From an uncultured Bacteroidota bacterium (lineage in GTDB: Bacteria > Bacteroidota > Bacteroidia > AKYH767-A > JABDAW01), in NCBI GenBank assembly GCA_903844645.1, contig CAIMUP010000096.1, positions 1-38,007 on the forward strand: a DNA stretch of 38,007 nt. Reading direction: 5' to 3'. Of the stretch, positions 1 through 38,007 are shown in pieces. The translations under genes and the position numbers were made by a program. Within the stretch, counting starts at the first letter, position 1; the number at the start of each line of letters is the position of its first letter. The notes under the pieces are model-generated. The model made no database searches and had not been told where the DNA came from. It saw only the letters and a list, made by a program, of their open reading frames with translations.

Positions 1-80
1 CATTCATCGAATCTTTGCTTGTGTCAGAGACAACAGACCGTATCAAAAAATATATTCAAATAAATTTGTTTAATCCATAG
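1..80 (+). CDS. 3' end of an unidentified gene (partial)
   Basis: The third forward frame is open from the window edge to a TAG at 78-80 and encodes a 25-residue tail ending in KKYIQINLFNP. It is too short to identify. A hairpin (85-107) begins five bases after the stop, as expected at a gene end. The tail is Lys/Ile/Asn rich and looks like a helical C-terminus. The call rests only on the open frame and the hairpin placement. Confidence 0.45.
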   Translation, partial: FIESLLVSETTDRIKKYIQINLFNP

Positions 81-84
81 AAAT

Positions 85-107
85 CTGAAAGGAGTAAAAC
101 CTTTCAG
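85..107 (+). terminator. Hairpin after the partial first gene
   Basis: CTGAAAGG (85-92) and CCTTTCAG (100-107) form a perfect 8-bp stem around a 7-base loop. No T-run follows, so it is not a textbook intrinsic terminator. Nearly the same hairpin, with the same AAAAC in the loop region, lies after the permease gene at 5278-5302, so it may be a small repeated 3'-end element of this genome. Confidence 0.45.
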
Positions 108-220
108 GAGTTTGGGTCAGCGGCAAAGGTCCACGAATTCCATGAAAATTTATCATGTAATTCGTGGCTTTTTTTTGGATAGATAATCTTTCAGACCAAA
201 CAGACATAAAAGTTGGGCTA

Positions 221-430
221 ACTCGCATACGTTCCGCCCGTATTCGCATACGTTCCGCCCGTACTCGCAAACGTTCCGCCCGTATTCACATACGTTCCGC
301 CCGTACTCGCATACGTTCCGCCCGTACTCGCATACTTTCCGCCCGTATGCGCATAGGTTCCGCCCGTATGCGCATACGTTCCGCCCGTACTCGAATACAT
401 TCCGCCCGTACTCGAATACGGGCGGTTTTA
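221..430. repeat. 21-bp tandem array (array 1)
   Basis: Nine full 21-bp units begin at 221, 242, 263, 284, 305, 326, 347, 368 and 389, with a partial one at 410. Each carries the core CATACGTTCCGCCCGT with one to three changes per copy. The last copy runs into an inverted half-unit: CCGCCCGTA (402-410), loop CTCGAA, TACGGGCGG (417-425), then TTTTA, giving a terminator-like hairpin at the array edge. Because 21 is a multiple of 3, frames stay open through the array (Arg/Ser heptapeptides on +, Thr/Gly heptapeptides on -). I regard these as by-products. The rest of the 81-574 gap shows nothing else I recognise. Confidence 0.97.
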
Positions 431-574
431 ATTCGCGGATGGGCAGATTTTCCCGTTATAAAACCCGATTTTCAGGTGTAAAAGGGAACTTTTCTCAAAA
501 TGAGAATTGTGGGAATGAGTTCCTTTTTCCTAATTTTGCCCTTGAAAAATGAAGATGGTAAGTTATTATTTGAG

Positions 575-1336
575 ATGAAAAAGGGAATATTGATAATTGC
601 AATGGGGATATTTTCACTATCTCTATTTGGCGAGAAGATAGATTCTATAATAACTGTTCTTAATCAAAAAAACTATAAGCAACTCGAAGCATATTTGAAA
701 AGGGCAGAAGTTTCTTCTAAGAAGGATGAGTTTAATTTTAATGAAGAAATCAGTAGGCAAATTATTGATTCTTTTTTTGAGAAAATTATTAATGTTGAAG
801 AGTGGTTTCCAAATATAAAAGAAGGATCTTATCATGGGAAAATATATGAGATTCTAATTCTGACAAATGGGGACTCTATTATATATGCAAAATTAGTACT
901 CTACCCAAAGGGTCCAAACACGAATATTTTAATTCAATATTCTGATAATAAATTGTTCCATCAATTGCAAAAATCGTATTCAGTTACTTATGGAAGAAAA
1001 GTAATCATTAAAGACTTTTTTATAAGTTATGTTGTTTATGGAAATAGATGTGGACGTGGTGCAGTAGAAAGAGATTATAGAATTAGATTAAATAAATTAA
1101 TAGAATCAAAGAACATTAAAAAACTTGATAAATGGTTATCCTCCCCAACTGCTGAAATCCAAGTTTATGCTGTTGATGGATTCTTTCAACTTAAAGAAAA
1201 AGGATATACTCTTACCCCAAAAGAACTTCAACTAATAAATATCATAAAGAATAAGAAGGGGGAAATCAGAGCTTGCTCTGGATGTATCTTTTCATCTTGG
1301 GAAATAACAGAGACGACTGAAAAGTTTAAGTTTTAA
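575..1336 (+). CDS. Hypothetical exported protein
   Basis: The frame is open from 500, but I place the start at ATG 575 because it begins with a clean signal peptide (MKKGILIIAMGIFSLSLFG) and gives 253 residues; the upstream ATG would bury it behind 25 residues. The mature part is Lys/Ile/Asn rich with no domain I recognise. Residues around 195-225 (KLDKWLSSPTAEIQVYAVDG) have a faint HEAT-like helical look, and a CSGC motif lies near the C-terminus. Base composition is visibly more AT-rich than the neighbouring purH-mreB genes, which could mean recent acquisition. It converges on mreB, with 23 bases between the stops. The protein probably acts in the periplasm or outer membrane; function unknown. 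Confidence 0.7.
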   Translation: MKKGILIIAMGIFSLSLFGEKIDSIITVLNQKNYKQLEAYLKRAEVSSKKDEFNFNEEISRQIIDSFFEKIINVEEWFPNIKEGSYHGKIYEILILTNGDSIIYAKLVLYPKGPNTNILIQYSDNKLFHQLQKSYSVTYGRKVIIKDFFISYVVYGNRCGRGAVERDYRIRLNKLIESKNIKKLDKWLSSPTAEIQVYAVDGFFQLKEKGYTLTPKELQLINIIKNKKGEIRACSGCIFSSWEITETTEKFKF

Positions 1337-1359
1337 GACAACCTTAAACCCGAAATCCA

Positions 1360-2382
1360 TTACGGCATCAGGAACTTGAATCGCTCGATATTCTTTAATG
1401 CGATACCCGTTCCTCGGACCACCGCACGGAGAGGGTCTTCGGCAATCTTTACGGGGAGTTTTGTTTTGATGGAAATACGTTTATCCAAGCCTCTAAGCAA
1501 GGCTCCGCCTCCGGTAAGATAAATTCCGGTGCGGTAAATATCTGCCGAAAGTTCGGGCGGCGTTAATTCCAAAGCCTTCAGAATAGCTTCCTCTATCTTG
1601 GAAATGGATTTGTCTAAAGCATGAGCGATTTCGGTGTAGTTAACAATAATTTCCTTCGGAATTCCAGTCATCAAATCCCTGCCGTGTATGGCAAAATCAG
1701 ATGGAGGATTTTCTAATTCCGGGAGCGCAGAACCCACTTCTATCTTGATTCTTTCTGCCGAACGCTCACCTATCATGATGTTATGTTGGCGACGCATATA
1801 TTCCAAGACATCTGATGTAAATGCATCCCCTGCTACACGGAGGCTTTGATCACAAACAATCCCCGCCAAAGCAATAACAGCAATCTCACTCGTGCCTCCG
1901 CCAATGTCAATAACCATGTTACCCATCGGCTCCTCGACATCAATTCCGATACCGATAGCAGCAGCCATTGGCTCATGGATAAGATACACTTCCTTAGCTC
2001 CGGCATGTTCAGCAGAATCGCGAACGGCGCGCTTCTCCACCTCTGTAATACCAGAAGGAATACAGATCACCATCTTGAGCGACGGATTAAAAAATCTACG
2101 CCCCGGGTTAATCATTTTTATCATGCCGCGAATCATGTGTTCGGCAGCAGCAAAGTCAGCTATCACACCATCCTTCAAAGGACGAATAGTTTTAATATTA
2201 TCATGGGTCTTGCCGTGCATCTGCATCGCCACTTTGCCCACCGCGATAATCTTTCCTGTGGTACGGTCCATCGCTACAATGGAGGGTTCATCCACCACTA
2301 CTTTATCGTTATGAATGATGAGGGTGTTAGCAGTGCCGAGGTCAATTGCTATCTCTTGTGTTAGAAAATCAAATAATGCCAT
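1360..2382 (-). CDS. mreB: Rod shape-determining protein MreB
   Basis: A 340-residue actin-family ATPase that forms membrane-associated filaments and directs lateral wall synthesis. The N-terminus MALFDFLTQEIAIDLGTAN carries the phosphate-1 loop (DLGTANT). GNMVIDIGGGTSEIAVI is the phosphate-2 loop, and YLTGGGALLRGLD is the adenosine motif near the C-terminus. Length and sequence are those of full-length MreB. It lies 34 bases downstream of purH on the same strand, so the two may share a transcript. Oddly, mreC and mreD do not follow: the next feature is the convergent hypothetical gene ending at 1336, so the usual mreBCD cluster is broken here. Identification is secure. Confidence 0.97.
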   Translation of the reverse strand: MALFDFLTQEIAIDLGTANTLIIHNDKVVVDEPSIVAMDRTTGKIIAVGKVAMQMHGKTHDNIKTIRPLKDGVIADFAAAEHMIRGMIKMINPGRRFFNPSLKMVICIPSGITEVEKRAVRDSAEHAGAKEVYLIHEPMAAAIGIGIDVEEPMGNMVIDIGGGTSEIAVIALAGIVCDQSLRVAGDAFTSDVLEYMRRQHNIMIGERSAERIKIEVGSALPELENPPSDFAIHGRDLMTGIPKEIIVNYTEIAHALDKSISKIEEAILKALELTPPELSADIYRTGIYLTGGGALLRGLDKRISIKTKLPVKIAEDPLRAVVRGTGIALKNIERFKFLMP

Positions 2383-2416
2383 TTTATAAGTTTAATGTTT
2401 GAAGTTTATTAGAATA

Positions 2417-3916
2417 TTAATGTTTAAAATGTCTTGTGCCGGTAGTAACCATCGCGATATTGTTTTTGTTGCAGCAGTCAATCGAGTCTTGATCTTTCAC
2501 GGAGCCACCCGGCTGAACAACGGCTGTAATACCTGCATCGGCAGCTATCTGCACACAATCCGGAAACGGGAAGAAAGCGTCAGAAGCCATGACGGATCCA
2601 TTCAAATCAAAGTTGAATTTCTTTGCCTTTTCGATTGCTTGTTGAAGGGCATCCACTCTCGATGTTTGTCCGACACCACTTGCTAATAATTGCCTGTTCT
2701 TTGCCAAGACAATGCAATTCGATTTGGAATGTTTCACTACTTTATTTGCGAATACCAAGTCTATTAATTCCATATCAGAAGGAGCTTTTGTAGTAATGGT
2801 TTTCATATCTATCAATCCTTCCGCTTTTTCATCTCTTTCTTGTTCCAGAAGTCCGTTGATGGCAGTTCTGAATTGCTTTATAGGGAAGTCATATTGCTTT
2901 TGTTTCAGGATAATACGGTTCTTCTTTTGCTTTAATAATTCTAATGCTTGTTCATCGAAATCGGGAGCGATGAGGACTTCAAAGAACAAAGTATTTAGTT
3001 CATTGGCACAAGCCGAATCTATCTTGCGATTGCAAATCAATATTCCTCCAAAAGCTGATACCGGGTCTCCTGCCAATGCTGCCATGTAAGCAGATTTTAA
3101 ATCATTCCTCGAAGCGATTCCGCAAGCGTTATTATGTTTCAAGATCGCGAATGTCGGTTCGCTGAAATCATTCATTAAGTTAATCGCAGCATCAATATCC
3201 AAGAGGTTATTATAGGAGAGTTCTTTACCATTCAACTTATCAAAAGCAGCATCGAGGTTTCCATGGAAAGTTCCTTTTTGATGAGGATTCTCGCCATACC
3301 GCAATGGCATATTGTTATTGTTTCCGCTTAGGTAATTCTGAATGGCATTGTCATAATTCGAAGTTACTTCAAATGCTTTGGCTGCCATTTTCTTCCGGTC
3401 TTCGATACTTGTTTCACCCTTTTGTTCCTTCAAAATCTTGATGAGAAACTGGTAATCGTCCTTTGATGAAATTACCAATACATCCTTGAAGTTCTTTGCC
3501 GCAGCACGGATCAATGACACGCCGCCTATGTCAATCTTTTCTATCACCTCCGCTTCATTTGCACCCGCTGCAACGGTTTCCTCGAAGGGATATAAATCCA
3601 CAATCACCAAATCAATACTTGGTATCTGAAATTCTTGCATTTGCTCTACATCGCTGGCATTGTCACGTCTGCCGAGGATGCCCCCGAAGATCTTCGGATG
3701 CAAGGTCTTCACCCGTCCGCCAAGGATAGAAGGATACGAAGTCAAACCCTCAACAGTCGTTACGCTTTCGCCAAGCATCTCAATAAAGTTTTGTGTACCG
3801 CCAGTGGTTATTAATTCCACATCGAGCATGACCAACTCACGAATGATTAGTTCTATATGTTCCTTATGATAGACGGAAACAAGTGCCTTCCTGATTTTTA
3901 CCGGATAATTCATCAT
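2417..3916 (-). CDS. purH: Bifunctional AICAR formyltransferase / IMP cyclohydrolase
   Basis: This 499-residue enzyme catalyses the last two steps of de novo purine synthesis, AICAR to FAICAR to IMP, in the cytoplasm. The N-terminal MGS-like IMP cyclohydrolase domain (about residues 1-200) includes VKTLHPKIFGGILGRRD. The C-terminal AICARFT domain includes LRYGENPHQKGTFHG and AILKHNNACGIA (catalytic Lys-His region), and ends with SDAFFPFPDCVQIAADAGI and VQPGGSVKDQDSI, all family hallmarks. Two ATGs stand at the start (3916 and 3913); either could be used. A TAATTTTG box lies just upstream on the minus strand (3938-3931), and mreB follows. Identification is secure. Confidence 0.97.
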   Translation of the reverse strand: MMNYPVKIRKALVSVYHKEHIELIIRELVMLDVELITTGGTQNFIEMLGESVTTVEGLTSYPSILGGRVKTLHPKIFGGILGRRDNASDVEQMQEFQIPSIDLVIVDLYPFEETVAAGANEAEVIEKIDIGGVSLIRAAAKNFKDVLVISSKDDYQFLIKILKEQKGETSIEDRKKMAAKAFEVTSNYDNAIQNYLSGNNNNMPLRYGENPHQKGTFHGNLDAAFDKLNGKELSYNNLLDIDAAINLMNDFSEPTFAILKHNNACGIASRNDLKSAYMAALAGDPVSAFGGILICNRKIDSACANELNTLFFEVLIAPDFDEQALELLKQKKNRIILKQKQYDFPIKQFRTAINGLLEQERDEKAEGLIDMKTITTKAPSDMELIDLVFANKVVKHSKSNCIVLAKNRQLLASGVGQTSRVDALQQAIEKAKKFNFDLNGSVMASDAFFPFPDCVQIAADAGITAVVQPGGSVKDQDSIDCCNKNNIAMVTTGTRHFKH

Positions 3917-3930
3917 ATTATTTAAGGCTG

Positions 3931-3938
3931 CAAAATTA
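3931..3938 (-). promoter_or_regulatory. Putative -7 promoter box for purH
   Basis: On the minus strand the sequence reads TAATTTTGC, an exact match to the Bacteroidota -7 element TAnnTTTG. The ATG follows about 15 bases later, giving a leader of roughly ten bases. No clear -33 TTTG at the usual spacing was seen. Confidence 0.5.
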
Positions 3939-4001
3939 TCAAATAAAAGTATGAAATTCTTGTAGTCTGCAAACTATTTTTCTTATCCTCCAAAAAAGTC
4001 C

Positions 4002-4009
4002 TAATTTTG
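4002..4009 (+). promoter_or_regulatory. Putative -7 promoter box for the permease gene
   Basis: TAATTTTGC matches TAnnTTTG exactly and ends only seven bases before the ATG at 4016. If transcription starts three or four bases after the box, as is usual for this element, the mRNA would be almost leaderless. This decides the start: a TTG at 4007 overlaps the box and cannot be used. Confidence 0.5.
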
Positions 4010-4015
4010 CCGCCA

Positions 4016-5263
4016 ATGTTATTCCTCAAACTCTGTAAAGAAAGTATTTTATTCGCCATCGGTGCGCTGGTGGTGAACAAGTTGAGAACGATTCTCTCAT
4101 TGCTTGGAATTTCCATCGGTATTTTTGCGATTATTTCCGTTTTTACGGTAGTGGATTCCTTGCAGAATAACCTTCAGGAAAGCATCTCATCGCTTGGCGA
4201 CAATGTTATTTTCATACAGAAGTGGCCCTGGGAATTCGGGGAGGATTACCCTTGGTGGAAGTACATGAACCGCCCATTACCTGGCTATACCGAGCTGGAG
4301 GAAGTACGTCGCAGAACTTCCCTTGCCAAAGCGGTTTCATTCATGGCTGATCTTCCTGGTTCGGTGATTAAATACAAGGATAACAGCGTGGAGAATGCGG
4401 ACTTTATCGGGGTGGCTTCGGAGTATGAAAACATCAAGTCGTTTGAGATTGAGGAGGGCAGATATTTCACCGACAACGAGATAGAATATGGTCGCGGTAT
4501 CTGCCTGATCGGGGCGGATATTGTTGCCGATTTATTCCCCAGCCGTACCGCGGTGGGCGAGGTAATATCTGCCGAAGGAAGAAAATTAACCATCATCGGT
4601 ACCTTCAAAAAGGAGGGGAAGAGCATGATGGGAAATTCGATGGACAATATCCTCGTGGTCCCGATAAATTATGCACGAAACATCATAGACATCCGCAAAG
4701 ACAGGCTCGACCCATTCATCATGGTGAAGGCTAAGGACGGCATCTCCAATCAACAATTGACGGACGAGCTGCGCGGCGTAATGCGTTCCATAAGGAAATT
4801 AAAACCGAGAGAAGACGACAATTTCGCGTTGAATGAAACGAAAATGATCTCCATCCAATTGGTCAGTTTATTCGGATTCATCAGCATTGCCGGCTGGATC
4901 ATCGGGGGCTTCTCGATCTTAGTCGGAGGCTTCGGCATTGCCAACATCATGTTTGTATCTGTTAAAGAACGGACCAACATCATCGGCATCCAGAAGTCAT
5001 TAGGCGCGAAGAATTATTTCATCCTTTTACAATTCTTGGTCGAAGCCGTTCTCTTGAGTTTGTTAGGAGGTATTATCGGCTTGGTCGTGGTATTTATCGG
5101 GACGTTGATTGCGGGCAGTATGTTCGATTTCAACCTGACCTTAACGCAAGGAAATATCCTGTTAGGCTTATTTGTTTCCGGCATTATCGGCATTATATCG
5201 GGCTTTGTACCGGCATGGTCGGCTTCGAGGATGGATCCTGTGGAGGCGATACGGTCGAATTAA
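4016..5263 (+). CDS. MacB/FtsX-type ABC transporter permease
   Basis: A 415-residue inner-membrane permease of the MacB/FtsX superfamily. One N-terminal membrane segment (LRTILSLLGISIGIFAIISVFTVV in pieces, about residues 22-45) is followed by a large periplasmic domain (about 46-280; MacB_PCD-like). Three C-terminal membrane segments form the FtsX domain, with the conserved stretch VKERTNIIGIQKSLGAK between the first two and ending SASRMDPVEAIRSN. Proteins of this type couple cytoplasmic ATP hydrolysis to periplasmic mechanical work, such as lipoprotein or peptide export. No ATPase gene is adjacent, so it must pair with one encoded elsewhere. The substrate cannot be inferred. The ATG at 4016 is chosen over the TTG at 4007, which lies in the promoter box. 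Confidence 0.9.
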   Translation: MLFLKLCKESILFAIGALVVNKLRTILSLLGISIGIFAIISVFTVVDSLQNNLQESISSLGDNVIFIQKWPWEFGEDYPWWKYMNRPLPGYTELEEVRRRTSLAKAVSFMADLPGSVIKYKDNSVENADFIGVASEYENIKSFEIEEGRYFTDNEIEYGRGICLIGADIVADLFPSRTAVGEVISAEGRKLTIIGTFKKEGKSMMGNSMDNILVVPINYARNIIDIRKDRLDPFIMVKAKDGISNQQLTDELRGVMRSIRKLKPREDDNFALNETKMISIQLVSLFGFISIAGWIIGGFSILVGGFGIANIMFVSVKERTNIIGIQKSLGAKNYFILLQFLVEAVLLSLLGGIIGLVVVFIGTLIAGSMFDFNLTLTQGNILLGLFVSGIIGIISGFVPAWSASRMDPVEAIRSN

Positions 5264-5277
5264 ATAGCATTCCAAAA

Positions 5278-5302
5278 CCTGAAAGAAGAAAAACCTTTCA
5301 GG
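5278..5302 (+). terminator. Hairpin after the permease gene
   Basis: CCTGAAAG (5278-5285) and CTTTCAGG (5295-5302) form an 8-bp stem 15 bases after the stop codon. It closely resembles the hairpin at 85-107, including the AAAAC next to the 3' arm. There is no T-run. Confidence 0.45.
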
Positions 5303-5383
5303 AATAGTGGTCATCCTTTAGAAAGTTTATGGCGAAGAAAAATAAGAAGTTTCAAAACCGATAATTTGTTCTAAAGCCTCTAT

Positions 5384-5665
5384 TTTTGTATAATGCCCTC
5401 CGCCGTTCATCGGGAGGCTAAAAACTTTTGTATAATGCCATCCGTCGCGGGGCGGAAGGCTAAAAACTTTTGTAGGATGCCATCCGTCGCGGGGCGGAAG
5501 GGGTAAAACTTTTGTATTATGCCATCCGTCGCGGAGCGGAAGGGGTAAAACATTTGTATTATGCCATCCGTCGCGGGGCGGACGGGGCAAAACTTTTGTA
5601 TAATGCCATCCGTCGCGGGGCGGAAGCCCTTTTCCCCTTATAATCCGACGCGCGGCGGGTGAAAA
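5384..5665. repeat. 42-bp tandem array (2 x 21; array 2)
   Basis: Six 42-bp units begin with TTTTGTA at 5384, 5426, 5468, 5510, 5552 and 5594; a degraded seventh (TATAAT at 5639) extends to about 5665. Each unit has an AT-rich half (CTTTTGTATAATG) and a GC-rich half that can fold as GCCATCCGTC, loop GCGG, GGCGGAAGGC. The stem is 10 bp with one mismatch and one G-T pair, and later copies vary mainly in the loop and arm ends. A reverse-strand frame stays open as 14-residue repeats, not judged coding. It fills most of the gap between the permease gene and the acyltransferase promoter. Confidence 0.96.
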
Positions 5666-5699
5666 CCCCGATATTTAACCTTATTAATAGGAGTGCGTT

Positions 5700-5730
5700 T
5701 TTGTCATTCCAGATAATATTAGTAGTTTTG
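5700..5730 (+). promoter_or_regulatory. Bacteroidota-type promoter for the acyltransferase genes
   Basis: TTTG (5700-5703), a 19-base spacer and TAGTTTTG (5723-5730) fit the -33/-7 consensus. Transcription would start near 5734, leaving about 105 bases of leader that contain a 27-codon ORF overlapping the acyltransferase start. Confidence 0.6.
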
Positions 5731-5765
5731 CTGCGATAAAAACAAGTCTAATTAATACTAATAGA

Positions 5766-5849
5766 ATGAAAAAAGTTGGTGCATTTATCTTAATCGGGGT
5801 GAATGAAATGGCATCCATACCGCTGCTGAATATCTGGCATGCTGTTTAA
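5766..5849 (+). CDS. 27-codon upstream ORF
   Basis: ATG 5766 opens a 27-residue frame, MKKVGAFILIGVNEM then ASIPLLNIWHAV, whose TAA (5847-5849) lies 11 bases inside the next gene (ATG 5839). A Lys-Lys start followed by a hydrophobic stretch resembles the beginning of an exported or membrane protein. It also carries an 18-base stretch (5817-5834) repeated exactly inside the acyltransferase gene at 6178-6195, in the same reading register (IPLLNI). It could be a translated leader that couples to the acyltransferase, a remnant of an older gene start, or chance. Confidence 0.35.
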   Translation: MKKVGAFILIGVNEMASIPLLNIWHAV

Positions 5850-7275
5850 TTCGTTCGAGTTTCTTCTTTTCTTCCCTATCGTTACGGTGCTGTATTTTAT
5901 AGTGCCGCATCGCTTCCGATGGCTGCATTTGTTGGTGGCGAGCTGCGTGTTCTACATGTTTTTCATCCCGGTTTATATCCTTATCCTGTTCTTCACGATC
6001 ATTATAGATTATGTTGCCGGAATATTAATAGAACGCAGCAACGGCATCCTGCGAAAGCGGTATCTGCTGATGAGCCTCGTAGCAAATATCGGGGTGCTGG
6101 CAGTGTTCAAATATTTTAATTTCTTTATCGGGAATGTGAATACGATCTTTCTCCATTTCCATATTCTTCCTCGCGAGATACCGCTGCTGAATATCATCCT
6201 TCCTATCGGGCTTTCCTTCCATACCTTCCAGGCGATGAGCTATACTATCGAGGTTTACCGCGGCAATCAGAAGGCGGAGCATCACTTTGGGATCTACAGC
6301 CTGTATGTGATGTTTTATCCGCAATTAGTTGCCGGTCCTATCGAGAGACCACAGAACCTGCTGCCCCAGTTTCGCGAAGTACACCATATTGATTACGACC
6401 GCATGGTGGGAGGCATCGGAATCCTGCTATGGGGATTGTTTAAAAAGGTGGTTATTGCTGACCGCGTAGCTATCATGGTGAATATTGTCTATACTCATCC
6501 GGCAGATTACCGCGGAATAACGACGATCCTGACCATGGTGCTTTTCTCTATCCAGATATACTGCGATTTTTCGGGGTATTCAGACATGGCTATCGGTAGT
6601 GCAAGGGTGATGGGCTTTAAACTAATGCGCAACTTCAGTATGCCCTACGCGAGCCGCAGTATTGCCGAGTTCTGGACACGGTGGCACATCTCTCTTAGCA
6701 CTTGGTTTAAGGATTATCTCTACATCCCGTTAGGTGGTAACAAGGTATCGAAGGGGCGGTGGAGGATTAATATCATGATCGTGTTTATGATTAGCGGGCT
6801 GTGGCATGGAGCGAACTGGACCTTCTTGATTTGGGGCTTGATACACGGTGCATTCATCATTATTTCTGCGGGATTAAAACATCAAAGCCACATATCATCG
6901 AAGCATCCCCAGAGAAAGAAACATCGGCTACACACATTCGTTAATATCCTTACTACGTTCACCATAGTTACCGTGGCGTGGGTCTTCTTTAGGGCAAAAA
7001 CTATTAGTGATGCCGCGATGATGCTCAAAAATTCCCTGAAGTTATTCCCTCTGACCACTACAGTAATCCTTCAGGGCGGTTTTGGGATACTTAGTTTAAT
7101 CATTTCCTCCGCTGCGATCCTCTTTTTATTCATCGTGGAGCATAAAACAAAGGACCGTTATGAACTCTTCGAGAAAAAAAGCCAGTATACCTGGGCATTC
7201 CATGCGGTATTACTCCTCCTTATCGTTACGATGGGCATCTTCGACCATCAGTCCTTCATTTATTTCCAATTCTGA
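5839..7275 (+). CDS. MBOAT-family membrane O-acyltransferase (AlgI-like)
   Basis: A 478-residue, multi-spanning inner-membrane protein of the membrane-bound O-acyltransferase family, like AlgI or PatA, which carry acyl (usually acetyl) groups across the membrane for modification of exported polysaccharide. Family marks in order are KYFNFFIGN (about 91-99), LPIGLSFHTFQAMSYTI, the GP-IERPQNLLPQF loop (about 166-178), CDFSGYSDMAIG (242-253), FWTRWHISLSTWFKDYLYIPLGGN (split at 278-301) and ISGLWHGANWTFLIWG, with the catalytic histidine at about 323. The length is normal. The next gene starts two bases after its stop and encodes a putative SGNH partner, the usual arrangement. The ATG overlaps the end of the upstream ORF at 5766. 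The polysaccharide acylated is unknown. Confidence 0.93.
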   Translation: MLFNSFEFLLFFPIVTVLYFIVPHRFRWLHLLVASCVFYMFFIPVYILILFFTIIIDYVAGILIERSNGILRKRYLLMSLVANIGVLAVFKYFNFFIGNVNTIFLHFHILPREIPLLNIILPIGLSFHTFQAMSYTIEVYRGNQKAEHHFGIYSLYVMFYPQLVAGPIERPQNLLPQFREVHHIDYDRMVGGIGILLWGLFKKVVIADRVAIMVNIVYTHPADYRGITTILTMVLFSIQIYCDFSGYSDMAIGSARVMGFKLMRNFSMPYASRSIAEFWTRWHISLSTWFKDYLYIPLGGNKVSKGRWRINIMIVFMISGLWHGANWTFLIWGLIHGAFIIISAGLKHQSHISSKHPQRKKHRLHTFVNILTTFTIVTVAWVFFRAKTISDAAMMLKNSLKLFPLTTTVILQGGFGILSLIISSAAILFLFIVEHKTKDRYELFEKKSQYTWAFHAVLLLLIVTMGIFDHQSFIYFQF

Positions 7276-7277
7276 AG

Positions 7278-8228
7278 ATGAAAAAGCTATCCTTATACCT
7301 CCTCGTGGTCTGTAGTTTCGTGATAATTACAAGCACCATCCTCTTCAAGCTATGCAACGAAGGCTTGCGGCGTGTTCCCTTTGAGGAGTTTGGAAAACTG
7401 AACGAAATAATGGCAGGTACCACCCCGTACGACCTGCTGATTATGGGCAATTCCCGATCTCTCCTGCATGTAAGCCCATACATCCTCGATTCTGCTCTCC
7501 ATACCAATGCCTACAACATGGGTACTATTGACGGATCGCTAAATGCTGACCTCGCCCTGCTACATGCCTACCTCGACCACCACGATGCGCCGCGATATTT
7601 GCTTATGAATTTCGATTGGTGGCTACCGACCGATACCCTGATTCGAAATGAACCCTTTGATTACCCAAAATTCTACCCTTACCTCGACAATAAATGGGTG
7701 AAAAAGTACCTGATCCCACACAGCCCTCAAATGAAAAAGGTGAATACGCTGCCTTTCCTCGGATTGATTAACTACGATGATTATAAACGGACAGCCGCCC
7801 TACGGGGATGGACAAAAAGCCAGCGGACGGTGGACGTTTATAAGAAGGGATACTTCAATCGGAATGCGAAATTTACCGGTAAAGACCCCAAAGATACACC
7901 GCCGATGAAGGACTGTACATTTTCCGATGAAGGCATCCGCGAACTCGATGAATTATTCACACTTTGCAATGAAAAAAACATCACTATTTTCGTCTTCATT
8001 GCACCCGGATACCGGATTAATGAACAACTGAAAGTGAGGCAGCAAGACCGCGACCAATTGCAGCAACTAATGAAACTCCGCCACGTTGTTTTCTTCCAGG
8101 ATTATTCACTTCGCGATGAATTCCTCGCCCCTTCCTGGTACTGCGATGCCCATCATCTGAACAAGGAGGGAGCGGAATATTTCTCCCGTATAATAGCCCA
8201 CGAAATCGAGGGATTTATTCACCAATAA
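7278..8228 (+). CDS. SGNH-like periplasmic protein, partner of the MBOAT acyltransferase
   Basis: A 316-residue protein with an uncleaved-looking N-terminal membrane segment (residues 4-24) and a periplasmic body. GNSRS at 57-61 fits the block I nucleophile (Ser59 or Ser61), and DAHH at 290-293, followed by LNKEGAEYFS, fits the DxxH block V of SGNH/GDSL hydrolases, giving a possible Ser-Asp-His triad. Proteins with this layout (AlgJ, DltD, PatB types) finish acyl transfer onto secreted polymers delivered by an MBOAT protein. Its start lies two bases after the MBOAT stop, so the two are almost certainly cotranscribed and functionally linked. Assignment to a precise subfamily is not possible by eye. 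Confidence 0.75.
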   Translation: MKKLSLYLLVVCSFVIITSTILFKLCNEGLRRVPFEEFGKLNEIMAGTTPYDLLIMGNSRSLLHVSPYILDSALHTNAYNMGTIDGSLNADLALLHAYLDHHDAPRYLLMNFDWWLPTDTLIRNEPFDYPKFYPYLDNKWVKKYLIPHSPQMKKVNTLPFLGLINYDDYKRTAALRGWTKSQRTVDVYKKGYFNRNAKFTGKDPKDTPPMKDCTFSDEGIRELDELFTLCNEKNITIFVFIAPGYRINEQLKVRQQDRDQLQQLMKLRHVVFFQDYSLRDEFLAPSWYCDAHHLNKEGAEYFSRIIAHEIEGFIHQ

Positions 8229-8241
8229 GCCCCAAAAAGAG

Positions 8242-8375
8242 GGCTGAAACAGCCACATTTTTATCACTGCCAGCCACATTTTTATCGCTGCCAGCCACAT
8301 TTTTATCGTCGCCAGCCACATTTTTATCGTTCCCAGCCACCTTTTTATCGTTCCCAGCCACCTTTTTATCGCTGA
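8242..8375. repeat. 21-bp tandem array (array 3)
   Basis: Six 21-bp units begin at 8250, 8271, 8292, 8313, 8334 and 8355, core CAGCCACATTTTTATCG followed by a variable four-base end. The array opens with an inverted start of the unit: GGCTG (8242-8246), AAA, CAGCC (8250-8254). It closes with GGCGGCTTTTT (8379-8389), which can pair imperfectly with the AGCCACC of the last unit and leaves a T-run. It lies 14 bases after the SGNH gene. Confidence 0.95.
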
Positions 8376-8380
8376 TTGGC

Positions 8381-8611
8381 GGCTTTTTGGAATACTATTA
8401 TGGCGGGTATTGGTCGCGGTATGGAATTAAATAATGGTGATATGGAATTAAATAATGGTAATATTTAATTAAATTATAACGATATTGAATAAAATAAAAC
8501 AAAAACCGAAATCTACGGTCGAAGCACGACATTCAAATCAGGGGGTACGGCATTAAAAAACAGAGCTGCGGAATTCCTGAATACGAATGCCGAAATCGGT
8601 GTTTGATGGAT
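8381..8611. repeat. Highly diverged 21-bp array (array 4)
   Basis: Units start every 21 bases at 8381, 8402, 8423, 8444, 8465, 8486, 8507, 8528, 8549, 8570 and 8591. Their first six bases are GGCTTT, GGCGGG, GGAATT, GGAATT, TTAATT, TGAATA, CGAAAT, GACATT, GGCATT, GGAATT and CGAAAT. Only the copies at 8423 and 8444 are near-identical; the rest share little except an AT-rich patch near the unit start, and often GGT or GC plus TAT/AC/GC at the end. The exact register over 231 bases without an indel is the key point. No other feature was seen between here and the ssb promoter. Confidence 0.75.
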
Positions 8612-8685
8612 GCAAAAAATGAATGAAAACGTGGCGCAGTTCTTTCTATAAATCGGAATTTTGATGCCTCTATTGGCGACCGATT

Positions 8686-8714
8686 TTTGTTGTGTTGAAT
8701 TATTGTTAATTTCG
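8686..8714 (+). promoter_or_regulatory. Putative promoter for ssb
   Basis: TTTG (8686-8689), 17 bases, then TAATTTCG (8707-8714; one change from TAnnTTTG). The transcript would start near 8718, between the box and the ssb ATG at 8757, which argues against the longer open frame beginning at 8661. Confidence 0.45.
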
Positions 8715-8756
8715 CCCCATCTTTCCATGTCGGATAGTGCAAAACGAACTAAAAAT

Positions 8757-9185
8757 ATGTCAGGAGTCAACAAAGTTATTTTAATCGGCAACCTCGGTAA
8801 AGACCCCGAGGTTCGGTATCTCGAAGGCGGCATTGCGGTTGCCAAGATTACCCTTGCGACTAACGAATCGCACAAGAATAAAGAGGGCGTGAAGATTGAA
8901 CATGCCGAATGGCATATCGTTAATTTTTGGTGCAACGACGCGGAAACGGCGGAGAAGTATTTAAAGAAGGGGATGATGATTTATGTTGAGGGAAAAATTC
9001 GCTCCCGTACCTGGATGGATAAGGAAGGTATCAAGCGGCACAGCACCGAAATCGAGGGTGAAAAGTTTATGATCTTAGGCTCTCGCCGAGAAGAGGGCGG
9101 CGTTGCTGCCGATGTGGCTAAAGCCACTGATTCTGCGGCTTCGGCTCCTACTACCCATGATACTACTGATGATCTTCCGTTTTAA
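8757..9185 (+). CDS. ssb: Single-stranded DNA-binding protein
   Basis: A 142-residue OB-fold protein that coats single-stranded DNA in replication, recombination and repair. The start at 8757 gives MSGVNKVILIGNLGKDPEVR, the typical SSB opening; the frame is open upstream to 8661, but that part overlaps the promoter. ATG 8727 is a less likely alternative. The OB fold covers about residues 4-108, with WHIVNFWCNDAETAEKYLKKG and VEGKIRSRTW as hallmarks. It is followed by a short Ala/Thr linker and the acidic tail DDLPF that recruits partner proteins. It lies upstream of gldE-gldD, a neighbourhood common in Bacteroidota. Confidence 0.96.
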   Translation: MSGVNKVILIGNLGKDPEVRYLEGGIAVAKITLATNESHKNKEGVKIEHAEWHIVNFWCNDAETAEKYLKKGMMIYVEGKIRSRTWMDKEGIKRHSTEIEGEKFMILGSRREEGGVAADVAKATDSAASAPTTHDTTDDLPF

Positions 9186-9263
9186 TTTGATGCACCTATG
9201 GCGATGATTGATGAAGATATGGAAACGGCGGGTGTGCATTTTGTAATTGTTAATTAAAATCTC

Positions 9264-10616
9264 TTGGATAACCCCTCGGACTCGGCTTACAGCGCGGCAT
9301 TTCAGTATCTTTCCCTGTCAGATACCGCCCTCTCGGTAGATAATTTGGTGAAGATCGTTACGATTATGGTTTTCTTGTTTTGTTCTGCGTTATTTTCTGC
9401 TGCACAGGTGGCTTTCTTCTCCCTTTCTCCGGCAGACATGAACCGGATTAAGGAAACCCCCGGTCGTTGGCAAGGAACCATTATCGAATTATTGGATAAC
9501 CCGAAGAAACTGTTGGCAACGCTTCTTATCAGTGACAATATGCTGAATGTGGCAGTGATAATTTTGACCTCTTTGCTTCATATTTTCGATTACCATTCGC
9601 AGCAGGTGCTGGGCTTTGTGGTGCAGGTCGTTCTCACTACGTTTATCATCGTACTCTTTGCCGAAGTGATTCCTAAAGTGTATTCTACCAAGCACAATCT
9701 TCAGGTATTGAGGGTCATGGGCTTGCCGATTTATGTTTTCAATAAGGTGTTATCTCCTATTAGTTTCCTGTTGGTTTCCTCCACTACGGTAATCGAGAAA
9801 AGATTAAAGCGAAAGTCTTACAATGTTAACATAGATGAGCTTACCCATGCCATAGAAATCACCTCCGATATCAACACCAATGAAGAAGAAAAGAAGATAT
9901 TGAAAGGCATCGTCAAGTTCGGGAATATAGATGTGAAACAAATCATGAAATCTCGCATGGATACCGTTAGCTTTATCAATGAAACCCCTTTCAAACTGTT
10001 GTTGAAGGGTATTTTGAGTTCAGGCTATTCACGCATTCCCATCTTTAAGGATGACTTTGATACGGTCGAAGGAATCATTTTCATAAAAGACCTTCTGGCT
10101 CACCTGGATAAGGACGACACCTTCCAATGGCAAGCCCTGATTCGCCCTCCCTACTTCGTTCCCGAGAGTAAGAAGATCAATGATTTGCTTTTGGAGTTTC
10201 AACAGAGGAAGATTCACCTTGCCATTGTTGTGGATGAGTATGGAGGTTCGTCGGGTATCGTCACTTTGGAGGATATTTTAGAAGAGATTGTCGGGGAGAT
10301 TAACGACGAATTCGATGATGATGAATTACAATATTCTAAGTTGGATGAATACAACTTTGTCTTTGAAGGGAAAACGCTGATCAACGATATATGCCGCGTA
10401 TTAAACATCGAGCGTAAGGTATTCGATAAGGTAGAAGGCGACAGCGACACCCTTGCCGGCTTGATCTTGGAATTGAAAGGCAATATCCCGGAACGTGGCG
10501 AGGTTATGGAGCATCAAGGTATTCGATTCCGCGTGGAGGCGGTAGATAAAAGAAGGATCAAACGCGTAAAGATTACCTTGCCAGAGAAGATTATAGAACC
10601 GAATATTGAGGAATAG
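9264..10616 (+). CDS. gldE: Gliding motility-associated protein GldE (CNNM/CBS family)
   Basis: A 450-residue membrane protein in three parts. A DUF21/CNNM transmembrane domain (about 25-190) contains FCSALFSAAQVAFFSLSPAD and FAEVIPKVYSTKH. A pair of CBS domains (about 210-340) starts at VKQIMKSRMDTVSF and includes VDEYGGSSGIVTLEDILEE. A CorC/HlyC C-terminal domain (about 355-440) follows. The family is related to divalent-cation transporters of the CorC/CNNM type; GldE is needed together with GldD for gliding and T9SS function in flavobacteria. Translation starts at TTG 9264: an in-frame TAA stands at 9255 and no ATG precedes the first membrane segment. gldD begins immediately after the stop (zero spacing), so the pair is coupled. 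Confidence 0.93.
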   Translation: MDNPSDSAYSAAFQYLSLSDTALSVDNLVKIVTIMVFLFCSALFSAAQVAFFSLSPADMNRIKETPGRWQGTIIELLDNPKKLLATLLISDNMLNVAVIILTSLLHIFDYHSQQVLGFVVQVVLTTFIIVLFAEVIPKVYSTKHNLQVLRVMGLPIYVFNKVLSPISFLLVSSTTVIEKRLKRKSYNVNIDELTHAIEITSDINTNEEEKKILKGIVKFGNIDVKQIMKSRMDTVSFINETPFKLLLKGILSSGYSRIPIFKDDFDTVEGIIFIKDLLAHLDKDDTFQWQALIRPPYFVPESKKINDLLLEFQQRKIHLAIVVDEYGGSSGIVTLEDILEEIVGEINDEFDDDELQYSKLDEYNFVFEGKTLINDICRVLNIERKVFDKVEGDSDTLAGLILELKGNIPERGEVMEHQGIRFRVEAVDKRRIKRVKITLPEKIIEPNIEE

Positions 10617-11186
10617 ATGAAACATAAAATTATCCTTCTTATCGTCCTCGCTTGGTGCATGGCGGCTTGCCACGATACCAACTACGCTCCGAAGCCGCGT
10701 GGCTATTTCCGCATAGATTTCCCGCATAAAGCCTACAAAACATATCAGGGTTCCTGCCCCTTCACCTTTGAATATCCCGTCTACGCCTCGGTTGAGGTGG
10801 ATGATAGGAGAGATTCTAAACCGTGTTGGCTGAATATCGAATTCCCTGACTTCAGAGCTACGATTCATCTTAGCTATAATGAAATTCACCATGACCTTTC
10901 CAAGTTCACCGAGGACTCCCGGACATTGACCAACAAGCATATCATCAAAGCGTCGGGCATTGATGAATCTATCATTACAACCCCGAATAAAGTCTATGGC
11001 GTAAAGTTTAATATTGAGGGCAATACCGCCTCGTCGGTGCAGTTTTATGCTACCGACAGCATCCATCATTTCCTCCGCGGTGCGTTATACTTCAATGTCG
11101 CGCCGCAGATAGATTCGCTGTACCCTTCCATCCGGTTTATCGAGGCAGATATTGACCGTTTGGTGGAGACTTTAAAATGGAGGTAG
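10617..11186 (+). CDS. gldD: Gliding motility lipoprotein GldD
   Basis: A 189-residue lipoprotein with signal peptide MKHKIILLIVLAWCMAAC (lipid-modified Cys18). The mature part is strongly GldD-like: PKPRGYFRIDFPHKAYKTY, PFTFEYPVYASVEVD, WLNIEFPDF, IHLSYNEIH, DSIHHFLRGALYFNVAP and DSLYPSIRFIEADI. GldD is required for gliding and T9SS function in Flavobacterium and is also found in non-gliding members of the phylum. The two T9SS-tailed proteins at 12598-15949 show that this organism uses that pathway. The gene directly abuts gldE. Identification is firm. Confidence 0.94.
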   Translation: MKHKIILLIVLAWCMAACHDTNYAPKPRGYFRIDFPHKAYKTYQGSCPFTFEYPVYASVEVDDRRDSKPCWLNIEFPDFRATIHLSYNEIHHDLSKFTEDSRTLTNKHIIKASGIDESIITTPNKVYGVKFNIEGNTASSVQFYATDSIHHFLRGALYFNVAPQIDSLYPSIRFIEADIDRLVETLKWR

Positions 11187-11215
11187 CGGTATTAAATTAT
11201 TTGCCGTTGCATCCC

Positions 11216-11245
11216 AAAAAAAAAGACCACCGTTGCCGGCAGTCT
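11216..11245 (-). terminator. Intrinsic terminator of the gene at 11273-11887
   Basis: On the minus strand AGACTGCC and GGTGGTCT form an 8-bp stem (two G-U pairs) around a 6-base loop, followed directly by nine T residues. It lies 28 bases past the stop codon of the minus-strand gene, and supports that gene being real. Confidence 0.8.
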
Positions 11246-11272
11246 CTTCCATCTTAATAATTAAATCTACTC

Positions 11273-11887
11273 TTATTTACAATGTTGGGTGGTCATGTCT
11301 GATTGGATGACCTGGCGAACCGTTCCTTTGTGTGCCACCATAATTTCGTAGTCATGACCGGACACTAACAAGGTCAGATGGATGGTATGCAATTGGGCAA
11401 AAAACTCATGTTCCCACAGCCCGTTCGCGGTTTTATCTCTCCAAAAAACCTGCGTGCCGAGGGCATGCTCGTTGGTTACTACGGTAATGATAATTTCATT
11501 AGGGATTTTTGAATCCGTATCGTTGATTACTGCCTTCGGGAGGACGCCAACGGTAGCTCCTTCGGAGGTGAGAATTCCTCCTGAACTTCTCAATTTAATG
11601 ACATCGTGACCGGCTTGAAAGTTCACTTGTTCAGCCACCAATTTATACGAAAGATCCATTAAATCACCGGCATCATTCGCGATTTGAATATCGTTATGAT
11701 CGCCCGTTCTTTTCGCCTTTGCTTCCTTGGTTACGTAGCTCGTTCTTCGGCTATGAAAATCCGTAAAGGTGGTTCCTGCAAAGCCAAAGTTCGTATTTCC
11801 GGTGCACCCTTCGTCCAAATTCGAAGCGGCGTTTAGCCTCTCGGAAAGGCTCAATTTTGTGATGTCAATAATAATATTTTGTACCAT
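11273..11887 (-). CDS. Hypothetical cytoplasmic protein, possible beta-sandwich C-terminus
   Basis: A 204-residue protein starting MVQNIIIDITKLSLSERLNA, with no signal peptide or membrane segment. I do not recognise the family. The N-terminal half is polar and rich in Thr, Asn and Asp (GNTNFGFAGTTFTDFHSRRTS). The C-terminal half alternates hydrophobic and polar residues (IPNEIIITVVTNEHALGTQVFW, in pieces, and IHLTLLVSGHDYEIMVAHKGT), suggesting a fibronectin-III-like beta-sandwich, which is a guess. A good terminator follows the gene, and the 5' side faces the large divergent gap containing array 5. It stands alone and its job cannot be read from context. Confidence 0.7.
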   Translation of the reverse strand: MVQNIIIDITKLSLSERLNAASNLDEGCTGNTNFGFAGTTFTDFHSRRTSYVTKEAKAKRTGDHNDIQIANDAGDLMDLSYKLVAEQVNFQAGHDVIKLRSSGGILTSEGATVGVLPKAVINDTDSKIPNEIIITVVTNEHALGTQVFWRDKTANGLWEHEFFAQLHTIHLTLLVSGHDYEIMVAHKGTVRQVIQSDMTTQHCK

Positions 11888-12172
11888 ATTTTTTGGTTAT
11901 TGTTAGTTATATATCTTGCAAGTATAACCTTTTGGCGGGTATTGATGCTGTAAAAACCAAATATTATTCAATATTATTATTAATACCATGATAATCAGCC
12001 AAAAAACTTTCCTTCTTTTTTCTTACTCTTTCCTGAATTCCCTGTTTTAACTCCTTAATTCCTGAAAATCCCTGTTTTGGAAGAACCCGAAAAAGGTTGT
12101 TATTGACTTAAAAACAAGTGCCGATAAATATCCTAAAAACGTCATTCAGAAATCCCGTGGAGGCATCCAAAA

Positions 12173-12381
12173 TTCTCCGGAGAAAAAATATTATTCTCCA
12201 GAGAGCAGAGATTATTCTCTGGAGATTACGGATTATTCTCCGGAGATTACAAATTATTCTCCCCCGATTAAGAATTATTCTCCGGAGAAAAAGAATTATT
12301 CTCCGGAGAAAAAAGATTATTCTCCGGAGAAAAAGGATTATTCACCGGAGAGAAACTCTTTTTATCCCCCCGTTTTCGGGG
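12173..12381. repeat. 21-bp tandem array with palindromic core (array 5)
   Basis: Nine units begin at 12173, 12194, 12215, 12236, 12257, 12278, 12299, 12320 and 12341. The core is the perfect 12-bp palindrome TTCTCCGGAGAA followed by AAAGAATTA. In eight of nine copies the TCTC..GAGA symmetry (or its central part) survives even where bases changed (CTCCAGAG, CTCTGGAG). The array ends in a small hairpin AGAG-AAA-CTCT plus T-run, then CCCCG-TTTT-CGGGG (12368-12381). It lies in the 710-bp divergent gap between the genes starting at 11887 (-) and 12598 (+). The remainder (11888-12172 and 12382-12597) holds AT-rich spacer, including two CCCTGTTTT copies 30 bases apart (about 12030-12080). Confidence 0.96.
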
Positions 12382-12597
12382 TATTTCATCGGCGATTCTC
12401 TTATTCACGATGCCTTTTATCGTCCTGAATGCCGCATAAACAGGGGGTGTGGGCAGGTTTCATTAGTTGATATCGGGGAAGGCGACGGTGGAGATTCCTA
12501 ATTAAATTCCCCACCACCACTCCTATATATATAGCCCCCTTTTTTGCATCCCGCAAAACCATTTTGAAGAAGCCCCGTACAAAGCGGCTCATCCATC

Positions 12598-13803
12598 ATG
12601 AAAAATACAATACTATCAGTCATTGCCCTGCTCGCCGTCTTCGTAATATCGAAAGGCGATTACTGGACGCAGAAATCGAGCTGCCCCGTGATGCGGAAGA
12701 CCTCGTTTAATTTCTCAATCGGCACCAAAGGCTACACCGGCAGCGGCAGAGACTCCCTCGGGCAACTCACAAAAAGCTTCTGGGAATACAATTCCGCCAC
12801 CAACGCCTGGACCCAAAAGGCTGATGTCAGCGGCTATCCACGAGAGGGAGCCATAGGCTTCGCAATCGGCAGTAAAGGCTACGCAGGGCTGGGATGCAAC
12901 ATAGATCATAGCGGCAATTTGCAAGATTTTTATGAGTACGATACCGCAACGAATGCCTGGACACCGAAGGCATTCTACCAAGGAATGGGCAGTGCCTACG
13001 CCGTCAGTTTCGTGGTAGGGAATTACGGATATGTCTGCACCGGAACGAACGGAATGGCAGACTATCAGGAGCTTTGGCAGTACGACCCCGCAGCAGATTG
13101 CTGGAATCAGAAGACCGGCATCAGCGGCGTAGCGAGACAACAGGCAACGGCTTTCGCTATCGGCACCAAAGGCTATATAATAGGAGGATATACCCTGACC
13201 GATTCCACCTTACTGAACGATTTTTGGGAATACAATACCCTCTCCGAGGGCTGGCAACAGTTAGCCAATGCCCCGGGACACGCCCGTTGCGACGCCGCCG
13301 CCTTTTCCCTTTTAGGAAAAGGATATTTCGGAATAGGAGATACCGCAGGAGGCAGCCTGAAAGACTTTTGGGAATACGAACCAACGAATAATCACTGGAC
13401 CGAACGGGTAAATTTTCCCGGAACAGCCCGCGATGAAACAAGTTATTTCACCATCGCCGACAAAGGCTACATCGGCTTAGGCGGCGATGGTGGCATCTAC
13501 TACGATTTTTGGGAATACACCCCCGATGCCGCAGCAAGCATTCCCGAAAATTCAGAAGCCATAAACGTATCCGTCTTCCCGAATCCATTCAAAGAAAAAA
13601 CGACCCTCACGATAACAGGAAATAGTAGCAATTCATCGCTCATTATTTACAATATTTATGGAGCGCAAGTGCTGAATATTGTCCTTGGCGACAAAAAAGA
13701 GGTCGTTTTTGGGCGAGAAAAGCTAACAGCCGGAATTTATTTTTATGAGCTGGTACAGGCCCATAAAAGCATCCCCGCAAAAGGGCGGATAGTGATTGAA
13801 TAA
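12598..13803 (+). CDS. Secreted kelch-repeat protein with T9SS sorting domain
   Basis: A 401-residue protein with signal peptide MKNTILSVIALLAVFVISKG and six kelch blades over about residues 25-315. Each blade follows the pattern GTKGYxGxG, then DFWEYNxxTNxWTQK, a six-bladed beta-propeller expected to bind protein or glycan. The C-terminal 80 residues are a type A T9SS sorting domain: VSVFPNPFKEKTTLTI, LIIYNIYGAQVL, LTAGIYFYELVQ. The protein is therefore predicted to cross the outer membrane by T9SS and be released or anchored at the surface. The start ATG is the first in frame. A second T9SS cargo gene follows 184 bases downstream, probably with its own promoter. Confidence 0.92.
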   Translation: MKNTILSVIALLAVFVISKGDYWTQKSSCPVMRKTSFNFSIGTKGYTGSGRDSLGQLTKSFWEYNSATNAWTQKADVSGYPREGAIGFAIGSKGYAGLGCNIDHSGNLQDFYEYDTATNAWTPKAFYQGMGSAYAVSFVVGNYGYVCTGTNGMADYQELWQYDPAADCWNQKTGISGVARQQATAFAIGTKGYIIGGYTLTDSTLLNDFWEYNTLSEGWQQLANAPGHARCDAAAFSLLGKGYFGIGDTAGGSLKDFWEYEPTNNHWTERVNFPGTARDETSYFTIADKGYIGLGGDGGIYYDFWEYTPDAAASIPENSEAINVSVFPNPFKEKTTLTITGNSSNSSLIIYNIYGAQVLNIVLGDKKEVVFGREKLTAGIYFYELVQAHKSIPAKGRIVIE

Positions 13804-13901
13804 GCCGTCGTCAGGGCATCTTAGAGATTGGTTGGGAGGGATAAAAGTGGTGCTTTTCTCCATTATTTAATACTTTGGATAAGTTAAATTTTCATCGAAT
13901 A

Positions 13902-13933
13902 TTTGCTGGAGTGAAAGATTTTTCGTTACTTTG
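13902..13933 (+). promoter_or_regulatory. Putative promoter of the Omp28-like gene
   Basis: TTTG (13902-13905), 20 bases, TTACTTTG (13926-13933), close to the -33/-7 pair with one mismatch. The ATG follows 54 bases after the box. The 184-bp gap otherwise shows no repeat array and no terminator I can see. Confidence 0.4.
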
Positions 13934-13987
13934 TCCCGTTAAAAATAACAAACAATATTATCAAATAATTTAATTAAATAAAAAACA

Positions 13988-15949
13988 ATGAAGAAAGAAG
14001 TACTTATTTTGATGCTGTTCGCCACAATTGGCTTGAGCAAAAGCATCGCCCAAACGTATTTTGTAAATGCGGATTTTGAAAACAGTGCCCTCCCTGTAGG
14101 ATGGACCTCAACAACAGCAACCACTGGAGGGCAGTGGGTGTTCGGAAGCGGATTCACAAACGCTTATTTGCATCTCGAACCGCATACCAAATATGCGTTA
14201 ATCAATGATGCAGGATGTGCATGCGTGGAAGATTCAGCAAGACTGACAACTCCGGTTTGTAACATGAGCACAGCGGCAACGGTTTTCTTGACATTCGATT
14301 ACTTGTATGGCGAGTATCATTTGACAGGAGCTCCTTATGCTCACGAAGTATTTTATGTTCAGTATTCTATCAATGGAGGCACTACATGGTCTTTATTAGA
14401 TTCAGTAACTGCTGCTAATGGCTGGACAACTTATGGAAGAGATATTTCTTCTTTAGTTCACAATCAGGCTGCTGTGAAGATTCGTTTCTACTATAGCGAT
14501 CATAACAGTGCTATCGTAGGTGCTGCATTAGATAATATCAAGATGTATGCTCCACTTGCTAATGATGCAAACCTAATGTCTGTTGCTCCGCTTCCTGGTT
14601 CACCAGCTTCTTATGCTTTAGTAAGTACCGGTATCACTATTTCAGGAAATCTTTACAACAATGGTTCTGCTGCTATCACCAGTTGCCTTATCAAATACAG
14701 AAACGGAATGGGTCCTATTACCTCTTATACCTATTCAGGAAATATTGCAAGTTTGGCAACAGCTCCTTTCACTATTTCTACTCCTTTTATGTTACCAGCT
14801 ACCGCAGGACCAAACAATGTGCAAGTTTGGGTGGATTTAACCAATGATACCAACCATGCTAACGATACTTTGATGACGGTATTAACCGGAGCTGCTTTCA
14901 TTCCAGTTCATAAAGTTACTTTTGAAGAAGAAACAGGATGCTGGTGCGGATGGTGCGTAAGAGGTGCCGTATATATGGATTCTATGGCGGTTGCTTATCC
15001 TAACACCACCGAATTAATCGCGGTACACGATGCTGACCCAATGGGAAACTTGAATGCTCAAACTATCGCTTACGATGCAGGAGCTACTGCAATGCCAGGC
15101 TTCTCTGGATTCCCTTCTATCGAAGTAGAACGTAAGGTAATTGATGATCCATCTGCTATCTTCAGCGAATATACTGCGCATCTTGGCGATTTCGGTGTGG
15201 CTACGATGGCTGTGGCTACTACCTTCAACTGGGGTACTCGTGCTGCTGTTGTTCATGCTACTGCTACCTTCGCGATTCCTGTTGCTGCTGGCGATTTCAA
15301 CTTAGCAATGGTTATGGTGGAAGACGAAGTTCATTCCACTTCAGCCACTTACGATCAACATGATTATTACAGCTACCAATCACAAAATATTGCATTAGTA
15401 GGAGCTGGACATAACTGGCAAGCAGAAACCAATCCTGTTCCTGCAGCCAAGATGTATTACAACCACGTTGCAAGAACTATTGCAGGAGCATACACTGGCA
15501 CTGCGGGAAGCGTTCCGGCAACAGCGGTGAATGGCGTAGTGAATTATACTTTCAACTATACCGTTCCTGCGGGCATGGCTCCAGAACACATGAAGTCTAT
15601 CGTTGTTTTGATTAATAACAATAACGGACAAATCGTGAATGCTAATTCCAGCGCATTGTCGCCAACAGGTATCAACGAAGTGAATGCTTCATTAAACACT
15701 GTGAATATTTATCCTAACCCATTCTCTAATCAAACGACTATCAATTTTGATTTGGTAAAATCATCGAATGTATCGGTTACGATTACTGATATTATGGGAC
15801 AGGTTGTGGATTCGTTTGACAATGGTATGATGAGCGAAGGTTCTCATAACATTATCTTTAATGCACAGGATTTGACATCAGGAATGTACTTCGTTACCTT
15901 GAAGACGGGTGCGAATTCTTTCACTCAAAAAATCTCTATCCAGAAATAA
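13988..15949 (+). CDS. Secreted Omp28-like (thioredoxin-fold) protein with T9SS sorting domain
   Basis: A 653-residue modular surface protein. It has a signal peptide (MKKEVLILMLFATIGLSKSIAQ), then a MAM/choice-of-anchor J-like beta domain (about 24-190; YFVNADFENSALPVGW, DNIKMYAP). A CARDB-like spacer (about 195-300) precedes an Omp28-type thioredoxin-like domain (about 305-550) with the redox motif EETGCWCGWCVRGAVYMD and PGFSGFPSIEVER. The C-terminal 80 residues are a type A T9SS domain (VNIYPNPFSNQTTI, ITDIMGQVVDSF, LTSGMYFVTLKT). The extra Cys before the CxxC (CWCGWC) is notable. Codon choice looks more optimised than in neighbours (GCT, GGT, ATC, TTC), hinting at high expression. A strong terminator follows. 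Confidence 0.9.
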   Translation: MKKEVLILMLFATIGLSKSIAQTYFVNADFENSALPVGWTSTTATTGGQWVFGSGFTNAYLHLEPHTKYALINDAGCACVEDSARLTTPVCNMSTAATVFLTFDYLYGEYHLTGAPYAHEVFYVQYSINGGTTWSLLDSVTAANGWTTYGRDISSLVHNQAAVKIRFYYSDHNSAIVGAALDNIKMYAPLANDANLMSVAPLPGSPASYALVSTGITISGNLYNNGSAAITSCLIKYRNGMGPITSYTYSGNIASLATAPFTISTPFMLPATAGPNNVQVWVDLTNDTNHANDTLMTVLTGAAFIPVHKVTFEEETGCWCGWCVRGAVYMDSMAVAYPNTTELIAVHDADPMGNLNAQTIAYDAGATAMPGFSGFPSIEVERKVIDDPSAIFSEYTAHLGDFGVATMAVATTFNWGTRAAVVHATATFAIPVAAGDFNLAMVMVEDEVHSTSATYDQHDYYSYQSQNIALVGAGHNWQAETNPVPAAKMYYNHVARTIAGAYTGTAGSVPATAVNGVVNYTFNYTVPAGMAPEHMKSIVVLINNNNGQIVNANSSALSPTGINEVNASLNTVNIYPNPFSNQTTINFDLVKSSNVSVTITDIMGQVVDSFDNGMMSEGSHNIIFNAQDLTSGMYFVTLKTGANSFTQKISIQK

Positions 15950-15971
15950 TTCCAGAGATTAATTAAAACCC

Positions 15972-16007
15972 AAAGGGGCATGAATATCTTTCATGCCCCT
16001 TTTTTTA
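15972..16007 (+). terminator. Strong intrinsic terminator
   Basis: AAAGGGGCATGAA (15972-15984) and TTCATGCCCCTTT (from 15990) form a perfect 13-bp stem with a 5-base loop, continuing into a run of T residues. It lies 22 bases after the Omp28-like gene. Confidence 0.93.
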
Positions 16008-16158
16008 TGCCTTATAAATTCAAAGAAGAGGTTCTTAGAAAGCTTGGGAAAAGAGGGGGGGGGGATTCTTTTCATACCAGTAATTAATTTTGTTAATAAG
16101 GGGGTGAAAGTAGGGAATTTGGAATCACGTTTACCTCATAAACCGGATTTTTACCACT

Positions 16159-16372
16159 GTTTCTGGCGTAGAGTATGGTATATGCTGGCGTAGAAACTGC
16201 AGTTTCTGGCGTAGAGTATGGTATATGCTGGTGTAGAAACTGCAGTTTCTGGTGTAGCATAAGGTATATGCTGGTGTAGAAACTGCAGTTTCTGGCGTAG
16301 AGTATAGTATATGCTGGCGTAGAAACAGTATGCGCTGACCTAAAAACTGCAGTTGCTGGCGTAGAAACTTGG
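16159..16372. repeat. 43-bp dimeric array (22 + 21; array 6)
   Basis: Units begin with GTTTCTGG or a variant at 16159, 16202, 16245 and 16288, with a degraded fifth from 16331. Each 43-bp unit holds two halves that both start CTGGYGTAG: one ends AGTATGGTATATG, the other AAACTGCAGTTT, a perfect 12-bp palindrome. The array sits in a convergent gap (15950-16412). About 75 bp on its left and 25 bp on its right are homologous to the flanks of array 7. The left flank includes a run of ten G (16055-16064) and a decayed copy of the cyclase promoter box (TACTTTCA on the minus strand, 16112-16105), with no gene for it to serve. Confidence 0.95.
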
Positions 16373-16412
16373 GTGTAAATCCGAAAATCGCTATTTAAGA
16401 TGTGCTCCTGAT

Positions 16413-18404
16413 TTATAATTTATCCACAAAATACATATCCACCTCTCCTTTGTTCTTCGTTTGAATCTTGCCGCGATGAGAGCAGGTGAATTTATCTTTT
16501 ATTAATTCATAAGTAGAGCCAGAGATATTGACCTCACCTTCCTTCCCACTACTTTCCATCCGACTCGCCAAATTCACTGTATCGCCCCAAATATCATAAG
16601 CAAACTTCTTTACGCCTACTATTCCTGCTACTACCGGTCCTGTATTAATTCCAATCCGAATCTCAAATGGAAGTTCGCCTTTGGCAAGTTTTTCTTTGTT
16701 ATGATTCGCCATGAAATCACGAATCTCGATGGCTGCTTTTACAGTATCTTCGGCATGGGTTTTATTAGCAACAGGCAAGCCACCGGCACACATGTAGGCA
16801 TCGCCAATGGTCTTTATCTTTTCTATTCCATGCTTGTGAATGATGTTATCAAATGCCGAGAAACAGAAGTCAATTTCCTTGACTAATTCAGATGGAGTCA
16901 TCTTCTCACTTATCTTGGTGAAGTCCTTGAAATCAGTGAATAGAACGGTTGCTGATTCATAATCTCTTGCTTCGGAAGTACCTTTTTGTTTAAGTTCATT
17001 GGCGACTTCTGCGGGGAGGATATTTAATAAGAGTTCATCACTTCTGCCTCGCTCATATTCACTAATCTTTTTCTCCTTGCTTATTTTATTTCGTTGTTGA
17101 TAGAATACAAATGCAACGCTTATCATTCCCAACAAAGCACCTCCCATTCCAAAAATAATCCCAAGTGTTTGAGATTTATTTAAACGATCTATCTCTTGCT
17201 GGCTCTTCAATAAATCAATTTCCTTTTCCTTCTTATCCATTTCATAATTCATTTGCAGAGCCGCAGTTTTTTTGGTGTTTTCAGTATTCACCATGCTATC
17301 ACGGAAGGTGATGAAGAGTTTATAATGCTCCAATGAACCTTTGTAATTACCTATCGCAGAATCAATGACAGCAAGCTCTTCATAAGCGTCTTTTATCAAA
17401 TCCTTAGCTCCCATTTCTAATGCCAAAGAGAGTCCTTTGGTTACATATTTTAATGCCTCTGAATGCTTGCCTTGTTTCTCAAAAACAATTCCGATATTGA
17501 TCGTCGTACCACCGATTCCATTCTTATCATCTATCTCTTCAAATACCTGCAACGCTTTCAATTGGTTCACTAAGGCTTCAGGATAGTTACCTTGCAACAA
17601 GTAAATTGTTCCAAAATTTCCATACGTCATTGCAATCCCAATTCTATCTCCTATTTCTTCTTTTATTTTTTTCGCAGCCAGATAATTTTTTATTGCATCA
17701 TCATAATTGCCCAGCTTTTCATTTACCTCACCGATATTAAGATAAGATAAACTCAAACCATATTTGTCTCCGATTTCTTCCCGAATTTTCAGCGAAGCAA
17801 AATGGTTTTTTAATGCTTCAGGAAAATTTCCTTGATTGAAATAAACATTCCCGATATTGTTATACAAATTCCCTTTATTTCTCTTTCCTCCTATTTCTTC
17901 ATAGATCTTTAATGCCTCTAAAAAACTCTTTAAGGATTCGGGGTAATTGCCTTGCCGCATATATATATTCCCAATGTTTGTATAAGCAATAGCTACCCCT
18001 CTCTTATCCTTTATTTCTTCGGCAACTTTTATCGCTTGATGATAAAATTCCAATGCCTGCGGATAATTACCTTTATTCTTATTAATAACGCCCATGCTTA
18101 TGTAAGAATTTACAATTCCCTTTTTAAACCCGATTTGCTCCGAAACCGATAAACATTGTTGAGCATAATCCATAGCCTTTTCAGGATTATTACCCCAATA
18201 GTTATAGCTAAGTTCATCCAAAGTGTTCGCCTTCGCGCTATCCATCAAGGCAGTGAAATTACCTCCAAGCTCTCGCTTATGCGCCTCAAACTTTTTCAAG
18301 TCATTTTCGAGCGAGTCAATTATTTTTTGATCCTGTCCCAGGCAGTGAATAGTGAATAGTGAACAGTGAATAATGAGGAGGACGATGGTCAGGATTCTTT
18401 TCAT
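16413..18404 (-). CDS. TPR-containing membrane adenylate cyclase (class III)
   Basis: A 663-residue sensor-like enzyme. It has a signal peptide (MKRILTIVLLIIHCSLFTIHC), a periplasmic array of about eight to nine tetratricopeptide repeats (about 60-370; e.g. ALEFYHQAIKVAEEIKDKRG), a coiled linker, one membrane segment (about 411-436) and a cytoplasmic class III cyclase domain (about 480-663). Metal aspartates are in LFTDFKDFT (about 485) and TIGDAYMC (about 533). EKIKTIG supplies the Lys and YDIWG the Asp that select adenine, and NLASRME the transition-state Arg, so the product should be cAMP. The frame is open another 95 codons upstream into array 7, but ATG 18404, at the signal peptide and 25-30 bases after a promoter box, is the start. 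The ligand sensed is unknown. Confidence 0.92.
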   Translation of the reverse strand: MKRILTIVLLIIHCSLFTIHCLGQDQKIIDSLENDLKKFEAHKRELGGNFTALMDSAKANTLDELSYNYWGNNPEKAMDYAQQCLSVSEQIGFKKGIVNSYISMGVINKNKGNYPQALEFYHQAIKVAEEIKDKRGVAIAYTNIGNIYMRQGNYPESLKSFLEALKIYEEIGGKRNKGNLYNNIGNVYFNQGNFPEALKNHFASLKIREEIGDKYGLSLSYLNIGEVNEKLGNYDDAIKNYLAAKKIKEEIGDRIGIAMTYGNFGTIYLLQGNYPEALVNQLKALQVFEEIDDKNGIGGTTINIGIVFEKQGKHSEALKYVTKGLSLALEMGAKDLIKDAYEELAVIDSAIGNYKGSLEHYKLFITFRDSMVNTENTKKTAALQMNYEMDKKEKEIDLLKSQQEIDRLNKSQTLGIIFGMGGALLGMISVAFVFYQQRNKISKEKKISEYERGRSDELLLNILPAEVANELKQKGTSEARDYESATVLFTDFKDFTKISEKMTPSELVKEIDFCFSAFDNIIHKHGIEKIKTIGDAYMCAGGLPVANKTHAEDTVKAAIEIRDFMANHNKEKLAKGELPFEIRIGINTGPVVAGIVGVKKFAYDIWGDTVNLASRMESSGKEGEVNISGSTYELIKDKFTCSHRGKIQTKNKGEVDMYFVDKL
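18345..18372. repeat. Heptanucleotide repeat inside a signal-peptide region
   Basis: GTGAATA, GTGAATA, GTGAACA, GTGAATA in direct succession (plus strand), followed by the related ATGAGGA. On the coding (minus) strand this is the stretch that encodes the hydrophobic core of the cyclase signal peptide (LIIHCSLFTIHC). Seven bases is one third of the 21-bp period of the intergenic arrays. Confidence 0.85.
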
Positions 18405-18432
18405 GGCATAATTGTTTTTGTTAGTGAGGGGG

Positions 18433-18440
18433 CAAAAGTA
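18433..18440 (-). promoter_or_regulatory. -7 promoter box of the cyclase gene
   Basis: The minus strand reads TACTTTTG (18440 to 18433), a perfect TAnnTTTG, and the ATG at 18404 follows after about 25 bases of leader. Its position between the array and the gene shows that array 7 is upstream of transcription. Confidence 0.6.
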
Positions 18441-18492
18441 GAAATTCGGGATTAACTTTACGTTATAAACCCGAATTTTTACCACTGTTCCT

Positions 18493-18697
18493 GGAGCAGT
18501 GTATGGTGTACATCGGAGCAGTGTATGGTGTACATCGGAGCAGTGTATGGTGTACATCGGAGCAGTGTATAGTGTACACCGGAGCAGTGTATGGTGTACA
18601 TCGGAGCAGTGTATAGTGTACACCGGAGCAGTGTATAGTGTACATCGGAGCAGTGTATGGTGTACACTGGAGCAGTGTATAGTGTACAACGGAGTAG
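18493..18697. repeat. 22-bp tandem array (array 7)
   Basis: Nine 22-bp units begin with GGAGCAG at 18493, 18515, 18537, 18559, 18581, 18603, 18625, 18647 and 18669, with a partial GGAGTAG at 18691. The unit is GGAGCAGTGTAT followed by GGTGTACATC or AGTGTACACC; the right half contains TGTACA, and in some copies the palindrome GTGTACAC. It lies between the promoter of the cyclase gene and the stop of the S74 protein gene. Open frames run through it on both strands with a 22-residue period and are not judged coding. Confidence 0.96.
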
Positions 18698-18736
18698 AAC
18701 TTGGGTATAAATCCGAAAACTGCTGTTAATTGGGAA

Positions 18737-20770
18737 TTATTTCTTCTCCAAAACTTCGATGCGCTTCTCAAGCGATTCAATGATCTTCTGTTGTTCTTTG
18801 ACAGAATTAATCAGGATATAAGTCATCGCAGAGCCATCATACATCAATAAATCGGTTTCGTTGGTATCGGCTACGGTCATTTTCTTCTTAATGGTTTCAA
18901 TCATATAAGGAGCCACTGCCTTAATATCCTGGGCTATTACGCCTACATATTCTTTACCATCATTCGGGTAGCCGGCAAGACCGTTGTACTTGAATTTCTT
19001 GGGATTAATCTTCTTTAAGATGTCTAATCCATCATTGAATTCCTTAATATCTTTCTTTAATCTCTTGTCAGAGAAAGTAGCCCACGACCCACCGCCTACT
19101 TTGGAAGCATTGCCATAAACACTTAATAGCTGATCGGGAGAAGTTGTGCCAATGCCTACCGCACCGCTCGAAACATTCATCACCATTCCCCAGCCTGCAC
19201 CACTACTGCCATAGAAGCCTACTTGGTTGTCATTCACCATGCCTACGAATGCTTTGTCGGCAGCAGGAGTTGTTTGATAAAACCAAATACCTGCAGTACC
19301 TGCATAGCCCTGACGCACACGCATCCGATCGGCAACATCTAATTGATAAGCCGGAGAAGTAGTTCCAAGACCAATTCTTTGGCTGCTGAAATCGCCATAG
19401 ATTAATGGAGGGTCGGCATAGGTGTTATTAATATAAAGTTTGTTGGAACCTGTTTCATTCGCTCCTGCCTGATAACCGATGAAAACATTGCCGCTTCCGG
19501 TAGAAACACCTGAACCTGCGAAAGTACCAATAGCAGTATTCGTAGAACCCGTAGTGCAAGAACTTAATGAGCTGGAACCGAATGCTGCATTGTTCACTCC
19601 GGTTGTGTTGACATGTAAGGCTCCGTTACCAAAAGCACTATTTAATTGTCCTGTAGTATTTAAACAAAGGGCTTGTGCACCGGCGGCTGTATTCTGGCTG
19701 CCGGTGGTATTAGCGTGCATTGCCTCGTCTCCTAATGCCGTATTATACACGCCCGTGGTATTGAACAATAGGGCATTCGTACCCATCACGGTGTTGTCAC
19801 TCCCAGTGGTATTCGAATACATAGCATACATTCCGATAGCCGTATTTGCACTACCAGTTGTATTAGAAAATAAGGCGTTATGCCCAAATGCAGAATTGGA
19901 ACTGCCACTGGTATTTGAATACATCGCATTACTTCCTACGGCTACATTAAGCCCGCCCACAGTATTACTAAACATTGCCTCTTTGCCTACCACAGTATTT
20001 TGGAATCCGCTGGTATTAGTAAACAGTGATTGATAACCAATGGAGGTATTCTCATATCCCGTGGTATTAGAATATAATGCTTTGTAACCAACGGCAGTAT
20101 GGTAAGGACTTGTTGTATTGGAATAGAGTGCCCCATACCCGATGGCGGTAAGAAAATAACCTGTTGTATTATTGTAAAGCGCATTTACTCCCTCCGTAGT
20201 ATTATGATGCCCAACAGTATTGGAGATAAGCGTATTATAGCCAATCGCAGTATTATTATATCCAGGCGCAGGATTTCTAAGAGCCTGATAACCTAAGCTG
20301 GTATTTGATGCATAGAAACTATCTACATCAATATATCCTGCTGGTAAGGAATTAACTTTAAATAGCAAGGGCTGGGCATCGGTAGTTCCAATAAAATTGG
20401 TACTTGCACTTGTACCGGCATTACCGGTTTTACCCCAACTGTTTCCACCATTTAATGCCACCCACTGTGCTCCATCCCAGTAATAGAAACCTGGCACCAC
20501 ATTATTCGGTGCATAACCATAAGTATTGGTATTATAAACCAATAAACTGGCAACGATTCCGCTGCCAATAGGGTAATTATCGTAGGTTGCCACAAGGCTG
20601 ACACGTGGAATCAGAAGCCCTTTATTGTTTGCATCAATGTCTAGCATCGCAGCAGCATTGGGAGCCGATCCATACGGATTGATACCTACATTTTGAGCAT
20701 AAAGAGTAGCAACAGTTACGTGGAATAACATACCTATTCCAATAGCGAGGAACAAAATTGGATGTTTCAA
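18737..20770 (-). CDS. Repeat adhesin with C-terminal S74 (endosialidase-type) intramolecular chaperone
   Basis: A 677-residue exported protein. After a signal peptide (residues 1-26, ending in LYAQ) comes a Bacteroidota surface-protein N-domain (VGINPYGSAPNAAAMLDIDA, LLIPRVSL). Then come about fifteen 17-residue repeats of the form LFSNTTGSANTAIGMYA (about 170-425), which resemble the beta-helical head repeats of trimeric adhesins. A spacer with two GLGTTSP/GIGTTSP motifs follows. The C-terminus is the peptidase S74 chaperone: FSDKRLKKDIKEF (about 560-575, containing the Ser-Lys autocleavage pair), then GVIAQDI and a final coiled coil. The S74 domain trimerises the fibre and is cut off. Such proteins occur as phage tail fibres and as bacterial surface fibres; no phage genes are near, so a surface role is more likely. 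Confidence 0.9.
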   Translation of the reverse strand: MKHPILFLAIGIGMLFHVTVATLYAQNVGINPYGSAPNAAAMLDIDANNKGLLIPRVSLVATYDNYPIGSGIVASLLVYNTNTYGYAPNNVVPGFYYWDGAQWVALNGGNSWGKTGNAGTSASTNFIGTTDAQPLLFKVNSLPAGYIDVDSFYASNTSLGYQALRNPAPGYNNTAIGYNTLISNTVGHHNTTEGVNALYNNTTGYFLTAIGYGALYSNTTSPYHTAVGYKALYSNTTGYENTSIGYQSLFTNTSGFQNTVVGKEAMFSNTVGGLNVAVGSNAMYSNTSGSSNSAFGHNALFSNTTGSANTAIGMYAMYSNTTGSDNTVMGTNALLFNTTGVYNTALGDEAMHANTTGSQNTAAGAQALCLNTTGQLNSAFGNGALHVNTTGVNNAAFGSSSLSSCTTGSTNTAIGTFAGSGVSTGSGNVFIGYQAGANETGSNKLYINNTYADPPLIYGDFSSQRIGLGTTSPAYQLDVADRMRVRQGYAGTAGIWFYQTTPAADKAFVGMVNDNQVGFYGSSGAGWGMVMNVSSGAVGIGTTSPDQLLSVYGNASKVGGGSWATFSDKRLKKDIKEFNDGLDILKKINPKKFKYNGLAGYPNDGKEYVGVIAQDIKAVAPYMIETIKKKMTVADTNETDLLMYDGSAMTYILINSVKEQQKIIESLEKRIEVLEKK

Positions 20771-20984
20771 ATTTTTAGAACTAATGGGTTTGACTGGGAT
20801 TAATACGGTTAATCTTCCAGAGATGTTACAAAGCGATTCACAAAACCACCAATCTGTTATACGACAAAGATTTTATCAAGGCAGTAATATCGTTCATTAA
20901 AAGGAGGGCAAGAGCAAGAATATGGAGCAACCCTTCCAATTTATAAGGGATAATGTGAACCATATTCACCAGACCTCACCCGAT

Positions 20985-21070
20985 TTCCTGAACCTAAAAG
21001 TTCTTTCCTCCAACCTTTTTTCCCAGAGTTCCAACCTTTTCGCTCATTCTTCCGGAACTTTCGGTAGTGT
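20985..21070. repeat. Degenerate 21-bp array (array 8)
   Basis: Four units begin with TTCC or TCC at 20985, 21006, 21029 and 21050 (spacing 21, 23, 21). They share TTCC(n)AACCTTTT, as in TTCCAACCTTTTCGC and TCCTCCAACCTTTTTTCCC. They lie just left of array 9 in the 690-bp divergent gap 20771-21463. The stretch 20771-20984 holds the upstream region of the adhesin gene and no motif I can support. Confidence 0.65.
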
Positions 21071-21125
21071 ATCAGTTTGAAAAGAAACAATTAGTCTCAA
21101 TACTCATTGGAAGCTTTGTAATTTC

Positions 21126-21419
21126 CTTCGGTAAAAGGAAGTATCATTTCGGTAAAACACATTCGTGTTTTTGGAAAACACAGTTGTATTTTTGGAAAAC
21201 ACAGTTGTATTTTTGGAAAACACAGTTGTATTTTTGGAAAACATAGTTGTGTTTTTGGAAAACACAGTTGTGTTTTTGGAAAACACAGTTGTATTTTTGG
21301 AAAACACAGTTGTATTTTTGGAAAACATAGTTGTATTTTTGGAAAACACAATCGTCTTTGAGCCAAACACATTCGTCTTTGAGTCAAAGGAGGTATCATT
21401 TGGGTTAACGAATCCGGCA
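21126..21419. repeat. 21-bp tandem array with symmetric edge units (array 9)
   Basis: Fourteen consecutive 21-bp units begin at 21126, 21147, 21168 and so on to 21399. The nine central ones have the core TTTTTGGAAAACACAGTTGT with few changes. The edge units are variants in mirrored order: the outer pair carries AGGAAGTATCA (21126) and AGGAGGTATCA (21378), and the next pair in carries ACACATTCGT (21147 and 21357). All are in the same orientation. Reverse and forward frames remain open with heptapeptide periods (FLENTVV, CFPKIQL) and are not judged genes. Transcription to the right starts just after the array (box at 21433). Confidence 0.96.
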
Positions 21420-21432
21420 CTCGCCAATAAGC

Positions 21433-21440
21433 TATCTTTG
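21433..21440 (+). promoter_or_regulatory. -7 promoter box of the protease gene
   Basis: TATCTTTG matches TAnnTTTG, followed by CCCCC and the ATG at 21464. It lies 14 bases right of array 9. No TTTG at -33 was found, and the last repeat unit would occupy that position. Confidence 0.5.
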
Positions 21441-21463
21441 CCCCCTTATTTATTGTTAAATTT

Positions 21464-21895
21464 ATGAAACATTATACAGTATTACCCCTTACGCTGCTCG
21501 ATATGGGCGATGGCGGTTGTCATTTGATCGTGAAGATAAAAATTAATCAAAAAGTGGCTATCATGGTGCTGGATACAGGAGCATCGAAATCGGTTTTTGA
21601 TAAGGAACGGTTTGAACGATTTGTGAAAAATGCCGATCTGAAAAAGAATAGAGACCTCTCGACCGGCTTGGGAACAAATACTGTCGTGTCGCATTCGTTC
21701 ACGATTAATAAATTAAAATTAGGCAACCTGATTGTGAAAGAATATCCTGCAGTATTGATGAATCTTTCGCATGTCAATGAGTCTTACGAAAGTATGGGCT
21801 TTCATCCGATGGATGGCGTATTGGGGAGTGATATTCTGTATGAATTCAAAGCTATTATTGATTATTCTAAATTAGAATTGAAGCTTCATTTCTGA
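21464..21895 (+). CDS. Retropepsin-like aspartic protease
   Basis: A 143-residue single-domain protein of the pepsin/retropepsin clan. The catalytic motif is DTGAS (37-41), preceded by the usual hydrophobic strand (KVAIMVL). A second clan signature, GVLGSDIL (about 121-128), follows, where a hydrophobic pair precedes the conserved Gly. Like retroviral and bacterial retropepsins it has one active-site Asp, so it should act as a dimer. There is no signal peptide or membrane segment, so it is cytoplasmic. Its substrate is unknown. Its 3' end overlaps the convergent PAP2 gene by 10 bases. Confidence 0.85.
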   Translation: MKHYTVLPLTLLDMGDGGCHLIVKIKINQKVAIMVLDTGASKSVFDKERFERFVKNADLKKNRDLSTGLGTNTVVSHSFTINKLKLGNLIVKEYPAVLMNLSHVNESYESMGFHPMDGVLGSDILYEFKAIIDYSKLELKLHF

Positions 21896-22464
21896 ACCGC
21901 GACCATTCTTTTATAGAAGAAATCCCACACGATGTAGGTGGTAATTCCCAACCAACAGCCTATCAACATGCCGCAGAAAACATCTAACGGATAGTGAACG
22001 CCGAGGTAAATACGGCTGTACGAAACGAGGATGGCATAAGGGAATAACACGAATTTTATCCACCGATATTTCTTTTCTAATAAAAGAAAAATAAACACCG
22101 CAAGGGCGAAACTGTTCGATGTATGCGAGGAGGGAAACCCATACAGACCACCATGATAGTCTTTCACCAAATGGATCTTGTCAACCAATGCTGCCTCATG
22201 CGAAGGGCGAGGACGCTTGACCATGTTTTTGATGATGCCGGATGTTAGTTGGTCGCTGATAGTAACCAAGGCAATCGCGAGAAGAAAAATCAGTACGGTA
22301 CGCTTTTTATGGTGTTTATAAATCAGGAATAAGAGGAAAACATAGAGCCCAATCCAGATAAATTTATCACTCGCCCAATACATCAGGAAATCGAGCACTT
22401 CGTCGTGTAATCCATTAATGAAAAGAAACCAGTAGGTGTCTATAGCTTCGATGGTCTGCATCAA
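21886..22464 (-). CDS. PAP2-family membrane phosphatase
   Basis: A 192-residue inner-membrane protein with about five or six hydrophobic segments and the three PAP2 phosphatase motifs: KNMVKRPRP (about 73-81), GFPSSHTSNSFALA (about 103-116, catalytic His) and SRIYLGVHYPLDVFCG (about 148-163, nucleophilic His in VHYPLD). Such enzymes dephosphorylate lipid phosphates such as undecaprenyl diphosphate, phosphatidylglycerol phosphate or lipid A. Which one cannot be told. It starts 9 bases after obg and forms the last gene of the hpt-adk-obg operon. Confidence 0.92.
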   Translation of the reverse strand: MMQTIEAIDTYWFLFINGLHDEVLDFLMYWASDKFIWIGLYVFLLFLIYKHHKKRTVLIFLLAIALVTISDQLTSGIIKNMVKRPRPSHEAALVDKIHLVKDYHGGLYGFPSSHTSNSFALAVFIFLLLEKKYRWIKFVLFPYAILVSYSRIYLGVHYPLDVFCGMLIGCWLGITTYIVWDFFYKRMVAVQK

Positions 22465-22473
22465 GAAAAGGTG

Positions 22474-23469
22474 TTAGGACTTGTTAAGCTCTTTCCAAAG
22501 CATGTCTTTCAGTTTTGCAATGCCGGATTCGGCAATGGAGGAAATGAAGATAGAGGGGATGCCCCGTGGAACTTCTTTTTTCATTTCTTTTAAGAGTTCA
22601 GCATCCAACAAATCGGATTTGGTGATGGCTAGTACTCGAGATTTATCGAGAAGTTCAGGGTTGTATAATTTTAATTCTTTGAGGAGGATCTTATAATCCT
22701 TCTTGATGCTTTTACTATCAGCAGGAATCATGAAAAGAAGAACAGAATTTCTTTCGATGTGGCGCAGGAAGCGTGTGCCGAGACCTTTTCCTTCGTGTGC
22801 TCCCTCGATGATACCGGGAATATCTGCCATAACGAATGATTTGTTCTCATGATAAGAAACAATGCCAAGATTCGGGACTAAGGTAGTAAAAGGATAATCT
22901 GCAATCTCGGGCTTGGCGGCAGAAACGACAGACAGCAAGGTTGATTTTCCGGCATTCGGAAAGCCTACCAAACCGACATCGGCAAGGAGTTTCAATTCTA
23001 ATATCTTCCACTCTTCCTTTTTGGGATCGCCGGGTTGGGCGAAGCGTGGGCTTTGGTTGGTGGAGGATTTGAAATGGTTATTTCCTTGACCCCCGCGACC
23101 GCCTTCCAAGAGAATTTCTTCCTGCCCATCGAATTCTATTTCAAAGAGAACTTCTCCGGTTTCAAAGTCTTTGGCGATAGTCCCGATTGGCACTTCGAGA
23201 ATATCATCTTTACCATTGGCACCGGTCTTCAGGGTGCTTCCACCGCGTTCACCAGGAGTGCCGAGGACATGTTTGCGGTATTTAAGATGGAGCAACGTCC
23301 ACATTTGCTTATTGCCTTTGACAATGATATGCCCGGCACGACCGCCATCGCCGCCATCAGGTCCGCCTTTGGCAGTTAATTTATCGCGGTGAAAGTGGAC
23401 AGCCCCTGGACCGCCAGCTCCAGTGCGGCAACATATCTTTACATAATCTACAAAGTTGGAGTTTCCCAT
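22474..23469 (-). CDS. obg: Obg GTPase
   Basis: A 331-residue GTPase that binds the large ribosomal subunit and links assembly to growth. The N-terminal glycine-rich Obg domain (1-158) includes [14 protein letters not shown] and [13 protein letters not shown]. The G domain has the P-loop GFPNAGKST (about 167), switch region [16 protein letters not shown] and the base-reading TKSD. It ends soon after the G domain and lacks the C-terminal OCT extension, as usual in Bacteroidota. It lies between adk and the PAP2 gene at short spacing. Confidence 0.97.
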
Positions 23470-23490
23470 AAATAGTTTAAGGTTATAGAT

Positions 23491-24066
23491 TTAGGAGTAG
23501 GTATTAATTTTCTCGCACAGGGAGGCGAATATTTCCTCAATAGTCCCTACGCCTTTGATGGAATGGAACTTGCCTTGGTGGGTATAATAATCTTTCAGGG
23601 GTGCAGTTTTATTGTTGTATTCATTGATTCGGTTTTTGATGATGGATTCATTGGCATCATCGGCTCTGCCAGATTCTTTGCCGCGCAGCAGGAGGCGTTT
23701 AGTGAGTTCATCGTCATCCACTTCGAGTGCGAGCATCATGGCGATGGAGGTATTTTTTTCGGCTAATAAAGTATCCAAGGCACTGGCTTGGGCAGCGGTG
23801 CGGGGGAAGCCATCGAAGATGAATCCTTTGGCATCTTTGTTGGCATCGAGCTTGGCGGAAATCATTCCGATGACGATGGCGTCGGGGACTAAATCGCCGG
23901 CATCCATTAATTTTTTGGCTTCCATTCCGAGGGCGGTTTGGGCTTTTACTTCGCTGCGAAGGATGTCGCCGGTGGAGAGGTGGACAAGCGAATAGTTCTT
24001 GATGATTAAATCTGATTGGGTGCCTTTGCCTGCGCCCGGAGGTCCGAAGAGTACGATATTGAGCAT
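23491..24066 (-). CDS. adk: Adenylate kinase
   Basis: A 191-residue enzyme interconverting ATP + AMP and 2 ADP. The P-loop GPPGAGKGTQSD opens the protein; LSTGDILR and FIFDGFPRTAAQA are the AMP-binding and family signature motifs, and RLLLRGKESGRADD starts the short LID. The short-LID, zinc-free form is normal for this phylum. The gap to hpt upstream is 6 bases and to obg downstream 21, indicating one operon. Confidence 0.97.
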   Translation of the reverse strand: MLNIVLFGPPGAGKGTQSDLIIKNYSLVHLSTGDILRSEVKAQTALGMEAKKLMDAGDLVPDAIVIGMISAKLDANKDAKGFIFDGFPRTAAQASALDTLLAEKNTSIAMMLALEVDDDELTKRLLLRGKESGRADDANESIIKNRINEYNNKTAPLKDYYTHQGKFHSIKGVGTIEEIFASLCEKINTYS

Positions 24067-24072
24067 GGTTTT

Positions 24073-24621
24073 TTAATTAATTATTGGTTCGTTTTTTATT
24101 ACATATAAGTCATTCAAATTCCTGCCTAAGCCGCGATAATCCATGCCATAGCCTACCAAAAATTCGTTCGGTACTTCGAAGCCGAGGTAGGTTACGGTAA
24201 TATCATGTTGCAGGGCTTTGGGCTTTAATAGGAGGCTTGCCCAGAGGACGGATTTGGGTTGGAATTTTTGGATTTCATCATTCAAAAAGAGGGCGGTAGC
24301 ACCGGAATCCACAATATCTTCTACGAAAATGATGTCTCTGCCTTTGACCGATTCGTCTAAGCCTACTAGGGTTTTGATGCCCTCTTTTTTGATGCCATCG
24401 TAAGACGAAACTTTGATAAAGGATATTTCGCATTCAATGCTGATATTTTTGAATAAATCGGCACAAAAGAGGAATGCGCCATTCAGGACGCCGATAAATA
24501 GAGGAGTCCGTCCTGCCAAGTCATTATTAATGATTTTGGCGAGTTCGAGGATCCTATTTTGGATGACTTTGGCGGGAATATACCGTTCAAATTCTTTATC
24601 GTGGAGCTTAATTGTTTTCAT
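24073..24621 (-). CDS. hpt: Hypoxanthine phosphoribosyltransferase
   Basis: A 182-residue purine-salvage enzyme making IMP/GMP from hypoxanthine/guanine and PRPP. The PRPP-binding motif is IIFVEDIVDSGATA (about 94-107). FIGVLNGAFLF and VSSYDGIKKEG (the flexible loop region), and the tail VGYGMDYRGLGRNLNDLYV, are typical. It is the first gene of the operon hpt-adk-obg-PAP2, with a TACTTTTG box upstream. With purH and the amidophosphoribosyltransferase, it makes purine supply a theme of the window. Confidence 0.95.
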   Translation of the reverse strand: MKTIKLHDKEFERYIPAKVIQNRILELAKIINNDLAGRTPLFIGVLNGAFLFCADLFKNISIECEISFIKVSSYDGIKKEGIKTLVGLDESVKGRDIIFVEDIVDSGATALFLNDEIQKFQPKSVLWASLLLKPKALQHDITVTYLGFEVPNEFLVGYGMDYRGLGRNLNDLYVIKNEPIIN

Positions 24622-24672
24622 TTAATGCGGAAAATTCCTTTTTTATAACGGCAAAACATGGTTTTAGGCTGG

Positions 24673-24680
24673 CAAAAGTA
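24673..24680 (-). promoter_or_regulatory. -7 promoter box of the hpt operon
   Basis: The minus strand reads TACTTTTG (24680 to 24673), a perfect TAnnTTTG, giving a leader of about 48 bases to ATG 24621. Array 10 begins 35 bases upstream of it. Confidence 0.55.
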
Positions 24681-24715
24681 ACAAATTAACGGTAGGTCGC
24701 GAAGAACGGAGTTTC

Positions 24716-24862
24716 CGAGTCGTCATCTGGGACATCCTTGGCGTCATCTAGGAAGCCCTTGGCGTCATCTAGGAAGCCCTTGGCGTCGTCAAGGAAGTTC
24801 TTGGCGTTATCTGGGACATTCTTGGCGTCGTCTCGGACATCCCAGTTGTCATCTCGGATTCG
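24716..24862. repeat. 21-bp tandem array (array 10)
   Basis: Seven units begin at 24716, 24737, 24758, 24779, 24800, 24821 and 24842. The consensus is CTTGGCGTCATCTAGGAA with a variable 3-base end. Central copies carry AGGAAG, while copies nearer both edges carry GGGACAT or CGGACAT. The array lies in the 400-bp divergent gap between hpt and the polysaccharide export gene, outside the promoter boxes of both (24673-24680 and 24966-24994). Confidence 0.94.
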
Positions 24863-24965
24863 CTAATGGGGCGAACAACGGTTGTTTTACGATTGAAAAC
24901 AGGATTCTCGGCGAGTGAATTCAGGAAAACGGGGTAAAAATAATCATCGAACCAAACCCTCATTA

Positions 24966-24994
24966 GTTGTATTACGGAATTTATTGTAGTTTTG
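24966..24994 (+). promoter_or_regulatory. Promoter of the polysaccharide export operon
   Basis: GTTG (24966-24969), a 17-base spacer and TAGTTTTG (24987-24994) fit the -33/-7 pair. The GTG start follows 26 bases after the box. Confidence 0.6.
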
Positions 24995-25019
24995 GGGGCT
25001 TGAAATAAAATATCCAATC

Positions 25020-25781
25020 GTGCGCAAATTACTTTATCTGTTTCTGATTACCACTACGGTTTCGTGTAATCTTTTAAACCCGAGCATCATGTTCAAGACG
25101 GGTGCTGATTATAAATATGCGACCATCAAAGATACCGTTGTTCCGGAATATCGGTTGGCACCGAATGACCGGTTTACGTTTTTGATTTCGACGAATGAAG
25201 GGTATAAACTGATAGATTTTGCGACGATGATTAATAGTACCTCGAATAATGCGGGAACTGCCGCCTCGAACCTGCAAGAATTTTCAATAGACAGGGACGG
25301 ATATGCCAAACTGCCCATTCTGGAGAATGTTTTGATGAAAGGAAAAACGATACCGGAGGCGGAAAAATTATTGGAAGAGAAGTATGCAAACTTCTATAAA
25401 GACCCCTTCATCAAGGTTCGGGTGGTTAATAAAAGAGTCATCGTTTTTACAGGCGAAGGCGGCATCGGGATCACAATTACCCTGCTAAATGATAATACCA
25501 CCGTGGTCGAAGCCTTGGCATTTGCAGGAGGAATAAAATCGACAGGGAAAGCCTTTCGGATCAAACTGATTCGTGGCGGATTGACCAATCCACAAATATT
25601 TTTGATAGATCTTTCTACGGTGGAATCTATGAAATCAGGCGATATAGTATTGCAGGCAAATGATATTATCTACGTAGAACCAGTGCGGAATACCAGCCAG
25701 GGCGTGTTAGCCCAAATCACTCCGGTAGTAAGCATCATCACTGCGCTGCTGTTGGTTTATACGATTGTAAAACCGAAGTAA
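25020..25781 (+). CDS. Polysaccharide export outer-membrane lipoprotein (Wza-like)
   Basis: A 253-residue protein starting at GTG 25020. Lipoprotein signal RKLLYLFLITTTVSC has Cys17 as lipidation site. A Poly_export domain follows (about 45-120; YRLAPNDRFTFLIST, FSIDRDGYAKLPILENVLMKG, YANFYKDPFIKVRVVNKRV), then an SLBB domain (about 125-205; NDNTTVVEALAFAGGI). It ends with a hydrophobic segment (VSIITALLLVYTIV) that may insert in the outer membrane as in Wza. It should form the outer-membrane pore through which exopolysaccharide or capsule leaves. The Wzc-like gene follows after 32 bases. Glycosyltransferases and polymerase are not in the window. Confidence 0.92.
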   Translation: MRKLLYLFLITTTVSCNLLNPSIMFKTGADYKYATIKDTVVPEYRLAPNDRFTFLISTNEGYKLIDFATMINSTSNNAGTAASNLQEFSIDRDGYAKLPILENVLMKGKTIPEAEKLLEEKYANFYKDPFIKVRVVNKRVIVFTGEGGIGITITLLNDNTTVVEALAFAGGIKSTGKAFRIKLIRGGLTNPQIFLIDLSTVESMKSGDIVLQANDIIYVEPVRNTSQGVLAQITPVVSIITALLLVYTIVKPK

Positions 25782-25813
25782 CTTGAATAAAAACAGATAA
25801 ATTAATAAAGACC

Positions 25814-28306
25814 ATGGCAAAGAAAAAGATAAAGATGCTGAATGAAGACTTCGATATGAAGTTATTTTTCATGATTGCCCAAAAGAGTTTTCTATGGATT
25901 TTTCTTTTTATTCTACTTGCTACCACCGCCTCTTTTATTAAGTTGCGATATACGGCACCGATATTTGAATCCAGCTCGGTCATCAAAATAGGGATTGAAG
26001 ATAACGCTAACAAAATATTAAACTTCAACAGCGGCATGAGCATCACCAATAATTCAACAAACTTCATTGCCGGAGAAATTGAACTGATGAAGTCCGAGAT
26101 TTTCCTCGAAAAGATATTGGATGACGAGCCGCTCAATGTCAGCTATTTTGCCAAGGGAACCGTTTTGGTAACTGAACTATACAAACAATCGCCCTTCACC
26201 ATCGCGGTAGAATCCTTAGACTCCACCCAATTGGATATTCCTTACTATATCAAATTTGATAACGGAAATGAATTCACCCTCACCTGGGGCTTGGAGCCCG
26301 AAAAGAGAGATTTGAAATGTAGAATCGGAGAGACCGTTAGGATACCATCAGGAAAAATCAAGGTGTTCATCACTGACCTAAGAAGCATCGAAGACCAACA
26401 AAAGGTAATTAAGAAGAATGCTTATTATTTTACGATAAATAATCCAGCCACAGTCATCCGGTCTATTATGAGCCAGTTGAGCATCCAATTATACAGTCAG
26501 GATGCTCAAACAATACAGATAAAATATAAGGATAAAAACGCTAAAAAAGCAGCAGACATTGTCAATGCTATTGCAAATGAATTTATCAAATATGACTATA
26601 ACAAAAACTCTAAGGGTGCGGATAATATTATTAAGTTTATAGATAATCAATTAGACCTTGGAGATATTAAATTAAAAGTTTCGGAAGATGTACTTGAAGA
26701 ATTTAAGAAATCGAACAAGCTTATTAGTCCAGAGCTTTTAGCATCCAGCACAATGACGCATATCACCGACTTGGAAAATCAAAAAATCATTCTTGATTTA
26801 GAAATTGATGTTCTTAATAAATTGGATGAAAATATCAGAGTAAATAAAGATTTAAGTAGCTTGATTCCTCTACTTGCCGGTCAAACCACTGATGGAATCG
26901 TAGCCCATTTGATTACTTCGATAGAACAATTGGACAATGACAAAAATCAAATGCTTTTGCAAACAACCGAAAAATCTAAATCAGTTATTTCTATTAATGA
27001 AAGAATTGAAAAGGAAAAAAGGATTTTATTGGAGAGCATACAAATAGTGAGAGAGAATACTCAAAACAAAGAGAAATCTATATTAGAAAAGCTGAAAGTT
27101 TTTGGTGCAACATTCGATAGTTTTCCCTCTAAAGAAGCTCAATACGCAAGGTTAAAACGATTGTTTGAAATCAATGAAAAGTTCTATTCTCTATTACTTG
27201 AAAAGAAAGCTGAATTCCAAATATCAAAAGCGGGAATAGTTACTAACAATATTATTTTGGAAAGGGCAATCAGTCCTAATATTCCAATTTCTCCAAATAG
27301 AGTTTTGGTCGTCAGCGCCTTTTTGTTTTCAAGTCTGTTCATGAGTTTTTCTCTCATTGTCGTTCGGTATCTTTTCCATAATGAGGTTGGAGCATTGGAT
27401 GAGGTGGAACAATACACCGATGCACCTTTGTTAGGTATTGTCCCAAAATACAAAAAGGAAATTCCAGTATCTCAATTGTTAGTGGATAAAAACCCGAAGT
27501 CGGTAATTTCAGAAGCATTTCGATCTATTAGAACTAATTTGGCGTTCATTGACAATGAACCAGGGGCTAAAATTGTTGCCGTTACATCCACTATTTCTGG
27601 AGAAGGAAAAACTTTTGTTGCCATCAATCTTGCGGGTGTTATAGCCTTTTCGGGTAAACGAGTTGTATTGATTGACCTCGATATGAGAAAGCCAAAGATT
27701 CACGTTGGGTTCAATGTCGAAAATCTAAGGGGGATTAGTACTATTTTGATTGAAAAAGATACTCCAGAGGAATGTATTTACAAAAGCAGTTTGGAATATT
27801 TAGATTTTATCACCGCCGGTCCAATACCCCCTAACCCTTCGGAATTAATCATTAGCCAAAAAATGAGTGCCTTTTTAGAGTATCTTAAAACAAAATATGA
27901 TGTTATTATTATTGACACGCCCCCAGTTGGAATCGTTACCGATGGACTTGCAATGATCTCATTAGCCGACTTCCCGATTTATATTCTTCGTGCTAATTTC
28001 TCTAAAAGGATTTTCATCCAAAATGTCAATAAGTTGATAGAGGATAACAATATCAAAAGGCTTTCTATAATCCTGAATGGTGTTGAGTCATCACGCTCGA
28101 AATATGGTTATGGTGGTTACGGTTACAGATATGGTTACGGTTATGGTGGATATGGATATGGATACGGAGGTTATGGCTATGGTTATGGTTACGGTTATGG
28201 TTATGGTTATGGATATTATGAAGAAGACAAAGAAAGAAAAACCTTGAAAGGGGATTTAAAAAACTTATTTTCTTTCAAAAAGAAAGAGAAGAAAGAACAA
28301 GATTAA
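25814..28306 (+). CDS. Wzc-like polysaccharide co-polymerase / tyrosine kinase with Gly-Tyr tail
   Basis: An 830-residue inner-membrane protein that controls polysaccharide chain length and export. It has a Wzz domain with a first membrane segment (about 25-45), a long periplasmic coiled-coil region (about 260-460) and a second membrane segment (about 500-520). The cytoplasmic BY-kinase domain has Walker A SGEGKT (about 595), Walker A' VVLIDLDMRKP (about 617) and Walker B VIIIDTPP (about 697). The C-terminal Tyr cluster that is autophosphorylated in Wzc is here expanded to about 40 residues of almost pure Gly and Tyr (about 763-804), followed by an acidic-basic tail. It pairs with the upstream export lipoprotein. 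Periplasmic coding is AT-rich relative to the ends. Confidence 0.93.
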   Translation: MAKKKIKMLNEDFDMKLFFMIAQKSFLWIFLFILLATTASFIKLRYTAPIFESSSVIKIGIEDNANKILNFNSGMSITNNSTNFIAGEIELMKSEIFLEKILDDEPLNVSYFAKGTVLVTELYKQSPFTIAVESLDSTQLDIPYYIKFDNGNEFTLTWGLEPEKRDLKCRIGETVRIPSGKIKVFITDLRSIEDQQKVIKKNAYYFTINNPATVIRSIMSQLSIQLYSQDAQTIQIKYKDKNAKKAADIVNAIANEFIKYDYNKNSKGADNIIKFIDNQLDLGDIKLKVSEDVLEEFKKSNKLISPELLASSTMTHITDLENQKIILDLEIDVLNKLDENIRVNKDLSSLIPLLAGQTTDGIVAHLITSIEQLDNDKNQMLLQTTEKSKSVISINERIEKEKRILLESIQIVRENTQNKEKSILEKLKVFGATFDSFPSKEAQYARLKRLFEINEKFYSLLLEKKAEFQISKAGIVTNNIILERAISPNIPISPNRVLVVSAFLFSSLFMSFSLIVVRYLFHNEVGALDEVEQYTDAPLLGIVPKYKKEIPVSQLLVDKNPKSVISEAFRSIRTNLAFIDNEPGAKIVAVTSTISGEGKTFVAINLAGVIAFSGKRVVLIDLDMRKPKIHVGFNVENLRGISTILIEKDTPEECIYKSSLEYLDFITAGPIPPNPSELIISQKMSAFLEYLKTKYDVIIIDTPPVGIVTDGLAMISLADFPIYILRANFSKRIFIQNVNKLIEDNNIKRLSIILNGVESSRSKYGYGGYGYRYGYGYGGYGYGYGGYGYGYGYGYGYGYGYYEEDKERKTLKGDLKNLFSFKKKEKKEQD
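28102..28221 (+). repeat. In-frame hexanucleotide repeat coding for Gly-Tyr
   Basis: Runs of GGTTAT, GGTTAC and GGATAT code for the Gly-Tyr tail of the Wzc-like protein. The codons are mixed, so the tract is imperfect at DNA level, but length change in steps of 6 bases would keep the frame. Confidence 0.85.
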
Positions 28307-28367
28307 TACCTTATGAATTGCCTCAATATCCCATATAAAACAGCGTGAAATACTAATATTTAATTCT

Positions 28368-29147
28368 ATGAAAAATATCTTTCAAAACCTACACAAAGTT
28401 CTTATAGCAGCAATCGTCATCTATTCGTATTTCTTTACTTTTTCTCAAGCCCAAGAGTTACGTTTTGGTCCAAAAGCAGGGCTGACCGTTTCGGATATTA
28501 CTAATGTTATTACACCGGGATCCCCGTTCCAAACGCCCACCAATCCTGTGTTTGGCTTTCATGGTGGGGTGGTTGTCGATATTGCTATCAACGATCATTT
28601 ATCCATTGCACCCGAAGTTTTATTTTCTACTGCTGGCGCCAAACAATCTACCGATGAAACTACAAAATACAGCCAACTGGGTTACGATTACACCCTTTCA
28701 TTAACGGGCACTGATTATATAAACCTTAACTACCTCCAGCTGCCGATTATGCTGAAGCATAAGAGTGATAAAGGAATTTATATGTCCTTCGGTCCGACTC
28801 TTGGATATTTATTGTCTGCCAAATATACCGATGCCTCCATCCTTAAAACCACTACCGTTTTCAACAATGTTACCACCTCTGGTTCGGTAGCTACGGATAC
28901 TGCATATAGGATTGATACCGCCTTCAAAAAATTAGATATTGGCATCGCGTTTGGATGCGGATACCAATTCGAATTCGGGCTTGGATTTGGTATCAGATAT
29001 GTAATCGGCATCAGTGATATTTTCAAAGGGGGCGTTACTTATCCCGATGTCAGTTCGCCGTATTACAGAACCATTACCCAAGGTTCTTATGGTAAAAACG
29101 AAATCTTCCAATTCTCTATCAGCTACCTTTTTGGTGGCTCGAAATAA
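28368..29147 (+). CDS. Outer-membrane beta-barrel protein (PorT-like family)
   Basis: A 259-residue exported protein with a signal sequence (residues 1-33, ending FSQAQ) and a small beta-barrel of the outer-membrane protein beta-barrel type. RFGPKAGLTVSDIT at the N-terminus, GFHGGVVVDIAINDHLSIAPEVLF, LQLPIMLKHK, YMSFGPTLGYLLSAKY and the terminal strand FQFSISYLF are typical strands. The mature end in a phenylalanine-bearing strand fits Bam-dependent insertion. A paralogous gene follows 39 bases later, and both lie behind the polysaccharide export genes. The exact role is unknown. Confidence 0.85.
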   Translation: MKNIFQNLHKVLIAAIVIYSYFFTFSQAQELRFGPKAGLTVSDITNVITPGSPFQTPTNPVFGFHGGVVVDIAINDHLSIAPEVLFSTAGAKQSTDETTKYSQLGYDYTLSLTGTDYINLNYLQLPIMLKHKSDKGIYMSFGPTLGYLLSAKYTDASILKTTTVFNNVTTSGSVATDTAYRIDTAFKKLDIGIAFGCGYQFEFGLGFGIRYVIGISDIFKGGVTYPDVSSPYYRTITQGSYGKNEIFQFSISYLFGGSK

Positions 29148-29186
29148 TATTTGTTCTTCGTATTTAATAATCAGATTATAGATTTT

Positions 29187-29921
29187 ATGAAATCATTAAA
29201 GACCCTTATTTTAATAGTAGTTTTGTTCAGCAGTTCTTCTGCTTTTTGCAAGGACAAAGCGTTTCAGATTGGGCTTAAAGGAGGCTTGAATATTTATTCT
29301 TTGTTGAATCCTTCGGCAGGTTTTTCGTCCAACTTTGCTACCGGTTTTCATGCCGGCATCATTACCAGCATTAACTTCGATTCATCTAATTTTTCCATCC
29401 GACCGGAGGTCTTATTCAACCGTGTGGGGGCGGATTTAGAGCAATTCACCTATTCCAATTACACGAATCTGAATTTAGCCCATACTTCCTCGACCCATCT
29501 TAAATATGCGATGACGTTCGATTATATTCAGGTCCCTGTTTTGTTGAGTTATCAATTTTCGGGAGGGGTCAGTATTGCCATCGGTCCTTATGCCGGGTAT
29601 TTATTAAAGGCTAGGAGCGACAGCAGTGTTTTTATCTCCTTCAAAGACTCTTCCAACATACCTTCTAACATTGCCAAATCATCGTCTGGCAGTGGAAGCC
29701 TGGATGTGATTAATTCGATGAATAAATTAGATTTCGGTGCCATGATCGGGCTTAATTATGAATCGGCAAAGGGCTTCGGAATGCAATTCAGATACAGTTA
29801 CGGAATCACCAATGTTTTCCAGAGTACGACTTTTATTAATCCTTCTTCAAAAATCTCCACGTTTCAGCCGGCTTACGGGAATAATTCCAATATCTCGATC
29901 TCCATTTATCATTTCTTTTAA
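29187..29921 (+). CDS. Outer-membrane beta-barrel protein, paralogue of the preceding gene
   Basis: A 244-residue exported beta-barrel protein. The frame is open from 29151, but ATG 29187 starts a clean signal peptide (MKSLKTLILIVVLFSSSSAF). It shares the strand pattern of its neighbour: FQIGLKGGLNIYSLL, GFHAGIITSINFDSS, IRPEVLFNRVG, YIQVPVLLSYQF, IAIGPYAGYLLKARS, and a C-terminal Phe (ISISIYHFF). The two are probably a tandem duplication that diverged. It ends 13 bases before rpe, so it is likely cotranscribed. Confidence 0.85.
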   Translation: MKSLKTLILIVVLFSSSSAFCKDKAFQIGLKGGLNIYSLLNPSAGFSSNFATGFHAGIITSINFDSSNFSIRPEVLFNRVGADLEQFTYSNYTNLNLAHTSSTHLKYAMTFDYIQVPVLLSYQFSGGVSIAIGPYAGYLLKARSDSSVFISFKDSSNIPSNIAKSSSGSGSLDVINSMNKLDFGAMIGLNYESAKGFGMQFRYSYGITNVFQSTTFINPSSKISTFQPAYGNNSNISISIYHFF

Positions 29922-29934
29922 TCAATTTTTATCT

Positions 29935-30594
29935 ATGAAACCTATCATCGCTCCCAGCATTCTTTCGGCGGATTTTGCGAACCTCGCCAAGGACATTGAA
30001 ATGATTAATAACAGTGAAGCCGATTGGTTTCATGTGGATGTGATGGATGGCGTTTTTGTGCCCAACATTTCCTTCGGATTCCCCGTCATCAGTGCCATTC
30101 ATAAGCATGCCAAGAAACCTTTGGATGTGCATTTAATGATTGCTGATGCAGATAAATATCTTCAGAAATTTGCCGAAGTCGGGGCACATAATCTGACAGT
30201 CCATATAGAAGCCTGTACCCATTTGCATCGTACTATTCAAGGTATAAAATCATTAGGTATGAAAGCCGGTGTTGCCATCAATCCGCATGCTTCGGTGTCT
30301 CTTTTGGAAAATGTAATTGCAGATTTGGATGTAGTATTGATAATGTCGGTGAATCCCGGTTTTGGCGGACAGAAATTCATTGAAAATACTTATACCAAAA
30401 TCGGTGCTCTGAAAGAACTTATTCTCCAAAAGAATTCCAAAGCATTAATAGAAATTGATGGCGGCGTGGATTTAAAAAATGCCTCCAAATTAATCCAAGC
30501 CGGAGCCGATGCTTTGGTTGCCGGAAATACGGTTTTCAATTCCGAGAATCCTACCCAGACGATTTCCCTTTTGAAAGCGGCTGGAACGGTTTAA
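29935..30594 (+). CDS. rpe: Ribulose-phosphate 3-epimerase
   Basis: A 219-residue TIM-barrel enzyme of the pentose phosphate pathway converting ribulose 5-phosphate and xylulose 5-phosphate. The start at ATG 29935 gives the family opening MKPIIAPSILSADFANLAKD; the open frame upstream overlaps the previous gene and is discarded. Motifs are WFHVDVMDGVFVPNISFG (metal-binding His and catalytic Asp), LDVHLMI (metal His), VNPGFGGQKFI and IDGGVDLKNA (catalytic Asp). It is normal length and complete. Confidence 0.96.
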   Translation: MKPIIAPSILSADFANLAKDIEMINNSEADWFHVDVMDGVFVPNISFGFPVISAIHKHAKKPLDVHLMIADADKYLQKFAEVGAHNLTVHIEACTHLHRTIQGIKSLGMKAGVAINPHASVSLLENVIADLDVVLIMSVNPGFGGQKFIENTYTKIGALKELILQKNSKALIEIDGGVDLKNASKLIQAGADALVAGNTVFNSENPTQTISLLKAAGTV

Positions 30595-30620
30595 GGATAG
30601 TCTATCAAAAATAGTATTCC

Positions 30621-30840
30621 TTGATGCCAAAACTTATGGTTAGCATCAAAAGATATATGGTTTGGATCAAAAGATATATGGTTGGCATCAAAAGATATAT
30701 GGTTAGGATCGAAAGATATATGGTTCGGGTCGAAAGATATATGGTTGGCATCAAAAGATATATGGTTGGCATCAAAAGATATATGGTTTGGATCGAAAGA
30801 TATATGGTTGGCATCAAAAGATATATAGTTTCACTCCTTT
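30621..30840. repeat. 21-bp tandem array (array 11)
   Basis: Nine units begin with TATGGTT at 30635, 30656, 30677, 30698, 30719, 30740, 30761, 30782 and 30803, with a fading tenth at 30824. The consensus is TATGGTTGGCATCAAAAGAT; variation is confined mostly to positions 8-14 (GGCATCA, AGGATCG, TGGATCA, CGGGTCG). The array opens with an inverted piece of its own unit: TTGATGCCAA (30621-30630), 9-base loop, TTAGCATCAA (30640-30649), a near-perfect 10-bp hairpin. It begins 27 bases after rpe. The rest of the gap to acpP (30841-31018) holds the acpP promoter and nothing else I recognise. Confidence 0.96.
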
Positions 30841-30959
30841 ATATATAGGCAGCTTTTTGGAGGATGGCAATGGTATTGGAGGATTTATTGGGAATGAGGT
30901 ATATTATGGGAGTTTTTGTATGAGAGAAAATCCCTCTTGAAACTTATTTTTCCAAAACA

Positions 30960-30992
30960 TTTGGTTCATATCCCAAAATATTTGTTTCTTTG
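30960..30992 (+). promoter_or_regulatory. Putative promoter of the acpP-fabF-rnc operon
   Basis: TTTG (30960-30963), 21 bases, TTTCTTTG (30985-30992; one mismatch to TAnnTTTG), then ATG 26 bases later. Confidence 0.5.
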
Positions 30993-31018
30993 CGGCTCAA
31001 ATAATAAATAATTAAACA

Positions 31019-31255
31019 ATGTCAGACATTGCAACAAGAGTAAAAGCTATCATCGTGGATAAGCTGGGAGTAGATGAAAAAGAAGTTACACCCGAAGCCA
31101 GTTTCACCAATGATTTAGGTGCGGATTCCCTCGACACAGTCGAACTAATCATGGAATTCGAAAAGGAATTTAACATCGCTATTCCTGATGACCAGGCGGA
31201 AAAGATCGCCACCGTCGGTCAAGCGGTTGATTACATCGAAAAGAACGCTAAGTAA
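31019..31255 (+). CDS. acpP: Acyl carrier protein
   Basis: A 78-residue acidic four-helix protein that carries the growing fatty-acid chain on a phosphopantetheine arm. The attachment site is Ser37 in [16 protein letters not shown]. It lies 15 bases upstream of fabF, in the classical acpP-fabF-rnc order. Confidence 0.97.
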
Positions 31256-31270
31256 TTTTCGCCAAAGCTC

Positions 31271-32527
31271 ATGAAGCTAAGGAGAGTTGTAGTTACAGGT
31301 CTTGGTGCCCTTACCCCTTTAGGAAATACCGTTTCGGATTACTGGAATGGATTGACTAATGGGGTGAGCGGTGCTGATTTTATCACGAAATTTGATAACA
31401 CAAAGTTCAAGACCAAGTTTGCCTGTGAGGTAAAAGGTTTTGATCCTGCGAATCATTTTGATCGTAAGGAAGGACGGCGTTTGGATCCTTTTTCCCAGTA
31501 TGCTTTGGTTACTGCCCAACAGGCGGTTACCGATGCTGGTATTGAAAATAATCCTTCTCTTAACCCTGATAGAGTAGGCGTAATTTGGGGTTCTGGTATT
31601 GGCGGGCTCCTTACATTTCAGGAAGAAGTAATTAATTTTGCCAAAGGCGATGGAACGCCACGGTTTAATCCATTCTTTATTCCTAAGATGATTGCTGATA
31701 TTGCTTCCGGACATATCTCGATTAAGTATGGTTTTCGCGGTCCTAATTTCACAACCGTTTCGGCATGTGCTTCCAGTACCAATGCTATGATTGATGCATT
31801 TAATTATATTCGTTTGAATAAAGCAGATATTATTATTACAGGCGGTTCGGAGGCTGCGGTGAATGAAGCAGGAGTGGGTGGATTTAATGCTTTGCAAGCG
31901 CTTTCCGAACGCAATGATAATCCTCAAACAGCTTCCCGTCCGTTTGATTTGGATAGAGATGGTTTTGTTTTGGGCGAAGGTTCGGGTTGCGTTGTTTTGG
32001 AAGAATATGAACATGCCATCGCTCGTGGTGCAAAGATTTATTGTGAGATAGTAGGTGGCGGAATGTCTGCGGACGCACATCATATTACTGCGCCACATCC
32101 TGAAGGATTGGGTGCAATAAATGTAATGAAGAATGCCTTGCAAGATGCCGAGATGGACGCCAACGAAATAGATTATATCAATGTTCATGGTACCTCTACT
32201 CCGCTTGGCGACATCAGCGAAAGTAAAGCAATCATCAGTGTTTTTGGTGAACATGCCTTTGCATTAAATATAAGCTCCACGAAATCTATGACAGGGCATC
32301 TGTTGGGAGCTGCGGGTGCTATTGAGGCGATTGCTTCCATTCTTGCGGTGCAGAACGATATTGTTCCGCCGACAATTAATCACTTTACTGATGACCCAAG
32401 TTTCGATCCACGATTAAACTTCACTTTTAACAAAGCACAACACAAGCCTATCCGTGCGGCATTAAGCAATACCTTTGGTTTTGGAGGGCATAACGCCTCG
32501 GTAATTTTCAAGAAATTCTCCCCTTAA
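31271..32527 (+). CDS. fabF: 3-oxoacyl-[ACP] synthase II
   Basis: A 418-residue condensing enzyme that elongates fatty acyl-ACP with malonyl-ACP. The thiolase-fold active site Cys is in TVSACASSTN (about residue 165), the two His in NVHGTSTPLGD (about 305) and GHLLGAAGAIE (about 341). The opening MKLRRVVVTGLGALTPLGN and end NTFGFGGHNASVIFKK are typical. rnc follows in the same frame six bases after the stop. Confidence 0.97.
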   Translation: MKLRRVVVTGLGALTPLGNTVSDYWNGLTNGVSGADFITKFDNTKFKTKFACEVKGFDPANHFDRKEGRRLDPFSQYALVTAQQAVTDAGIENNPSLNPDRVGVIWGSGIGGLLTFQEEVINFAKGDGTPRFNPFFIPKMIADIASGHISIKYGFRGPNFTTVSACASSTNAMIDAFNYIRLNKADIIITGGSEAAVNEAGVGGFNALQALSERNDNPQTASRPFDLDRDGFVLGEGSGCVVLEEYEHAIARGAKIYCEIVGGGMSADAHHITAPHPEGLGAINVMKNALQDAEMDANEIDYINVHGTSTPLGDISESKAIISVFGEHAFALNISSTKSMTGHLLGAAGAIEAIASILAVQNDIVPPTINHFTDDPSFDPRLNFTFNKAQHKPIRAALSNTFGFGGHNASVIFKKFSP

Positions 32528-32533
32528 ACTATC

Positions 32534-33253
32534 TTGAATTTCCTTTCTCGTTTCCATTTAAATTTCTTCTCCGAGGACAGGCATTTATACCAGAGCCTTT
32601 GCGAAATATTGGGCTTCCGTCCAGGGAATTTCAGTGTTTATAAAATGGCATTACGCCATAAATCGGCAGCTACCGAGATGAAAAACGGAGTAAAGAACAG
32701 CAACGAAAGGTTAGAATACCTTGGCGATGCAATCCTTGGGGCAGTAGTGGCGGAATACCTCTTCAAGAAATTCCCTTACAAGGAGGAAGGCTTCTTGACC
32801 GAGATGCGGAGCAAGATGGTTAGCCGTGTTTCATTAAATAATCTTTCGCAGAAAATAGGATTAGATGTATTGCTCGAAACGCCCGACATTTCCTCTGCCG
32901 GCAAGTCGGTTTTCGGGAATGCTTTCGAGGCGTTGGTAGGGGCGATTTATCTGGACAAAGGATTCCCGACGGCTAAGAAATTCATCATCCAGCGAATCAT
33001 AAAATACCACATTGATATGGATTTATTGGAGAGCACGGAGACCAATTTCAAGAGCAAAATAATCAACTGGGGGCAGCGCGAACGCAAGGTCGTCGCCTTT
33101 GAATTGATGGAAGAAGTGCAGGAAAAGGGCAGAAAACTGATGAAAGTTCGCGTAACGATTGATGGCGTGGAATACGCCTCCGCATCGGACTTTAATAAAC
33201 GCAAAGCCGAGCAAACAGCAGCCGAAGAAGCCTGCAAACTCATGCGGTTGTAA
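32534..33253 (+). CDS. rnc: Ribonuclease III
   Basis: A 239-residue double-strand-specific RNase that processes rRNA and mRNA. The catalytic domain carries the signature NERLEYLGDAILG (about 56-68) and NAFEALVGAIYLD (acidic metal ligands). The C-terminal dsRNA-binding domain (about 168-239) has the terminal KRKAEQTAAEEACKLM helix. The only usable start is TTG 32534: the fabF stop (TAA 32525-32527) lies in the same frame just upstream, and the first internal ATG is within the catalytic domain. A weak TTG six bases after fabF suggests translational coupling and modest expression. A strong hairpin follows. Confidence 0.95.
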   Translation: MNFLSRFHLNFFSEDRHLYQSLCEILGFRPGNFSVYKMALRHKSAATEMKNGVKNSNERLEYLGDAILGAVVAEYLFKKFPYKEEGFLTEMRSKMVSRVSLNNLSQKIGLDVLLETPDISSAGKSVFGNAFEALVGAIYLDKGFPTAKKFIIQRIIKYHIDMDLLESTETNFKSKIINWGQRERKVVAFELMEEVQEKGRKLMKVRVTIDGVEYASASDFNKRKAEQTAAEEACKLMRL

Positions 33254-33275
33254 AGAATTATAGGTTGGGGAACCA

Positions 33276-33315
33276 TCCTGACAGGCAATCGCCCTTCCGC
33301 GATTTCCTGTCAGGA
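33276..33315 (+). terminator. Long hairpin after rnc
   Basis: TCCTGACAGGCAATCGC (33276-33292) and GCGATTTCCTGTCAGGA (33299-33315) form a 17-bp stem with one mismatch and a 6-base loop. A short ATTCATT follows rather than a T-run. It could be a terminator, or an RNase III-cleavable structure. It resembles the two shorter CCTGAAAGG hairpins at 85 and 5278. Confidence 0.6.
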
Positions 33316-33406
33316 TTCATTCAACACTATATCATAGGTGTCGAGGGCATCGTTTTGAACGATTATCCGGGGATAATAACTCCTTAATTCCTCGAAAAAG
33401 GCAACT

Positions 33407-33541
33407 GGCGGACTCATTGCGTCAGTTGGCGGAACCTTTGCGCCAGTCAGCGGAATTCTTTAGATTACTGGCGGAATCTTTGCGCCAGTCAGCGGAACTC
33501 TTTAGATAACTGGCGGAATCTTTGCGCCAGTTGGCGGAAGG
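33407..33541. repeat. 21-bp tandem array of alternating unit types (array 12)
   Basis: Units begin with GGCGG or AGCGG at 33407, 33428, 33449, 33470, 33491 and 33512, with a partial at 33533. Two types alternate, one with GAATCTTTGCGCCAGT and one with GAACTCTTTAGATAACT, so the true period is 42 over the centre. Neighbouring units form repeated palindromes ACTGGCG, 9 bases, CGCCAGT. The array lies in the convergent gap between rnc and the amidophosphoribosyltransferase gene. Confidence 0.95.
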
Positions 33542-33613
33542 AGGGAAATGACCGCTTATTCCAAGAAAATAATCTTAAATCAAATACTAATAATTATTAA
33601 AAGTAATTAAATT

Positions 33614-33718
33614 ATGGTAGAAAAAAGCAAAGTAGAGCAATCCTTCCGCGAGTTCGTGGAGGGCAACGGAAGCCCTCTTTGCGCTATAAGTTTTTTACTG
33701 ATCGCGAATCTCTAATAC
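33614..33718 (+). CDS. Possible small ORF (34 codons)
   Basis: ATG 33614 opens a 34-residue frame (MVEKSKVEQSFREFVEGNG, then SPLCAISFLLIANL) whose stop overlaps the end of the convergent amidophosphoribosyltransferase gene by 7 bases. An AT-rich leader (33565-33613) precedes it and a hairpin GAGGGC-AACGGAA-GCCCTC lies inside it. No family resemblance. It could be a truncated gene start or chance. Confidence 0.2.
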
Positions 33719-35613
33719 GCTCTTTCGTTCTTGCCCTCGTAGAAGTTGATGAATGCTTTGTTGACCACTTTGTTGCCGCCAGGGGTCGGGTAATCTCCGG
33801 TAAAGTACCAGTCGCCCAGGTGGTTCGGAATCGCGACATGGAGGTCTTCTATCGTCTGAAAAATAATCTTCACCTCGGCATGGGTGTCTATCGGTTTCAG
33901 CATAGTAGCCATCTTGGCAGAAATTTCTTCGGGAGAGAAGGGTTTGTAAATCCGCTTCACATGGTTAATAACTTTGTCGGCAGGGAGGTAAATCTGTTCG
34001 ATACATTTGAAGTAAACTTCTTCGATTAATTCCTCCATATTTCTTTCACGCAGCAGCGCGATGGCGGCTCGGAAGGCGGCAAAATCATTAATCTTAGCCA
34101 TATCAATTCCGTAACAATCGGGGTAGCGGATTTGGGGAGCGGAGGAAACGATGACGATCTTTTTCGGACCTAATCGGTCGAGCATCTTGATGATACTTTT
34201 CTTCAACGTAGTGCCCCGAACGATGGAATCGTCAATGATGACGAGGTTGTCAATTCCCTTGCGAATCGTACCGTAGGTGATGTCGTACACATGCGCCACC
34301 AGCTCGTCTCGCTGAATATCATCGGTGATAAAAGTACGGAGTTTGGCATCCTTAATGGCAATCTTTTCGACGCGAGGACGGATGGAAAGGATGTCCGTTA
34401 ATTTCTCGCTGGTCATGTCGGTTCCGAGTTTGAGTATCTTTGTTTTTTTAACGTCATTAAGATAGTCTTCCACGCCCTTCACCATGCCGTAGAAGGCAAT
34501 TTCGGCAGTATTCGGGATGAAGGAAAAGACTGTGTTCTTGCAATCGTAATCCACGGCTTTCAGGATAGCGGGAACGAGGAAGTTCCCAAGCTTGTTCCGC
34601 TCTTTATAAATATCCAAATCGCTGCCCCGAGAGAAATAGATACGCTCAAAAGAACATGATTTGCGTTCCACAGGTTCTTTGCATAACACCTCTTTCACCT
34701 CCCCGTTTTTCTTCATCACCAAGGCATGCCCCGGCTGAATTTCTTTGATGGATTCGACCGGCACGTTGAATGCCGTTTGGATCGCAGGACGCTCGGAAGT
34801 AACCACCACCACTTCATCATCTTTGTAATAAAACACCGGGCGGATGCCCGCAGGGTCGCGAAGCACGAAAGCATCGCCATGCCCAATCAATCCGGCTATC
34901 ACATAGCCTCCGTCCCACTCGCGAGAAGCGCGGGAAAGGATACGCTGAATGTCTAAACTGTCGGCTATCTTGTGGCTGATTTCTTTCTTGGAAAAACCTT
35001 CTTCCTTGAATTGGCGGAACTTGTTTTCATTCTCTTCATCGAGGAAGTGCCCAATCTTTTCGAGGACCGTAACGGTATCTGCTTTCTCCTTGGGATGCTG
35101 CCCTAAATCCACCAGGACTTGGAACAATTCATCTACATTGGTGAGGTTGAAATTCCCCGCCAAAACCAGATTCCGCGTCATCCAATTATTCTGTCGAAGG
35201 AACGGGTGGCAGCTATCAATACTATTGCCGCCGAAAGTTCCGTAGCGAAGATGCCCGAGGAATAATTCGCCGATAAACGGCACATGGTTTTTCATCCATT
35301 CCAAATCATCGAGCTTGGCAGGATGGCTTTTTTTCACTTCTGCAAACTTGGAATTTATTTTATTAATAACATCGTCCAACGCCTGATGCGCATTTGAGCG
35401 GCACCGATTGATATAAGGCTTTCCCGGCTCCATATCGAATTTGATACAAGCCGCTCCAGCCCCGTCCTGCCCGCGATTGTGCTGCTTTTCCATCAGCAAA
35501 GAAAGTTTATTGGTGCCGTAAAAAGGAGTCTTGTATTTCTCCAAATAATAATCGAGGGGTTTCAGGAGGCGGATGACCGCAATGCCACATTCGTGGGTGA
35601 TTTTATCGCTCAT
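33712..35613 (-). CDS. Amidophosphoribosyltransferase, long Bacteroidota form
   Basis: A 633-residue class II glutamine amidotransferase fused to a PRTase domain, the arrangement of PurF, the first committed step of purine synthesis (PRPP + Gln to phosphoribosylamine). The nucleophile is Cys9 in MSDKITHECGIAVIRL, implying removal of a short propeptide. KQHNRGQDGAGAAC, GHLRYGTFGGNSIDSCHPF and LAGNFNLTN are the glutaminase motifs, and NLVIIDDSIVRGTTLKKS (about 462-479) is the PRPP loop. It is over 100 residues longer than E. coli PurF, with an insertion in the N-terminal half and an extended C-terminus. Bacteroidota often encode such a long form, sometimes beside a standard PurF, so a divergent substrate is possible. 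I therefore leave the symbol blank. Confidence 0.88.
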   Translation of the reverse strand: MSDKITHECGIAVIRLLKPLDYYLEKYKTPFYGTNKLSLLMEKQHNRGQDGAGAACIKFDMEPGKPYINRCRSNAHQALDDVINKINSKFAEVKKSHPAKLDDLEWMKNHVPFIGELFLGHLRYGTFGGNSIDSCHPFLRQNNWMTRNLVLAGNFNLTNVDELFQVLVDLGQHPKEKADTVTVLEKIGHFLDEENENKFRQFKEEGFSKKEISHKIADSLDIQRILSRASREWDGGYVIAGLIGHGDAFVLRDPAGIRPVFYYKDDEVVVVTSERPAIQTAFNVPVESIKEIQPGHALVMKKNGEVKEVLCKEPVERKSCSFERIYFSRGSDLDIYKERNKLGNFLVPAILKAVDYDCKNTVFSFIPNTAEIAFYGMVKGVEDYLNDVKKTKILKLGTDMTSEKLTDILSIRPRVEKIAIKDAKLRTFITDDIQRDELVAHVYDITYGTIRKGIDNLVIIDDSIVRGTTLKKSIIKMLDRLGPKKIVIVSSAPQIRYPDCYGIDMAKINDFAAFRAAIALLRERNMEELIEEVYFKCIEQIYLPADKVINHVKRIYKPFSPEEISAKMATMLKPIDTHAEVKIIFQTIEDLHVAIPNHLGDWYFTGDYPTPGGNKVVNKAFINFYEGKNERAY

Positions 35614-35654
35614 GGTTATTAATTTTTCATTAAATAATGGAGAACATCATGCCG

Positions 35655-35662
35655 CAAAATTA
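35655..35662 (-). promoter_or_regulatory. -7 promoter box of the amidophosphoribosyltransferase gene
   Basis: The minus strand reads TAATTTTGC (35662 down), a perfect TAnnTTTG, about 42 bases before ATG 35613. It is identical to the boxes before purH, the permease gene and the lipoprotein gene at 36168. Confidence 0.55.
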
Positions 35663-35695
35663 CGAAATTAAGGGGGAAACGGTCCTGAATATGAT

Positions 35696-35758
35696 TTCCA
35701 GAGCCTTCGTTACAAGTTCCAGAACCTCCAGAAGACGTTCCAGAACCTTCGGAACATG
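35696..35758. repeat. Short 21-bp tandem array (array 13)
   Basis: Three units begin with TTCCAGA at 35696, 35717 and 35738 and share TTCCAGAACCTTCGGAA with changes. The last copy contains GTTCC, 9 bases, GGAAC and is followed by six T. It lies 34 bases upstream of the promoter box of the amidophosphoribosyltransferase gene, in the smallest gap (195 bp) that has an array. Confidence 0.85.
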
Positions 35759-35808
35759 ATTTTTTAGAATAATAAAATGAAAAACGGCTTTCGTAGACTC
35801 CTTTATCC

Positions 35809-36168
35809 CTAATTTTTCTTCGCCGCCTCGCCCTGCTTTTTGCTTAATTCGGTCAGGACATCATCATAAATCTTATTCAACAATTCGGGATGGGAGATAT
35901 AAAAATCGTAGCTTTTATTGAATTGTTCTTTGGTCGTTTTATGATTTTTGCAGATGAAATCGGTGTACTCCGCAGCCTGATACATGGAGGTATCTTTGTT
36001 GGTAAATTTCAGAGTTACGGCAGATTCGGCAAGGTGAATATCGGTGAGTATCGCGACCATGTTTTCTTTGGATAAAATATCTTTCGGGATAATGACTTTC
36101 GGGGCAGAACAGGAATAAATCAGGAGAGCCATCAGCAATATCAAAACGGAAGCGAGATTCTTTTTCAT
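35809..36168 (-). CDS. DUF4296-type lipoprotein
   Basis: A 119-residue lipoprotein with signal MKKNLASVLILLMALLIYSC (Cys20 lipidated). The mature part is small and helical: IIPKDILSKENMVAILTDIHLAE matches the DUF4296 pattern, followed by YTDFICKNHKTTKEQFNKSYDFYISHPELLNKIYDDVLTELSK (given in pieces here as a family mark). The function of the family is unknown. A TAATTTTG box ends only five bases before the ATG, so the mRNA may be leaderless. It is divergent from the TPR gene at 36232. Confidence 0.85.
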   Translation of the reverse strand: MKKNLASVLILLMALLIYSCSAPKVIIPKDILSKENMVAILTDIHLAESAVTLKFTNKDTSMYQAAEYTDFICKNHKTTKEQFNKSYDFYISHPELLNKIYDDVLTELSKKQGEAAKKN

Positions 36169-36172
36169 CCGG

Positions 36173-36180
36173 CAAAATTA
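36173..36180 (-). promoter_or_regulatory. -7 promoter box at the lipoprotein gene start
   Basis: The minus strand reads TAATTTTG (36180 to 36173), with ATG at 36168. If transcription starts three to four bases after the box, the first base of the mRNA is at or next to the A of the start codon. Confidence 0.5.
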
Positions 36181-36207
36181 GTATTCAAAAAGCAAACAAA
36201 GATGAAC

Positions 36208-36215
36208 TATATTTG
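36208..36215 (+). promoter_or_regulatory. -7 promoter box of the TPR gene
   Basis: TATATTTG matches TAnnTTTG. It lies downstream of the first in-frame ATG (36202), so translation must start at 36226 or 36232; the leader is about 7-13 bases. Confidence 0.5.
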
Positions 36216-36231
36216 CCCCTTCAAAATGTAT

Positions 36232-36954
36232 ATGAATTCCCGCATAAAATTTGTTGCTTTTATCGTTCTCCTCTTGCTGGAGTTCTTGTGCTTTCCATGC
36301 CATGCCCAGAACTCCAAGATGTTGAAAGATGCGAATAAAAAGATGGTCAAACATAATTATATCGGGGCATTAAAAGAATACGATAAGCTAATTATTAAAT
36401 ACCCCGACTATGCCGAAACGTATGCACACAGGGCATTGGCGAAGTTCCGCCTCGAGGACCAGCAAGGGGCTTTGGATGATGTAAGCAAGGCTATCCAACT
36501 GGACTCTAATTTCTATACCGCATACAGTATCAGGGCACAATTTTATCTCGCATTCAAGTATTTTAAGGAGGCGGTGGACGACTATTCTCGTTGCATTTTA
36601 CTACAGCCGCAAAACGAAATGGCTTGGCATGAACGGGGCTTGGCGAAAGTAGAAGCGAACGATTGCGACGGTGCGATAAAAGACCTTGATTCGACCTTGA
36701 AAATAAAACCTGAATTCGTTGATGCCATCTATCAAAAAGGAATTGCGAGGATGCGGATGAAAAATTATACGGGAGCTATTCACGACTTTAATACGTACCT
36801 GAAAATCAATCCCCAAATGCCGATGGCGTATCTCAAACGGGGCATCTGTTATGATAAAACCGGACAGAATTACAAAGCCTGCAAAGACTGGCTTCGGGCT
36901 TCGATGCGAGGATTGCAGGAGGCGAATGCCTTGATGAAGATGAAGTGCAAATAG
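36232..36954 (+). CDS. Exported tetratricopeptide repeat protein
   Basis: A 240-residue protein from ATG 36232, with signal peptide MNSRIKFVAFIVLLLLEFLC ending at CHAQ, followed by about five TPR units over residues 30-235. Examples are YIGALKEYDKLIIKYPDYAE, GALDDVSKAIQLDSNFYTAY, EAVDDYSRCILLQPQNEMAW, GAIKDLDSTLKIKPEFVDAI and GAIHDFNTYLKINPQMPMAY. The repeats fill the mature protein, so it is a periplasmic protein-binding scaffold with no enzyme domain. An ATG at 36226 is an equal alternative; 36202 is upstream of the promoter box. It ends 57 bases before radC. Confidence 0.87.
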   Translation: MNSRIKFVAFIVLLLLEFLCFPCHAQNSKMLKDANKKMVKHNYIGALKEYDKLIIKYPDYAETYAHRALAKFRLEDQQGALDDVSKAIQLDSNFYTAYSIRAQFYLAFKYFKEAVDDYSRCILLQPQNEMAWHERGLAKVEANDCDGAIKDLDSTLKIKPEFVDAIYQKGIARMRMKNYTGAIHDFNTYLKINPQMPMAYLKRGICYDKTGQNYKACKDWLRASMRGLQEANALMKMKCK

Positions 36955-37011
36955 CAACCCGATTTATTCCCGCCGTATTCCGTTCTTTGCTACTTATTAA
37001 ATACTGAAAGA

Positions 37012-37707
37012 GTGGAAAATATAACTATCAAATCGTGGGCTGAAGACGACCGCCCCAGAGAGAAATTGTTGAAGAAAGGAAAGGCTTCATTAAGCGATGC
37101 CGAGTTAATCGCCATCATCATCGGCTCCGGCAATACCGAAGAAACAGCCGTAGATGTTGCTAAGAAAATCCTGAACAGCGTAGGCAATAACCTTAATGCG
37201 TTGGCAAAACTTTCGGTGCTGGATATTGCCAACAACAAAGATTTTAAAGGCATCGGAAAGGTGAAAGCGATAGAGATTATTGCTGCCCTGGAATTGGGTA
37301 GAAGAACGCGAGAATCGGAGGCGGTCAAGAAAGAAAAGATTACCACCAGCAAAGACGTAGCCGATATTTTCCAACCCATCTTAGGCGACCATCCGCACGA
37401 AGAATTTTGGATACTTTTATTAAACAGAGCCAATAAAATAATAGATAAAAAACAAATCAGCAGCGGCGGCGTATCGGGCACTGTGGTAGATTCTAAAATG
37501 CTCTTCCGCGAAGCGATACAACACCTTGCCTCCTCAATCATCCTATGCCACAATCACCCTTCAGGCAATGCCAAACCGAGCGAAGCCGACATCAAACTCA
37601 CCAAACAATTGCGAGAAGCCGGCAAGTTTTTAGACATCCCCGTTTTAGACCACATCATCGTAACCGACAACCATTTTTTCAGCTTCGCCGACGAAGGAAT
37701 GATGTAA
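37012..37707 (+). CDS. radC: RadC family JAB/MPN protein
   Basis: A 231-residue protein starting at GTG 37012 (MENITIKSWAEDDRPREKLL). The N-terminal helix-hairpin-helix part (about 1-85) includes DFKGIGKVKAIEIIAALELGRR. The JAB/MPN domain (about 105-231) has the metal-binding motif HNHPSGNAKPSEADIKLT and a final DHIIVTDN. Named for DNA repair, but that role is doubtful in E. coli; the fold is that of a metalloprotease or deubiquitinase-like enzyme. It is complete and of normal length, followed by a long AT-rich hairpin. Confidence 0.95.
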   Translation: MENITIKSWAEDDRPREKLLKKGKASLSDAELIAIIIGSGNTEETAVDVAKKILNSVGNNLNALAKLSVLDIANNKDFKGIGKVKAIEIIAALELGRRTRESEAVKKEKITTSKDVADIFQPILGDHPHEEFWILLLNRANKIIDKKQISSGGVSGTVVDSKMLFREAIQHLASSIILCHNHPSGNAKPSEADIKLTKQLREAGKFLDIPVLDHIIVTDNHFFSFADEGMM

Positions 37708-37719
37708 AGGTAAAGATTT

Positions 37720-37767
37720 AAAGTTTAAAGTTTAAGATTGTGTGCATAACTTTAAACTTTAAACTTT
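37720..37767 (+). terminator. AT-rich hairpin after radC
   Basis: AAAGTTTAAAGTTTAA (37720-37735) and TTAAACTTTAAACTTT (37752-37767) form a perfect 16-bp stem of A-T and a few G-C pairs, loop 16 bases, followed by CTTGG. It is symmetrical enough to work in either direction. Confidence 0.6.
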
Positions 37768-37795
37768 CTTGGAATTCCATTTCATCAAAACCCTT

Positions 37796-37803
37796 TAGGT
37801 TTG
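37796..37803 (+). promoter_or_regulatory. -7 promoter box of the last, partial gene
   Basis: TAGGTTTG followed by CAGCCGC matches TAnnTTTG and the local context of the other boxes. It lies 30 bases before ATG 37833. Confidence 0.45.
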
Positions 37804-37832
37804 CAGCCGCAAATTTTTAGAGGTAATATTAG

Positions 37833-38007
37833 ATGCCATTACTATTTCAGCATATAGCTAAGAAAATTCACAGCCGTGATAACGAATTATCACGGCATTA
37901 TGAGTTAGTATCACTACTTCAGGTAACCTTATTGCTGGCAGGTTGCTCTCCAGCAGAGCCTGCTTCCTCTTCAGATTACAGGGCAAATAAACAAATTTAT
38001 TTTGAAA
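37833..38007 (+). CDS. Start of a lipoprotein-like gene (cut by the window end)
   Basis: From ATG 37833 the frame stays open for 58 codons to the window edge. The product begins MPLLFQHIAKKIHSRDNELS, then has a hydrophobic stretch LVSLLQVTLLLAGC (about 30-43) with a lipobox-like LAGC followed by SPAEPASSS, a usual lipoprotein linker. The n-region is longer than usual, so the true start could be later or the protein may be a membrane-anchored one. Two hairpins fall inside the coding stretch (GCCGTGATAA-CGAA-TTATCACGGC, and one around GCTCT-CCAGC-AGAGC). Confidence 0.55.
   Translation, partial: MPLLFQHIAKKIHSRDNELSRHYELVSLLQVTLLLAGCSPAEPASSSDYRANKQIYFE

Follow-up and report, generated by a model that had tools for sequence, protein, structure and literature searches.

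Can a run of short DNA units that have drifted far apart still keep its spacing, and what would hold that spacing in place? The question is raised by a 528-bp gap between a gene at 7278-8228 and ssb (8757-9185), within a stretch of 38,007 nucleotides (the window) that represents one contig of a 3.84-Mb Bacteroidota MAG of 143 contigs, labelled G000 here. The gap and its neighbours are laid out as follows.

5839-7275, MBOAT acyltransferase gene, preceding the 7278-8228 gene
7278-8228, plus strand, gene without a Pfam family, which stops just ahead of the arrays (ORF list, Pfam scan)
8231-8375, first 21-bp array, about six clean copies (8250-8374) and a degenerate leading copy, unit CAGCCACATTTTTATCGCTGC
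8376-8419, transition between both arrays, register not established
8420-8482, second 21-bp array, clear copies, unit TATGGAATTAAATAATGGTGA
8483-8611, drifted tail of the second array, about six units, in exact register with the second array
8757-9185, plus strand, ssb, single-strand binding protein (Pfam SSB PF00436, E 1.7e-31)

The gap is thus filled by two side-by-side arrays with different units. The first (8250-8374) is reported by TRF with period 21, 6.0 copies and 92% matches, its lag-21 identity rises to 0.93, and related arrays lie at five further sites of the genome. The second is reported at 8420-8497, with period 21, 3.7 copies, 80% matches and 0 indels. The transition between them matches the second-block unit at 0.41 at phase 0 and equally at phase 8. 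The start of ssb lies 146 bp past the end of the drifted tail (8611), and ssb is followed by the gene of a CNNM/CBS/CorC-domain protein, which we take to be GldE-like, and by a GldD gene.

The preliminary description had read 8381-8611 as eleven successive 21-bp steps, and had proposed permutation controls and a Fourier analysis of A/T content. Over this range 109 of 210 positions match at lag 21 (0.52 seen, 0.28 expected), against 58.5 ± 6.5 in dinucleotide shuffles, and none of 3000 shuffles reaches the observed count. With the clear copies removed (8486-8611), 45 of 105 positions match against 28.8 ± 4.4 (0.43 versus 0.27, p = 0.001, or p = 0.007 once the best lag among 15-30 is permitted). 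The register is therefore not one that shuffling yields by chance. All-pairs unit identity in the tail is highest at period 21 (0.40), all remaining periods between 15 and 29 giving 0.24-0.34. Taken alone, the opening pair of steps (8381-8422) falls short of significance (p = 0.19), and the solid register comprises 8420-8611, which amounts to nine 21-bp steps. The Fourier analysis revealed weak W/S power at 21 bp (p = 0.035-0.05) and none at 10.5 bp.

A comparison of the tail (8483-8611) with the TATGGAATTAAATAATGGTGA consensus of 8420-8482 gave an identity of 0.50-0.52 at phase 0, against about 0.28 at other phases and a mean of 0.29 over all of them, whereas the consensus of 8250-8375 produced no phase peak in the tail. 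The tail does adjoin a clean array, as had been described, but its register is that of the 8420-8482 block and not of the cleaner 8250-8375 array. The statement that its units barely resemble each other was likewise too strong. The recurring patch of G/C-N followed by A/T-rich bases is present, as the retained GGAATT part of TATGGAATTAAATAATGGTGA and not as a sign of unrelated units. What has drifted here is the eroded, older end of one among hundreds of genus-specific intergenic satellite-like arrays. Even a decayed stretch can hold a real signal of the kind that is dropped by ordinary repeat finders.

The absence of indels over this stretch had been taken as a sign that the period is constrained. 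In most organisms, 1.8-11.9% of all mutations are indels (PMC8717266); in Salmonella they amount to 13% of the substitution rate (PMC9040049). The 129-bp tail, with about 50% identity to its block, has accumulated roughly 0.8 substitutions per site, for which about 2 indels are expected at an indel share of 1.8% and more than 10 at 13%; 0 are observed. At the lowest share, zero indels has a probability of about 0.15, and a single locus therefore cannot settle the constraint, the support for which comes from genome-wide data instead.

We further surveyed 1.04 Mb of G000, or 27% of the genome, for tandem arrays with a score of 80 or more. In this sample, 231 of 257 arrays have periods of 21, 42, 63, 84 or 126, and 221 of these 231 are intergenic and 10 genic, fractions that are approximate, chiefly in the fragmented G001 and G003, owing to the simple hexamer-scored ORF calls on which they rest. 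Extrapolation gives about 855 such arrays per genome. Among near-21 periods, about 96% of arrays are multiples of exactly 21, and off-by-one steps make up about 4%. The intergenic autocorrelation of G000 peaks at 21, 42, 63, 84, 105 and 126 (z 16-31), and the lag-21 peak persists (z 5.6) after all TRF arrays and 21-bp margins are masked. The arrays have cleaner centres and degenerate edges, agree with their own consensus at a median of 0.74, and are found alike in convergent, divergent and tandem gaps. A preference for even multiples (42 bp) was considered and is absent among arrays detected at lag 21. The window itself contains the following arrays in addition to those of the ssb gap.

221-420, 21-bp array, unit ACTCGCATACGTTCCGCCCGT (TRF)
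5384-5626, 42-bp (2 x 21) array
12172-12355, 21-bp array with a palindromic TTCTCCGGAGAA core
16159-16369, 21/43-bp array, among the few off-by-one periods
18493-18694, clean array of period 22 (9.2 copies, 92% matches), which departs from the rule of 21
21154-21388, 21-bp array
24721-24842, 21/42-bp array
30635-30830, 21/63-bp array
33406-33539, 21/42-bp array

In two congeneric MAGs, multiples of 21 account for 22 of 24 arrays (G001) and 55 of 87 (G002), whereas none were found in 122 kb of a genome of the same family (G003) or in 181 kb of other Bacteroidota. The arrays are thus pervasive, intergenic and limited to this genus among the sampled genomes. Their numbers and lengths are underestimated, because contig edges pile up at them: of the contig edges sampled in G000, 24 of 44 starts and 13 of 24 ends fall inside a 21-bp array or no more than 60 bp from one, compared with 6.5% of random spots. 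Arrays of this kind break metagenome assemblies.

No array is present in the orthologous ssb gap of G001, G002 or G003. G001 does carry, at the position corresponding to the array at 21154-21388, an array whose sequence is 68% identical (contig C90). The sampled overlap between species contains 26 comparable gaps, of which three are informative. In one orthologous pair (G002 L102:9969-10454 and G000 L133:5779-6223), both species carry 42-bp arrays; one half of the unit, AAAACGGTCGT, is conserved between them, and the other half consists of different perfect palindromes, CCTGAAATTTCAGG and TTCCAGAATTCTGGAA. This pair of gaps is a single, suggestive case.

Between arrays, it is mainly the length that is common, and the unit sequences are mostly unrelated. 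The best circular matches between units follow the shuffled distribution save for a small excess with at least 15 matches, and some of these pairs are halves of one array split by a contig end. A search across 222 deduplicated units revealed no convincing shared motif. As units of different arrays match like shuffled units, the length must be inherited or imposed apart from the sequence. A few families do recur, and the unit family of the 42-bp array at 5384-5626 is found at at least four loci of G001 (contigs C282, C273, C208 and C85).

Palindromy is a further property of the units. Seven or more of the 10 possible pairs are complementary in 56 of 186 consensus units (about 30%, against about 16 units or 9% expected) and in 25 of 79 congener units (about 7 expected); three consensus units are perfect 21-bp odd palindromes, and most units are not strongly palindromic. 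Compensatory upkeep of the dyads seemed positive in two counts (24 complementary changes against 10.5, and 0.334 against 0.256), and was dismissed on finding that neither count differs from the 1/3 that chance predicts for complementary pairs in which the two partners have both changed. Since paired changes occur only at this chance level, palindromy is a trait of array birth and not of upkeep. The symmetry also looks like a property of the DNA: RNA structure of the arrays was rejected, as there is no sense-strand preference for G-U (11 G-T against 14 A-C) and the antisense strand folds at least as well.

The fate of the units at array edges bears most directly on the constraint. In 265 arrays, flank units as distant as the tenth stay in phase 0 with the core; over this distance, identity at phase 0 drops from 0.49 to 0.31, while other phases stay at 0.25-0.26. 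Where neighbouring units match at 13-16 of 21 positions, lag 21 is seen in 4953 windows, compared with lag 20 in 164 and lag 22 in 245, on a background of about 93. Simulated decay fits these adjacent units at about 0.02 indels per substitution, which is the low end of normal, so that adjacent units alone do not prove constraint. Of the drifted flank units (those matching at 10-13 of 21 positions), just 12-20% are shifted, where a simulated ratio of 0.02 would give 50-67%. They are fitted by simulation at 0.003-0.005 indels per substitution, an estimate that applies to drifted flanks only, varies with the assumed divergence and presupposes that the flanks diverged by substitution after birth; were the units born already diverged, the ratio would say nothing about selection. 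Flank profiles summed without score classes gave an ambiguous result, since it depends on the assumed divergence. Long homopolymer runs are normally prone to indels, and the few arrays whose units contain runs of at least 6 showed no clear rise in off-length steps. A search for compensated indels inside units returned mostly simple shifts that continue into the next unit. We conclude that constraint on the array period is well supported. The preliminary description had gone further and suggested that the spacing is selected and the period functional. Its constraint stands, but selection overreaches, as a copying ruler or units born diverged would also keep the register, and of these causes we slightly favour a ruler over selection on spacing.

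The best explanation as a whole, which we put forward tentatively, is that the arrays are born and grow by a 21-bp copying ruler. The step that generates and extends them, whether copying or duplication, would have a ruler of this length built in; 21 bp corresponds to two helical turns, and the ruler might be imposed by a protein complex holding on to a single face of the helix. Seeds would preferably be palindromic sequences able to form hairpins. Older units would be shoved outward and diverge mainly by substitution, and the register would be held by the gain and loss of units in 21-bp steps only. Such a ruler explains why the length is independent of sequence, why seeds are palindromic and why periods are multiples of 21. 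We count in its support the 231 of 257 arrays at multiples of 21, the chance-level similarity of units, the palindromy beyond chance and the flank phase over 10 units. Against it stand the 22-bp array at 18493-18694 and the approximately 4% of off-by-one steps. In addition, the drifted edges should be beyond the reach of copying and are yet poor in indels, which favours a continuing constraint and counts against a ruler; the ruler alone does not account for clean old edges.

No enzyme for such a ruler was found in this genus, where the genes for Y1 transposase, HU/IHF and reverse transcriptase are ordinary, and all three were rejected as drivers. Y1_Tnp has one partial match in G000, fewer than in the array-free G003. 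A product of diversity-generating retroelements was also rejected, as G000 has no match to RVT_1 (reverse transcriptase) and the substitution spectrum is not adenine-biased. It is conceivable, although rather doubtful at present, that the genus has either a dedicated ruler that writes 21-bp steps, or a chromosome-wide nucleoprotein lattice that reads them, irrespective of sequence. If true, each genome would hold, in its hundreds of intergenic arrays, a repeat system coded by length and independent of sequence, of a kind undescribed in bacteria.

Alternatively, and in line with the earlier reading, the spacing itself may be selected. An array would then form a helically phased landing strip for a low-specificity architectural or regulatory protein that binds once per two turns, leaving the unit sequence free to drift but not the spacing. 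We regard this proposal as possible, if somewhat unlikely. It accounts for the clean drifted edges, whose 0.003-0.005 indels per substitution lie under both the 1.8-11.9% (PMC8717266) and the 13% (PMC9040049) given above, and it is consistent with a period of two helical turns, with the dyad symmetry of units and with homopolymer-bearing units that are not clearly more variable in length. A bound protein is harder to reconcile with 222 units that share no motif, with the lack of a 10.5-bp A/T harmonic, with dyads that are not kept by compensation and with the tolerance of off-by-one arrays. The arrays are moreover indifferent to the orientation of the flanking genes, and three relatives manage with an array-free ssb gap. 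Intrinsic A-tract curvature was rejected, since the second W/S harmonic (10.5 bp) is not raised in units (z -2.4).

A neutral satellite is a less probable origin. Here, an ancestral 21-bp array would have spread by recombination into many gaps, been amplified by slippage or unequal exchange and drifted, and the register would reflect a low indel rate of the lineage. Unit families common to several loci (five for the first array, at least four in G001 for the 5384-5626 unit) fit such a history, as do the cleaner centres with degenerate edges typical of satellites and the value of about 0.02 obtained from adjacent units. However, chance-level similarity combined with about 96% exact multiples requires indels to be far rarer than 0.02 per substitution, and the drifted flanks exclude this value.

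Transcription of the arrays into strings of RNA hairpins, or coding for 7-residue peptide repeats, is very improbable: array RNAs do fold better than unit-column-permuted arrays (mean z about -1.1) and 21 is a multiple of 3, but the folding advantage is found on both strands, the G-T and A-C counts give no sense-strand signal, the window has no Rfam match, the units have 4.41 open frames against 4.34 in non-array intergenic DNA (an excess over mononucleotide shuffles vanished with this better null), and a coding constraint would equally permit 18, 24 or 27.

Repeats are normally recognised by a common sequence, whereas here mainly the length is common, at hundreds of loci in three species-level genomes. 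Whether helical spacing alone can constrain bacterial DNA, or guide its copying, is now a testable question. No bacterial report of such a 21-bp tandem or direct repeat system was found in the open-licence literature searched. Plasmid iterons and ParR-type centromere repeats are direct repeats spaced by roughly one or two turns of the helix. They share the whole-turn spacing of 21 bp and its multiples and may serve as an analogue for phased binding; they differ in having one sequence, a specific protein and one locus, in contrast to hundreds of loci without a common motif and a between-array unit similarity near the shuffled null. REP/BIME elements are also intergenic and present in hundreds of copies. 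Their unit is palindromic, as about 30% of the consensus units here strongly are, against about 9% expected, while most are not. REPs have a common consensus and an associated Y1 transposase, neither of which applies to the 21-bp arrays.

The nearest known system in style is that of the archaeal Borg tandem repeats, which are similarly pervasive in one lineage, with many loci, a different unit per locus and apparently independent origins (PMC9879509). Borg units are perfect, of variable length and about half in genes (PMC9879509), whereas those described here are imperfect, of fixed length and almost all intergenic. Borg repeats show no single-base differences among units, and have varied lengths at genic and intergenic sites; the median consensus agreement of 0.74, the 231 of 257 multiples of 21 and the 221 of 231 intergenic positions depart from both rules. 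Eukaryotic satellite DNA, in our own comparison (general reference, PMC8122249), resembles the arrays in its homogeneous centre, diverged edges and higher-order multiples of a basic unit. In contrast to it, the 21-bp arrays are short and spread through the intergenic DNA of a small bacterial genome.

Cyanobacterial STRR heptamers have a fixed unit length, an intergenic location and several unit sequences per genome, but with 7-bp units and few sequences, compared with 21 bp and hundreds of sequences here. A separate heptamer repeat, AGTGAAY, is present at 18344-18376 of the window (4.7 copies) and is reminiscent of the STRR heptamers (7 x 3 = 21). It occurs at many places in the congener G002, including arrays of 37 and 53 copies (L169:4716-4973 and L099:3578-3951). 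Near the period-22 array, a gene on the minus strand (16413-18485) encodes a protein with TPR and adenylate/guanylate cyclase domains, the C-terminal part of which has many paralogous matches in G002, several of them clustered on contig C17.
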